64,000 nucleotides of DNA. It comes from Exiguobacterium sibiricum 7-3 (GTDB lineage Bacteria > Bacillota > Bacilli > Exiguobacteriales > Exiguobacteriaceae). Numbering within the stretch: the first letter of the stretch is position 1; each line of letters opens with the position of its first letter. Below the pieces are notes generated by a model, which worked only from the letters and a program-made list of their open reading frames with translations, did no database searches and was not told the DNA's origin. This document shows, in pieces, positions 1 through 64,000 of the stretch. The translations under genes and the position numbers were made by a program. The stretch covers positions 1,749,971-1,813,970 of the forward strand of contig NZ_KK211190.1 in assembly GCF_000620865.1 (NCBI RefSeq). Direction: 5' to 3'.

Positions 1-367
1 TTATTTTTCTTTGAACAATTACCACGTTATCTATAATTGCAACAAACCCAAGATCAATAAGTAATATTAGAAAACCAAAGAATTGGAAGCATAGTAATTC
101 AGTTTTTATAGCCTTTAAAAACATTAATACAGCAATAAGTAATAATGTTATAAACAATATAAAAATCAAATAACCTAAAAGTCCACCCTTTTTAATAGTA
201 TAGAATTTTCTTGACTTCCCTTTCTCAATTCCTTTTTTGAACCTTTTTCTATATAGAGCCCTTAAGTTTTGTACCTTACTCCATATGGTATTTATAATTT
301 TTAAAACTATATATGATGTTAAGTGTAATAGTATAACAAATGCTATTATTGAAATGAAAATAAACAA
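1..367 (-). CDS. Small membrane protein, C-terminus beyond the window
   Basis: An open frame runs from a TTG codon at 367-365 leftward to the first base without a stop, giving 122 visible residues. An AGGAG at 376-380 lies about 8 bases upstream, which decides the TTG start. The protein has a hydrophobic N-terminal helix, a short very basic stretch (residues ~30-55, rich in Lys/Arg) and two further strongly hydrophobic helices. It is AT-rich relative to its neighbours. I do not recognise a family. The real C-terminus is not visible. Confidence 0.6.
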   Translation of the reverse strand, partial: MFIFISIIAFVILLHLTSYIVLKIINTIWSKVQNLRALYRKRFKKGIEKGKSRKFYTIKKGGLLGYLIFILFITLLLIAVLMFLKAIKTELLCFQFFGFLILLIDLGFVAIIDNVVIVQRKI

Positions 368-407
368 ATCTTGATCTCCTCTACTGCTTACTTAAGTGTC
401 TTCATCC

Positions 408-456
408 AAAAAGTCCGATGAAATGCTCCTTTAAATGGAAGCCATCGGACTTTTTT
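408..456. terminator. Bidirectional terminator
   Basis: The inverted repeat AAAAAGTCCGATG / CATCGGACTTTTT has arms at 408-420 and 443-455, with runs of A and T on the outer sides, so it can act on either strand. It separates the left-edge gene from the next minus-strand gene. Confidence 0.8.
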
Positions 457-513
457 CTATTGTTTGTTAAATAGCTTTACTTCAGTTGATTCTCAAAGAA
501 TTCATGTTACTTT

Positions 514-714
514 TCAAATCCGTTTCTTACTTCGCTCATATCCCATGACCCAACCATGCAAGATCATTCCAATGATTCCCCATCCCATCATAACGAGCCC
601 GACAAGTGTCAGAGTGATCTTTAAAAACAGCCCCATTTCAGTAACCGATAAAAAATGCATGAATACGATACCGGCCACCGTCAGCATCACTAAAGCAGGA
701 AAATTCTTAATCAT
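514..714 (-). CDS. Small membrane protein (66 aa)
   Basis: The protein consists almost wholly of two hydrophobic helices (residues ~5-25 and ~30-55) with a short basic tail ending RSKKRI. An AAAGGAG ribosome site lies 8-9 bases before the ATG. It follows the 742-1008 membrane protein gene on the same strand with a 27-base gap, so the two are probably co-transcribed. I recognise no family, and function cannot be inferred beyond membrane location. Confidence 0.65.
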   Translation of the reverse strand: MIKNFPALVMLTVAGIVFMHFLSVTEMGLFLKITLTLVGLVMMGWGIIGMILHGWVMGYERSKKRI

Positions 715-741
715 TTTGTTTCACTCCTTTAAAAGCTATCT

Positions 742-1008
742 TCATTCTGTCGGCTTTTCAGCTTCTAGTGCTGCTCGTTTTTGTGCTTCTTGTTTAAAGT
801 CCTCATTCCACCAACCGCCGATCAAGAACGTACATCCCACAATCAGCGCGATGACCGGGAAGTAGATCAAATGATATTCTTCGAGTGCCTCTCCATCAAA
901 CTTTGGTGACAGTTCGATATAGGCGCTATACATCTGAACGATTAAAAACAAGAAAAAGCTGACAATCAATGACCATATTCCATAGCGGTAACTTGGATTC
1001 TTCCACAT
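742..1008 (-). CDS. Small membrane protein (88 aa)
   Basis: There are two predicted membrane helices (residues ~10-32 and ~47-66) joined by an acidic loop, then a charged Lys/Glu-rich cytoplasmic tail. A perfect AGGAGG precedes the ATG by 7 bases. It sits 21 bases downstream of the lipoprotein gene and 27 bases upstream of the 66-aa membrane protein gene, so all three probably form one transcript. I do not recognise the family. Confidence 0.7.
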   Translation of the reverse strand: MWKNPSYRYGIWSLIVSFFLFLIVQMYSAYIELSPKFDGEALEEYHLIYFPVIALIVGCTFLIGGWWNEDFKQEAQKRAALEAEKPTE

Positions 1009-1029
1009 TTTTATTCCTCCTGGATTGAA

Positions 1030-1446
1030 TTAGTTTAATCTGATTTCTTTATCGCCACCTGCGCTTTCACCTTTATCGTCACGAACAATATAGTCAATGT
1101 CATACACACCCGCTGGAATGACACCGGCTTTGACTTTTCTCTTCAGCGTCACCGTTTTATGCGGTTGCACTTCTTTCGACAACCGTTTCGGCTCCACCTT
1201 TTCGTACGAGTCATAGACGACTTTTTGCGAATCGTGCTTTCGGACCTTGACGTTGAGCAGATGACCGGCACGAGAGGCGACTTTTACCGGATAATCGCCG
1301 GTATTGGTCAGTTTGTATTCAAATACAAACCCGTCTTTGACACTTCCTGTGTACCCCGTTTCGATCGTCTGACTACTCGGTTTCATATCGAGGGACATGC
1401 ATCCGGCTAAACTGAATAACAACGGAATAATCAGTAGTTTTTTCAT
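1030..1446 (-). CDS. Lipoprotein with BsuPI-like (intracellular proteinase inhibitor) fold
   Basis: The protein starts with a lipoprotein signal (MKKLLIIPLLFSLAGC; lipobox LAGC, Cys 16), so it should be anchored on the outer face of the membrane. The mature part has the beta-sandwich pattern of the BsuPI domain: FEYKLTNTGDYPVKV, later YDSYEKVEPKRLSKEVQPH, then a late PAGVYDIDYIV. The start is the MKK codon at 1446 because AAAGGAGG lies 7 bases upstream. A longer upstream frame to 1530 has no ribosome site and would bury the signal peptide. In other Bacilli such domains occur alone on lipoproteins of unknown role, and a protease-inhibiting function is not shown here. It precedes two small membrane protein genes on the same strand. 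Confidence 0.75.
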   Translation of the reverse strand: MKKLLIIPLLFSLAGCMSLDMKPSSQTIETGYTGSVKDGFVFEYKLTNTGDYPVKVASRAGHLLNVKVRKHDSQKVVYDSYEKVEPKRLSKEVQPHKTVTLKRKVKAGVIPAGVYDIDYIVRDDKGESAGGDKEIRLN

Positions 1447-1520
1447 TCCCATTCCTCCTTTTCGCATTCGTTTCAAAAGAGTTGAAGAAATGAAGGTGCT
1501 CTTTGAACGTAATGCTTTGC

Positions 1521-2462
1521 TTATTCCCAACCCGGTAATGGACGCGGTAAGTCGTTCACAAAGGCTTGATACCCGTCATACTGCATGATTTGGGTTTGCG
1601 GATGTTCTACACGTTTCGCGATCTGTTCACCGGATGCATCTTCACTTTCCCAAAGTGGTGCTTCTTTTTGGAACACATTGATTTCTGTAAAACAGAACTG
1701 TGGTTCCTCCAAAGTACTTATAAGAGAACGATGCACCTGTTTCATCGTATCGTAGTCAGATTGCCACCATAAATCAGGTTTTCCATTTTCATATGTATAG
1801 AAAGAAACAATAAAACCTCCCCGGCGGTAAATCGGATACTCGATTTCGATCCGGACCCGTTCCTCGGATGCAATCGGTACACCCGCCTGTACCTGTTCGG
1901 TGTCTTCTTCGACATAGTAATCGTCTTCCCGGACATCGAAGCTGTTGAATTCCCAGTACATATCACCTTGCGCGATGATCGACCGTTCAAGGAATGTCCC
2001 GAAGTTTTGACCGATAGCATCGGTGTCCTCGGTTGACCCTTCGTGATACTTCCAGTACATGTAGGGTGTATCTTCGGTTTTTGCATGATCCGTATGAATC
2101 AGAAGATATCCTTCGTTCACTTCTCCGATGATCCAGTAATGATCATAGTCTTCATCGATCAGACCGTCTTCCTTGGCTTCGATCGTCTTTTCCATCACCT
2201 CTTCGAGCGGATGTAAGACCAGCCCTTCGTCACCTAACATAAACAGTTTCGCTCCGTCATGCAGTTCAAGAAAAGTCTGATATTCGCTCGGTAACGGTTG
2301 CTTGAACTCGGCTTCGAACGCTTGAAGTGTTTCCGGTTTGACCGGTTTTGGCAGATGGAACGTGGCTTGACCGATTGAATTGTAACTTCGCTGGATGAAC
2401 GTCGATCCATGGCTGATTTTCTGTTTGAGTCCATCGAGGACAACTGCGATTTGATTCATCAT
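1521..2462 (-). CDS. SMI1/KNR4 (SUKH) family protein with C-terminal extension
   Basis: Residues ~20-185 form a SUKH domain: a LPSEYQTFLELHDGAKLF segment, a YDHYWIIGEVNEGYLLIH segment and NFGTFLERSIIAQGDMYWEF. SUKH proteins commonly act as immunity proteins against secreted or contact-delivered nuclease toxins; that is family knowledge, not shown here. About 125 further residues follow with an aromatic-rich mixed pattern that I cannot assign. The domain is a clear paralogue of the protein at 14935-15549, which shares FLERxIIAQGDxxWE and lacks this extension. AAAGGA lies 7 bases before the ATG at 2462; ATGs at 2468 and 2459 are alternatives. No toxin gene is adjacent. Confidence 0.8.
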   Translation of the reverse strand: MMNQIAVVLDGLKQKISHGSTFIQRSYNSIGQATFHLPKPVKPETLQAFEAEFKQPLPSEYQTFLELHDGAKLFMLGDEGLVLHPLEEVMEKTIEAKEDGLIDEDYDHYWIIGEVNEGYLLIHTDHAKTEDTPYMYWKYHEGSTEDTDAIGQNFGTFLERSIIAQGDMYWEFNSFDVREDDYYVEEDTEQVQAGVPIASEERVRIEIEYPIYRRGGFIVSFYTYENGKPDLWWQSDYDTMKQVHRSLISTLEEPQFCFTEINVFQKEAPLWESEDASGEQIAKRVEHPQTQIMQYDGYQAFVNDLPRPLPGWE

Positions 2463-2630
2463 ATCCATCCTTTTGTTTCTCTATGTATGAGCAGTCTTAC
2501 CTCATCTTCATTTAGTCTACCATTTTACCAATAATTTGGTCGATTTTTCCTTCCAGTTTCTGTGGCATTCTTTTTCTAATCAAAAATGATCCTCAAACAG
2601 TATCTATGTCTATTAATCCGGAGGTAAACC

Positions 2631-3536
2631 ATGCAAAAACAGTCTTCGATGTTGCTGATTTTACTGGCGGCGATGCTCTGGGGAACAACCGGCACGTCAC
2701 AAGCCTTTGCGCCGGAAGCCGCTCATCCGATTGCGATTGGCGCCGTCCGCTTGGCGGTCGGCGGATTATTTTTACTCAGTCTCGTCTTATTGACGGGAAA
2801 GTTGACGCTGAAAGACTGGCCGCTGCCAACGATTTTTCTTGCTGCGCTCAGCATGGCCGCCTATCAGCCGTTGTTCTTTTCCGCTGTCCTCATGACCGGT
2901 GTCGCCGTCGGAACGGTCGTCGCAATCGGCAGTGCGCCGATTTTTTCCGGATTGATTGAATGGATTGTCTTAAAAAATCGACCGGGCACGATTTGGTGGC
3001 TGTCGACATTGCTTTCGATTGCCGGTTGTTTACTGTTGGTCATGAATCAGGCATCCGTTTCAGTCAATCCATTCGGGATCGTGCTCGCACTCGGTGCCGG
3101 CATGTCCTTTGCCATCTACACGTTTGTCAGCCGGGACTTAGTGAAAACACACCCTCCGCTATCCGTCGTCGCGGTCGTGTTTACACTCAGCGCTCTCTTG
3201 TTATCGCCACTGTTATTCCTGTTTGATCTGTCATGGGTGTTCAGTCTGCGCGGTGCCGGCATCAGTCTCCATCTTGGTGTCCTTGCAACAGGTGTTGCCT
3301 ACTTGTTGTTTGCACGAGGTCTTGCGCACGTTTCGTCATCGACAGCCGTCACGCTGTCGCTTGGTGAACCGTTGACCGCTGCTTTACTCGGCGTCTTTGT
3401 CCTCGGGGAAACGCTCAGTCTGTTATCGTGGGTCGGCATTTCGCTTTTATTCTGCGGTATCGGACTACTCGTCTGGTCGTCGCGTTCGACACGTCAGTCG
3501 GACATACTCGAACTCGCCAAGGAAAAACACTCTTAA
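2631..3536 (+). CDS. EamA/DMT-superfamily transporter
   Basis: The 301-residue protein has ten hydrophobic helices in two EamA repeats (residues ~5-135 and ~145-285). Typical DMT features are the start LLAAMLWGTTGTSQAFAP, VRLAVGGLFL, and the second-repeat VTLSLGEPLTAALLGVFVLGE. Family members export or import amino acids, nucleosides or other metabolites across the cytoplasmic membrane, and the substrate cannot be read from sequence. The ATG has GGAGG 7 bases upstream. The next gene starts 14 bases downstream with its own strong ribosome site, so the pair may be co-transcribed. Confidence 0.88.
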   Translation: MQKQSSMLLILLAAMLWGTTGTSQAFAPEAAHPIAIGAVRLAVGGLFLLSLVLLTGKLTLKDWPLPTIFLAALSMAAYQPLFFSAVLMTGVAVGTVVAIGSAPIFSGLIEWIVLKNRPGTIWWLSTLLSIAGCLLLVMNQASVSVNPFGIVLALGAGMSFAIYTFVSRDLVKTHPPLSVVAVVFTLSALLLSPLLFLFDLSWVFSLRGAGISLHLGVLATGVAYLLFARGLAHVSSSTAVTLSLGEPLTAALLGVFVLGETLSLLSWVGISLLFCGIGLLVWSSRSTRQSDILELAKEKHS

Positions 3537-3550
3537 GGAGGGAATCAGTC

Positions 3551-4015
3551 ATGCATATCACATTCGAGAAACTGACGTACCGGGAAGACTATCAAATTGC
3601 ACTTGATCACTTTATAATCGATCGGGCCAATGGCAATCGATTAACGTTTTACTTCCGCGGTCATACGGACGAAACCATGATTATCAGCGGTGATTACGCC
3701 TGCAATTATTTTGAACTGTCGTTTGAAGCAGACAGCGTCCTGCTTCGATCGTCGGATTTGCATGAACTGGATGACGGGGTGGAGTTTAATACGGTTCCGC
3801 TCGTCCTGTATAAGGATTCGGCACTCCTGACTTTTGCGACGGCCTGGATGGGGCTGAAGCGGGACCCGTCGCGAGACTGGACGCATTACGCCATTCGAGC
3901 CTTCGAACAGGACTTTCATATCCTGTCCCCGCGTCCGCCCGTTTTTACGGACCTCGGTCATAAGATGAGTGACTATATCGTTAAACAGACGTTTGATCCG
4001 CCAACGAATATTTGA
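3551..4015 (+). CDS. Hypothetical protein (154 aa)
   Basis: This is a soluble protein of unknown family with no signal peptide and mixed alpha/beta character. The N-terminal half (MHITFEKLTYREDYQIALDH and on to FYFRGHTDETMIISGDY) is beta-rich; the C-terminal half carries DWTHYAIRAFEQDFHIL. AAGGAGG lies 8 bases before the ATG at 3551, which rules out the longer open frame that overlaps the transporter gene. It lies 14 bases after the DMT transporter and ends at a hairpin. Confidence 0.7.
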   Translation: MHITFEKLTYREDYQIALDHFIIDRANGNRLTFYFRGHTDETMIISGDYACNYFELSFEADSVLLRSSDLHELDDGVEFNTVPLVLYKDSALLTFATAWMGLKRDPSRDWTHYAIRAFEQDFHILSPRPPVFTDLGHKMSDYIVKQTFDPPTNI

Positions 4016-4047
4016 TAAAAAAAAGCCCTACCTCGCCAAAGGTAGGG
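4016..4047 (-). terminator. Terminator for the peroxidase gene
   Basis: The hairpin CCCTACC / GGTAGGG (4026-4032 and 4041-4047) is followed on the minus strand by a T-run at 4016-4024. It lies between convergent genes. Confidence 0.65.
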
Positions 4048-4057
4048 TGATGCGACT

Positions 4058-4090
4058 CGTCCCGCCCGACGGCTTGCGCCGGACGGGACG
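4058..4090. repeat. GC-rich inverted repeat
   Basis: The arms CGTCCCGCCCG (4058-4068) and CGGACGGGACG (4080-4090) pair with one mismatch around an 11-base centre. There is no T-run. It sits directly after the stop of the peroxidase gene and just upstream, on the minus strand, of the terminator. Confidence 0.55.
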
Positions 4091-4098
4091 TGGTTTAA

Positions 4099-4575
4099 TT
4101 ATACATAGCGCACCAGTGTTATTTCAATCGTCTGGATCGAATCAACCGGCGCAAACCGTTTGACGACCCGCCCTTGACGATCGACGAGAAACTTCGTGAA
4201 GTTCCACTTGATGTTCGACGACAATAGTCCACCCTGCTGCTGCTTTAAATACGTATACAACCGGTGTTCTGCCGGGCCGTTGACGTCAATCTTCTGAAAC
4301 ATCGGAAACGTCACACCGTAATTCCGCTGGCAAAACTGCATCGTTTCTTGCTGATCGGCAAATTCCTGATTGTTGAACTGGTCACACGGAAATCCAAGGA
4401 CCTTGACGCCTTGATCGGCATACTTGTCGTACAACCGTTGCAAATCCCCAAACTGACCGACAAGTCCGCATTTACTGGCTGTATTGACGATGAGAAGTAC
4501 CTCTCCGGCGTAATCCTGCAAGGAAATGGTCTGTCCGGTTGCGTCTTTCACCTCGATCTCATAGAGCGATGGCAT
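4099..4575 (-). CDS. Glutathione peroxidase-family thiol peroxidase
   Basis: The 158-residue protein has the GPx fold with the active-site segment NTASKCG, Cys36 in place of selenocysteine. It also has the family motifs LGFPCDQFNNQE (Gln of the triad plus a second Cys, the likely resolving Cys for thioredoxin) and WNFTKFLVDRQGRVVKRF. It reduces hydroperoxides in the cytoplasm; Bacillus homologues (BsaA/Gpo) use thioredoxin rather than glutathione. Length matches the family. The gene is followed by a hairpin repeat and terminator. Confidence 0.93.
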   Translation of the reverse strand: MPSLYEIEVKDATGQTISLQDYAGEVLLIVNTASKCGLVGQFGDLQRLYDKYADQGVKVLGFPCDQFNNQEFADQQETMQFCQRNYGVTFPMFQKIDVNGPAEHRLYTYLKQQQGGLLSSNIKWNFTKFLVDRQGRVVKRFAPVDSIQTIEITLVRYV

Positions 4576-4649
4576 CCCGTCGCACCCCCTTTTCTGTCAG
4601 TATACGCCGCTGAAAAAGCTCCGTCTTTTTTGAACACGCAACCAGTTGC

Positions 4650-4868
4650 TTACCAGATGGATTCTTCCCGGCCACTCAGCTTAATGACAAACGGCATGAT
4701 CAATAGAAAAAACAGGCTGACGTATCCGAGTGACAGGTAATGTTGCGTATCTTTTGAAAGATACTGCTTCTTGCCGCAGTTCGGGCAGTCCTTGCCGTGG
4801 TTTGCAAAACCGACAGCCAGTACGTCCTTTGTTTTCCACTTGTAGTCGCAATTTGTACATCGTACCAT
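4650..4868 (-). CDS. CXXC-20-CXXC zinc-ribbon membrane protein
   Basis: The protein begins MVRCTNCDYKW and has exactly CxxC, 20 residues, CxxC (the second pair in CPNCGKKQ). This is the signature of a small Bacillota family often named for this spacing, presumably a structural zinc site. One membrane helix follows (YLSLGYVSLFFLLIMPFVIKL). The chosen start at 4868 has AAAGGGG 8 bases upstream. The open frame extends to 4919 without a ribosome site. Function is unknown. Confidence 0.75.
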   Translation of the reverse strand: MVRCTNCDYKWKTKDVLAVGFANHGKDCPNCGKKQYLSKDTQHYLSLGYVSLFFLLIMPFVIKLSGREESIW

Positions 4869-4962
4869 CTCATCATCCCCTTTCCTCTTTTTACCTGTTT
4901 CTTTAAACAAAGGTTTCATAATTATGATGACTGGTTGAGAAATGTTAATCGGCGAAACATGC

Positions 4963-5262
4963 TCATTCCTTAGATTTAAAGCTTCTCCCCACTTCCTGAA
5001 ATGCTTTGATCCAATCTCGAAAATCGTCGTCTACATGAAAATACTCGTCCGGGCTATTTTGCAAATCCATTCCATAGACTGTCGTTAGACAACGAAAGAC
5101 GGCCAACTCCTCCTTCGTCAATGGCCTGCCTTCTTTCTCTTCCATCCACTCCAAATCCGCCATCCGTTCATATGCCCACTCGGCTACTTCCTCTCGTGTC
5201 AGTTGTTTTTCCAGGACCTGTTCCAGTTTTTTTATCACTTCATCGATTTGAATAGTTCTCAT
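4963..5262 (-). CDS. Small acidic hypothetical protein (99 aa)
   Basis: This is a cytoplasmic, helical, acidic protein: TREEVAEWAYERMADLEW in the first half, then LQNSPDEYFHVDDDFRDWIKAF near the C-terminus. Similar small proteins are common in Bacilli, often near toxin-immunity genes. I recall the pattern but cannot assign a named family, so no function is proposed. GGAG lies 8 bases before the ATG. Confidence 0.65.
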   Translation of the reverse strand: MRTIQIDEVIKKLEQVLEKQLTREEVAEWAYERMADLEWMEEKEGRPLTKEELAVFRCLTTVYGMDLQNSPDEYFHVDDDFRDWIKAFQEVGRSFKSKE

Positions 5263-5327
5263 GTCAGCATCTCCTAATTAAATAATCATATGAATAATTC
5301 AGGGATTAAATCCTTTTATTTTTATGG

Positions 5328-5333
5328 TATAAT
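5328..5333 (+). promoter_or_regulatory. Extended -10 promoter element
   Basis: TGGTATAAT, an extended -10, lies about 90 bases upstream of the DUF2268 lipoprotein start. No good -35 is visible, which is normal for extended -10 promoters. The assignment is inference. Confidence 0.4.
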
Positions 5334-5419
5334 TTTACATATGATGTTCTGAACTTTATCCTTATCGATCAACAAGAACATTCATAAGTCTAACGAATTC
5401 GAAATGGAGGTCATTCCCT

Positions 5420-6391
5420 TTGAAAAAAATAATCGCTCCTTTACTTTGTATCCCGTTCCTGCTGTTAGCAGCCTGTACAGACGAAACAGAAAAAACAGTG
5501 ACGCACTCCGAAAGTAAAAAATTTAAACCGGAAACCGTAAAGATCGGCGAGGATGGTGAATTAAACATCGTGCCGCTTTATGCGCCCTATCAAACTTATT
5601 TGAAAGCATCGCTTAAAGCCGATACTTCAGAAACGGATACAAAAAATTACGCAGAATACGTCCTTCGTTACATAGATAAGATTGGAGAGAAGGAAAACTT
5701 TGATCCGACCACCCTAGAGACTTTCTTTATGTTGAAGGCGACAGCTTACGAGCAGGATCTGCTGAACCAAACGAATGAATTGATGAAACAGCATGACGAA
5801 ATCAAAGATATCATTACAAAAAACTATATCGCTTCCTATGAAGCGCTCCCTAAAAAGAAAGCTACGATTTTCATCGCACCGTCCAATCCGGAATTTTGGT
5901 CAATGACGGATCCTTTGGCCGGAGTGTCCGGAGCAGCTTTTCAAGACTCGATTATCATTCAACTAAATCCAAACTTCGATAAAGAAGTTTTAGCCTATAC
6001 GATTGCGCATGAATATCATCACCTGGTTTTAAATGATACACCGGAGTTAAGCAGAATTGACACATCCCTTGATTCGGTCATCTTCGAAGGAAAAGCAGAT
6101 GCCTTTGCCGATCAGATCGTCACGGAAGTCTCGCCTCCTTGGAATATACCGATGGATGATACAACCAAAAAACATGTGTCACGTCTGATTGGGAATGGTG
6201 AAGCCAATTATCAGGAGATTACAATGGGGAACACTGAAAAAGACATTCCTTTATGGAGCCGTTACTCTTTAGGTCGCGATATCTTGACGCATCATCTGAA
6301 AGCAAACCCTGATCTCGCCATCAAAACATGGACGTATGAAGAGAATCACGCTATTTTGAAGGGATATAAGTATCAAAAGCTCATTGAATGA
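5420..6391 (+). CDS. DUF2268-type zinc protease lipoprotein
   Basis: The protein has a lipoprotein signal peptide with Cys19 (LLLAAC) and a C-terminal domain carrying the zinc-metalloprotease motif HEYHH (His197, Glu198, His201), followed about 25 residues later by FEGKADAFADQI, the third-ligand region of the DUF2268 family. It should act outside the cell, anchored to the membrane. The start is TTG at 5420 with TGGAGG about 10 bases upstream. The next gene, for a membrane-anchored protein, starts 50 bases after the stop, so the two probably form an operon. Substrates are unknown. Confidence 0.82.
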   Translation: MKKIIAPLLCIPFLLLAACTDETEKTVTHSESKKFKPETVKIGEDGELNIVPLYAPYQTYLKASLKADTSETDTKNYAEYVLRYIDKIGEKENFDPTTLETFFMLKATAYEQDLLNQTNELMKQHDEIKDIITKNYIASYEALPKKKATIFIAPSNPEFWSMTDPLAGVSGAAFQDSIIIQLNPNFDKEVLAYTIAHEYHHLVLNDTPELSRIDTSLDSVIFEGKADAFADQIVTEVSPPWNIPMDDTTKKHVSRLIGNGEANYQEITMGNTEKDIPLWSRYSLGRDILTHHLKANPDLAIKTWTYEENHAILKGYKYQKLIE

Positions 6392-6441
6392 AAAGACTTT
6401 TGACACACAAGAATGCCACGTGCAAAGGAGGACAGTTTCAA

Positions 6442-6879
6442 ATGCGTAAATTTATATTAATCGGCTTTGTGATTATCATCATTGCTTTTTTCGTTCAATT
6501 CGAACCCTTCCGTGATGAACCACCAGATCCCCGTGTCGAGATACAGGGAAAAAGTGTTCCAACGGTCCAAGGGACATTTTGCTGGAGTGGCATGTTTAGC
6601 GGCCAATGCGTAGACAAAATCTATGTAGACGGTTTACACATGACTGAAAAAAGTAAACCGGTCACCGTCATGCCGAACAAGAAAATCCAGATTTCCTTCG
6701 ATCCAGAACCTGATACAATCAAAATCCTTCGATTTAACAAGGAGACCGGTAACAAGGTTACGTTAAAAAATAATCAACTCGTAACACCGAAAGAAGCCGG
6801 AACATATGCCTATGAACTTCAAGCAAGATGGTCTGAGAATGGCGATGGTCAGTTTGCTTTCTTAATCAAGGTAGATTGA
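6442..6879 (+). CDS. Membrane-anchored extracytoplasmic protein
   Basis: One N-terminal hydrophobic helix (MRKFILIGFVIIIIAFFV) anchors a ~125-residue beta-rich domain outside the membrane. Two cysteines (TFCWSGMFSGQC) are close enough for a disulfide. A late AGTYAYELQARWSE strand resembles beta-sandwich immunoglobulin-like folds. An AAAGGAGG at 8-12 bases supports the ATG at 6442; an upstream in-frame ATG at 6388 overlaps the previous stop. It follows the DUF2268 protease gene closely. Family not recognised. Confidence 0.68.
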   Translation: MRKFILIGFVIIIIAFFVQFEPFRDEPPDPRVEIQGKSVPTVQGTFCWSGMFSGQCVDKIYVDGLHMTEKSKPVTVMPNKKIQISFDPEPDTIKILRFNKETGNKVTLKNNQLVTPKEAGTYAYELQARWSENGDGQFAFLIKVD

Positions 6880-7036
6880 AGGGTGAATTGAATAACGGTA
6901 TCGCACCGGTAACTATCCTCTGATTACTGACATCTAAGATGAGAAGGTCGTGACCTTGATTATTAAAATCGGTATTTTCATGATATCTATAAATCAGGGA
7001 GCTGAGACTTACGTGTGCGTAAGTATATAAACACAT
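6880..7036. other. Non-coding interval with two short palindromes
   Basis: I see no supported gene here. Two inverted repeats stand out: AAGGTCGTGACCTT at 6944-6957 and ACTTACGTGTGCGTAAGT at 7007-7024. Neither is a terminator. They lie between convergent genes. Confidence 0.4.
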
Positions 7037-7090
7037 AAAAAAACAGGCTGTATACATTTCGATGTCGAAAATGAATACAGCCTGTTTTTT
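7037..7090. terminator. Bidirectional terminator
   Basis: Arms AAAAACAGGCTGTAT and ATACAGCCTGTTTTTT (about 7038-7053 and 7075-7090) form a long stem flanked by A and T runs. It separates convergent genes. Confidence 0.85.
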
Positions 7091-7170
7091 AATGACATTT
7101 AACTTGTGATCGACTATTGAGTGCCCGTTTACCCTAGTTGAGCTCTTTGAGATAACTTACCTATTCTTTT

Positions 7171-7899
7171 TTAGCGACCGATATGAACAGACGTAAATAC
7201 AAATTTATCATATCGATGCCGCGAAAATGAATATTCGAACGGTTTTCCGTTTCCGAGAAAGACGACTTGTTCGACTTCAATCACGGGATCGGTTTCTTCG
7301 TTCCCTAGATATTCACGATCCCACTGGTTCGGTTTGTCTGCGCGAATCATCTTGTGTGAACTGGTGATCGTATAGCCGAGTTCTTCTTGAATGTACCGGT
7401 AAATCGAACTGTCCAGAATTTCTTTCGTCAATCCGGTGATCAGTGATGAAGGCATAAACGTATGTTCAATGACATATGGTTCCTCTTCCACATACCGGAC
7501 ACGTCGTATCTCGTAGACCGGATCGGTTTTCTCAATCATCAAGTGCCGGGCGACTTCCGCTTCCGGGAAGCGGACCTCGAACTGCAAGACTTCACTTTTC
7601 ACTGCCCGCTCCCCGAGCAGTTTCGTCAACCCCTGCGATTCTTTATTCAATACATTGATTCTTCCCTGCGAAAAATTCGATGGCAGGATGAACGTGCCTT
7701 GCCCTCGTTGCCGGTAGATGATGCCTTCCAGTACTAAAATTTCCAGTGCGCGTTTCATCGTCATTCGACTGACTTCGAATTCCTGTCCCAACTGAATCTC
7801 ATCCGGCATGGCTTCCTCGACATCATATCCGCCGTTGAGGATTCGTTCGCGTAACTCATCCGCGATTTTTTCATACTTTGGTTTCTTTTTTGTAGACAT
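7171..7899 (-). CDS. gmuR: GntR/HutC-family repressor of the gmu-like locus
   Basis: Residues ~8-72 form the GntR winged helix (KYEKIADELRERIL, FEVSRMTMKRALEILVLEGII, RQRGQGTFI). Residues ~90-235 form the UTRA effector domain (YEIRRVRYVEEEPYVIEHTF). It is the last gene after IIB-IIA-IIC-GH1 on the minus strand, the same order as gmuB-A-C-D-R of Bacillus subtilis, where GmuR represses glucomannan-use genes. A TGT-N4-ACA operator candidate lies 13 bases upstream (7912-7921) and recurs at the promoter of the operon. The effector is likely a phosphorylated sugar; this is inference from family. Confidence 0.88.
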   Translation of the reverse strand: MSTKKKPKYEKIADELRERILNGGYDVEEAMPDEIQLGQEFEVSRMTMKRALEILVLEGIIYRQRGQGTFILPSNFSQGRINVLNKESQGLTKLLGERAVKSEVLQFEVRFPEAEVARHLMIEKTDPVYEIRRVRYVEEEPYVIEHTFMPSSLITGLTKEILDSSIYRYIQEELGYTITSSHKMIRADKPNQWDREYLGNEETDPVIEVEQVVFLGNGKPFEYSFSRHRYDKFVFTSVHIGR

Positions 7900-7911
7900 G
7901 ATTCCACCCCA

Positions 7912-7921
7912 TGTATAGACA
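7912..7921 (-). promoter_or_regulatory. Candidate GntR operator upstream of gmuR
   Basis: TGTATAGACA (TGTCTATACA on the minus strand) fits the TGT-N4-ACA form typical of HutC-type GntR sites and is nearly the same as the site at 11478-11487. It suggests autoregulation. Confidence 0.45.
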
Positions 7922-7981
7922 TATAAGAATAATATAACAAAAAAAGATAATCAGGGCTAGATATCCCCTGATTATCTTCCT

Positions 7982-9403
7982 TCATTTTATGAAACCATCC
8001 TCTTCTATCAATTGCTTGAACCAATGTCCACTCTTTTTGACCGTTCTGGTCTGACTGGCCAAGTCCACCCCGACGAAGCCATATCGGTTTTTATACGCAT
8101 TGCTCCATGACCAGTTATCCATGAACGTCCAAAGATGATACCCTTTGACGTTCGCACCTTCTTGTAAGGCAAGATGGACCCACTTGAGATGCTCCGCGAT
8201 GAAATCAATCCGGTAATCATCCTGAATGCTTCCGTCCGCATCACGATACCGTTCTTCTCCCTCGACGCCCATGCCGTTCTCCGAAATGAAGCACTCGATG
8301 TTTCCATAGTTCTCACGCAAGTTCGTCAAGATGTCATAGACACCCTTCTCGTAAATTTCCCATCCCCTGTGACGGTTCATTTTACGTCCCGGCATCTCGT
8401 AATAATCGAACAGATGCTCCGGCATGAACGGTGCTGCGGGGTTCGGCAGATGCTCCTTCACCTTGATCCGTCTCGGCTGGTAATAGTTAATACCGAGCAG
8501 GTCGACCGTATAGGTCGCAATCATCTGCCGGTCCGTTTCTTCCATGTCCGGTAGAGCGTTTTGTTCCTCTAACAGATTGATCAGTTCTTGCGGGAAGGTC
8601 CCGAGCACGGATGGATCCAGGAAGGAACGGTTGAACAGGATGTCCGCCAAGTGAGCAGCTTGGACGTCCGCCTCATTCTGGCTTCTCGGATAAGAAGGGG
8701 TCAGGTTCAGAATGATACCGATCTTGCCCGCCTGGTCTGATTCCTTATATGCTTTGATTGCCAGTGCACTGGATAAGATCGAATGATAAGCGACCTGGAC
8801 GGCTCTTTTGAAGTCCACTACATTCGGATAATGGAAATCATACAGATAGCCACCTTCGACCGGGACGATCGGTTCGTTATGCGTGAACCATTTCGATACG
8901 CGGTCACCGAACAACTCGAAGCAAGTCTTGGCATAGTCGACGAAATGCAGGACGACGTCCCGGCTCTCCCATCCACCTTTTTGTTGCAGCGCAAGCGGCA
9001 TATCGAAATGGTATAGATTGACGAATGGTTCGATATCCGCCTGGATCAGCTCATCGATCACACGATTATAGAAGTCCACGGCCAATGGATTGATTTTCCC
9101 TTCACCTGTCGGGAACAGCCGTGACCAGGAAATCGACAGTCGGAAAGAGTTGTGTCCCAGTTCCTTCATCAAAGCGATATCCTCTTCGTACCGGTGATAA
9201 AAATTAGACGCTACGTTCGCACTGACCCCGTCAAAGAATCGGTTGGGCTCTTGCTCGTACCAGTAGTCCCAAATGTTCGGACCCTTTCCCGCTTCATCTG
9301 CCGCCCCTTCCATTTGCGTGGCGGAGGCAGCCGTTCCCCACCAAAAGTCAGTCGGAAAGGTATACTTTTTTGTTTGTCCGGTCATGTTTTCAATCTGATT
9401 CAT
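7982..9403 (-). CDS. gmuD: GH1 6-phospho-beta-glycosidase
   Basis: This is a complete GH1 (beta/alpha)8 enzyme of ~473 residues. The N-terminal signature is FWWGTAASATQMEG, the acid/base motif is THNEP (Glu177) and the nucleophile motif is SENGMG (Glu375). The family cleaves 6-phospho-beta-glucosides or -mannosides made by PTS uptake; position in a gmu-like operon favours mannose- or glucose-containing disaccharide phosphates. The start at 9403 is chosen because AGGA lies 10 bases upstream; a GTG at 9412 has no proper spacing. It follows the IIC gene by 29 bases. Confidence 0.92.
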   Translation of the reverse strand: MNQIENMTGQTKKYTFPTDFWWGTAASATQMEGAADEAGKGPNIWDYWYEQEPNRFFDGVSANVASNFYHRYEEDIALMKELGHNSFRLSISWSRLFPTGEGKINPLAVDFYNRVIDELIQADIEPFVNLYHFDMPLALQQKGGWESRDVVLHFVDYAKTCFELFGDRVSKWFTHNEPIVPVEGGYLYDFHYPNVVDFKRAVQVAYHSILSSALAIKAYKESDQAGKIGIILNLTPSYPRSQNEADVQAAHLADILFNRSFLDPSVLGTFPQELINLLEEQNALPDMEETDRQMIATYTVDLLGINYYQPRRIKVKEHLPNPAAPFMPEHLFDYYEMPGRKMNRHRGWEIYEKGVYDILTNLRENYGNIECFISENGMGVEGEERYRDADGSIQDDYRIDFIAEHLKWVHLALQEGANVKGYHLWTFMDNWSWSNAYKNRYGFVGVDLASQTRTVKKSGHWFKQLIEEDGFIK

Positions 9404-9432
9404 CGTATGCACATCCTATCTGTAGTTTTCAC

Positions 9433-10770
9433 TCAACCGATTTGTTGATCTTTTTCCTGTATGGTCTTCGCCTCTGCTCTCTCCTTTTTCAGGTTCAGAC
9501 GATCGATGAAGACAAGGAATGGGAACCACACGGCCATGATGATCGCGAAGTTGACGAGTTGTAATAATCCGCCGGCCAGGGAATTCGTCGCCATCATCCC
9601 GCTGATGAACATCGGAACGGTCCACGGGACGGCGACACCGGTCGGAGGCGGAACGAGACCTGTTGACATGGCGAAGTACGTCACGGTGACGGTAATCATC
9701 GGAGCGAAAATCCAAGGGATCATGATCAGTGGGTTCATGACAATCGGTAGTCCGAAAATCATTGGTTCATTAACGTTAAAGATACCCGGTCCGATTGACA
9801 ACTTCCCGATTTGTTTTAATTGTTTGGAACGCATGAACAACAGGATGGCGACGACGACAGCCAGGGTCGAACCTGATCCGCCGATCCCGACAGTGTAGAT
9901 TTCGATGAACTGTTTGCTGATGATGTTCGGGATTTCTCCATTTGACGTGTAGGCGTTCAGATTTTCGAGTGACAGCGTATTCCAGATCGGATCCATCACC
10001 GAGTTGACGATGACCTGACCGTGGAGACCGAAGAACCAGAAGAGCTGGACAAAGAAGATGGCAATCAAGGTCGGGACGAGTCCGTTTCCTAGATTGACGA
10101 GCGGCTTTTGGACAAGGTCAAAAATGAGATCGTGTAAGTTCGTGTTCAAAAGAGAAGTGACCGCAATGTTGATCATGAGGAAGGTAGTGAGGGTCAACAA
10201 GGCCGGGATGAGAGCTGAAAAAGATTTGGCGACCGCAGTCGGCACGCCGGCCGGCATTTTGATCGTCCAGTTCTTCTGGACGACGAAGCGGTAGATTTCT
10301 CCTGCCAAGAATCCGGTGATCATGGCAAGGAACATGCCTTTCGCACCTAAGCGGTCGAGCGGGATGACGTTTCCGACCGGACCTGTGACATTTTCAACTG
10401 AAACAAAAAATGGAGTAAGTAATAAGAACGAGACTAAAGCAATGACACCACCGAATACGGCTTCGACTTCGTAACTTTTAGAAAGATAATAGCCAATTCC
10501 AAATACCACAAACAATGACATGATTCCCATCGTCGCGGACGGTGCATTCCCGAGTGACGTCTTGAAGGCATCGAGTACGCCAGGAGACATGAACTTATCA
10601 AGAAACGGTAGATTCGCGACGACGACGATCAACGAACCGAACATCGTAATCGGAAAAGCAAGCATGAACGCATCACGTAACGTTTGCAGGTAACGACTGT
10701 TATTCAAAAATGCCGCCATCGGCATCAGGAAACGACTCAACAGGTCGAACCACTTACTATTCTCAGTCAT
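9433..10770 (-). CDS. gmuC: PTS lactose/cellobiose-family transporter subunit IIC
   Basis: The protein of ~445 residues has about ten membrane helices and the hallmarks of the Lac-family EIIC: LRDAFMLAFPITMFGSLIVV near the N-terminus, NEPMIFGLPIVMNP in the substrate loop and PWTVPMFISG late. It forms the membrane channel that imports a beta-disaccharide while the cytosolic IIA and IIB phosphorylate it. The start at 10770 has AAGGAG 8 bases upstream; a GTG at 10779 overlaps that ribosome site. It lies between IIA and the GH1 gene in one minus-strand operon. Confidence 0.93.
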   Translation of the reverse strand: MTENSKWFDLLSRFLMPMAAFLNNSRYLQTLRDAFMLAFPITMFGSLIVVVANLPFLDKFMSPGVLDAFKTSLGNAPSATMGIMSLFVVFGIGYYLSKSYEVEAVFGGVIALVSFLLLTPFFVSVENVTGPVGNVIPLDRLGAKGMFLAMITGFLAGEIYRFVVQKNWTIKMPAGVPTAVAKSFSALIPALLTLTTFLMINIAVTSLLNTNLHDLIFDLVQKPLVNLGNGLVPTLIAIFFVQLFWFFGLHGQVIVNSVMDPIWNTLSLENLNAYTSNGEIPNIISKQFIEIYTVGIGGSGSTLAVVVAILLFMRSKQLKQIGKLSIGPGIFNVNEPMIFGLPIVMNPLIMIPWIFAPMITVTVTYFAMSTGLVPPPTGVAVPWTVPMFISGMMATNSLAGGLLQLVNFAIIMAVWFPFLVFIDRLNLKKERAEAKTIQEKDQQIG

Positions 10771-10785
10771 CTCAAACACTCCTTC

Positions 10786-11115
10786 TTATTTTTTAGAAAA
10801 CTTATGTTCCATGAGCTCGATGAGCCCCGAGGTTAAATCAAGCATCGTCTGAGTCGACATCAAGTGGTCCTCTGCATGCAGCAGTAATAGGGACAACGTT
10901 GCCGGTTCACCGTTCGCTTCCTTTTGCACTTGTCCAAAGTGAACCTGGTGCGCTTCCTGCAGTTGCGAACGTGCACTGGACAGCAATTGATCAAACTCTT
11001 CAAAGGTACCGTCTTTATACACTTCGATTGCCTCACGGATCGTACTTCTTGCATTCCCGCTGTGCAAAATCATCATGAACGCTACTTGTTCAATCGTCTG
11101 TTCATTCGTTGGCAT
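10786..11115 (-). CDS. gmuA: PTS lactose/cellobiose-family subunit IIA
   Basis: This is a helical IIA protein of ~110 residues with the phospho-acceptor segment LLLLHAEDHLM (His80), which receives phosphate from HPr and passes it to IIB. The N-terminal FMMILHSGNARSTIREAI is also typical of the family. The GTG at 11124 would overlap the IIB stop; the ATG at 11115 has GGGG 8 bases upstream and lies 5 bases past that stop, so translation is probably coupled to IIB. Confidence 0.92.
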   Translation of the reverse strand: MPTNEQTIEQVAFMMILHSGNARSTIREAIEVYKDGTFEEFDQLLSSARSQLQEAHQVHFGQVQKEANGEPATLSLLLLHAEDHLMSTQTMLDLTSGLIELMEHKFSKK

Positions 11116-11120
11116 ATCAT

Positions 11121-11417
11121 TCACCCCATCAATTTTACGGCTTGTTCGTACGCCGCTTTTCCGTCAGCCATTCCATACGCCATCATATCGATCACTTCGA
11201 CCGGCTTATCTGTCGCCTTTTGAAATTTCGATAATAGAAAACGCATCTGAGGTCCAATCAGGATGACATCGGCACCATCCATCTCTTTCATTGCCTGATC
11301 TTGTCCTACTGCCCAAATCTTGGCTTCTTCTCCGATTCCCTTCGCATGTTCCTGCATTTTCGATACGAGGATACTCGTCGACATTCCCGAGCTGCACGCC
11401 AACATAATTTTTTTCAT
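11121..11417 (-). CDS. gmuB: PTS lactose/cellobiose-family subunit IIB
   Basis: A 98-residue IIB domain with phospho-Cys8 in the loop ACSSGMSTS, followed by KMQEHA and a GPQMRFLL segment, all typical of the cellobiose/chitobiose IIB family. It passes phosphate from IIA to the incoming sugar. AAGGAGG lies 8 bases before the ATG. It is the first gene of the operon, just downstream of a promoter with a cre site. Confidence 0.92.
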   Translation of the reverse strand: MKKIMLACSSGMSTSILVSKMQEHAKGIGEEAKIWAVGQDQAMKEMDGADVILIGPQMRFLLSKFQKATDKPVEVIDMMAYGMADGKAAYEQAVKLMG

Positions 11418-11435
11418 TTAAAATTCCTCCTTTTT

Positions 11436-11450
11436 TGAAATCGCTTACAA
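11436..11450 (-). promoter_or_regulatory. cre site (CcpA catabolite control) of the gmu-like operon
   Basis: TTGTAAGCGATTTCA on the minus strand fits WTGNAANCGNWNNCW at every position and also the TGTNANCGNTNNCA form. It lies just downstream of the -10 box, the usual place for a CcpA roadblock, between promoter and ribosome site of gmuB. Confidence 0.75.
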
Positions 11451-11455
11451 GTTTG

Positions 11456-11483
11456 ATTATACGGATTTATTCTTTCATGTCTA
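11456..11483 (-). promoter_or_regulatory. Promoter of the gmu-like operon
   Basis: On the minus strand TAGACA (11483-11478) and TATAAT (11461-11456) are separated by 16 bases. The -35 box lies inside the GntR operator candidate, so repressor binding would block RNA polymerase. Confidence 0.6.
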
Positions 11484-11487
11484 TACT
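11478..11487 (-). promoter_or_regulatory. Candidate GntR operator overlapping the -35 box
   Basis: TGTCTATACT on the plus strand (AGTATAGACA on the minus) matches the site upstream of the regulator gene at 9 of 10 positions. It lies between the divergent operon and the isomerase-kinase gene, so it could control both. Confidence 0.45.
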
Positions 11488-11564
11488 TGATAATTATTTT
11501 GTTTATTTTTATTTTTTAAAAGTGTAGAGTTGTTATTGAAAATAGATTGAAGGAGGAATAAGAC

Positions 11565-13358
11565 ATGCAGGAACCGATTTTTTTCGAACCCGTCGCAAAA
11601 GAGCGAATTTGGGGTGGTCAGAAGCTTCGACAGTATGGTTTCCCCGTTTCAGACGAACGACGTATAGGTGAAGTCTGGACGATTGCCAGTCATCCGAACG
11701 GCATGACGACCGTTCAATCCAGAACACTGACAGGTCTTACGCTGGAAGAATTATGGTCAAATCACCCTGAAATTTTTGGAATGGAGACGCACTCCGACTT
11801 CCCGCTTTTACTGAAGTGGATCGATGCCTCGACGGATTTATCGGTCCAAGTCCACCCGACCGACGCGGATGCGAGACGCTATGAAGACCAGCCGTTCGGT
11901 AAGAATGAATGTTGGTACATCATCGATTGTCCTGAGAACGCTACTCTCATCTACGGTCATTCCCTGTCTTCGCCATCCGAACTTGATACGGCAGTCGACC
12001 AGGGAACCTTAGTCCAATCGCTGAAGCACATCCCAGTCTCAAAAGGTGATTTCTTCTATGTACCGGCCGGAACGGTCCATGCTTTGACGAAAGGCTGTGT
12101 CGTCCTCGAAATCCAACAAAGTTCAGATACGACTTACCGGCTATATGATTATGATCGTCTCGATCCTGTGACAGGAATGAAACGTCCGCTTCATCTCGAT
12201 CAAGCCCGACGCGTCATCCGTTTCCCGCATTTTCACTACGCGGAACCTCCTGTTTTCTTGTCTTCCTTCCGCAAAAGATTGACGCAGACACCTGATTTCT
12301 TCGTCGAAGAATGGGCCATCCGCCAGACACATACCTTGGAGTCATCCCCTTTGTTCCAAATCATTACGGTCATCGAAGGAACGATTGAATTGAATGGTGT
12401 TAAATTATCAGTTGGCACAACGGTCCTCTTACCTGCTAATAGCGAGCATACTGTCTCCGGAACAGGACTTCTGATCGTCACCGGTCCCTCACTAAAAATA
12501 ACGCGTCCGCTCCGGATCGGGATCGATTTAGGTGGCACCCAGACACGCGTCGCCGTCGTCAATCAGGATACTATCATTAAACAGCTATCGTTTCCGACAC
12601 GTCCGGCAGCTGGTCCGGAACAAACTATCTCTCACATCAAACAAGCCATTCAACTGTTCTCGGACGAATTCCAGCTGACGACAATCGGTATCGCAGCCCC
12701 CGGGCCGCTCGATACCAAGACGGGACATCTCCTGTCTCCTCCGAACTTGCCGGGTTGGGATGACGTCGATCTCGTCACCCCTCTATCCTCGACGTTCGAC
12801 ATCCCGGTGTCGCTTGAGAATGATGCGAATGCCGCAGCCCTCGGCGAAGCTCTATTCGGAGCGGGTCAATCGTACTCTTCCGTCTATTACGTGACCGTCA
12901 GTACGGGTATAGGCGGCGGATATGTGTATGAGAAAAAACTCATTCGTGGGGCGCACGGGTACGCAGGAGAAATCGGCAATACGATCATCGATTCATCCGG
13001 TCCGGCACATCCTGTGCTTAATGCCGGTTCGCTTGAAGGACTGGCCAGCGGCACGGCTCTTCAATCACGCGCTTTAGAAAAGCGGGCGTCGTCCATCGAA
13101 CGGTTACTCGAGGACCCGCAGGAACGGACCCGTTTCATCAACCACCTGGCGACAGGACTCGCCAATATCATTCATACGATTGATCCAGATGTCATCGTCA
13201 TCGGCGGTGGGGTTACCGGATCAGCCGATTTGTATTGGGAAGAGTTGCTTGAAGCTGTCAGCGGATTAGTCTATCCGTCGCTCCGATCTAGTATCGATAT
13301 CCGTCTCGCGACACTGGAGGGTCATGCCGGAGTCATCGGAGCGGCATATCTAGAGTGA
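11565..13358 (+). CDS. Natural fusion: mannose-6-phosphate isomerase + ROK sugar kinase
   Basis: One unbroken 597-residue frame with GGAGG before the ATG. Residues 1-~309 are a full type I phosphomannose isomerase (cupin): zinc ligands His97 (QVHPTD), Glu115 (NECWY), His172 (VPAGTVHAL) and active-site Arg192. After a short linker, residues ~316-597 are a full ROK kinase: DLGGTQTR (321-328), AAPGPLD, catalytic Asp420 in ENDANAA, STGIGGG and His464 in AHGYAGEIGN. The usual ROK zinc motif CxCGxxGC is absent; the aligned segment is LNAGSLEGLASG. In B. subtilis separate gmuE (ROK fructokinase) and gmuF (isomerase) sit in the gmu operon; here they are joined in the order isomerase-kinase and diverge from gmuB. 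Together they would link mannose-6-P, fructose-6-P and free sugar phosphorylation. Confidence 0.9.
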   Translation: MQEPIFFEPVAKERIWGGQKLRQYGFPVSDERRIGEVWTIASHPNGMTTVQSRTLTGLTLEELWSNHPEIFGMETHSDFPLLLKWIDASTDLSVQVHPTDADARRYEDQPFGKNECWYIIDCPENATLIYGHSLSSPSELDTAVDQGTLVQSLKHIPVSKGDFFYVPAGTVHALTKGCVVLEIQQSSDTTYRLYDYDRLDPVTGMKRPLHLDQARRVIRFPHFHYAEPPVFLSSFRKRLTQTPDFFVEEWAIRQTHTLESSPLFQIITVIEGTIELNGVKLSVGTTVLLPANSEHTVSGTGLLIVTGPSLKITRPLRIGIDLGGTQTRVAVVNQDTIIKQLSFPTRPAAGPEQTISHIKQAIQLFSDEFQLTTIGIAAPGPLDTKTGHLLSPPNLPGWDDVDLVTPLSSTFDIPVSLENDANAAALGEALFGAGQSYSSVYYVTVSTGIGGGYVYEKKLIRGAHGYAGEIGNTIIDSSGPAHPVLNAGSLEGLASGTALQSRALEKRASSIERLLEDPQERTRFINHLATGLANIIHTIDPDVIVIGGGVTGSADLYWEELLEAVSGLVYPSLRSSIDIRLATLEGHAGVIGAAYLE

Positions 13359-13490
13359 TTTGCCCCTCACAGATGTTCTCGATCTCTCAGAGATATCGAC
13401 TCGAGGATTTGATTCATTTCACAACCTAAATATCGCCATTTTCCGTTTGATAGGTATAATGAATTATGAATCTATATTGGAGTTGATCCC

Positions 13491-13730
13491 ATGCCTCAAA
13501 CATTGTTTTATGTTTCCCTGCTCAATAGCATCTACATCGTAACCAACCTTCTTACTTATTCAGATAGTATCTTCAACGCACCGCTTGGTTTAACGACCCT
13601 GATCGCCATAGTCTTGTTAGTACTGAACAACAGATTAAAGAAAACTGCATACTCCACATTCATTAAAACTACAGATGTCCTTAGTTTTATTAACATCCTG
13701 ATTGGATTTTCGCTGATTGTTTTTATCTAG
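13491..13730 (+). CDS. Small membrane protein (79 aa)
   Basis: Two or three hydrophobic helices with few charges: residues ~5-22, ~32-47 and a C-terminal FINILIGFSLIVFI. GGAG lies 7 bases before the ATG and a TATAAT about 30 bases further upstream could be its -10. It ends at a strong bidirectional terminator. No family recognised. Confidence 0.55.
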   Translation: MPQTLFYVSLLNSIYIVTNLLTYSDSIFNAPLGLTTLIAIVLLVLNNRLKKTAYSTFIKTTDVLSFINILIGFSLIVFI

Positions 13731-13736
13731 GAATCT

Positions 13737-13784
13737 AAAAAAGATGAGCGTATACATCAAGTTGATGTGTACGCTCATCTTTTA
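13737..13784. terminator. Bidirectional terminator
   Basis: A near-perfect 22-bp stem AAAAGATGAGCGTATACATC / GATGTGTACGCTCATCTTTT lies between convergent genes, with A and T runs on both sides. Confidence 0.85.
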
Positions 13785-13826
13785 CGAATTATGTAGACTG
13801 ATCTTACTTTTGTTTTTGAATCAGTT

Positions 13827-14378
13827 TTAGTCATCGATGATTTCCCTGTCTTGAAACGGATGCTCCGTAAAGTTTGCAATAAAATCAAAACCGGCAGCAT
13901 CGTGGTCAATCATCAGATAGTAGATATCCTTCGAAGGAATTGAAAAATCAAACGCAAACAACAGCCAGTCATCCGAGTCATTGATAATGGATATATCTTT
14001 TTCCGTTGTGATTAAAACATTTCGCCCGTTATATGCATCAAAATAAGCTAGCGGGAGAAGCTGTTCGACTTCTTCGAGCGAACAGATCTCAAGAAGATAA
14101 TGGTATCGTCCTCTTGATAACTTGGTCGTTTTTCCTACTTTTGAAAGGCTGATTTCTGAAACGCCACCAAAAGCATGTATATAGAGCGGATACCGGTCCA
14201 GTCCCAAAATGAAGTCCTTCAGCAGAAAAAACGCCCCATCTTGATATTTATCTGCTCCAGGAGATGCAGACTCATAATCTTTATCATCAAAAAAGGCATA
14301 GAATTGTGTGTCTCCTTGAAATGTGGTTTCCCATTTAAACGTATCGTCTAATCCTCCTAATACTCGGTACAAAATCAT
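13827..14378 (-). CDS. Hypothetical protein (183 aa)
   Basis: A soluble acidic protein, mixed alpha/beta, with no signal peptide: MILYRVLGGLDDTFKW at the start, LYIHAFGGVSEISLSKVGK in the middle, and DWLLFAFDFSIPSKDIYYLM near the end. GAGGGAG lies 8 bases before the ATG at 14378. An upstream in-frame start at 14408 lacks a ribosome site. It follows the GNAT gene by ~47 bases on the same strand in a cluster with a SUKH gene. Its composition resembles immunity proteins, but I cannot name a family. Confidence 0.6.
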   Translation of the reverse strand: MILYRVLGGLDDTFKWETTFQGDTQFYAFFDDKDYESASPGADKYQDGAFFLLKDFILGLDRYPLYIHAFGGVSEISLSKVGKTTKLSRGRYHYLLEICSLEEVEQLLPLAYFDAYNGRNVLITTEKDISIINDSDDWLLFAFDFSIPSKDIYYLMIDHDAAGFDFIANFTEHPFQDREIIDD

Positions 14379-14425
14379 CGACTCGACTCCCTCGTTGTCC
14401 GTCCACATTAACTACTGTTCCATAT

Positions 14426-14899
14426 TCATTTCATGATTCCTGTATGCAGACGCATTTTGACGAATTCATAACTTCCGCCGTTCGTTTCCTGTTGAAACCG
14501 TTCAACCGGTTCAAAACCGCTTTTCGCATACAGCCGGATGGCCCGTTCGTTAAAGGTTGCGACGGCTAATTCGATGTAGCGCGGTTGATACTTTTGAATC
14601 GCAAAGGCGAGACCACTTTTCAAGAACGCTGGACCGTTTCCCTGTCCCGTCAAATCTGGTCGCATTCCCAGTGCCAACTCAAGACTATTCTGTCCAGGCT
14701 CAAATACAAAAAATCCGATTAGTTTTGTTTCATCCATCACCGCATAATAATGTTCCGTCCGTTGATCGGGATCCAAAAATTCTGCCAAGTCGTCCTGATC
14801 GTTCGGCATATCATAAAAGGCAAAGTCGCCTTCGTATGTCCATTCATAGGCAATCTCTTCCGCCTGACTTTGTGTCAGTGGCAGATAAGTATAGCTCAT
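14426..14899 (-). CDS. GNAT-family N-acetyltransferase
   Basis: The GNAT fold covers the whole 158 residues: the acetyl-CoA loop LALGMRPDLTGQGNGPAFLKSGL (a variant of Q/RxxGxG/A), then IELAVATFNERAIRLYAKSGFEPVERF, the classic final strand-helix region. GGAG lies 8 bases before the ATG at 14899. The acceptor (protein N-terminus, amine or drug) cannot be read from sequence. It is downstream of the SUKH gene on the same strand. Confidence 0.85.
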   Translation of the reverse strand: MSYTYLPLTQSQAEEIAYEWTYEGDFAFYDMPNDQDDLAEFLDPDQRTEHYYAVMDETKLIGFFVFEPGQNSLELALGMRPDLTGQGNGPAFLKSGLAFAIQKYQPRYIELAVATFNERAIRLYAKSGFEPVERFQQETNGGSYEFVKMRLHTGIMK

Positions 14900-14934
14900 C
14901 ACGCATTCTCCTTTTTAAAACTACTCACAATGTT

Positions 14935-15549
14935 TTATTTCTTATCTTCAAGATAAAGTGTTTCGTCGACTTCTTCATACGTTAAAGTATCATCATATAT
15001 TACAGTCATTTCAAGGTCTTCTGACCACTCCCAAAAGTAATCGCCCTGTGCAATAATAGCGCGTTCTAAAAAACATTCGAAATTCAAATTTAATGGAACA
15101 GCCATATCCAGACCATCTGATGGATGCATAACTGTGATATATGGTTTTTTAAAGGATCCTTCTGCATCCGCACATTGATTTTTATCAATTAAAATCCAAT
15201 CCTCATCTATTTGACCTATGATCCAGAAGTTTCCTTCTGAGAGGAGACCGTCTTCTGAATGGTGTTCTTCTGACATTTCGAGCATTTCCTTAAGAGGAAA
15301 CAATTCTAGAATTAAATCAGATTCAGTTCTAAATAAGCCACATCCATCATGCAACGTTAAAAAATGTTTATAGTCTTTCGGCAAAGTAAAATTATTTTCA
15401 GGCAAGCAGGATTCAATTTCTTGAGAAGTTAAAGGTTTATTAAAACTACAAGTTGCCCATCCGTTTCTACCGTATCTTCCCATAATAAATCTCGGCTCAT
15501 CTTTAAACATTTGTTTGAGCAAAGTCAATGTTCTTTCAATCGGTTTCAT
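14935..15549 (-). CDS. SMI1/KNR4 (SUKH) family protein
   Basis: The SUKH domain covers nearly the whole 204 residues: LPKDYKHFLTLHDGCGLF, a GNFWIIGQIDEDWILID segment, and NFECFLERAIIAQGDYFWEW. It is a paralogue of the protein at 1521-2462 without that protein's C-terminal extension. The coding sequence is visibly richer in A/T than its neighbours. AGGAGG lies 7 bases before the ATG. Family members often neutralise polymorphic toxins; no toxin gene is visible nearby. Confidence 0.82.
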   Translation of the reverse strand: MKPIERTLTLLKQMFKDEPRFIMGRYGRNGWATCSFNKPLTSQEIESCLPENNFTLPKDYKHFLTLHDGCGLFRTESDLILELFPLKEMLEMSEEHHSEDGLLSEGNFWIIGQIDEDWILIDKNQCADAEGSFKKPYITVMHPSDGLDMAVPLNLNFECFLERAIIAQGDYFWEWSEDLEMTVIYDDTLTYEEVDETLYLEDKK

Positions 15550-15710
15550 CTTATATCCTCCTCAATTTTCGAACTGCTCCTATTTACAAGTATTCTCTTC
15601 ATTCTATACCTTTAATTGGAAATAAAGATACCAACTTCTCGCGTTTATGATATGATCAACTCAATAAAAAAATACATATATTACCTTTTTAAAAGAACGG
15701 AGGATTTTGA

Positions 15711-16031
15711 ATGAGTGGTGATGGACTAGTTTGGAGTGTTCTAATATCAATCTTAATCGTTTTGAATTTGTCGGCTGTTCTTTTATACAGGAAAGGTAAA
15801 ATGCCTTTATGGGGATCCGGCTTAATAATCGGAATTCTTGGACCAATCACTGCTTTAATATCAGGTTCTATCTTTTTAAAAATAGATCACAGTATGGGTG
15901 GAGACGGTTTTGGGGCTGCTTTTTCAGCTGCTTTTATCGGATTCGTTATCGTTGGTAACGGAATCCTATATCTTATTGTTGGTCTTGCAATAGTGATTAC
16001 GAACTTCATTAGAAAACGTCAACTAAATTAA
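15711..16031 (+). CDS. Membrane protein (106 aa)
   Basis: Three hydrophobic segments (residues ~6-26, ~34-54, ~68-97) with Gly-rich stretches (MGGDGFGAAFSAAFIG). ACGGAGG lies 7 bases before the ATG. AT-rich. The next gene, for a membrane-anchored helical protein, starts 60 bases downstream, so the two are likely an operon. Family not recognised. Confidence 0.65.
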   Translation: MSGDGLVWSVLISILIVLNLSAVLLYRKGKMPLWGSGLIIGILGPITALISGSIFLKIDHSMGGDGFGAAFSAAFIGFVIVGNGILYLIVGLAIVITNFIRKRQLN

Positions 16032-16091
16032 TGATGATGAAATCTCAAAATATTCATATCTAAAAATGAAAAATAAGGAGGACTTCATATT

Positions 16092-17297
16092 TTGAAAGAA
16101 CGAAAACGTTCGGATCGGTATTCATCAGGACTTAATGGGAAAGGGACGCTACTAGCTATTTTGATTGTAATTTCCATAGGAGCAGTTGGGAGTATGGCGA
16201 ACAATGACGAAACGGATGAAGTGAAAGAACCCAAGCAAGAAGCGAAAGCAGAGGATAAAAAAGAATCAGTCGATCAAGGAATGTCTGAAAAGAAAATTAA
16301 AACTACCGTTAAAGTGCAATCACCTAGCGATGTGAGCAATCTAAATGAAATACAACAAGCTGTGAATACGGGAGAAGATGACTTGCGAGACGCCATCGAT
16401 TCAACAAATCAATTTGTAGACGATCTCGTGACAAAGCAAGAAGCCTTACGTAAATCTAAAAATTTCGCTATTCAAGATTTCCAGAAAACCATCACCGATG
16501 ATGTCGTGGAAAAGCTCGATAATCAAATTTCATTGTTGAATGATGCAGCTCAAACTGCTCATTCCATGGCAACTGGCGTTTTCTTGAACAACCAAAAAAA
16601 CATTTCAGTCGAAGGAACTGAAAATCTTGATTTTGTGAAGCTTGAACAGTTAGCAGACAATTTTAATTCAATGGCGTTTAGCTTAGAGACATACGGGATG
16701 GCTCTTAGTTTTGAATCGTGGGAAGAAGCCTCTACTTACCTACCAAGCCGTCGGGAAGAATCGCTTCTCGCTATTCCTTTGAACGAAGCAATTCTTGACG
16801 CCCCTTCCGGAGATGCTTTAGAAGGAACTACTGATGCTTCTGAAATAATGAGTGAAGACGATGGAGAATTAATTGCAGAGCTTTTAGACGGTCAATTCCA
16901 ACTTACAACTATGCTAAAAGAAGCTGATGAAATATATTACCAAATGTCGCTCGAATATCCAGCAGAAGGTGACGAGATGACAACGGGTGATGCCCTTTCC
17001 ATTATGATAAATGGTATGTCTGAGAAAATTATCAGCATACAGAAGTCACCAACAGCTGACGGCAGCATTAAATATACTGCCAACTCCTTATCAGCGACGG
17101 TCATCAAGATGCAATCTACCGTAGCAAATTTAATTAGTTCAGAGAAACTATTTAAAAGTGATGAAATGTCGGCACGTCAAGATGGATATTATCGAGGGCA
17201 AGAAGCGATTCAAAAGCTTACAGAGCTAAACAGCAGTATGGATACTGCTGAATTTTCACGACTAGATTTATCCACACCGGATATTGATGGGGTTTGA
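16092..17297 (+). CDS. Membrane-anchored helical surface protein
   Basis: A basic N-terminus and one membrane helix (GTLLAILIVISIGAVGSM, residues ~18-35) precede a low-complexity Lys/Glu linker (residues ~40-70) and ~330 residues of mostly amphipathic helix rich in Asn, Ser, Thr, Gln and Met. The body is probably extracellular, helical-bundle in type. The start is TTG at 16092 with AAGGAGG 10 bases upstream. AT-rich. No family recognised. Confidence 0.68.
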   Translation: MKERKRSDRYSSGLNGKGTLLAILIVISIGAVGSMANNDETDEVKEPKQEAKAEDKKESVDQGMSEKKIKTTVKVQSPSDVSNLNEIQQAVNTGEDDLRDAIDSTNQFVDDLVTKQEALRKSKNFAIQDFQKTITDDVVEKLDNQISLLNDAAQTAHSMATGVFLNNQKNISVEGTENLDFVKLEQLADNFNSMAFSLETYGMALSFESWEEASTYLPSRREESLLAIPLNEAILDAPSGDALEGTTDASEIMSEDDGELIAELLDGQFQLTTMLKEADEIYYQMSLEYPAEGDEMTTGDALSIMINGMSEKIISIQKSPTADGSIKYTANSLSATVIKMQSTVANLISSEKLFKSDEMSARQDGYYRGQEAIQKLTELNSSMDTAEFSRLDLSTPDIDGV

Positions 17298-17565
17298 TGA
17301 GACGAGGAAGTGAATTCACTCTCCTAGTCTGTGCTGGCGTGACCATTTCATACCTCTGTGTTCTGACTTAAGTCGACGTTATCTTCAATTGCCAAGGATT
17401 TCGATACACGCACGACACTTTACTGCTCAAAGTCAGGATTCATGCGAAGGTCATCCAAGAATAATTTTGTAATCCGGATGTCAAAACTGTGACGAATAAG
17501 TACGCGTATTCCATTCACACCTTACAGGAAAATATGGCTTCTCAGTTCGCGTCTTCATTGGACGA
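17298..17565. other. Intergenic region without a supported gene
   Basis: I see no gene with a ribosome site here. An imperfect hairpin (GTGAATTCAC core) follows the stop of the preceding gene. On the minus strand a 31-codon open run (17522-17427) ending in MNPDFEQ looks protein-like and could be a gene remnant, but no intact frame exists. Confidence 0.35.
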
Positions 17566-17592
17566 CAAAAAAGCCGCTCAACCGAGCGGCTC
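17566..17592 (-). terminator. Terminator of rlmL
   Basis: The perfect stem AGCCGCTC / GAGCGGCT (17572-17579 and 17584-17591) is followed on the minus strand by a T-run at 17571-17566. Confidence 0.75.
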
Positions 17593-17667
17593 CTGACATT
17601 TTGGCGAAAAAAATTAAAAAGTTGGAACTGAGTGGGAACTGGCGACTTCCCTATCCTTGAAAACCGC

Positions 17668-18813
17668 TTAAGACTGCGGTCTTTTCCGGCGGAGACCATA
17701 ATATTGATAAAATTGTACTTCAATATTCCCGTTATACAGCTTACGGCGTTTTGTCGCCGGGCGGCCGAATGCTTTTTCGAACTCGACGTACGACGTGATC
17801 ATGTAAACACTGTAATACGGGAATTCACGGAATGCATTACCGATCTTCCGGTACAGCTGATGGACTTCGCGTGCGTCCTCAAGACGCTCTCCGTACGGCG
17901 GGTTCCCGATGATGACACCAAAGTCTTCCTTCGGCTTGAAGTCAGCCGCGTCACGTTGCATGACGTTGATCGCGTCCCGGACGTCTGCGAGCTCGGCGTT
18001 TTGTTTTGCGAGCTTGACCATCTCCGGATCCGTATCGTTGGCATAGATTTTGAGCGGTTTGTCCCACTCAGCTTTGTCGTTTGCTTCCTTGATTGCATCA
18101 AACCAGGCTTTTTTTGGAATGCAGGCCCATTCCTGCGAAGCGAATTCGCGGTTGATCCCCGGTGCGATATTCCGACCGATCATTGCCGCTTCAATCGCCA
18201 ATGTTCCCGAACCCGTAAAGACGTCATAAAGCGGCATATCCGGCTTCCAGTTCGTCAGCATCAGCATTGCCGCGGCCATCGTCTCTTTCAGTGGTGCCGC
18301 CGAGTGGAACTCGCGGTAGCCGCGTTTATGCAGCGCATCGCCTGACGTATCGATCGTCAGCGTCGCGATATCTTTTAAGAGCGCGACTTCGATCGGGAAG
18401 CTGGCACCGGTTTTCGGTAACCACTCATCGCCCATGTTGTACGCTTCCTGCATGTGCGAGACGATCGCTTTTTCCGTGATCTTCTGACAGTCACGGATCG
18501 AGAACAACTTTGATTTGACCGAGCGGCCGTTGACGACGTAGTTCGCTTCCCACGGCAACAGTTCGCTCCACGGGAGGTCTTTGACCTGATCAAATAATTT
18601 TTCGAATGATGTCGCTTTAAATTCCGCAACGACGAGTTTGACGCGGTCTGCCGTCCGTAACCAGAGGTTGAGACGGGGAATGTCTTCGAGCTCACAATCG
18701 ATGTAGACTTTTCCGTCCTCGACCGTACACTCGTATCCTAAATCGCGGACTTCCTTGGCGACGAGGGATTCGATTCCCATTGCCGCCGTCGCGATGACTA
18801 AACGTTTTGCCAT
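17668..18813 (-). CDS. rlmL: THUMP-domain 23S rRNA guanine-N2 methyltransferase (RlmL/YpsC type)
   Basis: Residues ~45-155 form a THUMP RNA-binding domain. Residues ~165-375 form a class I SAM-methyltransferase with motif I YDVFTGSGTLAIEAA and the catalytic GNPPYGERL characteristic of N2-guanine methyltransferases. The length (381 aa) matches Bacillus YpsC. The substrate is probably 23S rRNA G2445-type guanosine, by homology. It lies immediately downstream of rnpB on the same strand, the arrangement seen in B. subtilis. Confidence 0.9.
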   Translation of the reverse strand: MAKRLVIATAAMGIESLVAKEVRDLGYECTVEDGKVYIDCELEDIPRLNLWLRTADRVKLVVAEFKATSFEKLFDQVKDLPWSELLPWEANYVVNGRSVKSKLFSIRDCQKITEKAIVSHMQEAYNMGDEWLPKTGASFPIEVALLKDIATLTIDTSGDALHKRGYREFHSAAPLKETMAAAMLMLTNWKPDMPLYDVFTGSGTLAIEAAMIGRNIAPGINREFASQEWACIPKKAWFDAIKEANDKAEWDKPLKIYANDTDPEMVKLAKQNAELADVRDAINVMQRDAADFKPKEDFGVIIGNPPYGERLEDAREVHQLYRKIGNAFREFPYYSVYMITSYVEFEKAFGRPATKRRKLYNGNIEVQFYQYYGLRRKRPQS

Positions 18814-18862
18814 GATTGTTCACGCTCCTACCTGTTTTTAAAATTTCCAATTTCAGTTCAAT

Positions 18863-18892
18863 AAAAAAAGAGCCCAGTTGGACCTGGACTCT
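18863..18892 (-). terminator. Terminator of rnpB
   Basis: The stem GAGTCCAG / CTGGGCTC (one G-U pair) is followed on the minus strand by seven Ts, about 15-20 bases after the mature RNase P RNA 3' end. Confidence 0.8.
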
Positions 18893-18907
18893 CGTTCAAA
18901 GTAAAAA

Positions 18908-19308
18908 TAACAGCCTATGTGGTCCTGTAAGCCATGTTCTGTTCCCTAGTGTTGCAAACGGTTTGACCCTCACACGTGGGCGACAATCATCTATCTCCGT
19001 ATTTACATACGCTCTCCTTCGCGTTCAGTTCCGCTCCGGAAATTCCCCTACCAAATTTGGGTTTCTCGCTCGTGGGGTTTACCTCGTTCCACCCTTACTG
19101 TTTCCAGTAAGGCTCCGTCACTGTGGCACTTTCAAGAAGTTTCGGCCATATCCGAAGACTTAGGCGTTCCTTCTGCCGTCAGCACGACGCTGCCTACACT
19201 TATCTTTTCGTGTAGCACGATCACTACAACCATCGCAGGTTGTGCGAGCATGGACTTTCCTCAAAGCACCGAAGTGCCCCGCAATTGTCCGAACCAACAT
19301 AGTCACTG
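18908..19308 (-). ncRNA. rnpB: RNase P RNA, B-type
   Basis: Read on the minus strand, the sequence carries the universal GAGGAAAGTCCATGC block near the 5' end, GCCGTAGGC-region equivalents, the L15-type GACGGCAG-AAGG segment, GAAAGTGCCACAGTGACGG, GAACGAGGTAAACCCC, CGAGAAACCCAAATTTGG and a 3' CTTACAGGACCACATAGGC. The order is that of B. subtilis RNase P RNA. The 3' ACCACATAG pairs with 5' CTATGTTGGT as helix P1, which fixes the ends to within a few bases. It is the catalytic subunit that removes tRNA 5' leaders. Confidence 0.95.
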
Positions 19309-19314
19309 CTTAAC

Positions 19315-19343
19315 AGTGTAGCGCACGCGAGCGTTTCTAGCAA
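19315..19343 (-). promoter_or_regulatory. Promoter of rnpB
   Basis: On the minus strand TTGCTA (19343-19338) and TACACT (19320-19315) are separated by exactly 17 bases. The predicted start falls about 7 bases further on, at the mature 5' end estimated from helix P1. Confidence 0.7.
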
Positions 19344-19373
19344 GAGGTATTTCTCGTTTGATGGGCGGAAAAG

Positions 19374-19403
19374 TTGCAATTCTTCCTGATTTTACGGTAT
19401 AGT
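19374..19403 (+). promoter_or_regulatory. Promoter of the 19431 gene
   Basis: TTGCAA (19374-19379) and TATAGT (19398-19403) are spaced by 18 bases, about 30 bases before the start codon. It is divergent from the rnpB promoter. Confidence 0.5.
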
Positions 19404-19430
19404 ACAATGGTTCAGAAAGGGGCATATACC

Positions 19431-19874
19431 ATGAAAAAAAGACGCTCTGGTACGAACCAGCGTACCGTACGGAAGTTGACGTTCTTGATCGAGATTGATG
19501 AAATCAAGGCCCTTCATCTCCGGAACGGCATTTTTGCCTTTTACCGCAAGGGTGAACTCATCCATGCGTTCGAGCCATTTAATGTAAAACAACCTGATGC
19601 ATTTTCGAAACGGAGTTACCATTTTGACCAGCATGACATCTTACTGATGAATGAACGGTTCCCGCAACAGATTCCGCTGTACGACGAAGCGATGACGTTA
19701 CGGTCGTGGGCGAATCAAGTCGAATACGGCTTGTATCAGCTGATCGATTCAGGACGCCTGTCGTTCATCCATGAAGACGATACCGGCTACAAAATGGAAG
19801 CAACGATTCAGTGGACCGGCGAAGCGCTAGACGTTCCGACGCCCATCTATAAAAAAGGAAAAGACCCAAAGTAA
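19431..19874 (+). CDS. Hypothetical protein (147 aa)
   Basis: A soluble protein with a basic N-terminus (KKRRSGTNQRTVRKL) and mixed alpha/beta body (HLRNGIFAFYRKGELIHAFEPF, SWANQVEYGLYQLIDSGRLSF). AAAGGGG lies 8 bases before the ATG at 19431. An in-frame start at 19374 would overlap the promoter and lacks a ribosome site. It is divergent from rnpB. In B. subtilis this position is held by gpsB; this protein is not GpsB. Family not recognised. Confidence 0.65.
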   Translation: MKKRRSGTNQRTVRKLTFLIEIDEIKALHLRNGIFAFYRKGELIHAFEPFNVKQPDAFSKRSYHFDQHDILLMNERFPQQIPLYDEAMTLRSWANQVEYGLYQLIDSGRLSFIHEDDTGYKMEATIQWTGEALDVPTPIYKKGKDPK

Positions 19875-19891
19875 ATACTTTGAGTCCCTAA

Positions 19892-19927
19892 CGAGCTGTC
19901 TCCCCTAAGGTGAGACGGCTTTTTTTG
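19892..19927 (+). terminator. Terminator
   Basis: The stem AGCTGTCTC / GAGACGGCT (one wobble) is followed by seven Ts. A second hairpin GACCCAAAGTA / ACTTTGAGTC overlaps the stop codon just upstream. Confidence 0.75.
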
Positions 19928-19930
19928 TTG

Positions 19931-21274
19931 TTATTTGACGGTGATGACCCGCTCCGTCACGCGTGTATGACGCCCGCTCGACGTCGCAAAGACGAGTTTA
20001 TACGTCCCTGCTTCTTTTAAAGCGTACGTATACTTATGGGTACCGTTCCGCAGATAGTCATTCGTAAACGTCTTGACGACTTTACCGTCCTTGTACAGAC
20101 GGGTCAGCGTCTTCGCGTTCGAATACTCGTCAAAGTAAAGCGCGAACGGCTGATTCGGCTTCAAGACGGACGGGACGGACACTTTCGAGACCGGTGACGG
20201 AATCGTCGCAAGCATCCCGGCATTCAAACGACCTGTCCCGTAATGCAGTGACGTATCGCCGGTCTTTTTCGCCGCAGCCGCATACAGCTTACTGCGGAGC
20301 GTACTGTTCGTAATGAACGGATTCTTCGATTTCGCAAGGGCAATGACACCGCTGACGATCGGTGTTGCCATCGATGTCCCGTCGAGATAACCGTACTTGT
20401 TGCCGACCATCGTCGAGTAGACGCCCTCACCCGGTGCCATGATGTTCAGCCCTTTCCCGTAGTTCGAGAACGTCGAAGCCCGACCGAGCGTCCCGACCGA
20501 ACCAACGGCAATGACCGAGTTCATCGAGGCCGGGAATAACAGTTTATTGCGTCCGTCGTTCCCGGCTGCACTGACGACGATGATGTTTTTCGCTTCCGCT
20601 TTTTTGATTGCGGCTTCCATGTACGGATCGTATTCGTATTGACCAAGCGACAGATTGATCACGTCGGCGCCTTGGGAAATGGCATACAATACGCCGTCCC
20701 CGATATCGATCGAACTGGCAAAGTCGCCGTCAAAGACGTCAGCGCCAATCAGTTTGACACCGGATGCGACCCCAACCGTTCCTTTGCCGTCTTCCGCTGC
20801 CGCGATGATTCCTGCGACATGCGTCCCGTGATCGTCCGGTTTCCGGATGCCGGAAATCGTCGTCGTCTTATAGATGACATTTTTGAACTCCGAATGATTG
20901 ACATCAATCGCATCATCGATGACCGCAACACGAACGTCCGATTTACCACGACTGTATTTCCAGTAAGTAGGAATACGCGATTGGTCGAGATATGTCTGTT
21001 GCAATTGAGCGGAATCCGTCGCCTTTTCGACGACACTGACCGGAATCAGATCGGCTTCGACATCCGCCTTGTCGATGTGCGGCAACGGTTCGACGAGTGA
21101 AAATCCGTCCTGTTTCAATTCCCGAACTTCCTGAAGTCCCTGTTCCGCAAGCCATGTTTGTTTCTGTTGTTCATTAAACGTCGGATCATACTGCACATAT
21201 TGAGAATTAGCGAACGCAGAAGTAGGTAACCCTACGACGACAGCAAATGTGAGTAGTGCAAGTTTCTTTTTCAA
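19931..21274 (-). CDS. Secreted subtilisin-like serine protease (S8)
   Basis: A signal peptide (residues 1-22, ending SAFA) is followed by a pro-region (~23-100). The S8 catalytic domain (~105-365) has Asp120 (VAVIDDAID), His149 (DDHGTHVAG), the oxyanion Asn239 (SAAGND) and Ser301 (GTSMATP). A ~75-residue C-terminal beta domain follows (VPSVLKPNQPFALYF, GTYKLVFA). The start is TTG with GCAGGG 6 bases upstream. It is likely a degradative exoprotease. It is convergent with the 19431 gene and lies downstream of a small unknown gene. Confidence 0.93.
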   Translation of the reverse strand: MKKKLALLTFAVVVGLPTSAFANSQYVQYDPTFNEQQKQTWLAEQGLQEVRELKQDGFSLVEPLPHIDKADVEADLIPVSVVEKATDSAQLQQTYLDQSRIPTYWKYSRGKSDVRVAVIDDAIDVNHSEFKNVIYKTTTISGIRKPDDHGTHVAGIIAAAEDGKGTVGVASGVKLIGADVFDGDFASSIDIGDGVLYAISQGADVINLSLGQYEYDPYMEAAIKKAEAKNIIVVSAAGNDGRNKLLFPASMNSVIAVGSVGTLGRASTFSNYGKGLNIMAPGEGVYSTMVGNKYGYLDGTSMATPIVSGVIALAKSKNPFITNSTLRSKLYAAAAKKTGDTSLHYGTGRLNAGMLATIPSPVSKVSVPSVLKPNQPFALYFDEYSNAKTLTRLYKDGKVVKTFTNDYLRNGTHKYTYALKEAGTYKLVFATSSGRHTRVTERVITVK

Positions 21275-21334
21275 TGTGGACCCTGCCCTTCTCTTTTTAC
21301 ACGCCGATTCTATTGATGTGCTGATCCAAACGGA

Positions 21335-21751
21335 CTAAAAAAATGGAACCGTCCCATCGGACTCTTCGCTGACTTCAAATGGAATGATTTTTCCGATCGT
21401 GACATAGGAGTAATAACGGACGAGAACGGCACGCCAACGTTTGGCATCAATCCCGGTCAAATCTTCTCCGAGCGGTGATCCGTCAAACGTCTCGAACTGT
21501 TGGCAGAAGAAGGCTTCCTCTGCCTCGCTCCACGTCACGGCTTCTCCGATAAAACCGGTGGAAAACCGGACAAAATCAGCAATCGACGGACCAATCACTT
21601 CAGACGGCAAACGTTCGCTCATCCGTCCGACCAGCTCATACCGATCGCGTTCCGCCTGCTCTGCTTCTTCTAATGAATGGCACAGCAAGACTTCCCGGTT
21701 GATCTCCACTAAAACGACATAATCACCTCGCGGCAAATTGACGTGTATCAT
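21335..21751 (-). CDS. Hypothetical protein (138 aa)
   Basis: Soluble and acidic, starting MIHVNLPRGDYVVLVEINRE, with a helical SLEEAEQAERDRYELVGRM and a beta-rich C-terminal half (YYSYVTIGKIIPFEV). AAGGGG lies 9 bases before the ATG. It lies 60 bases upstream of the protease gene on the same strand. Family not recognised. Confidence 0.6.
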   Translation of the reverse strand: MIHVNLPRGDYVVLVEINREVLLCHSLEEAEQAERDRYELVGRMSERLPSEVIGPSIADFVRFSTGFIGEAVTWSEAEEAFFCQQFETFDGSPLGEDLTGIDAKRWRAVLVRYYSYVTIGKIIPFEVSEESDGTVPFF

Positions 21752-21810
21752 CCCTACACCCCTTGGATTAAATTCGTGTAGTATCTAGATGTCACTTTCT
21801 ATGAGTTAAT

Positions 21811-22503
21811 TTATAATGTCCATTTTCGATCAAACATCAATTCTATCGGTTCGTTATCCTTAGACTTTAACATACGAACCCGTGTCGTATCAATTTGATC
21901 GAGTAAATCCGCATCGCCGAGTGATCGGATGACCGGTACGTCCGACTGCTCAATCCGTGACCGGAACGGTGTCAGTAAATCCTGTTGACCACTGGCGAGC
22001 GCGTACCAAGCGAGGCGGGCAAACGGTTCATCCTTCGCCGTCTCCAAAGCGTAGCTCTCAAAAATGTCTGGTAAGTAACTGGAAAATTGTTCAAGTGCAT
22101 CAATTCGTTCTGCGAGATCGAGTACCGTCAACCAACTTGGTAACGACAATAACGATTCACTTGACCACCAATCAATCAAATCAATATGTTCTTTAAACAA
22201 CTGTTGTGCTTCTGTCCGGTCGATGAAATGGTGCATCGTCTGAATCAATTCGTTCCAGGCAATCGACCAGTATTCTTCCGACGGATTAGCGGAGATGAAG
22301 AATTGACGATAAACCGTCAACAGTTCCGAGACTTCCTGTAACGTTTCGACTTCGAGCCGTTGATTTAACCGACTAACTGCTTTTGTGAAATAACTTGGCT
22401 CTAACGTCAACGCCATATAAAGTAATTTCGGAACATCTTTTAATTCCCCTTGATCGACCGTCTCAAATAATTCCTGAATCCATTCTGGTTGTGAGTTTGT
22501 CAT
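21811..22503 (-). CDS. Alpha-helical hypothetical protein (230 aa)
   Basis: The whole protein reads as amphipathic helices (LFETVDQGELKDVPKLLYMAL, TLQEVSELLTVYRQFFI, SLPSWLTVLDLAERIDALEQF) like a HEAT/TPR-type solenoid, although no repeat consensus is clear. No signal peptide or membrane helix. GAGG lies just before the ATG. Family not recognised. Confidence 0.6.
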   Translation of the reverse strand: MTNSQPEWIQELFETVDQGELKDVPKLLYMALTLEPSYFTKAVSRLNQRLEVETLQEVSELLTVYRQFFISANPSEEYWSIAWNELIQTMHHFIDRTEAQQLFKEHIDLIDWWSSESLLSLPSWLTVLDLAERIDALEQFSSYLPDIFESYALETAKDEPFARLAWYALASGQQDLLTPFRSRIEQSDVPVIRSLGDADLLDQIDTTRVRMLKSKDNEPIELMFDRKWTL

Positions 22504-22571
22504 ACACTTTTCTCCTCTGCATAGTAAATGTATTTACTATACCCGAAAAAGAATTAATGTAATCCTATTCC

Positions 22572-23579
22572 TCAGACAGCTCCAATCCGCTGCGCGGTTT
22601 CTTCACTGCATAGGACGATCAGTGTCGTATTCGGAGGAATCGGTTCGTTTAACCGCCGATTCAAATCGAGCCGTTTACCGTCCGATAAAATCGTCACCCC
22701 GTCTTCGAGCAGGATATGAAAGGCATCACGAAACGTCTGCCACTCGGGTTTAGCGGGAAGCGAAAACATCCCGTCCCCGTCTTTCGTCAAGAGATTCGTC
22801 ACGACTTTCGAGACACCGGGATGGTAGGCGGCGAGTATCGCCATTCGGGCGACTGTTTCGTCGCCGAGCAACACTTCATCGACTTTGACCTGTTCAAAAC
22901 TGTCGAGATGTTCCTCGAGCATCATCTCGACAATCGTATAGATGTTCGGATTCGCCCGTTCGATGCTCGCCGCGATCAACAGCGTCCGGCCGTCAGCAAG
23001 CGCCGGTGGAATCGAATGATCGGCGAGGACGATCGCCCGGGTCGCTTTTTTGATATTCGCCCGCTGTAACGTCGCGTCCAGCGCCGGGTCACCGCTGACA
23101 TAATGGAACCGCGGATGACTGAACGGTTCCCGCTCGAGATCATCGATCAGGATGACGTCTGTTGTTTCAAGCAATTCGTCGATGACGTGTTTTGAACGGC
23201 GGCTGTAGCCGAAGACTAACGTATGTCCCGTCTCTTTCACTTGCAATAACCCTCTTTCCTTTTGATTGCGAATCAATTGGACTCCGTCGACGAGTTTTGA
23301 AATCAGACCGCCGACGATCCCGATGCCGAAGATGAAGACGAAGATTGTCATGAAACGTCCGAAATCCGTATTCGGGAAAAAGTCCCCGTACCCGACGGTC
23401 ACGACCGTCGTCATCGTCCAGTAGACGGCCCGGAAGTAAGAGCCGAACGTGTCCGGTTCCGCCAGATACATGATTAAGGCGACACCGAACACAAACAGAA
23501 ACGACGCATAGGCGAGCGTCCGCATCCTCAAAAAGGACATCCGTCGTAAAAAACGTAACCAGACCATACTTTTTTTCAC
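22572..23579 (-). CDS. Potassium channel with RCK (TrkA-N) domain
   Basis: Two membrane helices (residues ~22-40 and ~72-92) flank a pore loop with the selectivity filter TVGYGD (61-66). The cytoplasmic part has an RCK/TrkA-N nucleotide-binding domain (residues ~115-240: TLVFGYSRRSKHVIDEL, then VSGDPALDATLQRA) and a TrkA-C-like tail. This is the architecture of MthK and B. subtilis YugO, a K+ channel in the cytoplasmic membrane. The GTG at 23579 overlaps its ribosome-site candidate, so the ATG four codons on may be the real start. It is divergent from the DUF1659 gene. Confidence 0.9.
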   Translation of the reverse strand: MKKSMVWLRFLRRMSFLRMRTLAYASFLFVFGVALIMYLAEPDTFGSYFRAVYWTMTTVVTVGYGDFFPNTDFGRFMTIFVFIFGIGIVGGLISKLVDGVQLIRNQKERGLLQVKETGHTLVFGYSRRSKHVIDELLETTDVILIDDLEREPFSHPRFHYVSGDPALDATLQRANIKKATRAIVLADHSIPPALADGRTLLIAASIERANPNIYTIVEMMLEEHLDSFEQVKVDEVLLGDETVARMAILAAYHPGVSKVVTNLLTKDGDGMFSLPAKPEWQTFRDAFHILLEDGVTILSDGKRLDLNRRLNEPIPPNTTLIVLCSEETAQRIGAV

Positions 23580-23636
23580 CCTTTCCGAACATTTCCTGTT
23601 TTCGTCCTGTCAATAAGGGCGAAGGAGGTGATACAC

Positions 23637-23864
23637 ATGACACAAGCTGAAGAAATCAAAACCAGTTTAGTCGTCGTCTTCGAACGAAACGACAAGGTGA
23701 CACCAAACGGGGATGCTGTTCTCGCCCGCCGTCGCTTTAACGGTCTGCGGTCCGATCTTGAACCGCAAGTCGTCGCGTCAATCGGTCAGGCAATCGGTAA
23801 GATGCTTGCCGGCTCGTACACACACACGGAAATCAGCCGTGATTTCGCTTTACTTAACGCTTAA
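23637..23864 (+). CDS. DUF1659 family small protein
   Basis: A 75-residue protein with the DUF1659 pattern: a basic ARRRFNGLR segment followed by a helix with IGQAIGKMLAG. The ATG at 23637 is preceded by AAGGAGGTGA at 5-9 bases, a near-perfect ribosome site. It is paired with a DUF2922 gene 34 bases downstream, a pairing common in Bacillota. Function is unknown. Confidence 0.78.
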   Translation: MTQAEEIKTSLVVVFERNDKVTPNGDAVLARRRFNGLRSDLEPQVVASIGQAIGKMLAGSYTHTEISRDFALLNA

Positions 23865-23898
23865 GGCACTTCACTACACCAATTAAAGGAGGAATTTG

Positions 23899-24105
23899 AT
23901 GGAACACACGATTGTTCTGACATTCGATACGTTACTCAAAAAACCGTACCGCTTACGCCTGACGGGTGCGAAACCCGATACGTCGGTCACCGAGATCAAG
24001 GCACTCGGACAGCTGATGGTCGACCACGACCCGTTCCATGACGGGCTCGTCAAGTTGAGCCAGGCCGAGTTGCAAAACAGTTCGGAATCCGCCTACGTCA
24101 TTTAA
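23899..24105 (+). CDS. DUF2922 family small protein
   Basis: A 68-residue beta-rich protein (HTIVLTFDTLLKKPYRLRL, then SVTEIKALGQLMV and LSQAELQNSSESAYVI) typical of DUF2922. AAAGGAGG lies 7 bases before the ATG. It follows the DUF1659 gene and ends at a strong terminator, so the two genes form one short operon. Function is unknown. Confidence 0.78.
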   Translation: MEHTIVLTFDTLLKKPYRLRLTGAKPDTSVTEIKALGQLMVDHDPFHDGLVKLSQAELQNSSESAYVI

Positions 24106-24122
24106 GCGGAGAAAAACTCATC

Positions 24123-24160
24123 GTCATCATCACCCGTAGAGGTGATGGTGACTTTTTTTT
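24123..24160 (+). terminator. Terminator of the DUF1659-DUF2922 operon
   Basis: The stem GTCATCATCACC / GGTGATGGTGAC (one mismatch) is followed by eight Ts. Confidence 0.85.
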
Positions 24161-24202
24161 GGTATACTAGAAACATCAAGCAACTGGAAAGGAAGTCAAT
24201 TT

Positions 24203-25102
24203 ATGGCCAAACGCCCTCTTACGCCCCGCGAATGTGAACTCGTCGTCAGCAGCCTCTACGTGATGGAGCTGATTCCATTCGAAGGAATCATGGAACGACT
24301 CGAATCAATCACACTCCGCGATATCATCGGACCGGTCGCTGCCGGCGAGATGTCCCGGGAGCAGGCTGCCGATGCCCTCGATCAATACATCAAAGTGCGC
24401 CGCCGCCGTTTCCGTAACGTCCCGCCGGAACACCTTTGGTCGCTCGACGACCGGATGGAGCAAGAAGCGTTACGGATGATCCGCAAACGTGCGCCGTTGA
24501 CGGCCGGTGAAAAACTCCAACCGAAAGCGATCCCGTTCGAAATGGGCGATACGGTCGAAATGACGGTGACGGAAGTCCAGGAACGTAACGGAAAAGTCAA
24601 CGTCATCGGCAAGGTCGGCCAAGTGACGGCCAAACTGCCCGTCGCCAACCGGCAAGCGGTCAAAAGCAGCAAGACGATGTCCGCCTGGATCACCGGAATC
24701 GAAAAGAAACCGGCCTTGATCCATCTGTCGACGTCCGATTACGGAAAACATCAACCGTCCGCTGACGTCAAAGAAGCCTATGTCACGGCCATTGCTTCAC
24801 TCCGGGAGTACTTCGAGACGATGACGGTCCCGTCGACGGAAGAAGTCGATCTCGCGAAGTCACTCTTCCAACGGATGATCCGCCGTGATCAAAACGACTG
24901 GTTCACGGTCTACGTCGCGATGGGACGTCCGCAGCTCGACCACGTCCGGCGCTGGGTCAAAGTCATCCAGATGCTCGGCAAGTCTCTTCGCGGTGACGAG
25001 GAAGCGACCCGTATGCTTGCCTCGCAAGAAGACCGGTTCTTCAAGGATGCCTTGCTCCGGGCGTGTCGGGCGGCTGAAAAAAACTTCTCGAACCCTATGT
25101 AA
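24203..25102 (+). CDS. Hypothetical protein with S1/OB-like central segment
   Basis: A 299-residue basic cytoplasmic protein in three parts. Residues ~1-100 are helical (MERLESITLRDIIGPVAAG, Arg-rich VRRRRFRNVPPE). Residues ~112-180 read as a beta-barrel like an S1/OB domain (GDTVEMTVTEVQERNGKVNV, then ALIHLST). Residues ~185-299 are helical and basic. The S1 likeness suggests nucleic acid binding; this is inference only. The ribosome site GGAAAGGA is well placed. It ends at its own hairpin terminator. Confidence 0.65.
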   Translation: MAKRPLTPRECELVVSSLYVMELIPFEGIMERLESITLRDIIGPVAAGEMSREQAADALDQYIKVRRRRFRNVPPEHLWSLDDRMEQEALRMIRKRAPLTAGEKLQPKAIPFEMGDTVEMTVTEVQERNGKVNVIGKVGQVTAKLPVANRQAVKSSKTMSAWITGIEKKPALIHLSTSDYGKHQPSADVKEAYVTAIASLREYFETMTVPSTEEVDLAKSLFQRMIRRDQNDWFTVYVAMGRPQLDHVRRWVKVIQMLGKSLRGDEEATRMLASQEDRFFKDALLRACRAAEKNFSNPM

Positions 25103-25160
25103 TGCTTTCGACTACAAGGAAGCCTTTTCCTCGTCTGTTTCCAAAATCATTTTTTCAATG

Positions 25161-25200
25161 ACGGTCCCTTCATCTGCTTCTACGGTGAGGGACCGTTTTG
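25161..25200 (+). terminator. Terminator of the 24203 gene
   Basis: The stem ACGGTCCCTTCA / TGAGGGACCGT is followed by TTTTG. It lies ~60 bases after the stop. Confidence 0.6.
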
Positions 25201-25208
25201 TCGTCTAC

Positions 25209-25242
25209 CAAAAAAAAGACCGCCGGCGTCGGCCGGCGGTCT
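25209..25242 (-). terminator. Terminator of the 25249 gene
   Basis: An 11-bp GC-rich stem AGACCGCCGGC / GCCGGCGGTCT is followed on the minus strand by eight Ts. Confidence 0.85.
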
Positions 25243-25248
25243 AACGAA

Positions 25249-25671
25249 TTATGTGATATCAACTGTTGATTCAAGTGCCCGGCAGGTCCGGCGCACGGTC
25301 GGAAGGAAATCCGTCCGTTTGGCGACCCCACCCTCAATCAAAAAGTGCTGGATGCCTTTCGTACGTTGAATGGCCGTCAAGACGGTGACCAGTTCGATGA
25401 ACCAGTTCGAAATCAATTCCACGACCTGTTCATCAAATGCTGCTGCTCCATACACATCATACCCGTTCTCGCAGAGATGGTTCGGGAAACGTTCCTTGAA
25501 CCGAAAAATCAGTGTAGCCGTTGTTGGAATGTAAAAGTGATCGAAGATGATCCGTTGTTCTTGATCTGTTTCTTTCTCCGTCAGTCCATCCATCATCAAC
25601 TTCGGTTGACTCCCGATATTCAGAGTCCAACTTGTTTTCTTTCGTTCGCCAGTGGAAGTGATCGTTCGCAT
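25249..25671 (-). CDS. Hypothetical protein under probable catabolite control
   Basis: Soluble, about 140 residues: RKKTSWTLNIGSQPKLMMDG, then an alpha/beta middle (YIPTTATLIFRFKERF) and a helical AFDEQVVELISNWFIELVTVL. Family not recognised. AAAGGAG sits directly before an ATG at 25683 (too close) and 12 bases before the ATG at 25671, so I take the latter with caution. A cre-like palindrome lies just upstream of the ribosome site. Confidence 0.6.
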   Translation of the reverse strand: MRTITSTGERKKTSWTLNIGSQPKLMMDGLTEKETDQEQRIIFDHFYIPTTATLIFRFKERFPNHLCENGYDVYGAAAFDEQVVELISNWFIELVTVLTAIQRTKGIQHFLIEGGVAKRTDFLPTVRRTCRALESTVDIT

Positions 25672-25694
25672 GGTTTCGTCCATCTCCTTTGATG

Positions 25695-25708
25695 TGTAAG
25701 CGTTTACC
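25695..25708 (-). promoter_or_regulatory. cre-like palindrome
   Basis: TGTAAGCGTTTACC matches TGTNANCGNTNNCA at 13 of 14 positions and is nearly a full palindrome. It lies immediately upstream of the ribosome site of the 25249 gene. Confidence 0.55.
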
Positions 25709-26027
25709 TCTTCATTTTACAAGCCCATCGACGATTCCTGCAACCGTCAAAATCTTAAAAAATGAACGATGACTTCATCTGACATTCAGTCTATCAAATT
25801 TCGCTTGTTTTGACGATGTCAGTAATTAACAACTTCTTTACTCGTTACAACCAGATTTAATCGGAAACCCCTTCTTAAAATGAAGCTTTGCGACAGGATT
25901 TCCGTTATTCTCTCGTAGCATGTGACCGCTCTCACCGTTGCACGGGAACGGACTTCACAAAAAAACTATTAGCCGCTTGCGAAATATGATACCATTCAGT
26001 GGAATCACAGAAAGAGGAGAGAACAAA
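25709..26027. other. Intergenic region between divergent genes
   Basis: About 320 bases with no open frame that has a ribosome site. It must hold the promoter of the lytic transglycosylase gene and probably that of the cre-linked gene. I see no strong consensus promoter, riboswitch or tRNA. Confidence 0.4.
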
Positions 26028-26711
26028 ATGCGAAAAGTTTTTCGATTAAGCATCTTGTTCGTACTGATCGTCCTCATCGGTAGTAGCATCATCTACTGGC
26101 AAAACCGGGAACGTGTCCAAAATGAACTGTATCGCACCTATTATGGACAGTACGGTGTCCCAGCCGAGAATATCGACATCTACGAACAAGCCGGTGACCG
26201 CTACGAGGTCGATTGGAAGTTACTTGCCGCGATTCATCGCGTCGAGACGATCTTCTCGAAATCGTCCGCCATGCAGTCTTCCGTCGGTGCAATCGGCCCT
26301 TTCCAGTTCATGCCGAAGACATGGGTCGGTTGGGGGTATGAAGGCGGAACGTCACTTGGCGACATCGAGCATGACGGGATTGACTTGACCGATCCGGAAG
26401 CCATCAAACAATATGGCGGACTTGGTGTCGATGCGAACGGAGACGGCAAAGCCGATCCGACGGATTTGACGGACAGCGCTCACACGGCCGCGAAGTACCT
26501 CAATCAGCACGACGTCACGACACGCTCTGACCGAGGAACGCTTGAATCTGCCCTGTTTGAATACAATCGCAGTGAACAGTATGTCATTGACGTCCTCGAC
26601 CAATACGATGCCTATCAACAACAAATCGAGCCGATTGATGCGAACGATCTCGATTTCAAGAAACAGACACTTGCCCAACTCCTTCGCATCAGTTTACGTT
26701 TGACCAACTAA
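26028..26711 (+). CDS. Membrane-anchored lytic transglycosylase
   Basis: An N-terminal signal anchor (residues ~6-25) is followed by an SLT/MltB-like domain: WKLLAAIHRVET (catalytic Glu), SSVGAIGPFQFMP, then the calcium-loop-like GVDANGDGKADPTDLTDSAHTAAKYL and a late ALFEYNRSEQYVIDVL. It cleaves peptidoglycan glycan strands to 1,6-anhydro products outside the membrane. GAGGAGAG lies 7-10 bases before the ATG at 26028; the longer frame to 25938 lacks a site. The DUF1643 gene follows 14 bases later, so they are probably co-transcribed. Confidence 0.88.
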   Translation: MRKVFRLSILFVLIVLIGSSIIYWQNRERVQNELYRTYYGQYGVPAENIDIYEQAGDRYEVDWKLLAAIHRVETIFSKSSAMQSSVGAIGPFQFMPKTWVGWGYEGGTSLGDIEHDGIDLTDPEAIKQYGGLGVDANGDGKADPTDLTDSAHTAAKYLNQHDVTTRSDRGTLESALFEYNRSEQYVIDVLDQYDAYQQQIEPIDANDLDFKKQTLAQLLRISLRLTN

Positions 26712-26725
26712 AAGGAGGCACCACC

Positions 26726-27307
26726 ATGACACAACCCGATCGTTCGTCCTTGACGATTGAGGAATCGTCGATCCGCGTCCAAACGACGTTTGACGAAGCA
26801 AAAACAAAACGCTATCTGCGGAGTTACATCTTTGACGACGTGACGGACGGCGCATACGTCGCCGCCCTGATTTACACGCCGCGGACGACGGATGCCTTTT
26901 TATCCGGGACGACGACGCAACGCGCGTATAATTTGATGAAAAAGCATATCGAAGATCCGATCAAACAATACGACATCATCAGTCTGATGCCGGACCTGCT
27001 CGTCAGCGAAGACTTGCCGTTCGCGCAAGCCAGTTTCGACGAAATCAATTACGAGTTCGTCGAACAGACGTTACGTCAGGTCAAGGAGACGAATGGTGTC
27101 GTCTTGTGCGGCTGGGGTTCGCCCGGTCGCCTGATGCACCATTTGCCGGCCTACGAAAAGCTGTTTGACCAGTATGCCGACGTTCTGTATTGTTCCGGCA
27201 TCACCTCAAAAGGGGAACCGAACCATCTCCGGTTGACCGTCGACGACAGTCCGATGATCACCTATCAGGATATGAAGTTAAAAGCGAAGAAGTTAAAGCG
27301 TAAATGA
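26726..27307 (+). CDS. DUF1643-like protein
   Basis: A 193-residue soluble protein. The N-terminus (TKRYLRSYIFDD) precedes a YNLMKKHIEDPIKQYDIISLMPDLLVSED stretch. The C-terminal pattern GVVLCGWGSPGRLMHH followed by CSGITSKGEPNHLRL resembles the end of DUF1643. The molecular role is unknown. AAAGGAGG lies 8 bases before the ATG. Confidence 0.68.
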   Translation: MTQPDRSSLTIEESSIRVQTTFDEAKTKRYLRSYIFDDVTDGAYVAALIYTPRTTDAFLSGTTTQRAYNLMKKHIEDPIKQYDIISLMPDLLVSEDLPFAQASFDEINYEFVEQTLRQVKETNGVVLCGWGSPGRLMHHLPAYEKLFDQYADVLYCSGITSKGEPNHLRLTVDDSPMITYQDMKLKAKKLKRK

Positions 27308-27316
27308 TAGTACTTT

Positions 27317-27358
27317 AAAGGTGTTCTTTCCGTCAGTTGCGGAAGAACACCTTTCTTG
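27317..27358 (+). terminator. Terminator
   Basis: A 15-bp stem AAAGGTGTTCTTTCCG / CGGAAGAACACCTTT ends in CTTGT after the DUF1643-like gene. Confidence 0.75.
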
Positions 27359-27426
27359 TATACTGTTTTTTTATATCTTGCAAAAATGCTACCAATTAAA
27401 TACTACTAGAAAGAAGGTTAGATACT

Positions 27427-28224
27427 TTGAAGTTTTGGAATGAAGAGGAAGAGTTGAAAGCACCTGCTTTACTTAAAGCGGACATCCACAGGATTCAACA
27501 GGAACTTGCTGGTCATTTTCCTGAAGCCTACATAGAAAAATTATCAGAACAAAATGGAGGATCTGTCGTTTTTAATGCTGTTTCAGTGGATTTTGAAAAC
27601 ACTTGGTCAGATCAGGACACTCAACCGTTTTTGCCCTTCTCCTTCATACAACCGTTATCTTACGATGTTTACCAATCAAACGTAGGTACTTTACGAGAAT
27701 GGGATGTAACCGGAAAAAAGATGATTTTTGCCAATGGTGGTGGCAGTTACTTCTACTATTTCAATTTTGAAGACAATGCACACGAACCGTCCGTCTGGTG
27801 TCTGGATATCTCAGTTATTTCTAATCATTTTGTGGCAAGCTCCTTTGACGAATTACTGATGAAGTTGTCTGTCCAGGAAGGTGAACCGATTGATGCAACT
27901 GACGCTTCTGTGAGTTTTTTGACGATGGAAGAAATCCTTGAATTAATTAATCACGGCGATGAGGATGACACTTTACTTGCGCACTCCCATTGGATGGTGA
28001 TTGGTCAAGAACCGGAACGATTGGTACGTGAATTGATGCAACGGATTGAACAGAGTAATAATGAAGATCAGATTGACAGTTATGCGGGATACCTAGCCGA
28101 GACAATGATCAATCATTCAGAAAAACTGAAGAATTCTCTTGAAGACGTCATCGACTTATTGAAGAGCAAACATCTTATTACAGATTTGAGTGATCTTATC
28201 GAATGGTTGGATGAAGAAATGTGA
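27427..28224 (+). CDS. SMI1/KNR4 (SUKH) family protein
   Basis: SUKH pattern in the first ~140 residues: LAGHFPEAYIEKLSEQNGG, LPFSFIQPLSYDVYQSN, KMIFANGGGSYFYYFNFED. A helical C-terminal half follows (LMQRIEQSNNEDQIDSYAGYLAETM) with no clear relation to the other two SUKH proteins here. The start is TTG with AAGAAGG 9 bases upstream. It is a single-gene unit between two terminators. A toxin-immunity role is possible by family but no partner is visible. Confidence 0.75.
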   Translation: MKFWNEEEELKAPALLKADIHRIQQELAGHFPEAYIEKLSEQNGGSVVFNAVSVDFENTWSDQDTQPFLPFSFIQPLSYDVYQSNVGTLREWDVTGKKMIFANGGGSYFYYFNFEDNAHEPSVWCLDISVISNHFVASSFDELLMKLSVQEGEPIDATDASVSFLTMEEILELINHGDEDDTLLAHSHWMVIGQEPERLVRELMQRIEQSNNEDQIDSYAGYLAETMINHSEKLKNSLEDVIDLLKSKHLITDLSDLIEWLDEEM

Positions 28225-28287
28225 CAAAAACGGATCTTGAAGTTTTGTGCAATGCTGATTGACCAATTGATGTTTGCATAAAAAAGA

Positions 28288-28316
28288 AGCGATGGACGTG
28301 TCCATCGCTACTTTTG
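28288..28316. terminator. Bidirectional terminator
   Basis: The perfect stem AGCGATGGA / TCCATCGCT lies between convergent genes, with a T-rich flank on both strands. Confidence 0.75.
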
Positions 28317-28407
28317 TCCTGTTTGCAAATCTCACTACTCTTCATCCGACTCCTACAGGGAAAAGCGGATGAAAAGACAGTGAGATATCGCAATAACTCA
28401 ATTGTTT

Positions 28408-30783
28408 TTAGAACAACATGATCTCAAGCAGGCAGTCGACGAGATCCTTCTCAAGATTTAGCGCCTGCAACTGATGCATCAAGTTGACCGGTTCCAAACG
28501 TTGGGACAACAACCGGTACAAACGGTCCTTCAGATCATAGCCGATCTCCGCCTGATCAAGGAACGTATACAACCGTTCCATCCGGTTATCGTTCGTCGAC
28601 ATGTCGACCTGAAGCGACAAGACTTGCGTCTCACCGAGTTCACCAAGATCAACCGACAATGATTGAGTCTGATGATCATAACGGCTCGGCAGGACTTTCC
28701 CGTCCCGTGAGACGTGTCCTTCGTTGACACCACGCAAGATCAGTGTCACTTCACGTTTTTCCGGCAACAACTCCCGTTTGCCGAACGGGGTCGCAATCGT
28801 CAAAGTCCGGGCCGCCCAGTCGAGTTCAAATGCCGTCTCGACATTTTCCCCGTCCCGGTGCGCGACACCGACATTGTCATCTTCAAACAATGTGAACCGG
28901 TTTGACGCCCCCGGGAAGACAAGCAGTTCGAGATGATCCGGATTATCGAGCGCATTCGAATGTTCGAGGTGCTGACCGAGCGGAACAATTGCGCCGGCTT
29001 TCGCGAGCACCCCTTGATCGTCAAGCTTTCGGAACAGACGCATCTGTTTGCCGCCCGTATAACGGTGACCGGTGAAGAAATCAAACCATTCGCCTTCCGG
29101 CAACCAGGCCGTCGTCGCTGCGACGTGCAGCTTCGGATTCATCGGTTCGACGATCGGTGTGACCATCAATTCCGTCCCGAAGTAATACTGGTTCGGAACG
29201 GCATACGCCAGTTCCTCTTCCGGATGTTCGTAATACATCGGCGAGACGAGCGGTAAGCCGTCAAAGTGATTGCGGGCGTTCATCGTATAGATGTACGGCA
29301 CGAGCTGATGACGAAGTCGTAAATACTTCTTCATCACTTGTTCCGACTCGACCGAGTACCGCCACGGCTCTTTCCCGTTGAAGATACTCATCGTACTGTG
29401 CAGACGCATAATCGGGCTGAAGACGCCGTACTGGAGCCAACGCGTCGACAGTTCGTCGTCCTTCTCCCCACGCTGGTGACCGCCGATATCATGACTCCAC
29501 CAGCCGTAGCCGATGTTTGAGGCCGTCGCCGTGAAATACGGTTGGAATTTCAGCGATGCCCAGGAAATCAACGTATCGCCCGAGAAACCGACCGGATAGC
29601 GGTGACTGCCGGGTCCGGCATACCGCGAGAAGATCAACGGACGATTGCCGTCCCGCGCGATGTCGAGGGCATGGTAATGATTGAGCATCCAGAGCGGATC
29701 AAGCCCCTTCATCTTCGAGTTTGCGCCCTGTTGCCAGTCAATCCACCAGAAGTCGACCCCATCGGCTTCATGCGGGTGATGCAGCTTCGTAAAATAGTTT
29801 TCGATGAAATCGCGGTCTGAGAAGTCGAACGGAATCCGGTCTTCCGTATCCGGGTCAACCCCCATCGCAACAGCCATCGCCTCATACGCTTCTTCGAATC
29901 CACGGACACCGTCGGCCGGGTGCAGGTTGAGTGTCACCATCCGGTCGTCATCCTTTAACCATTGCAGGAACCCTTTTGGATCCGGGAACAGATCGCGGTT
30001 CCACGTGTAGCCTGTCCAGCCGCTGCCGTATTTCTCCGGAATGTCCGTCACGTGCCAGTCCATGTCGATGACGCTGACCGAAAACGGGACGTCCTCTGCC
30101 TTGAAGCGGGTCATCAAATCCTTGTATTCTTTTTCGTTATAGCGCCAGTAGCGGCTCCACCAGTTCCCGAGCACTTGCCGCGGTAACATCGGAGTCGGAC
30201 CGGTCAACCGGTAAAAGTCTTTTAATGCCTGTTTGTAGTCGTGACCATAACCGAAATAATAGATGTCCTGCGCCCCTTCTTGACGGGGTTCGACGAAATG
30301 GTCTTCCGTCAGGACGAATGACGCCGAGTCATCGATGGCCGCATAGCCTTGACGGGAGATGATTCCTTCTTCGAGCGGAATCTCACCGTCGGCATGATCA
30401 AGCGTCCGCGCCGTCCCTTTGAGGGTCCGGAGCGGTCCGCCGTACGTGTAGCGGCTGTAATACGTACTGAAGTTTCCAAGGACGTCGATGTAGAGGGTGT
30501 TCGACGCAAACGGTCCTTTTGTATAATGCAAATGGACGTGTTCCGTGATGATTTGCAACTCCGTTTCGTCTTCGACGATCCGGTACGACGGCACCGGGAA
30601 ATCACGGTACCAAACGGTTTGCGTCGGCCGATCTTCGAATTGTCCGTCCGCTGCGTACTCGAGTCGAATTAGGCGACTGGTGAGAACGGTGAAGCGGTAT
30701 GTGTCGCCTTGGACAATTGCTTCCGGTCGTGCCAATGGTTTCATGTCTCGGGTATAGAAATGGGATTCGTCAATTGTGCGCAT
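28408..30783 (-). CDS. GH31 family alpha-glycosidase
   Basis: A 791-residue enzyme with the GH31 layout: N-terminal beta-sandwich (~15-210), (beta/alpha)8 barrel (~220-560) with the nucleophile region DFWWIDWQQG and the acid/base region FSGDTL, then beta-sandwich domains. It likely acts on alpha-glucosides in the cytoplasm (no signal peptide). The last ~65 residues form a separate helical tail (MERLYTFLDQAEIGYDLKDR and on) unusual for the family. No good ribosome site precedes the only in-frame ATG; the nearest AAGGGCG is about 18 bases off. A cre site lies upstream. Confidence 0.9.
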   Translation of the reverse strand: MRTIDESHFYTRDMKPLARPEAIVQGDTYRFTVLTSRLIRLEYAADGQFEDRPTQTVWYRDFPVPSYRIVEDETELQIITEHVHLHYTKGPFASNTLYIDVLGNFSTYYSRYTYGGPLRTLKGTARTLDHADGEIPLEEGIISRQGYAAIDDSASFVLTEDHFVEPRQEGAQDIYYFGYGHDYKQALKDFYRLTGPTPMLPRQVLGNWWSRYWRYNEKEYKDLMTRFKAEDVPFSVSVIDMDWHVTDIPEKYGSGWTGYTWNRDLFPDPKGFLQWLKDDDRMVTLNLHPADGVRGFEEAYEAMAVAMGVDPDTEDRIPFDFSDRDFIENYFTKLHHPHEADGVDFWWIDWQQGANSKMKGLDPLWMLNHYHALDIARDGNRPLIFSRYAGPGSHRYPVGFSGDTLISWASLKFQPYFTATASNIGYGWWSHDIGGHQRGEKDDELSTRWLQYGVFSPIMRLHSTMSIFNGKEPWRYSVESEQVMKKYLRLRHQLVPYIYTMNARNHFDGLPLVSPMYYEHPEEELAYAVPNQYYFGTELMVTPIVEPMNPKLHVAATTAWLPEGEWFDFFTGHRYTGGKQMRLFRKLDDQGVLAKAGAIVPLGQHLEHSNALDNPDHLELLVFPGASNRFTLFEDDNVGVAHRDGENVETAFELDWAARTLTIATPFGKRELLPEKREVTLILRGVNEGHVSRDGKVLPSRYDHQTQSLSVDLGELGETQVLSLQVDMSTNDNRMERLYTFLDQAEIGYDLKDRLYRLLSQRLEPVNLMHQLQALNLEKDLVDCLLEIMLF

Positions 30784-30833
30784 ACGGGATCAGGACGCGA
30801 ACGCCCTTGTCACTTCCTTCCAAAAATTAAGTG

Positions 30834-30847
30834 TGCAACCGATTACA
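30834..30847 (-). promoter_or_regulatory. cre site upstream of the GH31 gene
   Basis: On the minus strand TGTAATCGGTTGCA fits TGTNANCGNTNNCA at every position. It lies 50 bases before the start codon and just after a TATACA-like -10, so CcpA could repress the gene. Confidence 0.6.
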
Positions 30848-30894
30848 CTATTAGTGTATAAGAGTTGTTGTTCCCGTTTCAAGTGACAGTTAAT

Positions 30895-30936
30895 CAAAAA
30901 ACGCACCAGTCCTTTGAAAATCAAGGACGATGCGCT
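30895..30936 (-). terminator. Terminator of the cardiolipin synthase gene
   Basis: The stem GCGCATCGTCCTT / AAGGACTGGTGCG is followed on the minus strand by six Ts. Confidence 0.8.
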
Positions 30937-30941
30937 TGTGA

Positions 30942-32465
30942 TCATAACAATGGTGAAATCAAACGGGAGAACGATTCAAAGATCCGGAACCGCATCGGAC
31001 GTTTGACATAATCCGCCGAAGACAACTGAATCGAGACGTCGAAATCATCGATGAAATCGCGTTCGAGCCGGGCCGCACTCTCGGAATCATACATAAAGGC
31101 CATCAGTTCGTAGTTCAAAACGAAGCTCCGGATATCCATGTTCGCCGTTCCGACGACGGCAATCTTTCCATCGACGAGGAACAGTTTGGCATGGATGAAG
31201 TGCCGGTTATACGTATAAATTTTGACTCCATCTTTTAACAAAGGTCCGAAATAGGACCGGGTTCCATAGTAGGAGGTAAAACTGTCTCCCTTACCCGGTG
31301 TTAAAATCCGGACGTCCAGTCCTGCACGGGCCGCGAGACGCAGCAATGTCATCGTCTCGTTATCCGGAATCAGATACGGAGTCGAAATCCAGATCGACCG
31401 CTGTGCCGAGATGATGGCAGCAATTAACGCGTTCCGGATGGCCGGATCTTTTGACGTCGGTCCACTCGTCACGACCTGGACTGCACCGTCCGACTCGACA
31501 TCATGTTTCGGGAAGTAATGTTCGATTGCGCCCTCACCAGCAAACGTTTCCCACGTATCACTGCCTTCGAGATGGGCGTATAACCAATCATCGAGGAACG
31601 TCGCCTGCAATTCCTTGACGGCCCGTCCTTCGAGCCGAAGGTGGGTATCGCGCCAAAAACCGAACTTCTTACTTTTCCCGTCGTACTCGTCGCCGACGTT
31701 CAGTCCACCGGTAAAGCCGATCTTCCCGTCAATGACGACGATTTTCCGGTGATTGCGGAAGTTCGCCGTGAAGATGAATAACGGACTTGAAATCGGGTCG
31801 TAGGCGGCAATCTTCGCCCCGGCTTCCCGGAGCGGTTTTAAAAAGCCTTCCCCGAGCATGTAACTCCCGAGCCCGTCAAACATGAACCGGACTTCGACAC
31901 CGGCGTTTAACCGGTCAATCAATGCTTCGCGGATTGCCTGTCCGGTCTCATCGTTCCGGTAAATGTAGTATTGGATGTGGACATGATGCTGCGCGGAACG
32001 AATCATCCGGAGAATTTCCGGGAACGTCTCGTTACCGTTCGTCAGGATTTGACTGGCAGTATGGACATCAACGCCACCGCCGCCAAAGTTCCGAATCGTA
32101 TTGGCCAGCTTCAGGTGATTCGGCGGCAACTCACTGACCGCAAGCGACCGGACGGGACGAATTGCCTGTTTCAGCAATGTCCGCTCGTCATGCGATCGCC
32201 GGTTCCGGCGGCGGCGGCGCGGATTGCGCCCGAACATCATCCAGATGATGACGCCAAGAATCGGTAAGAAAATCAAAACTAAAAACCAGGCAATCGTCGA
32301 TTCCGCTGTCCGGTTTTCGATGAAGATAATCATGATGACGGCAAGCGGTACGACGGTCGCGGAAATCGTCAGCACATAAAATAAATAGCCCAATTGGTAT
32401 AGCCCCCAAATGATTCCACCGGCAACTAAAAACACGAGCGCGAACTGTAAAATCCGATTGCGCAC
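30942..32465 (-). CDS. cls: Cardiolipin synthase (phospholipase D family)
   Basis: Two N-terminal membrane helices (residues ~5-55) are followed by two PLD domains, each with an HKD motif: HRKIVVIDGKIGFTGGLN and HAKLFLVDGKIAVVGTANMD. Together they condense two phosphatidylglycerols to cardiolipin at the membrane. An Arg-rich patch (RRRRRNRRS) follows the second helix. The start is GTG at 32465, chosen because GAGGAGG lies 7 bases upstream; the open frame to 32543 has no ribosome site. The length of 507 fits the family. Confidence 0.93.
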   Translation of the reverse strand: MRNRILQFALVFLVAGGIIWGLYQLGYLFYVLTISATVVPLAVIMIIFIENRTAESTIAWFLVLIFLPILGVIIWMMFGRNPRRRRRNRRSHDERTLLKQAIRPVRSLAVSELPPNHLKLANTIRNFGGGGVDVHTASQILTNGNETFPEILRMIRSAQHHVHIQYYIYRNDETGQAIREALIDRLNAGVEVRFMFDGLGSYMLGEGFLKPLREAGAKIAAYDPISSPLFIFTANFRNHRKIVVIDGKIGFTGGLNVGDEYDGKSKKFGFWRDTHLRLEGRAVKELQATFLDDWLYAHLEGSDTWETFAGEGAIEHYFPKHDVESDGAVQVVTSGPTSKDPAIRNALIAAIISAQRSIWISTPYLIPDNETMTLLRLAARAGLDVRILTPGKGDSFTSYYGTRSYFGPLLKDGVKIYTYNRHFIHAKLFLVDGKIAVVGTANMDIRSFVLNYELMAFMYDSESAARLERDFIDDFDVSIQLSSADYVKRPMRFRIFESFSRLISPLL

Positions 32466-32527
32466 TAGACTTCCTCCTCTGCAACGTACTCTATTCTTTT
32501 CATTCCCTGTCTCCTTTAAAAATATAG

Positions 32528-32557
32528 CAAAAAAAGAAACCACGGATGTGATTTCTT
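32528..32557 (-). terminator. Terminator of the COG0523 gene
   Basis: The stem AAGAAATCAC / GTGGTTTCTT is followed on the minus strand by a T-run before the cls promoter region. Confidence 0.7.
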
Positions 32558-32568
32558 GAAAAGTTGAC

Positions 32569-33693
32569 CTATTTTGAAAAATTCATGTCGTACAGCTCGC
32601 GTCCCGGAATCGGATCATTCAGGCTCGTCCAGTTCGTTTCGTGCTCTTGAACAAGGCAAGCGTCAAACTCCACTTCGAGTGCCTGCTGATCAAAGCCGAT
32701 CCCAATCAGAACGAGTTCGGTCCGGCGATCCGCGACTGATTCGAAGCGTCCGGCATATTCCATATTCGAGGCATATCCCGCCTGATGGAACAACAAAGCG
32801 ATTTCCGGGCGGGTCGCAAGATACAAGAAGCCTTTGGCACGAACGACTTCTTCCGGCCACGCCTCAATCAAGGCCAACAACCGTTCTGGATGAAACGGAA
32901 CATCGCGCTTGTAGACAAACGAACTGATCCCGTATTCTTCTGTTTCCGGAACGTGTTCCTCGGCATTCAGCTCGCGGATCCAGCCGGCGCTTGCTGCCGC
33001 CTGTTCGAAATCAAACAGATCAACGTCCAGAATCTCGGACGGATCAACCTGCCCATGTGTCGTCTCGATCAGTTTGGCAAGCGGATTGAGTGCCTTTAAG
33101 TAGCCGGTGACATCGTGCTTTTCCTGCATGGTCAACCGGTCGATTTTGTTCAATAAAATGATATCGGCGAACTCGATCTGATCGACGAGGAGATCAACGA
33201 CTTCCCGGACATCCGTCTCGTCGACCGCCTGTTGCCTTTCAATCAACGATTCACCGGACTCAAAGTCTTTCAGGAATCGATAGCCGTCGATGACCGTTAC
33301 CATCGCATTGATTTTTGTCGTCTCCGTCAAATCAATCTGACTGTCTTCATCGAGGTATGTAAACGTCTGAGCAACCGGAATCGGTTCCGAAATGCCACTC
33401 GATTCGATGACGATGCCGTCGATATTGCCCTGCTCGACGAGCCGTCGGACTTCGAGTAATAGATCGTCCCGCAACGTACAACAGATGCAACCGTTCGATA
33501 ACGTCACGAATGATTCTTCCGTCCGCGAAAAACCGCCTTGTTCGATCAACACGGCGTCGATGTTGACTTCGCTCATATCGTTGACGATGATGGCAAGCTT
33601 GCGCCCTTGCCGGTTGTTTAATAAATGATTTAATACAGTTGTCTTACCGGCACCAAGATAACCGGACAGGACCGTGATGGGGATCGGATGCAT
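32569..33693 (-). CDS. COG0523 GTPase metallochaperone (ZagA/YciC type)
   Basis: Walker A is GYLGAGKTT near the N-terminus. The metal-binding GCICC motif of the family follows at ~residues 70-75. The GTPase NKID motif is in LLNKIDRL. A CobW C-terminal domain covers ~residues 250-370. Under zinc limitation such proteins deliver zinc to key enzymes; the Zur boxes at its promoter make zinc the likely metal. The ATG at 33693 has AAGGAG 8 bases upstream; the ATG at 33699 is too close. It is a single-gene unit with its own terminator. Confidence 0.9.
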   Translation of the reverse strand: MHPIPITVLSGYLGAGKTTVLNHLLNNRQGRKLAIIVNDMSEVNIDAVLIEQGGFSRTEESFVTLSNGCICCTLRDDLLLEVRRLVEQGNIDGIVIESSGISEPIPVAQTFTYLDEDSQIDLTETTKINAMVTVIDGYRFLKDFESGESLIERQQAVDETDVREVVDLLVDQIEFADIILLNKIDRLTMQEKHDVTGYLKALNPLAKLIETTHGQVDPSEILDVDLFDFEQAAASAGWIRELNAEEHVPETEEYGISSFVYKRDVPFHPERLLALIEAWPEEVVRAKGFLYLATRPEIALLFHQAGYASNMEYAGRFESVADRRTELVLIGIGFDQQALEVEFDACLVQEHETNWTSLNDPIPGRELYDMNFSK

Positions 33694-33714
33694 AGTCATT
33701 ACTCCTTTTTAGTC

Positions 33715-33756
33715 AAATCGGAATCATTACGTTTTAAATAGTAATCGTTCCGATTT
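33715..33756 (-). promoter_or_regulatory. Two adjacent Zur boxes
   Basis: 33715-33735 matches AAATCGTAATNATTACGATTT at about 19 of 21 positions; 33736-33756 read on the minus strand matches at about 17-18. The two boxes also form one long inverted repeat. Box 2 covers the spacer and -10 and box 1 the start region of the promoter, ideal for zinc-dependent repression. Confidence 0.75.
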
Positions 33757-33766
33757 ACTCTGTCAA
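33738..33766 (-). promoter_or_regulatory. Promoter of the COG0523 gene
   Basis: On the minus strand TTGACA (33766-33761) and TACTAT (33743-33738) are separated by exactly 17 bases: a strong sigma-A promoter embedded in the Zur boxes. Confidence 0.75.
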
Positions 33767-33784
33767 CTGCTGTTTTACAACATG

Positions 33785-33832
33785 AAAAAACTCCCGCTTC
33801 CATGACGGTTCTCGACGCGTCACAGAAACGGG
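33785..33832 (-). terminator. Terminator of the alpha/beta hydrolase gene
   Basis: The 15-bp stem CCCGTTTCTGTGACG / CGTCATGGAAGCGGG (with wobbles) is followed on the minus strand by a T-run. Confidence 0.8.
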
Positions 33833-33847
33833 ATGTCTGGATCAGAC

Positions 33848-34717
33848 TTATTTAAAAAAGGCAGTTCGGATCAAGCGGACGATCGTTCCGGCGGCTTCCT
33901 CCGAAAATCCGGCAATCGTATAATGATTCGTGTCCGGAATGACATGGAATTCCGCGTCCGGCAGACTCGCAGCAAACCGTTCATGTGCGGCATTAATCCG
34001 CTTCGTCAGTTCCGGGTTCAGCCAGTTTTCCGGCATCCCGCCGGCCCAGTCCGAAGCGGATAACACGAGAACCGGCGGCACAATATGCTCGACGACTTCC
34101 AGGACGTGCTGATTATTCGCTTCGACTGCCTGCCACTCGTCCAGCGTCCCCCGCCAGTGGTTTTTCCGTGCCATGTTGCGCCACATCGGAATCCGATCGG
34201 CCTCCGGCAGGCTGGTGAACATCCGTGCGCCGAGGTCATCCGGAATCAACCAGGCGAGTGGCCGGACATGACTCAAGACATACAAAAAGCGGTTCCATTC
34301 CTCCTGCGTCCGCTCATACCAATTTGGTAGTTCGGCATCAACTTCCGGATGCGACGGATCAAGCAGGACAATCCCTGCCGTCTCGTCCGGTCGGCGGCGT
34401 CCGAGTTCAAGCGAGATATAGGCACCGAGGGAATGCCCGATGAAGACGAACGGTCCTTTGATGTCCAGCAAATCAAGGACCCGTTCCAGTTCATCCGCTT
34501 GTTGCGTAAACAACCGTTTCGTTTTACCGCGGGTCGATCGGCCGTAACCGAGCCGCGAATATTCGAAAACGCGACCCTGTTTCAATAATTCCCCGCGGAG
34601 CCAGCCCCATTGGTAATGACTCGACATCATTCCGTGATCGAGGATGAACGTCACATTCCCCGTCCCTGTCAAGCGTGTATCAAAGCGGCCGTCTGCTGTA
34701 TCTACAATCCTTTCCAT
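33848..34717 (-). CDS. Alpha/beta-fold hydrolase
   Basis: The alpha/beta hydrolase fold covers all 289 residues: oxyanion region ILDHGMMSSHYQWGW, nucleophile elbow GHSLGAY (Ser in GHSLG), a later Asp in LVLSASDW and the final catalytic His in PDTNHYTIAGF. No signal peptide. Substrate unknown; the family includes esterases, haloperoxidases and peptidases. It lies 15 bases downstream of the DinB-like gene on the same strand. Confidence 0.87.
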   Translation of the reverse strand: MERIVDTADGRFDTRLTGTGNVTFILDHGMMSSHYQWGWLRGELLKQGRVFEYSRLGYGRSTRGKTKRLFTQQADELERVLDLLDIKGPFVFIGHSLGAYISLELGRRRPDETAGIVLLDPSHPEVDAELPNWYERTQEEWNRFLYVLSHVRPLAWLIPDDLGARMFTSLPEADRIPMWRNMARKNHWRGTLDEWQAVEANNQHVLEVVEHIVPPVLVLSASDWAGGMPENWLNPELTKRINAAHERFAASLPDAEFHVIPDTNHYTIAGFSEEAAGTIVRLIRTAFFK

Positions 34718-34732
34718 TTCAACACTCTCCTA

Positions 34733-35179
34733 TTATTCAAACAAATTCAACTTGATGTCATAACCAAGCAGGTTCAAGTAATCAAATAACTGTGACCGGT
34801 GATGATACAAATGGACGGCTGCTTCCATCAGCCAACCGGCTGAGCTGTCGGAGACGCCCCAGTAGGTCGGTTCCGTCGCAAAACCACTTGCAAGCCGGTC
34901 TTGATAATACTGCCACGACCGGTCCAAGCGGTCGATCAGCTGACCGGGCGGCACGGGAACGGCATAAAACTGTGCCATTTCGTCCGCCGTCGCTCCGGTC
35001 GCAATCCGTAAATCGGCTTCAAGCAACACAGCAAGATGCACCGCTACTTCATAGACGGACCGCTTGCCGGGAATCGGATGTTTGTCCCAGTCTTCCGGCT
35101 GAATCAGCCGGATCAACGCACGTGTCGTCCGGACACCGACACCAACGTGCCGGTCAAGTGCCTGTTGCCAGTCATTCAT
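34733..35179 (-). CDS. DinB-like protein
   Basis: A 148-residue four-helix protein: TRALIRLIQPEDWDKHPI near the N-terminus, VAVHLAVLLEADLRIATG in the middle and AAVHLYHHRSQLFDYLNLLG at the end, with His residues in the positions used for metal binding in the DinB/YfiT superfamily. Function may be metal-dependent thiol transfer; unproven. The start at 35179 overlaps the GrpB-like stop by 8 bases, so translation is coupled. A longer upstream frame would overlap most of that gene. Confidence 0.78.
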   Translation of the reverse strand: MNDWQQALDRHVGVGVRTTRALIRLIQPEDWDKHPIPGKRSVYEVAVHLAVLLEADLRIATGATADEMAQFYAVPVPPGQLIDRLDRSWQYYQDRLASGFATEPTYWGVSDSSAGWLMEAAVHLYHHRSQLFDYLNLLGYDIKLNLFE

Positions 35180-35687
35180 GCGACCACCAGACCAGTGCCC
35201 GTTGCTCCATCGCTTTGACAAAGGAGTCCTTGCCGGCAATGTAGGCACTGATGTCTTCCGGATACCGTACCGCCAGTTGCTCTTTGATTGTACTGTACGC
35301 TTCGACTTCCTGCGGATGTTCTCGCAAGTAATCGCGAAAGACGACGTGACGCATGATTTCCGGATTGCCGGTCGCATAAAGATGAATGTGGTGCGTCCGG
35401 TCGTCGCCGCCTTTTCGGTAATAGCGGCGCCCGGGCATCCCGAACTCCCCTTTGGTTTCATAGCCAATCTGTTCCATCGCTACGTCAAATGCTTCAATCC
35501 CGTCAAGTGAATCGACGACCGGCAGGATATCGAGTATCGGTTTTGCCGATAATCCCGGGACCGATGTACTGCCGATATGATGAACTGCAAGCAGACGGTC
35601 GCCGAAAATCGTCTCCAACTGCTCTTTTGCCTGTTGAAACGCTTCTGGCCAGGACGACTGATATGGTGTGACGATGACTTGCCGCAT
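35172..35687 (-). CDS. GrpB/UPF0157 family nucleotidyltransferase-like protein
   Basis: 171 residues with the UPF0157 pattern: VTPYQSSWPEAFQQAKEQL, AVHHIGSTSVPGLSAKPILDI (the GSxS...D region of the nucleotidyltransferase fold) and HHIHLYATGNPEIMRHVVFRDYLREHP. The biochemical role is unknown. The DinB-like gene overlaps its stop and the hydrolase follows, making a three-gene minus-strand operon. Confidence 0.88.
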   Translation of the reverse strand: MRQVIVTPYQSSWPEAFQQAKEQLETIFGDRLLAVHHIGSTSVPGLSAKPILDILPVVDSLDGIEAFDVAMEQIGYETKGEFGMPGRRYYRKGGDDRTHHIHLYATGNPEIMRHVVFRDYLREHPQEVEAYSTIKEQLAVRYPEDISAYIAGKDSFVKAMEQRALVWWSHE

Positions 35688-35730
35688 GGTATCCTCTCCC
35701 CTCTTAACTAGTATGCCAGTTTTTTCCTCA

Positions 35731-35770
35731 AAACCAAAACGACTCCTCAGATGAGAAGCCGTTTTGGTTT
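35731..35770 (-). terminator. Terminator of the 5'-nucleotidase gene
   Basis: The stem AAACCAAAACGgCT / AGtCGTTTTGGTTT spans 35731-35770, just past the stop codon. Confidence 0.7.
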
Positions 35771-35776
35771 GTTGTC

Positions 35777-38494
35777 TTATTTTTTCGTGATGAAGTAACG
35801 CGATTGATCGAGACGGTCCGATGCTGTGTAGATGTTCATTTTGTATGAACCCGTCGCCAGACCTGTCCGCATTTTGAGGACGTAGTTGCCGTGGTTGTCG
35901 GCAACGTCCTGCGCAATCAATTTGTAGCCGCTGCTTGTTTTTTCGAACAAGCGGACGATTTGACGTTTTTCGACTTTGCCCGTCAATGTCTTTTTACCCG
36001 CCCATTTTTTGACCGGATACGTATTTTTGATCGTAAATGACGCTTTTTTCGTAATCTTGTTTGAGATGTCCGTCGACTTGACTGTGTACGTGCCCGTCAT
36101 CAGACCGTTTTTGACCGGAATCTTGAAGCCGCTTGCCGTCGTTTTCGCTTTCGCGATTTTCGTCGACCCTTTATAGAGCGTGACATCAAGTCCTTCCGTT
36201 GCTTTTCCTGTCAAGACCGTCGAACCGTAGACGGCTGACTTCTTGTCGATGGCCGGCGTCGCGACGACACCTGTCCCGACCGTGACCATCGTTTCTTTTT
36301 TCATGAAACCGAGCTCCGAGACAACCGTCAATTTGTCACGCAGTTTGACCGGACGGACGGTAACGGCATACTTGCCGGTTTCGTCGGCTGTCGTCGTGCC
36401 AAGGACCGTCGTGCCGCGTTTGACTGTAACTTTTGCTCCGGCGACCGCTTTACCGGTAACGACTTTTGCTCCCGGTTTGACAGCGCTGACACTGACATTA
36501 AAGTCTTTCATCGGCACATCGAGTTTGAACTTCAGGAACGTTCCTGTCTCACCAGCGCGTTTAACCCCTGTGTTCGTGATGCCTTCATACCGTTTCGTGT
36601 AGTCTGCAGCCGCTTCCGCTGAATCAAAGTCCACCGTGATCGGTTTGCTGGCAACGAGTGACCAGTTGTTGTCCGCTTGATAATCAACCGGCTGTTTTGC
36701 TTTGATGAAGTCCGAGATGACGTTGCGTGTCTCGTAAGCTGATTTGTAAACGATTTTCTTCCCTTGACCAAGACCCGGGAAAGTCGCACTGCCGGCACGG
36801 TAGTTGTTCGTTGCGACGAGGAACTCCTGATCGTCCGTGATTTCCTTGCCTTGGTACTTGATGTTTTGAACACGGCTCGCGTCTTCCTTGACGACCACAC
36901 CGTTGTAGTCAAACTTCGCCGGTTTCGTGATGTCGATATCATACGTCAAGCCGTCGAGAATATCGAAGTTATAGCTGCGGAACTCTTTGTTCAGCAAGTC
37001 TGTCTTCGCATCCGTCACTTCATTGAATTGACCGGCTGACATCTCGAGCCAGTTTTTGACGTCGGCTCCTGTCACTTTGACGACTTCGAGTGTATTCGGA
37101 TAAACGTAAAGATCGGCAACGTTTTTCAACGCAATCGGCCCTTTTTTGATCAACGTATAGTCAGACGCGTTGACTTGATTGCGGCCGCCTGTTTTGAATG
37201 GTGCACCGGCAGATAAGAGCGGTAAATCTTTATATTGGGCGAGATCCGCATTTTCTTTGAGTTGTTTCTCGACGTACCATTTTTGCGCGTTCGTGACGAA
37301 CTGGACTGAATCGTCATCTTGAACGAGAGCAAAGAAGCTTTGGATGTCATCGTTGATCGTTCCGACCTGTTGGCGGATGTAAGCGAGTGTGCCTTCATGC
37401 GCTTTTTCAATTAATTTAACAGCACCGGCATCTGCCGCCGTGTCTTTCGTGACGTCTGCCAGTTTTGATCCGGCTGTATCGACGACCCACTTGTCGCCGT
37501 CTTGTTTTAATTGAAGATCGATGACGCCAACATTTTTTCCTTGCGTGTTGGCCATGACGACCGGTTTACCGTTGATGAGACCGTTTGCTGCGTCGACGTT
37601 CGGTAAGTTATTGAACGCTGATGTCTTGTCCGGGAATTTTCCGTGCTGGTGACCGGTCATCAAGACATCGATGTCCGCGATTTTTGTCAACGCGTACCCG
37701 ACGTTTTCATCGCCGTCTTTTTGATCCGCTGTATCCCCGATTCCTGTATGGGCAAGTGCGACGACGACGTCTGCACCGGCGTCTTTTAATTTTTTCGCCG
37801 TTGCTTTAGCGACCGGAACGATATCTTCCGCTGTCACTTTCCCTGTCAGGTTGCCGGCATCCCACGCCATGATTTGTGGTGTGACGACCCCGAAGACACC
37901 GACTTTGACCGTCTTCATCTGACCGTTTTGGTCTTTGACTTGACGTTCGATGATTTGATAATCCTTCCCGTCCGTGTTGAACTCGGAAACAATCGGTTTT
38001 TTCGTAACAGCATCGAGGACATTCGAGTTCACGAATTTGATTTCGCCGCTTGATGCTTTCATCGCTGACTTCAGGAAGTCGAGTCCGAAGTTGAACTCGT
38101 GGTTCCCGAGTGTGACTGCGTCATAACCGATGTATTCCATCAATTCGTACATCGGGTGTTTCCCTTTGTTGCCTTTGTCGTATTGATTTTTGACGTAATC
38201 GCCAAATGGTGTCCCTTGTAATGTATCGCCATTGTCGAATACGAAGCTGTTGGCTTCGCCGACGACGTTTTGTTCCTGTTTGATGACGGTCGCAGCTTTG
38301 ACAAGACCAATCGTCTCATCTTGCGCATCCTTGAAGTAATCGTAGTTCATCGAGTTTGTATGTAAATCAGTGGTCTCTAAAAAACGAAGTTTGACGACGC
38401 TGTTGTCGGCGGCGAGTGTCTTGACTTGAATGACGGGCGCAAGCATCGGTGCGATCAACGTGCTGGCAATGACGATTTTCGTGACTTGTTTCAT
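35777..38494 (-). CDS. Secreted 5'-nucleotidase / 2',3'-cyclic phosphodiesterase with C-terminal Ig-like repeats
   Basis: A signal peptide (residues ~1-30) is followed by a metallophosphatase domain (~35-330) with ETTDLHTN, NGDTLQG, GNHEFNFG and GHQHGKFP metal motifs, then a 5'-nucleotidase C-terminal domain (~375-580). Residues ~650-905 hold about three to four Ig-like beta domains (GKAVAGAKVTVKRG, GKATEGLDVTLYKG, GKVEKRQIVRLFEK). No LPXTG or other anchor is seen, so it is secreted or bound through the repeats. It scavenges phosphate and nucleosides from extracellular nucleotides. The ATG at 38494 has AGGGGG upstream; the frame to 38527 does not. Confidence 0.92.
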   Translation of the reverse strand: MKQVTKIVIASTLIAPMLAPVIQVKTLAADNSVVKLRFLETTDLHTNSMNYDYFKDAQDETIGLVKAATVIKQEQNVVGEANSFVFDNGDTLQGTPFGDYVKNQYDKGNKGKHPMYELMEYIGYDAVTLGNHEFNFGLDFLKSAMKASSGEIKFVNSNVLDAVTKKPIVSEFNTDGKDYQIIERQVKDQNGQMKTVKVGVFGVVTPQIMAWDAGNLTGKVTAEDIVPVAKATAKKLKDAGADVVVALAHTGIGDTADQKDGDENVGYALTKIADIDVLMTGHQHGKFPDKTSAFNNLPNVDAANGLINGKPVVMANTQGKNVGVIDLQLKQDGDKWVVDTAGSKLADVTKDTAADAGAVKLIEKAHEGTLAYIRQQVGTINDDIQSFFALVQDDDSVQFVTNAQKWYVEKQLKENADLAQYKDLPLLSAGAPFKTGGRNQVNASDYTLIKKGPIALKNVADLYVYPNTLEVVKVTGADVKNWLEMSAGQFNEVTDAKTDLLNKEFRSYNFDILDGLTYDIDITKPAKFDYNGVVVKEDASRVQNIKYQGKEITDDQEFLVATNNYRAGSATFPGLGQGKKIVYKSAYETRNVISDFIKAKQPVDYQADNNWSLVASKPITVDFDSAEAAADYTKRYEGITNTGVKRAGETGTFLKFKLDVPMKDFNVSVSAVKPGAKVVTGKAVAGAKVTVKRGTTVLGTTTADETGKYAVTVRPVKLRDKLTVVSELGFMKKETMVTVGTGVVATPAIDKKSAVYGSTVLTGKATEGLDVTLYKGSTKIAKAKTTASGFKIPVKNGLMTGTYTVKSTDISNKITKKASFTIKNTYPVKKWAGKKTLTGKVEKRQIVRLFEKTSSGYKLIAQDVADNHGNYVLKMRTGLATGSYKMNIYTASDRLDQSRYFITKK

Positions 38495-38655
38495 CTGATT
38501 TCCCCCTAAGTATAAATGACTGCTCAACTAATTTAACACGCTTTCATTGTAGCTTATAGCGACTTTGAATAGGTCGGACATCCGTCTTATTTAACCTGCT
38601 TAACTAATTCCAAATACTGGCTTAATAATCTTCAAACAGCCTTTACATGTTAAAT

Positions 38656-38695
38656 CAAAAAACGCCGCCCTTCCCTCTCAGGTCGACCGGCGTCA
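38656..38695 (-). terminator. Terminator of the 38700 gene
   Basis: ACGCCG / CGGCGT with internal pairing is followed on the minus strand by six Ts. Confidence 0.65.
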
Positions 38696-38699
38696 TTGG

Positions 38700-40094
38700 T
38701 TATACAGTTGGTTTTCGTTTGATGATAAATCCAATCAATCCGGCAATCAATGCCATCCCCGCAGCGTAGAGCGGCGTCAGTCCGGTCGGTTGCTGTGAAA
38801 ACTGCAACAGCGCTTCATTGCGCCAAGCGACAGTAAAGTCTGCCGTAGTTGCTTGAGCGACAAGGAAACTCGTGACACCGATCAGGACTGCGAAAACAAT
38901 CGGATCAAGAATTGTCTTGAATGCCCGGATACTGGCAAACAGATACAGAATAAACGGAATCAGAATCAAGATCCAGTACGCACTTTCCGAGTTGACCGGC
39001 TCCGGCGTGACTCCTGCTGATTCGGCATCAAGCGCTTGAATCGTCTGCCTTGCGATACCGTAATCAATTGGTTCAAGATTCAACCGGGTATCGGATAAAT
39101 CGGGACGTTCACCGCCGAGAATCGTCAACAGTTGTTCTGCCACCCGATCCGTATCGATTTCTGCCAAAACATCTTCAATCGATTGATTTAATTGACCGGT
39201 CGAGGTTTCACCGTTCAGCATCGTCACCGGTACATCAACGTCCGCACCGAGCACATTCGCTTTGTAGGCAATCTGCCCACCGTGCAACAAGTCGTACATT
39301 CCGCCGCTTCCGGCATCCAGACTCGCGACGGTCAAGGCCGTCCGAAGTGCCGAATCCCCGTCATACTGCGTTTCATCTGTGACGACGAGATACAGTTGGA
39401 GGCAACTCGCGAACATTAAGACAAGCAAGCTGCCACGGGCTGCTGCCGATAAACCGGACAACCCTTGCGGATACAGTGCCAGATAACTTAACGCAATCAC
39501 GATGCCGAGCGCAAGCAACCCTTGTGTCAACACACCGTCCTGGAACGATAAAAAGGAAATCGAGTCACTGCGCTGAACGAGCATGAACCAACCGATCCAA
39601 GCAGTCACTAAAAAACTGACGGACCGGACTGTCCAGCCGAGCCGGTTTGCTTTGATCCGCATCAGTAAAAAGAGAATAAAAACAAATACGATACCGAATA
39701 CAGACAGCAAAAGGGAACCATATGTCACGTCGAACGTCAGCGGTGACAAGACTTGATTCAAATCAATCCCAAAGATCGACAGGACATCTCCGGCCGAACT
39801 GGCTCCGAGTACTTGGTTGATGATTGCTTCCCGGACGGCAGACGGCATCGTCACGTCGAGGCCACCGATGAACAGCAACATCAGTGTGACCGTCACGTCA
39901 TTACTGCCCCAGGTGACACCCGCATCCTGCATTTGCTTCACGAGTGACTGATAATCGCTTGAGGACTCGATTTGTCCGGTCACGACTGTCATCAGACCAA
40001 ATAAGACGGCAAAGAAGATCAGACCAAACCCGATCCCGAATATAAGATCCATAATTGAGAAACGCCTGTTGCGCCGCTCTTGTCGTTGTTCCAT
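38700..40094 (-). CDS. Multi-pass membrane protein
   Basis: About eight membrane helices: one near residue 20-40, a central cluster (~120-235) and a C-terminal group (~375-460), separated by an extracytoplasmic loop of ~130 residues (~245-370). The N-terminus is very basic (EQRQERRNRRF). AGGAGG lies about 8 bases before the ATG at 40094; a TTG at 40100 is too close. Family not recognised. It is divergent from the APH-like gene. Confidence 0.72.
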   Translation of the reverse strand: MEQRQERRNRRFSIMDLIFGIGFGLIFFAVLFGLMTVVTGQIESSSDYQSLVKQMQDAGVTWGSNDVTVTLMLLFIGGLDVTMPSAVREAIINQVLGASSAGDVLSIFGIDLNQVLSPLTFDVTYGSLLLSVFGIVFVFILFLLMRIKANRLGWTVRSVSFLVTAWIGWFMLVQRSDSISFLSFQDGVLTQGLLALGIVIALSYLALYPQGLSGLSAAARGSLLVLMFASCLQLYLVVTDETQYDGDSALRTALTVASLDAGSGGMYDLLHGGQIAYKANVLGADVDVPVTMLNGETSTGQLNQSIEDVLAEIDTDRVAEQLLTILGGERPDLSDTRLNLEPIDYGIARQTIQALDAESAGVTPEPVNSESAYWILILIPFILYLFASIRAFKTILDPIVFAVLIGVTSFLVAQATTADFTVAWRNEALLQFSQQPTGLTPLYAAGMALIAGLIGFIIKRKPTV

Positions 40095-40256
40095 CGTCAA
40101 TCCCTCCTTTTCCTTTGTTTGATTATTCCTGTTCTATGCCGTTCAGAAACGCCAGTCGCCTAATTTCAATGACTTCTGGTCATTTCCGTACGATATACTC
40201 TAATTATAACCAAATCTGTATGGAAGAGGAATTTCGATTTCATAAGGAGGAACGAC

Positions 40257-41294
40257 GTGACGACAACAGAAAACGCTTCAACACTATTTAAGACTATCAG
40301 CAGACGATTCAAGCTCGGGGAGTTACTGACGGATCCGGATCCTCTGTCCGGTGGTCTGTTGCACAAGATGTTTCTTCTTCAAACGACGACCGGAACGTAT
40401 GCAATAAAGTTACTGAATCCGATCATCCTCTCTCGTCCGACTGCACGGCAAAACTTCATCGATTCGGAACGGATTGTCACGGCTTTAGCTGGCGAAGTCT
40501 CTGCCTTGCCCGCCCTCACGATCAATGGATCCGCCTTACACCAAATCGGTACACAATATTATCTCGTCTTCCCATGGGTGGACAGGTTGACGTTGCCGAT
40601 TCACCAAGTCACACCAAACCACACTGAACTGATCGGTAAACAGTTGGCGCAGATTCATACTGCGGACCTGTCCTCGCTGCCGATTCAACAAACCGCTGCA
40701 TCACCTGAGTCTCCGGTTCCATGGGACACATTCGCAGAAAAAATCCGCCAGCAAGGCCACACACTGCTAGAACCTTATTGGACGGACTTAAAACGAATCA
40801 AACGTTGGGACAACGAGGCGTCTTCTGCCCTAAAACAATTGCGAGGAACATCGGTTCTCAGTCACCGCGATTTGGATGCCAAAAACGTGTTATGGAAGTC
40901 CGGTGCACCGATTCTCATCGACTGGGAATCGGCCGGTCCGATTCATCCGATGCACGATTTTTTAGAAACGATCCTTTATTGGTCGCTCGATGAGCAAAAT
41001 CATGTGCGACGAGACCATTTCGAGGCATTCGTCAAAGGGTATCATGCGGCAGGCGGTCGACTTGACTATCCTCTTGAGCCAGCTCTGTCCGCTGGATACG
41101 CGAGTAAACTCGGATGGCTTGCCTATAGTCTGTCCAAAGCCCTTCGCCTTGAGACCGTAACTGAACAGGAGCAACAAGTTGCCGTTCAACAGGTGCTCGA
41201 GACGTTAAAAGCGCTCGAAGATTACGAAGTCCTTTGCCCGGTGATCCGAGAGTGGTGGCAAGATCATCCCGAGAACACCTCTCGTACGATTTAA
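40257..41294 (+). CDS. APH-family phosphotransferase
   Basis: Protein-kinase-like fold of the aminoglycoside/choline kinase type: YAIKLLNP (ATP-binding Lys), the Brenner motif SHRDLDAKNVLW with catalytic Asp, and IDWESAGP (Mg-binding Asp). 345 residues. The substrate is unknown, and similarity to antibiotic kinases alone does not imply resistance. The start is GTG at 40257 with AAGGAGG 6 bases upstream. Confidence 0.85.
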   Translation: MTTTENASTLFKTISRRFKLGELLTDPDPLSGGLLHKMFLLQTTTGTYAIKLLNPIILSRPTARQNFIDSERIVTALAGEVSALPALTINGSALHQIGTQYYLVFPWVDRLTLPIHQVTPNHTELIGKQLAQIHTADLSSLPIQQTAASPESPVPWDTFAEKIRQQGHTLLEPYWTDLKRIKRWDNEASSALKQLRGTSVLSHRDLDAKNVLWKSGAPILIDWESAGPIHPMHDFLETILYWSLDEQNHVRRDHFEAFVKGYHAAGGRLDYPLEPALSAGYASKLGWLAYSLSKALRLETVTEQEQQVAVQQVLETLKALEDYEVLCPVIREWWQDHPENTSRTI

Positions 41295-41449
41295 GAAGGA
41301 GTTAAACTTATATATCTATATGTCGATGGATCACACTTACCTCATGACGCTGATTGAAATGAATCGATACGCTAAAGCAAAAACCTTGTTTGATACGTAT
41401 GAGATCAATGAAGTTTCAAGTGCATCGCCTCCGGGAACGCGACTTATAC

Positions 41450-42208
41450 TTAAAACACAAAACGTTCGCCATCTTCCGGCACGATCAATTGAGCAGAAAA
41501 GTGATGTTCGTCAGCAAACGTTCTTAAATCTGTTCGAGACAATGCCCAATGGTTCACAGCTTCCATATGCACAGAAAGAATTTTTGCGGTTGGTGCGGCC
41601 TCGTGGACAGCTAAGACGTCTTCTGCTCCCATGACGAGCGATCCCCCTTCATCAAACTGGTTATCGCCCGCGTTGACGACGATGACTTCCGGTTGATGCT
41701 GCTCGATCACTTTCTCCACTTCTTTATACCAGACCGTATCTCCGGCAATATAAACTGTTTTTTCATCCTCATGCTTAAAGACGACCCCACACACCGAACC
41801 GGCGATTTCTAAAATGGGGCCTCTGCCATGTTCCCCTTTTGTTTTAATCAATTGAATTCCTTCAAAAACGGTATTTTCTTCTAAGACTTCGACGTTTTGG
41901 AATCCGCTGTTTTTTATTTCTTGAGCATCTTGTTCATTCTGAGTAAACAACGGGATATCTTTTGATAACGACTCTTTCGCCACATCATCCCAGTGATCGA
42001 GATGTAAATGCGTGACAATGACCGCATCTGCATCAATAATGGAGTCGAGCGAAGCCGGTAAGTCGACCAACGGATTTTTTTGATCTTGTCGTGCCGAATT
42101 CGGAAATGCCGGATAGGCTCCCTTATTTGCTAAAAACGGGTCAATCAAAAATGTTTTACCGGCATAGTCCAGTTTTAACGTTGCATTACGGATATGTTGA
42201 ATGTTCAT
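41450..42208 (-). CDS. MBL-fold metallo-hydrolase (UlaG-like)
   Basis: 252 residues with the metal-binding THLHLDHWD motif, a later VYIAGDTVWY and VVNAGDNQF, and a final HMEAVNHW, all typical of UlaG-like lactonase/hydrolases of the metallo-beta-lactamase fold. Cytoplasmic. The ATG at 42208 has GGAG 8 bases upstream; a GTG at 42217 overlaps that site. It is divergent from the Lrp-family regulator, which may control it. Confidence 0.87.
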   Translation of the reverse strand: MNIQHIRNATLKLDYAGKTFLIDPFLANKGAYPAFPNSARQDQKNPLVDLPASLDSIIDADAVIVTHLHLDHWDDVAKESLSKDIPLFTQNEQDAQEIKNSGFQNVEVLEENTVFEGIQLIKTKGEHGRGPILEIAGSVCGVVFKHEDEKTVYIAGDTVWYKEVEKVIEQHQPEVIVVNAGDNQFDEGGSLVMGAEDVLAVHEAAPTAKILSVHMEAVNHWALSRTDLRTFADEHHFSAQLIVPEDGERFVF

Positions 42209-42325
42209 GTGTTCCACTCCTTTTCGTTGTTAGGAGCCTAGTATATAATTTGAATGTCATCCCGATACAGGGCTTACTGAAGGTCTTTTTGCTGTTTTAC
42301 TTTACTTATGAAGGGATTGGAAATC

Positions 42326-42736
42326 GTGTTCGATCAAACGGACTTACAAATCATCGACGAGCTGTCACAAAACAGCCGGATCACGATGAAAGAATTGGGT
42401 CAAAAAATTCACTTAAGTGGACCCGCAACATCTGCCCGGGTCTTGAAATTAGAGGAACAGGGTATAATCGAAGGATATACGATTCTTCTCAACCCCTTAA
42501 AGATGGGGTATACGATCCATGCGATGATCAGTATTTATACGAAAGATACCCACCATCAACCGTATCTCTCGTTTCTCAAGAAACATCCGTTGTATGTTCT
42601 GAATAATTATAAAATCAGCGGGGACAGTTGTTACCTGCTCGAATGTCGCTTTCCATCTAACAAGGAACTGGATTCGTTTTTAACGGAATTAAATGAGCAT
42701 GTGAACTATCAATTATCGATTGTGATTAACAAATGA
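42326..42736 (+). CDS. Lrp/AsnC-family transcriptional regulator
   Basis: Residues ~3-60 form the AsnC-type HTH (LQIIDELSQNSRITMKELGQ, then SARVLKLEEQGIIEGYTI). The rest is the RAM effector domain. AAGGGA lies 9 bases before the GTG at 42326; an in-frame ATG at 42308 has no ribosome site. Short Lrp proteins of this kind usually respond to amino acids and control a neighbouring gene, here possibly the divergent MBL hydrolase. Confidence 0.87.
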   Translation: MFDQTDLQIIDELSQNSRITMKELGQKIHLSGPATSARVLKLEEQGIIEGYTILLNPLKMGYTIHAMISIYTKDTHHQPYLSFLKKHPLYVLNNYKISGDSCYLLECRFPSNKELDSFLTELNEHVNYQLSIVINK

Positions 42737-42766
42737 GTGAACGCGACTTCACGATTATGAACACAC

Positions 42767-42805
42767 GAAAGCCTTGCCTCCGTTAACCGGAAGCAAGGCT
42801 CTTTT
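42767..42805 (+). terminator. Terminator between convergent genes
   Basis: The stem AGCCTTGCcTCCG / CGGAaGCAAGGCT is followed by CTTTTG. Confidence 0.75.
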
Positions 42806-42832
42806 GAATTGCCATGATGTTTTTCTCTCTAT

Positions 42833-45427
42833 TTAGATACCTTCGTAAGCAGATTCCATGATTTGACGGAGTTCCGTCACGAGCGGCATTTTTGGATTCG
42901 CTGTCGTACATTGATCCTCAAACGCATCGACGGCCATCTTGTCGAGTTTCGCTTCAAAATCGGCTTTTTTTATGCCTTGGGCTTTGAACGACATCTTGAT
43001 GTTGAGGCGTTGTCCGAGTTCACTGACAGCTTGGATAAACGATTCAACCCCTTGTTCCGTCGTTGTTGCCGGCAGACCGAGGTAACGGGCGATTTCCGCA
43101 TAGCGTTCATCTGCAATGAACGACTCGTATTTCGGGAAAGCTGCAAGTTTTGTTGGTTTTGATGCATTGTAACGAATGACGTGCGGCATCAGGATCGCAT
43201 TCGTCCGACCGTGTGGTGTGTGGAACTCCCCACCGATTTTGTGCGCGATTGAGTGGTTGATGCCGAGGAAGGCATTCGCAAACGCCATTCCGGCCATCGT
43301 TGAAGCATTGTGGACTTTTTCGCGTGCTTCGGCGTCTGAACCGTTATCATATGCACGTGGCAAGTACTCAAAGATCATCTTGATTGCTTTTAACGCCAGT
43401 CCATCCGTGTAGTCGTTCGCAAGCACAGAGACAAAGGCTTCCGTCGCGTGTGTCAAGACGTCCATCCCAGTATCCGCCGTGATTGAGGCAGGCACCGTCA
43501 TGACGAACTCCGGATCAACGATCGCAACGTCTGGTGTCAACGCATAGTCAGCAATCGGATACTTGACGTTTTTCTCTTTATCGGTGATGACGGTGAACGG
43601 TGTGACTTCTGAACCCGTACCGGAAGTTGTCGGAATGGCGACGAACTTCGCTTTGTTGCCGAGTTCCGGGAACTTATAGGCCCGTTTGCGGATATCCATG
43701 AATTTTTGGCGCAGATTCGAGAATGTTTCGTTTGGTTGCTCATAGAATAACCACATGCCTTTCGCAGCATCCATTGCAGATCCCCCACCGAGGGCGATGA
43801 TCAAGTCCGGTTTGAAATCGTGCATCGCTTGCGCACCGATCTGAACAGTCGTCACGGATGGATCCGGTTCGACTTGGTCAAAGATCCGGTAGCTGACGCC
43901 TGCCGGCAAGTTACGGATGACTTTGTCGGCATAGCCGAACTCGACCATCGATTGATCGGTGACGATCAATGCCCGGGAGACATTTTGAATTGATTTCAAG
44001 TATTGAACGGAGTTTTTTTCAAAGAAAATCTTTTCCGGTACTTTGAACCACTGCATGTTCACGCGTCGTCTCGCCACCTTCTTGACATTGAGTAGATGTT
44101 TCGCCGTTACGTTTTCAGAGACCGAGTTTTTCCCGTATGATCCGCAGCCGAGTGTCAGCGATGGTGTCAATTCATTGTAGAGATCGCCGATTCCACCGTG
44201 TGCCGATGGGCTGTTGACGAGAATCCGACACGCCTTCATCCGGAGACCAAACGCTGTCATCAACTCATCATTCGTCGTATGAATGACCGCCGTGTGACCA
44301 AGTCCACCGATTTCAAGCATCCGTTCGGCGACGTGGAAGGCATCATTCGTTGAGGCGACACTGTAAGCACCGAGGACCGGGCTTAATTTTTCGTGTGACA
44401 ACGGTTCTTCTGCACCGACTTTTTCGAGTTCTGCGACAAGCATGACCGTGTTGCTCGGAACATCGATGCCGGCTTTTGCTGCGATCCATGTCGCTGGTTT
44501 CCCGACGATGTCCGCATTGACGGCACATGTATCGGTTTTGATAACGAGCGCTTCGAGACGTTTTTTCTCGTCCGGCGTACAGAAGTAGCAACCGAGTGCT
44601 TCCATTTCTGCCCGCACTTCGGCATAGATCTCTTGATCGACGATGACCGCTTGCTCGGACGCACAAATCATTCCGTTATCAAATGTTTTGGAGAGAACCA
44701 AATCACTGACGGCGCGTTTGATTTTAGCTGATTTTTCGATGTAACACGGTACATTACCCGGTCCGACACCAAGTGCTGGTTTACCGGTTGAGTAAGCGGA
44801 TTTGACCATGCCGGCTCCACCTGTCGCGAGGACCATTGCGATATCAGTGTGATTCATCAAGACTTTTGTTGCTTCAAGTGACGGTTGTTCGACCCACTGG
44901 ATACAATCTTTTGGTGCACCGGCTTTGACGGCAGCGTCACGTAATGTTTTGGCTGCTTCGAGTGAACATTGTTGCGCTGACGGATGGAACGCGAACACAA
45001 TCGGGTTACGCGTTTTGATCGCGATTAATGCTTTGAACATCGTTGTTGATGTCGGATTCGTCACCGGTGTGACGCCACACACGACGCCGACCGGTTCTGC
45101 GATGTAGGTGATGCCGTTTTGAACATCCTCTTCTAAAATTCCGACCGTTTTTTCATCACGAAGACTATTGTAGATGTATTCTGTTGCGAACATGTTTTTG
45201 ATCATTTTATCTTCAAAGACACCACGACCTGTTTCTTCAACTGCGAGACGTGCCAGTTCGACGTGACGTTCAAGACCGGCAAGTGCCATGTCCCGGACGA
45301 TCGCATCGATTTTCGTTTGATCAAATGTCAGTAATTCTTGAAGTGCCGTTTGACCTTTGGCGACGATTTGATTGATTGCTTGTTCGACAGGTGAGACATC
45401 TTGTTTGATTTTTTCTTTGACAGCCAT
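42833..45427 (-). CDS. adhE: Bifunctional acetaldehyde-CoA / alcohol dehydrogenase AdhE
   Basis: 864 residues, the full AdhE length. The N-terminal half is the CoA-acylating aldehyde dehydrogenase (catalytic Cys in GMICASEQAV). The C-terminal half (~450-864) is the iron alcohol dehydrogenase with ALGGGSAMDAAKG, PTTSGTGSEVTPFTV and the iron-binding GINHSIAHKIGGEFHTPHG. It regenerates NAD+ by reducing acetyl-CoA to ethanol during fermentation. The ATG at 45427 has GGAGG upstream; the longer frame to 45535 crosses the promoter. Rex-like boxes lie upstream. Confidence 0.96.
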   Translation of the reverse strand: MAVKEKIKQDVSPVEQAINQIVAKGQTALQELLTFDQTKIDAIVRDMALAGLERHVELARLAVEETGRGVFEDKMIKNMFATEYIYNSLRDEKTVGILEEDVQNGITYIAEPVGVVCGVTPVTNPTSTTMFKALIAIKTRNPIVFAFHPSAQQCSLEAAKTLRDAAVKAGAPKDCIQWVEQPSLEATKVLMNHTDIAMVLATGGAGMVKSAYSTGKPALGVGPGNVPCYIEKSAKIKRAVSDLVLSKTFDNGMICASEQAVIVDQEIYAEVRAEMEALGCYFCTPDEKKRLEALVIKTDTCAVNADIVGKPATWIAAKAGIDVPSNTVMLVAELEKVGAEEPLSHEKLSPVLGAYSVASTNDAFHVAERMLEIGGLGHTAVIHTTNDELMTAFGLRMKACRILVNSPSAHGGIGDLYNELTPSLTLGCGSYGKNSVSENVTAKHLLNVKKVARRRVNMQWFKVPEKIFFEKNSVQYLKSIQNVSRALIVTDQSMVEFGYADKVIRNLPAGVSYRIFDQVEPDPSVTTVQIGAQAMHDFKPDLIIALGGGSAMDAAKGMWLFYEQPNETFSNLRQKFMDIRKRAYKFPELGNKAKFVAIPTTSGTGSEVTPFTVITDKEKNVKYPIADYALTPDVAIVDPEFVMTVPASITADTGMDVLTHATEAFVSVLANDYTDGLALKAIKMIFEYLPRAYDNGSDAEAREKVHNASTMAGMAFANAFLGINHSIAHKIGGEFHTPHGRTNAILMPHVIRYNASKPTKLAAFPKYESFIADERYAEIARYLGLPATTTEQGVESFIQAVSELGQRLNIKMSFKAQGIKKADFEAKLDKMAVDAFEDQCTTANPKMPLVTELRQIMESAYEGI

Positions 45428-45512
45428 GTTAGGTTTCCTCCCTATTTTGGAACGAATCTGAGTCTGCATTTCCCTACTGCATGTTAGGAATGCCAAGCTG
45501 ATTTTAAATAGT

Positions 45513-45530
45513 TTGTGCTTTCCTTCACAA
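45513..45530 (-). promoter_or_regulatory. Rex-like box at the adhE promoter
   Basis: TTGTGCTTTCCTTCACAA has the form TTGTGAA-N4-TTCACAA with two mismatches. It lies just downstream of the predicted -10, where bound Rex would block transcription when NADH is low. Confidence 0.6.
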
Positions 45531-45534
45531 ATCA

Positions 45535-45563
45535 ATCATACCGCCTTTTGTTACATTTGTGCA
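45535..45563 (-). promoter_or_regulatory. Candidate adhE promoter
   Basis: On the minus strand TATGAT (45540-45535) lies 17 bases after TGCACA (45563-45558). The -35 match is weak (4 of 6), as expected for a regulated promoter. Confidence 0.45.
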
Positions 45564-45571
45564 TGGCTATC

Positions 45572-45589
45572 CTGTGAACTATTTCACAT
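45572..45589. promoter_or_regulatory. Second Rex- or Fnr-like box
   Basis: CTGTGAACTATTTCACAT matches the Rex core TGTGAA-N4-TTCACA fully and also the Fnr form TGTGA-N6-TCACA. It lies upstream of the predicted adhE -35. Confidence 0.55.
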
Positions 45590-45654
45590 GGATGAGAGCG
45601 TTTTCAAAGAAACAACCTGTTCTGACGCAAGGATTCGCTTTTTTGTCCCGCTCC

Positions 45655-45670
45655 TGTGATAACTGTCACA
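45655..45670. promoter_or_regulatory. Fnr/Crp-type box between adhE and carbonic anhydrase
   Basis: TGTGATAACTGTCACA is a perfect TGTGA-N6-TCACA site within an 18-base palindrome CTGTGA-N6-TCACAG. It is centred about 61 bases before a plausible start for the carbonic anhydrase gene (TTGTCT-N18-TACGCT ending at 45717), a class I activator position. Confidence 0.55.
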
Positions 45671-45760
45671 GCAATCGATGAATCTGCTTGTCTGACCAAT
45701 CGTTCATCGTGTACGCTAGAAATAGTTCCATCATTCATTTGTCTTAAAGGAGGAAGTTTC

Positions 45761-46312
45761 ATGTCAGTCGTTAATCAAATGCTTGCGTTTAATCAACAGT
45801 TCGTCGAAGAGAAACAATACGAACCATTCATCTCGGATAAGTTCCCGGATAAGAAGGTTGTGATTCTGACCTGTATGGATGCACGTTTGACGGAGCTCCT
45901 TCCCCACGCACTTGGTCTGAAAAACGGTGATGCGAAAATCATCAAAAATGCCGGGGCTGTCCTGTCCCATCCATTCGGATCCGTCATGCGGTCGATTCTC
46001 GTCGCCCTTTATGCCCTCGGAGCGGAAGAAGTCATTGTCATCGGACATCATGACTGCGGCATGAGCACAATCGATCCGGCGAAGATGATTGCCGAAATGC
46101 AGGACCGTGGAATCAATGAACAGGTGTTGCACACACTCGATGCTTCCGGCGTCGACTTGAAGCAATGGTTGCGCGGCTTCACATCCGTCGAAGAAAATGT
46201 CAGCCACTCGGTTGGATTGATTAAAAACCATCCGCTGTTGCCGCCGGGTACGGAAGTCCACGGACTCGTCATCGATCCGGGAACGGGAAAACTCGATCAA
46301 GTCGATTGCTGA
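45761..46312 (+). CDS. Beta-class carbonic anhydrase
   Basis: 183 residues with zinc ligands Cys38 (LTCMDAR), His96 and Cys99 (GHHDCG), and the Asp40-Arg42 dyad. Similar to B. subtilis YtiB. It interconverts CO2 and bicarbonate in the cytoplasm, supplying carboxylases. AAAGGAGG lies 7 bases before the ATG at 45761; the open frame further upstream begins inside the Fnr-type box. It is divergent from adhE. Confidence 0.93.
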   Translation: MSVVNQMLAFNQQFVEEKQYEPFISDKFPDKKVVILTCMDARLTELLPHALGLKNGDAKIIKNAGAVLSHPFGSVMRSILVALYALGAEEVIVIGHHDCGMSTIDPAKMIAEMQDRGINEQVLHTLDASGVDLKQWLRGFTSVEENVSHSVGLIKNHPLLPPGTEVHGLVIDPGTGKLDQVDC

Positions 46313-46332
46313 ATCACGTTTTAATGAAGAAG

Positions 46333-46377
46333 AAAGGTATGACCGGCCTCAATCTGACGTCGGTCATACCTTTTTTT
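46333..46377 (+). terminator. Terminator of the carbonic anhydrase gene
   Basis: The stem AAAGGTATGACCG / CGGTCATACCTTT is followed by a T-run. Confidence 0.85.
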
Positions 46378-46386
46378 GTTTTTTTC

Positions 46387-46415
46387 TTGACAGTCAAAAG
46401 AACGGTCTGTATGAT
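46387..46415 (+). promoter_or_regulatory. Strong promoter of the antiporter gene
   Basis: TTGACA and TATGAT are separated by exactly 17 bases, 48 bases before the start codon. Confidence 0.75.
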
Positions 46416-46462
46416 ACTTTAGTATAGTACAGTGATACCAAAAGAAAGTGTGGTTTTAGTTC

Positions 46463-47785
46463 ATGTTTAATGCAGTCATTATTGCCGTTGCTCTATTATT
46501 TCTTTTAGCCATCTTCCGGGTCCATATCGTCCTCGCGATGGTTCTCAGTGCCGTCGCCGGCGGACTGATCGGCGGTCTCGGCATCAACAAGACGATCGCG
46601 ACGTTCGCTGAAGGACTTGGCGCCGGGGCCGAAATCGCCCTCAGTTATGCCTTACTTGGTGCGTTTGCTGTCGCCTTGTCAAAAACCGGTCTTCCGGATG
46701 CCTTGGCACACGCCTTGATCAAACGTTCGAAAGGATCCGCTGACGCAGCGTCAGTCAAGAAGTTAAAAGGCTTTATCGTCTTTGCAATCTTGTTACTCGC
46801 GATCAGCTCACAAAACGTTTTACCGATTCACATCGCGTTCATCCCGATCATCATTCCACCGCTCCTTGGTCTGTTTAATGAGATGAAGATTGACCGCCGC
46901 CTGATTGCCATCGTCATGACGTTTGGTCTTGTCACACCGTACATGTTCCTGCCGGTCGGCTTCGGGGATATCTACTTGAACCAGATCCTTTTGCCGAACA
47001 TTTCGAAAAACGGAATGGACACGGCTGGTGCTTCCGTCATTCAGGCAATGGCGATTCCGGCACTCGGAATGCTCGTTGGTCTGTTGATCGGTCTTTACGT
47101 TTACCGGAAACCACGGGAATACGAAATGCGGAATATCGCTCCGGACGACTATGAGATTCCTGTCATCACGAAAACAAAACTGTTCCTCAGCGGACTCGTC
47201 GTCCTCGCGACGCTCGCCGTCCAGTTGACGACCGAATCGATGATTTTCGCTGCGACAACAGGTCTCGTCCTGTTTCTACTTCTTCGTCTCGTCCGCTTCA
47301 GCGAAGCAGACGATGTCATCACCCGCGGTATGCGGATGATGTCGTTCATCGGGTTCGTCATGATTTCAGCGAACGGATTTTCGAACGTCCTCCGGAAAAC
47401 CGGTGACATCGATCCGCTCGTTGAGAATTCAAAAGCCTTGATGGGCGATTCCCAACTCGTTGCCGCTTTCGTCATGCTGTTGATCGGACTGCTCGTCACA
47501 ATGGGGATTGGTTCGAGTTTCTCGACGGTTCCTGTCATCGCTGCGATTTTCGTCCCGCTTTGTGTCCAGTACGGATTCAGTCTGGAAGCGACGATTGCTA
47601 TCATCGGGACAGCCGGTGCCCTTGGCGACGCCGGAAGCCCGGCATCCGATTCGACGCTCGGTCCGACAAGTGGACTGAACGCCGACGGACAGCATGATCA
47701 CATGCGCGAAACCGTCATCCCGACGTTCCTGCACTACAATCTGCCGCTGCTCGTTTTCGGAACGATTGCCGCGATGGTGTTATAA
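46463..47785 (+). CDS. YuiF-type Na+/H+ antiporter family protein
   Basis: 440 residues with about eleven membrane helices. Family features are SSQNVLPIHIAFIPIIIPPLL, the conserved VTPYMFLPVGFG, and GTAGALGDAGSPASDSTLGPTSG near the C-terminus. Such proteins are annotated as Na+/H+ antiporters or amino-acid transporters, and the substrate here is uncertain. A short GTG-containing leader follows a TTGACA promoter, and the start has only a weak ribosome site (AAAGAAAG). Confidence 0.85.
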   Translation: MFNAVIIAVALLFLLAIFRVHIVLAMVLSAVAGGLIGGLGINKTIATFAEGLGAGAEIALSYALLGAFAVALSKTGLPDALAHALIKRSKGSADAASVKKLKGFIVFAILLLAISSQNVLPIHIAFIPIIIPPLLGLFNEMKIDRRLIAIVMTFGLVTPYMFLPVGFGDIYLNQILLPNISKNGMDTAGASVIQAMAIPALGMLVGLLIGLYVYRKPREYEMRNIAPDDYEIPVITKTKLFLSGLVVLATLAVQLTTESMIFAATTGLVLFLLLRLVRFSEADDVITRGMRMMSFIGFVMISANGFSNVLRKTGDIDPLVENSKALMGDSQLVAAFVMLLIGLLVTMGIGSSFSTVPVIAAIFVPLCVQYGFSLEATIAIIGTAGALGDAGSPASDSTLGPTSGLNADGQHDHMRETVIPTFLHYNLPLLVFGTIAAMVL

Positions 47786-47802
47786 ACCGTTCATTGTATG
47801 AT

Positions 47803-47838
47803 GGAACCAACACCTGTTGAGGTGTTGGTCCTTTTTTT
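47803..47838 (+). terminator. Terminator of the antiporter gene
   Basis: The perfect stem ACCAACACCT / AGGTGTTGGT is followed by seven Ts. Confidence 0.85.
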
Positions 47839-47991
47839 CCTTCATTTGAAAGTTTTGCAGTTCAATCTGTCAGATTGACCCCAAACATTCCATATGTATA
47901 TTTGATTCGCAAGATTAACGAATTTTTCTTCCATTTTCCCACTTTCTTCTCTAATATAAAGGAATGAAGTGAAGCAGAAGGAGTGTTCCAT

Positions 47992-48585
47992 GTGTTATCT
48001 CAAGTTGTTAATAACGTTTTATTATATCTCGCTGACTTAGGTTATTTCGGAATCGCCCTTGGATTAATGATTGAAATCATTCCGAGCGAAATCGTCTTGT
48101 CTTATGGCGGATTCATGATTTCCCAAGGAACGATCGGTTGGCCGCTCGCCGTTGTCGCTGCCGTCATTGGTGGTTTGTTCTCGCAACTCTTTTTGTACTG
48201 GTTTGCCCGCTATGGCGGTCGACCATTGATTTTAAAATACGGAAAGTACCTGCTGATCACGGAACACCACCTCGATCTCGCAGAACGCTGGTTCTTGAAA
48301 TACGGGCAAGGCGTCATCTTCGGAGCCCGCTTCATTCCGGTCGTCCGTCATGCGATTTCGATTCCAGCCGGTCTCGCCAAAATGGACCAAACAAAATTCT
48401 CACTGTATACCGTCCTTGCCATCATTCCCTGGTCAATTCTTTTCCTCTACCTCGGAGAGACGCTCGGCACGAATTGGCGTTCGATCAAAGAAGTAGCCGC
48501 ACCTTATACGAATGGTGTCCTGATTGCTGCTGTCGTTATGATTCTTGTCTATGTCTTCCTTAAAAAACGTCAACGTACAACCTGA
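47992..48585 (+). CDS. DedA family membrane protein
   Basis: About 197 residues with five to six membrane segments and DedA hallmarks: IEIIPSEIVLSYGGFM, GGLFSQLFLYWFARYGG and FGARFIPVVRHAISIPAG (the F/YxxRFIPxxR motif). DedA proteins act in membrane lipid homeostasis, some as lipid-carrier flippases (UptA). The GTG at 47992 has AAGGAG 8 bases upstream; another GTG at 47983 overlaps that site. Confidence 0.9.
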   Translation: MLSQVVNNVLLYLADLGYFGIALGLMIEIIPSEIVLSYGGFMISQGTIGWPLAVVAAVIGGLFSQLFLYWFARYGGRPLILKYGKYLLITEHHLDLAERWFLKYGQGVIFGARFIPVVRHAISIPAGLAKMDQTKFSLYTVLAIIPWSILFLYLGETLGTNWRSIKEVAAPYTNGVLIAAVVMILVYVFLKKRQRTT

Positions 48586-48595
48586 TTCAAGTTTT

Positions 48596-48626
48596 GCAGT
48601 CTGTCCCCCGCGGCAGACTGTTTTTA
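48596..48626 (+). terminator. Terminator of the DedA gene
   Basis: The stem CAGTCTG / CAGACTG is followed by five Ts, directly before the ribosome site of the next gene, so read-through is possible. Confidence 0.6.
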
Positions 48627-48643
48627 AAAAGGAGCGACTTATC

Positions 48644-49513
48644 TTGGATACTTCCAACACATTAAAAATTCACCTTGATCGCGTTACGGCGTCTCAAGTT
48701 ACTGGAAAACACGTTGCCACGGGACTGACGATTTCAGGACAAATCATGATGATCGAAGAAATTTATGATGCGAAACGCCATAGAAATGTCCTGCATGTCC
48801 ACCGCTTGTATGACCAATGGCGGACAACGACGATTGTCGCTCAGGCCGAAACCGATTTCAGTTATGTCGACTCGTTTTCCGACGGCCGGATTCTACTCGT
48901 CGCCTCCCGTTGTGACGATGATATCGACGGTTCCTGGTTGCCGAACGCCTTTGTTTACGATCAAGCCGGTCATCTCCTCGACAGCTATTGTCTTGATGAC
49001 GGGATTCAAAACGTCCATGTCGATGAAAAAAATCAGATTTGGGTCAGTTACTTCGATGAAGGTGTGTTTGCCGATATCGCGACCAATTCGATTGGTTCAT
49101 TTGGGTTGGCTGTTTTTGATGAATTTGGAGAAGCCGTCTTTAAGAACAAGAAGTATCCGATTGATGATTGTTATGCGCTGAACGTCTGTGCGTCGGATGA
49201 TGCCTGGTTCTTCTATCATCCGGATTACCGTGTCGTCCACTTTCATCAAGGCAACAGTACGAGTTACCAAGTCCCGCTCCGTCACTTTTCGGACTTCGTC
49301 GTTCAAGGCGAGTATTTGATTTCGACGGACAATGAGCATACGTATTTGTTACAACTGGAAGGTGATGCCTACGTCGAGAAGGCCCGCATCCTGTTCGAGT
49401 CGGAACAAGGTTCACCGCTTCAAGGAACCATCAAGATGCGCCAGAACCGGATTGTTCTTTCTACAGAAACCCGTCTCTATGCAGGAACGTTCACAGATTT
49501 CATTCCGGAATGA
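48644..49513 (+). CDS. Hypothetical beta-propeller-like protein
   Basis: About 289 residues of repeated beta-strand units ending in Asp/aromatic pairs (FSYVDSFSDGRILLVASRC, then IQNVHVDEKNQIWVSYFDEG, then GLAVFDEFGEAVF, FVVQGEYLISTDNEHTYLLQL), which read like blades of a beta-propeller. No signal peptide. The start is TTG at 48644, chosen because AAAAAGGAG lies 9 bases upstream. Function unknown. Confidence 0.65.
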   Translation: MDTSNTLKIHLDRVTASQVTGKHVATGLTISGQIMMIEEIYDAKRHRNVLHVHRLYDQWRTTTIVAQAETDFSYVDSFSDGRILLVASRCDDDIDGSWLPNAFVYDQAGHLLDSYCLDDGIQNVHVDEKNQIWVSYFDEGVFADIATNSIGSFGLAVFDEFGEAVFKNKKYPIDDCYALNVCASDDAWFFYHPDYRVVHFHQGNSTSYQVPLRHFSDFVVQGEYLISTDNEHTYLLQLEGDAYVEKARILFESEQGSPLQGTIKMRQNRIVLSTETRLYAGTFTDFIPE

Positions 49514-49520
49514 CCAATCG

Positions 49521-49555
49521 TCGGACCGCTTCGTTTTGAAGCGGTTCGACTTTTT
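49521..49555 (+). terminator. Terminator
   Basis: The stem TCGgACCGCTTC / GAAGCGGTtCGA is followed by CTTTTT. Confidence 0.8.
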
Positions 49556-49650
49556 CATTTCCTTTCATTTTTTATCAAGAAAACTCAAAAATTTTCAGAA
49601 AAAGCTTTCTATTCTCTTTTTTAAAATAGTATACTCATGTCTATAGTGTT

Positions 49651-49673
49651 TCGAACTGGTCTTACAAGTTCGA
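49651..49673 (+). promoter_or_regulatory. Inverted repeat in the permease leader
   Basis: TCGAACT / AGTTCGA arms flank a 9-base centre, 34 bases before the start codon and about 20 bases after a TATACT -10. It could be an operator or a leader hairpin. Confidence 0.35.
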
Positions 49674-49706
49674 CAGTTATCAATTTTTTGGTACATGGGG
49701 GTACTT

Positions 49707-51071
49707 ATGGATTCGAATTTAAAGCGGGAACTGACAGCACGACAAGTACAAATGATTGCCTTAGGGGGGACAATCGGCGTTGGTCTATTTCTTGGATCGT
49801 CGAGTACGATTGCCTGGACCGGTCCATCCGTCATTCTTGCCTATATGATGGCAGGAGCTTTTATCTTTTTAATCATGCGAGCCTTAGGTGAGATGGTCTA
49901 CACCCATCCACATACGGGATCATATGCAAAGTTCGCGAATGATTATATTCATCCGGCAGCTGGCTTCATGACAGCGAGCAGCAACATCTTCAACTGGGTG
50001 ATCGTCGGGATGAGTGAAGTCATTGCCGTCGGTGCCTACATGCGATTCTGGTGGCCGGATTTACCGACCTGGATTCCGGGTGTCGTCGTCATCGTCATCC
50101 TGACACTGGCGAATCTTGCATCGGTCAAAATGTTCGGTGAACTCGAATTTTGGTTCGCCTCCGTCAAAGTCGTGACAATCATCCTGATGATCATCGCCGG
50201 TCTCGGCCTCATTCTGTTTGGTTTCGGAAACGACGGGACACCAATCGGCTTCTCCAATCTTTGGTCGCACGGCGGCTTCTTCACGAACGGCTTCAGCGGC
50301 TTCTTCTTTGCCCTTTCGATCGTTTTTGCGTCTTACATCGGTGTCGAGTTGATCGGCGTAACCGCCGGAGAGACAAAGGATCCGGAAACGAATATCACCC
50401 GTGCCATCAACGGTGTTATCTGGCGAATCCTGATTTTCTACGTCGGAGCGATTTTCATCATCGTCACCGTCTATCCGTGGGATCAGCTCGCGGATATCGG
50501 CAGCCCGTTTGTTGCGACGTTCGCGAAAGTCGGGATTACAGCAGCGGCTGCCGTCATCAACGTCGTCGTCATCACCGCCGCGATGTCCGGATGTAACTCG
50601 GGCATCTTCAGCTCGAGCCGGATGGTCTACACGCTTGCAGAAAAAGGACAGATGCCGTCGCTTTTCCTGAAGGTCAATAAAAACGGCATTCCCCTGTATA
50701 CGGTACTTGCCGTATCAGCCGGTATCTTCGTCGGTGTCATCCTCGACATCGTCCTGCCGCTATTCCTCGGAAAAGACACGAACATCTTCGTCTACGTCTA
50801 CAGTGCCTCGGTCTTACCGGGAATGGTACCGTGGTTCGCGATTTTGATCAGCCACATCCAGTACCGGAAAATCGAAGCGGACCGGATGGCCGATCACCCG
50901 TTTAAGATGCCCGGCGCACCGTATACGAACTACATCACGATTGTGATGCTGTTGATTGTTCTCGTCGGCATGTTATTCAACGACGAGACCCGTGTCTCGA
51001 TCCTGATCGGAATCGTGTTCTTGATTCTATCCGGTATCTATTACGTGGTTCGCACGCCTAAATCATCTTAA
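49707..51071 (+). CDS. Amino-acid permease (APC superfamily)
   Basis: About 454 residues, 12 membrane helices. The N-terminal signature GGTIGVGLFLGSS, the helix-2 RALGEMVY and FASYIGVELIGVTAGETKDPE in helix 6 identify the AAT family (LysP/GabP/ProY-like) that imports amino acids with H+ symport. The exact substrate cannot be told. The ATG at 49707 has GGGGG 5 bases upstream; an ATG at 49695 overlaps that site. Confidence 0.93.
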   Translation: MDSNLKRELTARQVQMIALGGTIGVGLFLGSSSTIAWTGPSVILAYMMAGAFIFLIMRALGEMVYTHPHTGSYAKFANDYIHPAAGFMTASSNIFNWVIVGMSEVIAVGAYMRFWWPDLPTWIPGVVVIVILTLANLASVKMFGELEFWFASVKVVTIILMIIAGLGLILFGFGNDGTPIGFSNLWSHGGFFTNGFSGFFFALSIVFASYIGVELIGVTAGETKDPETNITRAINGVIWRILIFYVGAIFIIVTVYPWDQLADIGSPFVATFAKVGITAAAAVINVVVITAAMSGCNSGIFSSSRMVYTLAEKGQMPSLFLKVNKNGIPLYTVLAVSAGIFVGVILDIVLPLFLGKDTNIFVYVYSASVLPGMVPWFAILISHIQYRKIEADRMADHPFKMPGAPYTNYITIVMLLIVLVGMLFNDETRVSILIGIVFLILSGIYYVVRTPKSS

Positions 51072-51117
51072 AAAAAAGAACGCTGTAACCGGCTGAAATA
51101 GCCGGATACAGCGTTTT
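51070..51117. terminator. Bidirectional terminator
   Basis: The 16-bp stem AACGCTGTAaCCGGCT / AGCCGGaTACAGCGTT lies between convergent genes, with A and T runs on both sides. Confidence 0.85.
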
Positions 51118-51118
51118 G

Positions 51119-51886
51119 TCATTTCTTCAAGGCCCCTCTCGCATTTAATGCCGCAAATACGACCATCGCAATGCTCAAAACGGCGGCGACGATGACGCCC
51201 TGCGTATAAACACTCCAATCAATCGTCTCACGTAACAGAACAGCCCGCATCCCTTCCATGATATAGGTCGTCGGGTTGAGTGTTGCTGCGATTTTTAACC
51301 ACTCCGCTTCAATCAACTCTTTCGGGACAAATGTCGTCGATAAGAAAATCAGCGGGAAAAACAGCAAGGTTCCGGCTTGTGCCGCCTGGGCATTCCGAGT
51401 TTTCAAGGCGACACCGACAGAATAACCGGCAAAGGCGAGACCAAATCCCAATGCGAGGACAATCGTCAGGAAAAAGCCGCTGATACCCGCCGGAATCGAC
51501 AAACCGAGCAAAAAGCCCATTCCAAAAATCAGTAAGGTCTGCACGAATAATTGCAACATCCCAGCAAGCATCGGACCGAGAACAATCGCCGTCCGTGAAA
51601 CCGGCGTCAACAGCAAGCGTGCGAAATAACCGCTCTCGATATCTTTGACGAGTGCCTGTCCCGCTCCCCCGGCTCCGCCGACGGCCCCGGATACGATTGA
51701 GACCGGCAGGATGAAGTTCAAGTAGTCGACGCCACCAAACTGGGGCAGACTGGAGATACCGGACAGCCCGCTCGTATAGACGAGCAGGAAAAAGACGCTG
51801 ATGATCAAGTTCGGGATGAATGAGAACGGATTCCGTAATGTTACGAGCAGACTACGTTTCGTCAATATCAAGGTTTCCCGCCACAT
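51119..51886 (-). CDS. ABC-2 type transporter permease
   Basis: 255 residues with six membrane helices in the ABC-2/DrrB pattern, including VSGAVGGAGGAGQALVKDIESGYFARLLLTPVSR (the coupling region) and the end helix TQGVIVAAVLSIAMVVFAAL. The start lies 1 base after the ATPase stop, so translation is coupled. With the ATPase it forms an exporter for drugs or lipids; the cargo is unknown. Confidence 0.9.
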   Translation of the reverse strand: MWRETLILTKRSLLVTLRNPFSFIPNLIISVFFLLVYTSGLSGISSLPQFGGVDYLNFILPVSIVSGAVGGAGGAGQALVKDIESGYFARLLLTPVSRTAIVLGPMLAGMLQLFVQTLLIFGMGFLLGLSIPAGISGFFLTIVLALGFGLAFAGYSVGVALKTRNAQAAQAGTLLFFPLIFLSTTFVPKELIEAEWLKIAATLNPTTYIMEGMRAVLLRETIDWSVYTQGVIVAAVLSIAMVVFAALNARGALKK

Positions 51887-51887
51887 A

Positions 51888-52811
51888 TCAGCTCTCCTCC
51901 TTATAGGCCTGACCTGTCAGCTGGATGAAGACATCATCGAGCGACGGCTGTTTGACGACAAGCGAACGCGCCGTCAAATGCTGTTCATCCAAATAGCGGA
52001 CGACCTGCTTCAGCGTCTCTGTCCCGTTTGACGGCAAAATGATCAGGCCCTTCTCGATCTTACCGTCAAATGCCTGCCGGAAAGCTTCGGTCGACTGTTC
52101 TCCTTCAAGTACCACTTCAATCCGTTCTTTCCCGTTCAGTGCTTTCAGTTCTGCCGCCGTCCCCTCGGCAATCAGCTTCCCATCATTGATGATCGCGATC
52201 CGGTCTGCCAGCTGGTCGGCTTCTTCCAGGTATTGTGTCGTCAAAAAAATCGTCGTCCCGTATTCTTCATTTAAGCGCCGGACTTCCGTCCAGATTTGCT
52301 GGCGGCTCGCCGGGTCGAGACCGGTCGTCGGTTCATCCAAAAACAGCACAGTCGGCTGATGGACAAGGGTCAAAGCTAAATCAAGCCGACGTTTCATTCC
52401 GCCAGAGTACGTTCCGGCACGGCGTTTCCCGTCTGCCGATAATCCGACCAGCTCAAGCAGTTCACGGGCCCGCTCAACTGCCTTGTCGTGCGAAAAGCCA
52501 AACAGTTTCCCTTGCAGCACGAGTAACTCTTCACCCGTCAAATCATTGTCGATCCCGGTTTCCTGTAAGGCGACACCGATTTGCAACCGGACATCTTTTT
52601 GATTTCGCTTAATGTCGTACTGGTTAATCGTTGCACTGCCGGAAGAGACGGCAATCAACGTCGTCAGCATTTGGACCGTCGTCGACTTGCCGGCACCGTT
52701 CGGTCCCAGAAAGGCAAAAATCTCTCCTTTGTCGACATGAAAGGAAATCTGATCCACGACTTTTTTCCCGTTATATTCCTTCGTCAACTGATCTACTTCA
52801 ATCATGCTCAT
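51888..52811 (-). CDS. ABC transporter ATP-binding protein (DrrA-type)
   Basis: 307 residues: Walker A GPNGAGKST, Q-loop ALQETG, signature YSGGMKRRLDLAL, Walker B TVLFLDEPTTGLDP and a His-less switch region (LTTQYL). The C-terminal ~80 residues match the DrrA-type regulatory tail ending with DDVFIQLTG. It energises the permease encoded next. The start is either 52811 or the ATG two codons on; GGAAGGACGG precedes both. Confidence 0.93.
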   Translation of the reverse strand: MSMIEVDQLTKEYNGKKVVDQISFHVDKGEIFAFLGPNGAGKSTTVQMLTTLIAVSSGSATINQYDIKRNQKDVRLQIGVALQETGIDNDLTGEELLVLQGKLFGFSHDKAVERARELLELVGLSADGKRRAGTYSGGMKRRLDLALTLVHQPTVLFLDEPTTGLDPASRQQIWTEVRRLNEEYGTTIFLTTQYLEEADQLADRIAIINDGKLIAEGTAAELKALNGKERIEVVLEGEQSTEAFRQAFDGKIEKGLIILPSNGTETLKQVVRYLDEQHLTARSLVVKQPSLDDVFIQLTGQAYKEES

Positions 52812-52881
52812 CCGTCCTTCCTCTTGACAGTAAATCGTTCAGTCACTTCCTTACCTTTACCCGTTTTTTGACCGATTGCAC

Positions 52882-52914
52882 AAAAAGGGGCAAACCCAAA
52901 GTTGGATTTGCCCA
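52882..52914 (-). terminator. Terminator of the PheC-like gene
   Basis: The stem GGGCAAATCC / GGGTTTGCCC is followed on the minus strand by CTTTTTG. Confidence 0.7.
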
Positions 52915-52927
52915 TCAATTTTTTCAG

Positions 52928-53749
52928 TTAGATGACATCATGTACGATAGAAGCCACAGACCATTTTTCTTTTAAGACTCGAATCCGTTCCTGTCCGTCA
53001 TAGGAGTTCATCCACAGATTCATGACGTCGAGGACTTCGGTCTGTCGATCCTGGATCAGGTAACTCTTTTCAGCCGGAATCCACTTCTCACTGATTTTCG
53101 GAGCCCCGAGTCGCTGATCGAGCGATGCATAATAAATCGCTTCGACGGTATCGGTAATCATGACATCAACTTCTCCGGCCGCAACAGCTGCCGGGATCGC
53201 CAAGTTATCGGTGTACATGACGATATGCGCCTGATCAAACGTCTGCCGGACGAACTGTTCATTTGTCCCTCCCGGATTTAAGCCAATCGTCACATCCGGA
53301 CGATTGATTGCCTCGATCGACGTTAACAGATTGAGGTCCGTCGACCGGACAAGCGGCGTCTTTTGAAACGACAAATAACTTTTTGTAAAGTCGCCGACGA
53401 TTTCCCGTTCAATGTTTTTCGTGACGCCACCGACGACCATATGGAATTTCCCGGCACGTAAGTCACGTGTCAGCGTCCCCCATGTCGTCGGGACGAACTC
53501 GACTTCAAGCCCCGCTTCTTCCGCAAACGATCGGATGACATCGATGTCGAACCCTTCATATTGATTGGTCTGACGGTTCAGGTACGTAAACGGCTTATAA
53601 TCGCCGGTTGTTCCGACGACAATCTTCTTCGTCGTGAAGACATTTTGTTTGCCGACGCTGAATGAACCGGCGACGTCCTTTAATCGTGTCGCTATCATGA
53701 GACCGGAAAGCAACAGACTTCCTCCAAGCGCTAACCCTCGTTTATTCAC
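52928..53749 (-). CDS. PheC-like cyclohexadienyl dehydratase / solute-binding family 3 protein
   Basis: 273 residues of the type 2 periplasmic-binding fold: VGTTGDYKPFTY, YEGFDIDVIRSFAEE, FVPTTWGTLTRDL, VVGGVTKNIEREI, LNPGGTNEQFVRQ, VDVMITDTVEAIYY. This combination, above all NPGGTNE and GDYKPFTY, is typical of PheC dehydratases that turn prephenate/arogenate into phenylpyruvate/phenylalanine. There is a signal-like N-terminus but no lipobox Cys, and no transporter permease or ATPase is adjacent as its partner, which argues against a normal ABC receptor. The start is GTG at 53749 with GAGGAAG upstream. Confidence 0.78.
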   Translation of the reverse strand: MNKRGLALGGSLLLSGLMIATRLKDVAGSFSVGKQNVFTTKKIVVGTTGDYKPFTYLNRQTNQYEGFDIDVIRSFAEEAGLEVEFVPTTWGTLTRDLRAGKFHMVVGGVTKNIEREIVGDFTKSYLSFQKTPLVRSTDLNLLTSIEAINRPDVTIGLNPGGTNEQFVRQTFDQAHIVMYTDNLAIPAAVAAGEVDVMITDTVEAIYYASLDQRLGAPKISEKWIPAEKSYLIQDRQTEVLDVMNLWMNSYDGQERIRVLKEKWSVASIVHDVI

Positions 53750-53913
53750 TCTGCTCGCTTCCTCTCTCTGTCTGACGCTGTGTTTTGTATAATACTCAAA
53801 ACAGTATCATATTGTTCTAACTGTTCCAACAATTTTTTGATTATTTCGTCAAAATGAGGCGATGTTCTTTCATCAAGTCCTCTTGATTGCAGGATACACC
53901 TACTTTCTTCCAT
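53746..53913 (-). CDS. Possible small helical protein (55 aa)
   Basis: An open frame starting at an ATG at 53913 ends with TGA overlapping the GTG of the PheC-like gene (GTGA), a typical coupling arrangement. The product would be an acidic helix (SPHFDEIIKKLLEQLEQYDTVLSII). No clear ribosome site precedes it and it lies in a divergent promoter region, so it may be chance. Confidence 0.3.
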   Translation of the reverse strand: MEESRCILQSRGLDERTSPHFDEIIKKLLEQLEQYDTVLSIIQNTASDRERKRAE

Positions 53914-53952
53914 ACTGATAAAGAACGATTCAATGAATGGGAGGAATGGAAG

Positions 53953-54594
53953 ATGAGTAACGTATTCATTATTGGCGCAAACGGTAAAGTCGGTCGACAG
54001 GTGGCGAAGCAATTAAGCGGATCGAGTCACGATGTCCGTGTCGGCCTGCGCTCAAAAGAGCAATTCGCAGATTTTGAAGCACTTGGGGCAACACCGGTTT
54101 TTCTCGATCTTGAGCAGGAAGTCGCGTCGATTCAAGATGCCATCCAAGGCAGTGACATCGTCATCTTCACAGCAGGCTCCGGCGGTCACACCGGTGCCGA
54201 TAAAACCATTTTGATTGATCTCGACGGAGCGGCAAAATCGATTGCGGCAGCAGAAGGCATCCAAGCGAGCCAGTTCATCATGGTCAGCGCCTTAAATGCT
54301 GATTCGCCGGAAACATGGTCCGACAGCATGAAACCGTACTATGTCGCGAAGCATTATGCGGATCGTCTGTTGCGTGAAAGTTCGCTTGCCTATACAATCC
54401 TGCGTCCGGGTGGTCTGACGGACGAGGCAGGAACGGGAGCGGTAACGACGGATCCGACATCGACGGACGAAACAACGATTGCCCGGGAAGATGTCGCCCG
54501 TGTCGTCGTCGCGTCGATCGGCCAACAGTCGGCCTACCATCAAACGATTCCCTTATTAACGGGTGACACAGTGATTACTGAACTGTTTGCTTAA
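53953..54594 (+). CDS. NAD(P)-binding atypical SDR (YhfK-like)
   Basis: 213 residues with an N-terminal Rossmann motif FIIGANGKVGRQV, then IVIFTAGSGG, FIMVSALNAD and YYVAKHYADRLLRES with the active-site Tyr/Lys-like pair, and LRPGGLTDE. It matches the atypical SDR group that includes B. subtilis YhfK, probably a redox or sensor protein. GGAGG lies 8 bases before the ATG at 53953. Confidence 0.87.
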   Translation: MSNVFIIGANGKVGRQVAKQLSGSSHDVRVGLRSKEQFADFEALGATPVFLDLEQEVASIQDAIQGSDIVIFTAGSGGHTGADKTILIDLDGAAKSIAAAEGIQASQFIMVSALNADSPETWSDSMKPYYVAKHYADRLLRESSLAYTILRPGGLTDEAGTGAVTTDPTSTDETTIAREDVARVVVASIGQQSAYHQTIPLLTGDTVITELFA

Positions 54595-54596
54595 CT

Positions 54597-54637
54597 AAAA
54601 AACGAGCTTGATCCGACCGGATCAAGCTCGTTTTTTT
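54597..54637. terminator. Bidirectional terminator
   Basis: The perfect 13-bp stem ACGAGCTTGATCCG / CGGATCAAGCTCGT lies between convergent genes, with A and T runs. Confidence 0.88.
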
Positions 54638-54640
54638 GAT

Positions 54641-55669
54641 TCAGGAAGCCTGTTTGACTTCGACGATATGCGCCTGTTCCCGGCGGAGCGCTGTCAACAT
54701 CAGTGTGACGATAAGTGTCACGAGCAAAATGATCGCCAATCGCAGGAGGTAGGTTGAGATGTCCCCGTCAAAATACAGTAACCGGGTTAACCCACCGACC
54801 GCATTCGGAACCGGCAGATAATGACCAATCGTCTGATAAAACGGAGCGAGCATCGAAGACGGAACGATATTGCCCGCCGTCATTAACTGAAACGGAATCA
54901 ATGCGACATTTACAAGCGGTGCAATCGGGCCAAAAATCGTGAAGTTCATCTGCGTGACGCTGATACACGTTGCCGTCAGCAACAATTGGAACGCCCAAAC
55001 TTTCAAGAAAGATGTCTCGATATCGGCAAACGCAAACGCAAGCGATACCATGACGAGTGGAACGATCAGCAGGACGATACCGTGCAACAGTTGTTTGCTC
55101 CAAAAGAGTGACCATTTTGAAAACCGTTTTTGGAGAATTTGTGTCACGAGATTAAACTGGATTCCCATCGTCATGACGGCAATATAAATCACGAAGCCAA
55201 GTAACAACGGTAGCATCGACATCGAGAAATCAGACACCTGGTGCTCGATGATGATATCCGAACGTACAGCCGGCTGTCCGTTTACGCCTTGCGTGATTTC
55301 AGCCGTCGCCTGTTTCAGAATACCGTTCGCAAACTCGGCATTCGCTTGGTTGACGTGAAACGTCATTTGTTTTGCATCGGTCAAGTCCACAGCAAGCACC
55401 ATCTCGACTTTTCCGGCATCCAGTTGTTTCAGACCTTCCGTTTCGGACGAAACGGCTTTGACAGTAAACGGACTATCATCTTTGAGATTGTTATACAGTC
55501 CTTCCGTCGTCGTGTCTTTAACGACAGCGACCCGTAACTGATCCAGCCGGTCGGTCGCCCCATGGTAACCGGTCATCCAGACGACAAGGAATAAGACCGG
55601 AACAATCAAGGCAAACATTAGCCCGACTTTCGTTTGTGTGATGGACCATACTGATTTAAAACTCTTCAT
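54641..55669 (-). CDS. ABC-2-like membrane transporter (YhgE/Pip-like)
   Basis: 342 residues: one N-terminal helix, an extracytoplasmic domain of ~130 residues (~45-160) and five to six C-terminal helices, as in ABC-2-type permeases with a Pip/YhgE-like loop. No ATPase is adjacent. Homologues often act in drug or lipid export. Expression is probably controlled by the MarR gene directly upstream; both share a 20-bp site. Confidence 0.75.
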   Translation of the reverse strand: MKSFKSVWSITQTKVGLMFALIVPVLFLVVWMTGYHGATDRLDQLRVAVVKDTTTEGLYNNLKDDSPFTVKAVSSETEGLKQLDAGKVEMVLAVDLTDAKQMTFHVNQANAEFANGILKQATAEITQGVNGQPAVRSDIIIEHQVSDFSMSMLPLLLGFVIYIAVMTMGIQFNLVTQILQKRFSKWSLFWSKQLLHGIVLLIVPLVMVSLAFAFADIETSFLKVWAFQLLLTATCISVTQMNFTIFGPIAPLVNVALIPFQLMTAGNIVPSSMLAPFYQTIGHYLPVPNAVGGLTRLLYFDGDISTYLLRLAIILLVTLIVTLMLTALRREQAHIVEVKQAS

Positions 55670-55700
55670 TTACTTACGCTCCCTTTTATATGCATTACTT

Positions 55701-55720
55701 ATAATAGCATGTGCAACTAT
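55701..55720 (-). promoter_or_regulatory. Candidate MarR operator (site 1)
   Basis: On the minus strand ATAGTTGCAC-N4-TATTAT, identical outside the 4-base spacer to the site upstream of the marR gene. It lies 31 bases before the permease start. Confidence 0.5.
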
Positions 55721-55741
55721 CAGTTCAAAAAGAGAAACCAC

Positions 55742-56164
55742 TTACGTCACATTTTTGTAAATGGTCTCGAGTGTCTTGATGAATTGTTTGATCTCTTTTT
55801 TCGTCAAACCGGAAAACGCCTGCTGCTGGAGTTCATCGAGCGTCGGTTCGAGCAGCTGAATCGTTTGGATGCCTTCTTTCGTCGTCAACAAAATGAAGGC
55901 TCTCCGGTCTCTAGGATCCGCCGAACGAATGACAAGCCCTTTCTTGACCAGCTTATCAAGAATCTTACCAACCGTCGTCTGATCCCGCTCGGTCGTCAAT
56001 GCCAACTGTTTTTGTGAAATTCCTTCTTGTTTATGCAGCTCACTCAACACTGAAAATTGTTCCGGCGTCAGACCATGTTGTTCCATCCGTTTCGTGGCCG
56101 CCCGTTTAAAAGACAGATAGCTGCGTGACAATTGCATACCCAGTGACCAATCCGCTTCTTTCAT
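55742..56164 (-). CDS. MarR-family transcriptional regulator
   Basis: 140 residues with the MarR winged helix: PEQFSVLSELHKQEGISQKQLAL, RDQTTVGKILDKLVKKGLV and the wing DRRAFILLTTKEG. It probably represses itself and the downstream permease in response to a small molecule. GGGGAG lies 5 bases before the ATG at 56164; the longer frame to 56197 has no site. Confidence 0.92.
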   Translation of the reverse strand: MKEADWSLGMQLSRSYLSFKRAATKRMEQHGLTPEQFSVLSELHKQEGISQKQLALTTERDQTTVGKILDKLVKKGLVIRSADPRDRRAFILLTTKEGIQTIQLLEPTLDELQQQAFSGLTKKEIKQFIKTLETIYKNVT

Positions 56165-56187
56165 GAAGACTCCCCACTTTCGGCATA

Positions 56188-56207
56188 ATAGTTGCACTAC
56201 TTATTAT
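56188..56207 (+). promoter_or_regulatory. Candidate MarR operator (site 2)
   Basis: ATAGTTGCAC-N4-TATTAT lies 24 bases upstream of the marR start. 16 of 20 bases match site 1 at 55701-55720. Confidence 0.5.
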
Positions 56208-56262
56208 TCGAACTTATTTACTATATGCCGGAACCGGTGGATTGTCAAATTGTTCTTTTCTT

Positions 56263-56311
56263 CTAAAAAAACAGTTGTTGATACGAAGTATTACTTCTCA
56301 ACAACTGTTTC
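56263..56311 (-). terminator. Terminator of the 56321 gene
   Basis: The perfect 13-bp stem AAACAGTTGTTGA / TCAACAACTGTTT is followed on the minus strand by seven Ts. Confidence 0.85.
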
Positions 56312-56320
56312 TTCTTTTAT

Positions 56321-56950
56321 TCACTTCATCGGAATCAGTTTTACGGCTTCTTCAGTAATCAGCGTATCACCATCTTCAGCGTAAAATGTGTAATCTCCGC
56401 TACCATCAGCTCCGAGAATTGTGTTTACTTTTAAATCCCCGCTCGCACTATGTACTACGAAGTTAGATCCTGAACCGATATTTGTAGCTTTGTATCGTGA
56501 AACGGGTAGATCAATACCCACTGTATATTGTCCAGCATTTAATATTTTAGGATCATCCATTTTTTCTCGTACTTGCATACTTAATTGTTTTAATAAATTT
56601 TCCTTAGTTTTAATTTGATTCTTAATCTTAGTATAATTGCCATCAACTTTTTCGAAGTCATCTTCTTTTGCTTGCAGTTTAGCTTCAGCATTAACGATAT
56701 CAGATTTTAACGCATCGCGCTGATCAATCATATCTAATACTGATTGATAATCTTCCATTGCACTTGCTTTTCCTTCCTCTGCATCCTCTCTGACTGATTT
56801 TAGTTTTTTAATTTCGTTTTCAAGTCCAGTTATATCGACTTCTTTTCCGTGCAGTTTCGCTTTTGCTTCATACGTACCAACTCCACCGCCAATGAAAAGA
56901 GCAGCTAAAATAGCAATTACAATAAATATGTTTCTTTTTATGTTCTTCAT
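56321..56950 (-). CDS. Membrane-anchored coiled-coil protein with C-terminal beta domain
   Basis: One membrane helix (residues ~8-26) is followed by a coiled coil (~40-130, rich in Lys/Glu with LENEIKKLKSVREDAEEGKA) and a ~70-residue beta domain with LNAGQYTVGIDLPVSRYKA and SNFVVHSASGDLKV. This pattern occurs at the C-terminus of many Bacillota surface proteins of unknown role. AT-rich. AGGAG lies 7 bases before the ATG. Confidence 0.72.
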   Translation of the reverse strand: MKNIKRNIFIVIAILAALFIGGGVGTYEAKAKLHGKEVDITGLENEIKKLKSVREDAEEGKASAMEDYQSVLDMIDQRDALKSDIVNAEAKLQAKEDDFEKVDGNYTKIKNQIKTKENLLKQLSMQVREKMDDPKILNAGQYTVGIDLPVSRYKATNIGSGSNFVVHSASGDLKVNTILGADGSGDYTFYAEDGDTLITEEAVKLIPMK

Positions 56951-57036
56951 TTTTCTCTCCTAATTATCATTCTGATCGGAATTTCTTTGTAGTAAATTTT
57001 TAACATTCCAAAATGATTAGATTTTGCATATTTTTA

Positions 57037-57792
57037 TTAAGTAAACGATTTAATCGACTCGATATGTGCATCCTTCACTTCTTGCTCGACTTGAGATTGT
57101 TGCTTGAGTTGTTTGTAAACAGCATCGACCTGTGCTGGTGTCAAACGATCGACAGTCGCCAGTTTCTTGATTGTCCGCCGTAAATCATTACGCTTAATGA
57201 CATGGACGTGACTGGAGTCCACAGTAATTTTTTTGAGTTCACAACGTTCACTGAAGACGATGACCGACTGGAATACTTCTTCTCCGACCGTCCCCTCCAA
57301 AAATCGTTCCATGCTCTTCAGGTGTTGTTCATTTTGTTTAATCGGATTATAAAATTTTTGTTTGTAGCGATTTTTAAACATCTGCGTCCACTGTCGATCC
57401 GCTTCTTTTCCAAAAATCCATCCGCTGTAATTTTTCGACTCGAGCACGTAGATGCCACTCTCATGAATGAACGTCACGTCGATTTCTGTCAGACCTTTTC
57501 CACGTGCTTTTGGCAGATAGGTATTGATGACGAATTTCCCGTATCCTCCGACTTTTTCAAGTTGTCGGGTTGTTAAATACTCTCCCCAAATCCCTTTATC
57601 ACGAACGGCTTTTAAAAACCGTTCCTGCGTGACGTGCTTATATGTACTTTTCTCAAACGAACGTCGACGGAAATAAAACAAACTTCCGAGCGTGACCACA
57701 AACCCGACTAACAGAACGCTCCCCGTAAGAAGTAACGTCGGAATCAGCGTTTCTAACAAATCTTCCACACTTTTCATTCCTTTCTTTTTCAA
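57037..57792 (-). CDS. NERD-domain protein
   Basis: One N-terminal membrane helix (residues ~15-40) precedes a NERD (nuclease-related) domain at ~60-180: GIWGEYLTTRQLEK, then GLTEIDVTFIHESGIYVLESKNYSGWIFG, the PD-(D/E)XK-like core with Asp and Glu-x-Lys. A C-terminal helical ~70-residue segment follows. The start is uncertain: a TTG at 57792, an ATG at 57777 or a GTG at 57768 (9 bases after AAAGGA). It may act on DNA at the membrane; the family's role is not settled. Confidence 0.85.
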   Translation of the reverse strand: MKKKGMKSVEDLLETLIPTLLLTGSVLLVGFVVTLGSLFYFRRRSFEKSTYKHVTQERFLKAVRDKGIWGEYLTTRQLEKVGGYGKFVINTYLPKARGKGLTEIDVTFIHESGIYVLESKNYSGWIFGKEADRQWTQMFKNRYKQKFYNPIKQNEQHLKSMERFLEGTVGEEVFQSVIVFSERCELKKITVDSSHVHVIKRNDLRRTIKKLATVDRLTPAQVDAVYKQLKQQSQVEQEVKDAHIESIKSFT

Positions 57793-57895
57793 ACCCTTAA
57801 TTTTCCACTATTTCAGAATAAACGGTATTCTTTTCAATTTCCACTAATTGTTACATCATTTTTGTTGTGGTACGGTGAGAAAAAGGAGGGATTTT

Positions 57896-58213
57896 ATGCT
57901 GGACTCATTTTTTTCGATTTGGTTGCCTTTGATCCTCTTGATCATGTTCTGGCAATCCGTCTCGCAACAACTTGCAAAACAAAGGATCATGCAACAACAG
58001 CTTTTGCGCGAACTGACCCGGATTCAGGAACACCTCGGCATGACGGATGCGGCAAACAGTCATACCTTACTCAATGAAAAAATTCAGCATCTTCTCACTG
58101 ATCATCAAACGGTCGAAGCCATCAAACTTGTCCGGGAAACACTGGGGTATCCTTTGCTTGAAGCGAAACAATATGTCGATGCACTCAAAGACACTTCGTC
58201 CGACAGTCGTTAA
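57896..58213 (+). CDS. Small membrane-anchored protein with L7/L12-like C-terminus
   Basis: One N-terminal membrane helix (FFSIWLPLILLIMFW), a short coiled-coil (QQLAKQRIMQQQLLRELTRIQ) and a C-terminal segment EAIKLVRETLGYPLLEAKQYVDAL that resembles the ribosomal L7/L12 C-terminal fold. Function unknown. AAAGGAGGG lies 7 bases before the ATG at 57896. Confidence 0.7.
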   Translation: MLDSFFSIWLPLILLIMFWQSVSQQLAKQRIMQQQLLRELTRIQEHLGMTDAANSHTLLNEKIQHLLTDHQTVEAIKLVRETLGYPLLEAKQYVDALKDTSSDSR

Positions 58214-58222
58214 ACGACCAAT

Positions 58223-58256
58223 AGGCAAGTCCTCCGTTTTTTCGGAAGACTTGCCT
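58223..58256. terminator. Hairpin after the 57896 gene
   Basis: A 14-bp stem AGGCAAGTCcTCCG / CGGAaGACTTGCCT with a T-rich loop but no strong T-run after it, so it is weaker as a terminator. Confidence 0.5.
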
Positions 58257-58323
58257 GTTGGTGTGTTCAGCGGACATATTTTAATTAAGTTACCTGAACG
58301 TATTATAAAATACATGATACTCA

Positions 58324-58373
58324 TAAAAAATAACCGGATCATTCATCTCTGTCAGAAAGGAATGATCCGGTTT
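58324..58373 (-). terminator. Terminator of the DCC-family gene
   Basis: The perfect 12-bp stem AACCGGATCATT / AATGATCCGGTT is followed on the minus strand by ATTTTTTA. Confidence 0.8.
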
Positions 58374-58396
58374 ACGTTTAACCTGCCTGTTTTACT

Positions 58397-58786
58397 TTAA
58401 TCATGAAACCGGGCCCGCGTCTTTGGATCCGGCAGCAGACACTGCTGTTTTTGTCCGAACCATTCATGCCGGTGCTCGGCTACGAAATCATAGACGACAT
58501 CCCGTAACGATCGCGGCAACCATCGAAAAGCCGACAGAAGCGGCCAGGCACTGTTTAAATGCTTCGTAATCTGAAGCGCCGCATCTGATTTGACGTACGG
58601 CACGCCCTGTTCGATGACGACGACACTATCTAAATCCATCGACAGCCGGTGTTTTTCAATCATCTGTTGACCCAGTATGCCTTGCAACGAAGCAAAGTCA
58701 TAATAACCTTGATCGCGTTTTAAGATGAACTGGACACTGGCATCACACAAATTGCAGTCCCCATCAAATAAGATCAGTGGTTTCAT
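58397..58786 (-). CDS. DCC-family (DUF393, YuxK-like) protein
   Basis: 129 residues beginning LILFDGDCNLCDASVQF with the DxxCxxC motif of the DCC thiol-disulfide oxidoreductase family, then a helical RWLPRSLRDVVYDFVAEHRHEWFG typical of its C-terminus. A cytoplasmic redox role is presumed by family. It lies 30 bases downstream of the BI-1/YccA gene. Confidence 0.87.
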   Translation of the reverse strand: MKPLILFDGDCNLCDASVQFILKRDQGYYDFASLQGILGQQMIEKHRLSMDLDSVVVIEQGVPYVKSDAALQITKHLNSAWPLLSAFRWLPRSLRDVVYDFVAEHRHEWFGQKQQCLLPDPKTRARFHD

Positions 58787-58816
58787 GTCTATTTTCTCCT
58801 CACAGATGAATCCAGA

Positions 58817-59554
58817 TCAATCACGTGCTGCCAAACGGTACAGTAAATCGAGCATCTCGATGTAGAGCCAGATGATCGTGACGATTAAACCGAACGCGGC
58901 CACCCACTCCATCGATTTCGGTGCACGGGCCTGGACTTGTTGCGAGATGAAATCAAAGTCCATCACCAGTGACAGTGAGGCGACGATCACGATGACGAAC
59001 TGAATGCCGATCGCAAGCGGTGAACTGCCTGTCATGAACGGCAGATCAACACCGAATAACGCGAGTAACAAGTTGACAGCGTACAAGACAAGGATCGACA
59101 GAATCGCTGCCGTGACTGCTGAGCGGAAACGTTGTGTTACTTTGATCATGCCCGTCGAATAGACGAACCACATCGCAAACGAAACAACGAATGTCGCGAG
59201 GACTGCCTTCCCGACGAGCCCCGGGTACATGCTTTCAAACATCAGTGAAATCGCACCGACGGCGACCCCTTCGACAATCGCGTAAACCGGTGAAAGTACC
59301 GGAGCGGTCCGCGGTTTAAATGTAATAATCAGCGCAAGAATCAACCCGAGGACGACTCCTCCGATCAAGGCTGGTACTAAAAATTGCGGATTAGCGGCTA
59401 AAAAGAACCAGGTTCCTCCCGCTGCTGCCGTGACGAGTGCAAGTAAGAGGAAAATCTTACTCATCGTCCCTGCCTTCGTCATCGGCCGTTCGCCGGCACG
59501 CGCCGTCTCAAAACCACGGCGTAAGGCTGGATTCACTTTAAAACGTGTTGCCAT
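58817..59554 (-). CDS. Bax inhibitor-1/YccA family membrane protein
   Basis: 245 residues with seven membrane helices. The N-terminal NPALRRGF segment and the motifs PVLSPVYAIVEGVAVGAISLMFE and DFDFISQQVQARAPKSMEWVAAFGLIV fit the BI-1/YccA-like group (B. subtilis YetJ relatives). Homologues leak calcium or bind FtsH, and the role here is unknown. AAGGAG precedes the ATG. Confidence 0.88.
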   Translation of the reverse strand: MATRFKVNPALRRGFETARAGERPMTKAGTMSKIFLLLALVTAAAGGTWFFLAANPQFLVPALIGGVVLGLILALIITFKPRTAPVLSPVYAIVEGVAVGAISLMFESMYPGLVGKAVLATFVVSFAMWFVYSTGMIKVTQRFRSAVTAAILSILVLYAVNLLLALFGVDLPFMTGSSPLAIGIQFVIVIVASLSLVMDFDFISQQVQARAPKSMEWVAAFGLIVTIIWLYIEMLDLLYRLAARD

Positions 59555-59612
59555 CTTGCGTTCACTCCTTCTGTTTTTGTATTTCTTAATACGGTTGTTT
59601 CCCGGAAAAGTT

Positions 59613-60404
59613 TCAGCTTAACCAGCTATTTAAGGCATTTAGTTGCAGCATCACGACCGGAATCGAAGCTTTGGCTGAGACCAGATGCGACGTCGCCTGT
59701 CCGACCTTCCCTGTCGTGACGAACGGTTCGTCGAGCATACCTTCACCGATCGGTCCAAACGGATCACTGTCGATGATGCGGTGCTGATAACGAATAAAGA
59801 CTTCCTCGTCTCCTTGTTTCATTTTACATCCCGATTCTTCGAGCGGGCGGTCAATCCCGTATTCGGCATAATGCCAAACAGTCGTCGAATCCCACGGCGA
59901 CCCTATATGCAGAATCTGTCCGTCCGCTTCAATGAATTTTTCAAGCGGTGAGCCGGGACCAAATCCATTGTCAATCGTATGACCCACAACGAAGGATTCC
60001 GCCTCTTTTCCCCAGGCTGTCACCGACCACATCGGATGGGCACTGCGTTTGACGTCCGGGAACGTCCGGAACAGTTCCGGCACCTTACCGATACTCCGGG
60101 TTGGTGTCTTCGCCGGATCGTACGCCGGCATTTCTTGACGGATCGTCTCCCACCAGTCTTCCGGAACGGCAGGACGGCTCCAGTTTTTCGGATCCGAATT
60201 ATCTGTGCTCTGTGCCGCCATCATGATCAGACCGTCTGCTGTAACGACCTCTTGCAACGCTTCGATGATTGATTGTGCGCCGCCCGGAATCCAACCGATT
60301 TCCTTCATCGAGCTGTGGACGAACACTTTCATGCCGGGCGTCACACCAAGTTGTTTCAAATCAGTGATCAGTCTTGATTTCGTGACCATTTGTCTTGTTT
60401 CCAT
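59613..60404 (-). CDS. AAC(3)-family N-acetyltransferase
   Basis: About 263 residues with the family pattern: KVFVHSSMKEIGWIPGGAQSIIEAL, MMAAQSTD, TPTRSIGKVPELFRTFPDVKRSAHPMWSVTAWG (Arg-x-x-His near the active site) and GPGSPLEKF. Similar proteins acetylate the 3-amine of aminoglycosides (YokD-like), but a chromosomal copy in Bacillota may have another substrate. AAGGGG lies 6 bases before the ATG at 60404. The start lies 10 bases past the sbcC stop. Confidence 0.87.
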   Translation of the reverse strand: METRQMVTKSRLITDLKQLGVTPGMKVFVHSSMKEIGWIPGGAQSIIEALQEVVTADGLIMMAAQSTDNSDPKNWSRPAVPEDWWETIRQEMPAYDPAKTPTRSIGKVPELFRTFPDVKRSAHPMWSVTAWGKEAESFVVGHTIDNGFGPGSPLEKFIEADGQILHIGSPWDSTTVWHYAEYGIDRPLEESGCKMKQGDEEVFIRYQHRIIDSDPFGPIGEGMLDEPFVTTGKVGQATSHLVSAKASIPVVMLQLNALNSWLS

Positions 60405-60414
60405 TTCGCACCCC

Positions 60415-63400
60415 TTACTCGACGACAAGGCGAATCGTCGATCCTGTTTTGCCTTGCGTCACTTCAATTTTCGCATCGACTCGTGACTTCAGTTCCTGCA
60501 CGTGGCTAATGATACCGACCATCCGACCGCTCGCCTGAATCGACAACAGGGTTTCAATTGCCTGTTCGAGCGATTCCGGATCAAGCGTACCGAATCCTTC
60601 ATCGATGAACATCGTCTCAAGCGACACGCCGCCACTCGCTTCCTGTACCACTTCCGATAATCCGAGCGCCAAAGCAAGTGACGCCTTAAAGCTTTCCCCG
60701 CCGGACAACGTCTTGACGTGCCGTGTCTGCGATGTATAGGCATCAAAGACGTTTAAATCGAGTCCGTATTTTTTTAATCCTTTACCTGCTTCCGTCTTCC
60801 GTTCGAGCAGGAAACGTCCGGACGTCATCCCGTGTAAGTGACGGTTCGCCGCCTGCAAAATTTCATCGAAATAGGCAGTCTGGACATACGTCTCAAACGT
60901 CATCCGCTGGGCATTATCACCGACACCGACCCGCGCCAGCTCGCCGAGGATACCGTACCGCGCATCTTCCGCTTCGATTTGTTGCTGTAAGCTCGACCAG
61001 GCATCAACGAGCTGTTTGACGTGCAACCGTTCTTTTTCAACGCCGATCCGGTAATCCGTTGCTGTCGCCAGTTCCACTTCTGCTTGTCTGACGATCGGAC
61101 GAAGGGCCGTAAGATCCGGACGATCCTGTTGCTGAATCAGTTGTCGGATCCGCTCAAGACCGCTTTCGACATCCTGCCGTTTCCGCCGGTCGGCTTCGAG
61201 TCTTTCCGCCAACTGTTCCATCATTTGTCGTGTCAGACGGGCCTGCTCGAATTGTTTGATCGTCTCGAAACGTTCTTCCTGCAGGCTCTGCTCCAAAGCA
61301 CGTTTGGCTTCCGTCCGCTTCGACGTATGTGTCGTCAATTCTTCTTCCACGTGCTCAAGGCGTCCGGTCCGCGCCGCGACTTCCTGATCGAGCCGTTGTT
61401 TTTGAGTCTGTCCTGCTGTCCGTGCCGCTTCAAACTCCGCCAACCGTTTTGTCAGTGTCTGCTGTTCCGTTTCCAACTCGCGGCGTGACGGTGCATTCGG
61501 ATTTTGATTCAGCATCCCTTCGAGCCGTGCCAGTTCCAATTGCAGTTTCGACTGCCGGTTCGTCTCATCCTCGATTTGACGGTCTGCCTGTTCCAGTGCC
61601 GTCTCGATGGTTCGGAGCTGTTGTTCCATCTGCTGTTTTCGCTCCTGTTGCTGTTGCAGGCGGCTCTCTTGATTTTTTAAGTTGTTGATTTCTGTACGAA
61701 TTGCTGTCACATCGTTCGGAACCGGCTGTCCGTCAGCAAGTGTCTTCAGCTCCTGTTCGAGTTGCCGTTTCCGTTCCGCAACAGTCCGGTACGTCGCCTG
61801 TAACTCCTGGTGCGCCGATTGCGCGGTTAAGTAGGCTTGGTGCAAGGCTTCGACATCGAGCGGTTCCGTCTTGACGGCGAGTTGCGGATGCGTCGCGCTG
61901 CCACAGACCGGACAGGCTTCCCCGTCATGCAGATGTGCCGCAAGCTCCGCCGCCAGTTGTCGGCGTTCATTCTGACGTCCTGCCGTATACGTCCGTTCCG
62001 CCTGTTCCTTTTCCGCTTTGACGCGTGTGCCCTGCTCGATCAACCGGAGCCGCTCTGATTCATTGCGTTGCCATTCCTGCTGTTTTTGTTCGACCGATTG
62101 CAAGATGAATCGTCGTTCCTGTAAGGACAAACGGGTGCTCGAATCGTCGGTCATCGTCGCGATTTCAGCCTGTAGCTGCGTCCGTTCACTGCGCTGACGA
62201 GTCCGCTGTTCACGTAACGCTTCGGGATTTAAGGTGGCGACGGCACGTCGTAAATCTTCTTGTTGACGCACCAATTGTTCCTGATCCTGCAGTCGTTGCA
62301 GTTCGTCCGCAATTTGCTCCAGTCGCCGGGATGCTTCACGCATTTCCGGTTCCTGTCCCGTCAATTGTTCGACGGTCCGGTTCACCTGTTCGAGTTGCTG
62401 TTGCAGATGTTCGAGTTCCGACAGAACCGTTTGTTTCGTGCCGGCTAATTGCCGGACCGTTTGTTCCACCGACTGAAACGTTTCGTACACTCCTTGAATC
62501 GCCGCTGCCCGGGCCGCTGCGTCGTACTGCTCTTTCTGACGCATCGTTTCCGGCAACGTCAAGGCAAGCTGTTGCTCAAGAGATACTAATTGATCGTACT
62601 CAGTGAAGGTCTGCTCGAGTTGTTCGGCCTGACGCAACCGTTCTGTCAACTGTTCGACCGTTTGACGTCCCGTCTGTTCCACCGTCTTTGCCTGCTCAAT
62701 TTTTTCATCAAGTGTCGCAAGTAATGTATCGGTCTGGTGACGGATCGTCGTTTCCGTCGCTTCCGACCAGTTGAGGTCGAGCGGTAATTCTTCCAACTTC
62801 GCGAGCTGCTTCGTTTTCGTTTCTTTGATGGCCGCTGCAAGATCGAGTGCTTTCCGGTGGAGACGCTGTTGAAACTCCCCGTAGTGTTCCGTCTTGAACA
62901 ACTGCTTGAGGATCTGTAATTTGTCTTTTGACTCTGCCATCAACAGTTCCCGGAACTTGTTTTGCGGAAGCAATAAGATTTGCGAAAACTGCTTGTGATC
63001 GAGTTGCAACAGTTCCTGCACCTGTTGGCGGATTTCCGGAATTTTCAGCGCAAGCGGTTTCCAGGTCGTGCCGTCATGCCGCGCGAGTTCAGCCTCATGA
63101 CCGTAATCCGTCTTATTGACCGGGTGCGGCTGACTCGGTTGCCGAATGATCCGGTAGCGTTCGCCTTTTAACAAAAATTCAAGTTCGACTTCCGTTTTAT
63201 CTTCCGGTTTCGCGAAATGACTGCGCAGATCGCTCATTTCCCGTTCGCCGCCTGACGTTTCGCCGTACAAGGCAAACGTCAACGCATCAAAAATCGTCGT
63301 TTTTCCGGCACCGGTATTACCCGAGATGACAAACATCGTCCGCCCGCCGAGCGCACGAAAATCAATTGTCTCTTCGTCGGCAAACGGTCCGAACGCACGT

Positions 63401-63423
63401 AAGGTCAATCGTTCTGGACGCAT
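60415..63423 (-). CDS. sbcC: Exonuclease subunit SbcC (Rad50-like ATPase)
   Basis: 1002 residues: Walker A GNTGAGKTT at 35-43, long coiled coils rich in Gln/Glu, the zinc hook CPVC at about 503-506, a second coiled coil, then the signature LSGGESFKASLALALGLSEV and Walker B with TMFIDEGFGTLDPESL. With SbcD it forms the nuclease that trims DNA hairpins and blocked ends during repair. The start overlaps the sbcD stop by 19 bases, so translation is coupled. Confidence 0.97.
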   Translation of the reverse strand: MRPERLTLRAFGPFADEETIDFRALGGRTMFVISGNTGAGKTTIFDALTFALYGETSGGEREMSDLRSHFAKPEDKTEVELEFLLKGERYRIIRQPSQPHPVNKTDYGHEAELARHDGTTWKPLALKIPEIRQQVQELLQLDHKQFSQILLLPQNKFRELLMAESKDKLQILKQLFKTEHYGEFQQRLHRKALDLAAAIKETKTKQLAKLEELPLDLNWSEATETTIRHQTDTLLATLDEKIEQAKTVEQTGRQTVEQLTERLRQAEQLEQTFTEYDQLVSLEQQLALTLPETMRQKEQYDAAARAAAIQGVYETFQSVEQTVRQLAGTKQTVLSELEHLQQQLEQVNRTVEQLTGQEPEMREASRRLEQIADELQRLQDQEQLVRQQEDLRRAVATLNPEALREQRTRQRSERTQLQAEIATMTDDSSTRLSLQERRFILQSVEQKQQEWQRNESERLRLIEQGTRVKAEKEQAERTYTAGRQNERRQLAAELAAHLHDGEACPVCGSATHPQLAVKTEPLDVEALHQAYLTAQSAHQELQATYRTVAERKRQLEQELKTLADGQPVPNDVTAIRTEINNLKNQESRLQQQQERKQQMEQQLRTIETALEQADRQIEDETNRQSKLQLELARLEGMLNQNPNAPSRRELETEQQTLTKRLAEFEAARTAGQTQKQRLDQEVAARTGRLEHVEEELTTHTSKRTEAKRALEQSLQEERFETIKQFEQARLTRQMMEQLAERLEADRRKRQDVESGLERIRQLIQQQDRPDLTALRPIVRQAEVELATATDYRIGVEKERLHVKQLVDAWSSLQQQIEAEDARYGILGELARVGVGDNAQRMTFETYVQTAYFDEILQAANRHLHGMTSGRFLLERKTEAGKGLKKYGLDLNVFDAYTSQTRHVKTLSGGESFKASLALALGLSEVVQEASGGVSLETMFIDEGFGTLDPESLEQAIETLLSIQASGRMVGIISHVQELKSRVDAKIEVTQGKTGSTIRLVVE

Positions 63424-64000
63424 GCAGCTTCCTCCTCTAAGACGGCTTGCATCGCATCCGTCGGTTGTTTTTCCCGGACCGCTTCATAAAATTCACGGAA
63501 CAGATCCGTTACTGTCGCGGCCTGGACCTGATCGCGTGACGCCTGGACGGCCCGGGTACTTTCACGGGTAAATCCGGTCCGTTCGAGATGGAGGATATTC
63601 GGATAGATTTTCTTTAATTTCCCCATCGGATCAATCAACGCTTCAGCATCCGTCAAGTTGATTTTAATGTAATCATCCGTCGTTTGTGTCGCGACGAAGA
63701 CCGGATCCGTCAGCTCAGCGAGACTGCCGGTCAGTTCACGCAAATCGCGCTTGGCCGTCAACGGTTCGAAGCGGCGGTCAAACGTCCCGGTATCGTTCAA
63801 CGTCAGAACATCGACACCTTTGACGTGATGTGCTTCCGAGAACGAGTACTTCAACAACGACCCACTGTAACGGATTGTCTCCGAGTTGATCGCAAGCGGA
63901 TTATGCAAATGCCCAAGTGCCGTATACGTAAACGGAGCAAAGGCGCTGGCGCTGACCTGTCCCGCGGTCCCGACTGACAACTGCCGTTCGGAATCGGTCT
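63405..64000 (-). CDS. sbcD: Exonuclease subunit SbcD, N-terminus beyond the window
   Basis: The frame is open to the last base and reads TDSERQLSVGTAGQVSASAF, then FTYTALGHLHNPLAI (the GHLH metal-binding motif of Mre11/SbcD), followed by the C-terminal cap domain (~190 residues). The N-terminal phosphoesterase motifs lie outside. It overlaps sbcC by 19 bases. Confidence 0.95.
   Translation of the reverse strand, partial: TDSERQLSVGTAGQVSASAFAPFTYTALGHLHNPLAINSETIRYSGSLLKYSFSEAHHVKGVDVLTLNDTGTFDRRFEPLTAKRDLRELTGSLAELTDPVFVATQTTDDYIKINLTDAEALIDPMGKLKKIYPNILHLERTGFTRESTRAVQASRDQVQAATVTDLFREFYEAVREKQPTDAMQAVLEEEAACVQND

Follow-up and report, generated by a model that had tools for sequence, protein, structure and literature searches.

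The gene at positions 11565 to 13358 (+) of the window, the whole 64,000-nucleotide stretch of Exiguobacterium sibiricum 7-3 DNA analysed here, encodes a class I mannose-6-phosphate isomerase (PMI) and a ROK sugar kinase in one 597-residue polypeptide, and this fused protein is real and conserved rather than an artefact. Judged by its neighbours and relatives, we favour with moderate confidence the reading that it acts as a bifunctional mannokinase-PMI for beta-mannosides imported by a phosphotransferase system (PTS), under GntR/HutC control and descended from a single fusion in Bacilli. The PMI-ROK arrangement is apparently a new domain architecture of known enzymes, as we found no description of a PMI-kinase fusion in the open-access literature searched.

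One open frame with two complete domains

The frame runs for 597 codons from its ATG start to its TGA end without interruption and is preceded by a strong Shine-Dalgarno sequence, AAGGAGG (11550 to 11556, +). Residues 1-306 (11565 to 12482, +) make up the class I PMI domain and residues 318-597 (12516 to 13355, +) the ROK kinase domain, joined by an interdomain linker of about 10 residues (307-317; 12483 to 12515, +) that is variable in sequence and contains no in-frame canonical start. Pfam (PF20511 and PF21621 for the first half, PF00480 at E 2e-59 for the second) places PMI_typeI_cat at residues 8-105, MPI_cupin_dom at 240-306 and ROK at 318-596, each above its curated cut-off, and the NCBIfam manA model (TIGR00218) scores 168 bits against a cut-off of 116. 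The PMI half aligned end to end with the B. subtilis PMI (1qwr, E 5e-70), and the ROK half aligned over its full length with the ROK hexokinase 3vov (E 2e-41) and was also aligned with 2qm1.

The preliminary description had proposed that one uninterrupted frame fuses two complete domains, with His97, Glu115, His172 and Asp420 as catalytic residues. The open frame and the domain matches bear this out, and in an alignment of 17 fused relatives we observed that Q95, H97, E115, H172, N419, D420, E469 and E491 are all invariant. The PMI half possesses the catalytic cupin and the His/Glu/His metal ligands of a class I enzyme, and the ROK half has the ATP motif DxGGT, as DLGGT at residues 321-325, together with N419-D420 in an END motif, the marks of a ROK kinase; the D-GGT and GTGIGGG-type phosphate motifs are likewise invariant in the fused proteins. 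Measured against the nearest relative, both halves are under purifying selection, with a dN/dS of about 0.13 (0.045/0.349) for the PMI half and about 0.05 (0.015/0.322) for the ROK half, which is the more strongly constrained of the two. An AlphaFold2 model built from 17 fused sequences comprises two well-formed domains (mean pLDDT 85.9, pTM 0.83), with low confidence mainly in residues 463-490, the former zinc-loop region. When this model was searched with Foldseek, the PMI 1qwr (E 3e-35, TM 0.89 by target) and ROK kinases were matched separately, and among the matches listed each covers one half only.

With 18 independent intact frames, neither a concealed stop around codon 310 nor an error in the sequencing can account for the fusion. 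No in-frame ATG, GTG or TTG occurs between about residue 288 and residue 342 of the window gene, so a separate complete kinase could not begin at a canonical codon close to the junction and is not expected as a product of this gene. A few orthologues carry an ATG or TTG near residue 303, where the ribosome site is not convincing. The same fused protein, 78% identical, is already in the database from E. acetylicum (WP_238240380.1) under the NCBI name 'type I phosphomannose isomerase catalytic subunit', which covers the PMI half only and leaves the kinase half unannotated; recognition of the fusion corrects this annotation by revealing a sugar kinase hidden in proteins named only as PMI.

The locus and its operator-like sites

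The fused gene is divergent from an operon that encodes, on the minus strand, a lactose/cellobiose-type PTS EIIB (11124 to 11417; recognised from its translation, with the same annotation in the E. acetylicum orthologue), a lactose/cellobiose-family EIIA (10786 to 11124; PF02255), a cellobiose-family EIIC (9433 to 10779; TIGR00359 at 543 bits, above cut-off) and a GH1 glycosidase, probably a 6-phospho-beta-glycosidase (7982 to 9412; PF00232; best solved relatives 4b3k and 5foo, which include a 6-phospho-beta-glycosidase). A GntR/HutC-type (UTRA) regulator gene lies on the same strand at 7171 to 7899 (PF00392, PF07702). The EIIB-EIIA-EIIC-GH1 set and the GntR gene are kept at all of the roughly 10 fused loci examined, in three families. 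With PTS EIIB/A/C, GH1, GntR, kinase and PMI all present together, the locus is gmu-like, and the likeness to the B. subtilis glucomannan (gmu) operon that had been drawn earlier stands. A search of 38 Exiguobacterium-family genomes for a GH26 mannanase returned none but missed the B. subtilis control too, which makes the negative a weak one, and a GH130 scan of the family gave nothing usable. The window genome also holds a second, standalone PMI and a separate glucokinase-like ROK gene, so the fusion is not the sole source of either activity. At some sister-genus loci (L047:10409-11281, L050:10777-11670) a second, BglK-like ROK kinase follows directly after the fused gene.

Between the divergent promoters lies ATGTCTATACTT (11477 to 11488), a probable GntR/HutC operator that overlaps both -35-like hexamers and is invariant in all 10 divergent promoters checked, across three families. 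Its core, GTCTATAC, matches the HutC-subfamily operator consensus GTMTAKAC (PMC4494728). The exact 12-mer occurs once in the genome; a second copy with one mismatch, ATGTCTATACAT, is found just upstream of the GntR gene (7911 to 7922, -), and a site of this type occupies the same position in all Exiguobacterium-family loci checked, where it probably serves autoregulation. Together the sites at 7911-7922 and 11477-11488 define a candidate GntR regulon.

We propose that the divergent PTS would bring in, in 6-phosphorylated form, a disaccharide that is beta-linked and contains mannose; cleavage by the GH1 enzyme would then yield a free hexose and the 6-phosphate of a sugar. Free mannose would be phosphorylated to mannose 6-phosphate by the ROK half, and the PMI half would turn the mannose 6-phosphate of either source into fructose 6-phosphate, so that the fused enzyme probably lets the cell use mannose from plant sugars. 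On the simplest reading, one GntR/HutC repressor bound at the operator-like motif common to both promoters would jointly govern transport, hydrolysis and the fused enzyme.

Distribution and origin of the fusion

The search covered about 780 Bacillota genomes and found an intact fused frame in 18, which span three families: eight of the 19 genomes included from Exiguobacterium, the window's own genus, seven genomes of its sister genus, and three in two other families (G091 in one genus; G224 and G232, which share a genus, in the third family). The preliminary description had raised the possibility that the fused form is confined to one genus, which this distribution contradicts. In a 398-genome phylum set, no further same-order fusion appeared among the matches listed. 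Some Exiguobacterium copies are plasmid-borne, for example on p1-UTDF19-27C of E. acetylicum. The Exiguobacterium genome G016 has on its chromosome a truncated ROK remnant of the fused gene (L045:8440-9189, -; 249 residues, without the ATP motif) that has no PMI or PTS neighbours, and the intact locus resides on a smaller contig of the same genome.

Maximum-likelihood analysis groups the fused ROK halves in a single clade (support 100/98) nested among standalone ROKs, consistent with one fusion event; the PMI tree does not resolve the fused sequences as a single clade at such depth. The simplest account would be that PMI and ROK genes lying side by side fused a single time and that the whole locus then spread or was lost: a PMI gene would have joined once in Bacilli to a ROK gene of the mannan-utilisation type that lacked the zinc motif, and the fused gene would travel with its locus, at times on plasmids. 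Separate PMI and ROK genes paired with PMI first are common in Bacilli (L016, L017, L039, L042, L043 and L044), and ROK-first unfused pairs occur in Metabacillus and Paenibacillus. The isomerase-first order, singled out in the preliminary description as a reversal of gmuE-gmuF, is therefore not remarkable, since the fused order reverses nothing ancestral.

In Subdoligranulum variabile, a plasmid (OY725846.1; L055:4953-6887, +) carries a fusion of the same two enzyme families in the opposite order to that of Bacilli: one 644-residue frame places ROK first and PMI second. Its ROK half retains the zinc motif and belongs to another ROK branch of the tree, which indicates a fusion independent of the one in Bacilli. 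Related Clostridia have PMI and ROK as separate genes, and among the matches listed in a search with the reverse-order protein the two enzymes were always encoded apart.

Other fusions were also encountered. In G535, a 765-residue protein (L066:2030-4327, -) has a GH1 glycosidase N-terminal to a class I PMI. In G779, a 778-residue protein (L067:2254-4590, -) joins a nucleotidyltransferase and a ManC-type cupin to a complete class I PMI, so that a single chain holds PMIs of two types. Proteins of 555-578 residues in which a ROK domain is fused to an RpiR-type HTH-SIS regulator occur in the sister genus of Exiguobacterium (L068:14924-16660, L069:14849-16516, L070:3713-5380).

Kinase identity and known systems

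The sequence of a ROK protein does not by itself give its sugar specificity. The ROK zinc motif CxCGxxGCxE is missing from the fused kinase, where HPVLNAGSLEGLASG stands in its place and HPVLNAGSLEG occupies the motif position. This motif is present in most, not all, ROK members; the solved relative 4htl, called a beta-glucoside kinase, also lacks it by sequence, and since such kinases exist the missing motif does not exclude membership. The unfused sister ROK at L039 is likewise without the motif, so its loss predates the fusion. The nearest relatives of the fused kinase in the tree are standalone ROKs that lack the motif, two of which lie in GH130 loci: those of L039 (a PMI-ROK pair) and L109 contain ABC transport, a GH130 beta-mannoside phosphorylase and DUF1861. 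The standalone ROK of L107 follows immediately after a PTS EIIC-GH1 pair and has a PMI gene downstream.

From this context we infer that the ROK half is probably a mannokinase. Three considerations favour mannose. The presence of a PMI in the regulon implies mannose 6-phosphate, since such an isomerase has no use unless that intermediate is formed, and this speaks for mannose over plain cellobiose; the two sister ROKs reside in mannoside-phosphorylase loci; and conversion of mannose via mannose 6-phosphate to fructose 6-phosphate would make the two halves consecutive steps. Against a mannokinase-PMI, the GH1 enzyme could be an ordinary 6-phospho-beta-glucosidase, none of the NCBIfam ROK equivalogs reaches its cut-off on the ROK half, and the standalone PMI and glucokinase-like ROK give the genome other sources of both activities. 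The main rival to mannose is glucose, in which case the kinase half, as a glucokinase or broad hexokinase, would remove the glucose that GH1 frees from phosphates of glucomannan or cellobiose, and the fusion would only co-express two non-consecutive enzymes of one regulon. The closest solved relatives (the glucokinases/hexokinases 3vov and 2qm1), the best NCBIfam model for the ROK half (ROK_glcA at 147 bits, against 109-126 for NanK models) and the cellobiose-type PTS with GH1 at the locus all argue for glucose; however, the genome already has its separate glucokinase-like ROK gene, and the mannoside-phosphorylase setting of the two sister ROKs speaks against it, leaving this a possible but rather unlikely alternative. 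A fructokinase like GmuE or ScrK would instead have kinase and isomerase converge on fructose 6-phosphate, as a gmuE-gmuF fusion, which would suit the gmu-like operon context, the unfused PMI-fructokinase pairs in relatives (such as L016, with ScrK at 308 bits) and the naming of GmuE as a fructokinase (PMC11669640). Yet the ROK half scores 95.6 bits against GmuE (1xc3) and 145.5 against 3vov, matching GmuE less well than glucokinase and NanK chains; the ScrK model gives the fused protein only 79.7 bits against an equivalog cut-off of 400, which places it outside the GmuE/ScrK subfamily; and the ScrK-type ROKs of L016, L042 and L054 form a separate branch of the tree. GmuE carries the typical ROK zinc motif that is absent from the fused kinase. 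The earlier equation of the kinase half with GmuE is ruled out by the profile scores and the tree, and we give fructokinase activity only a slim chance.

One half could also be catalytically dead or regulatory, for instance a sugar-sensing ROK domain that tunes the isomerase, given that ROK proteins include regulators, that the zinc motif has been lost and that the loop at 463-490 was predicted with low confidence. Invariance of Asp420, DLGGT, the GTGIGGG-type motifs and Glu469/Glu491, the stronger constraint on the ROK half and the lack of a zinc motif in the kinase 4htl too make this highly improbable. As to how a mannokinase and isomerase might work together, the enzyme could channel, releasing little mannose 6-phosphate, and selection for this could have given rise to the oppositely ordered PMI/ROK fusions of Bacilli and Clostridia on at least two occasions. 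Channelling would be chemically sensible only for a mannokinase, the AlphaFold2 model and Foldseek matches neither favour nor rule it out, and we consider it unlikely. The PMI-ROK fusion offers a test case for channelling versus mere fixed stoichiometry in fused consecutive pathway enzymes, in which unfused relatives that occur in nature can serve as controls and the fusion of opposite order can be compared.

Human GNE (UDP-GlcNAc 2-epimerase/ManNAc kinase; 2yhw, 3eo3) likewise has a ROK kinase behind an isomerase-type enzyme and performs adjoining pathway steps; its isomerase fold, substrates and pathway differ from those of PMI-ROK, and we know of no common origin for the two fusions. Bifunctional PMI-GDP-mannose pyrophosphorylases also join PMI activity to another enzyme of mannose metabolism, although these are type II PMI or GMP enzymes that are biosynthetic and have no kinase. 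B. subtilis gmuBACDREFG, in which GmuE is the kinase and GmuF the PMI, similarly places PTS EIIB/A/C, GH1, GntR, one ROK and one PMI under common control. There, however, kinase and PMI are separate genes, whereas in Exiguobacterium they form one polypeptide, PMI first and divergent from the PTS operon, with a kinase half from another ROK branch than GmuE.
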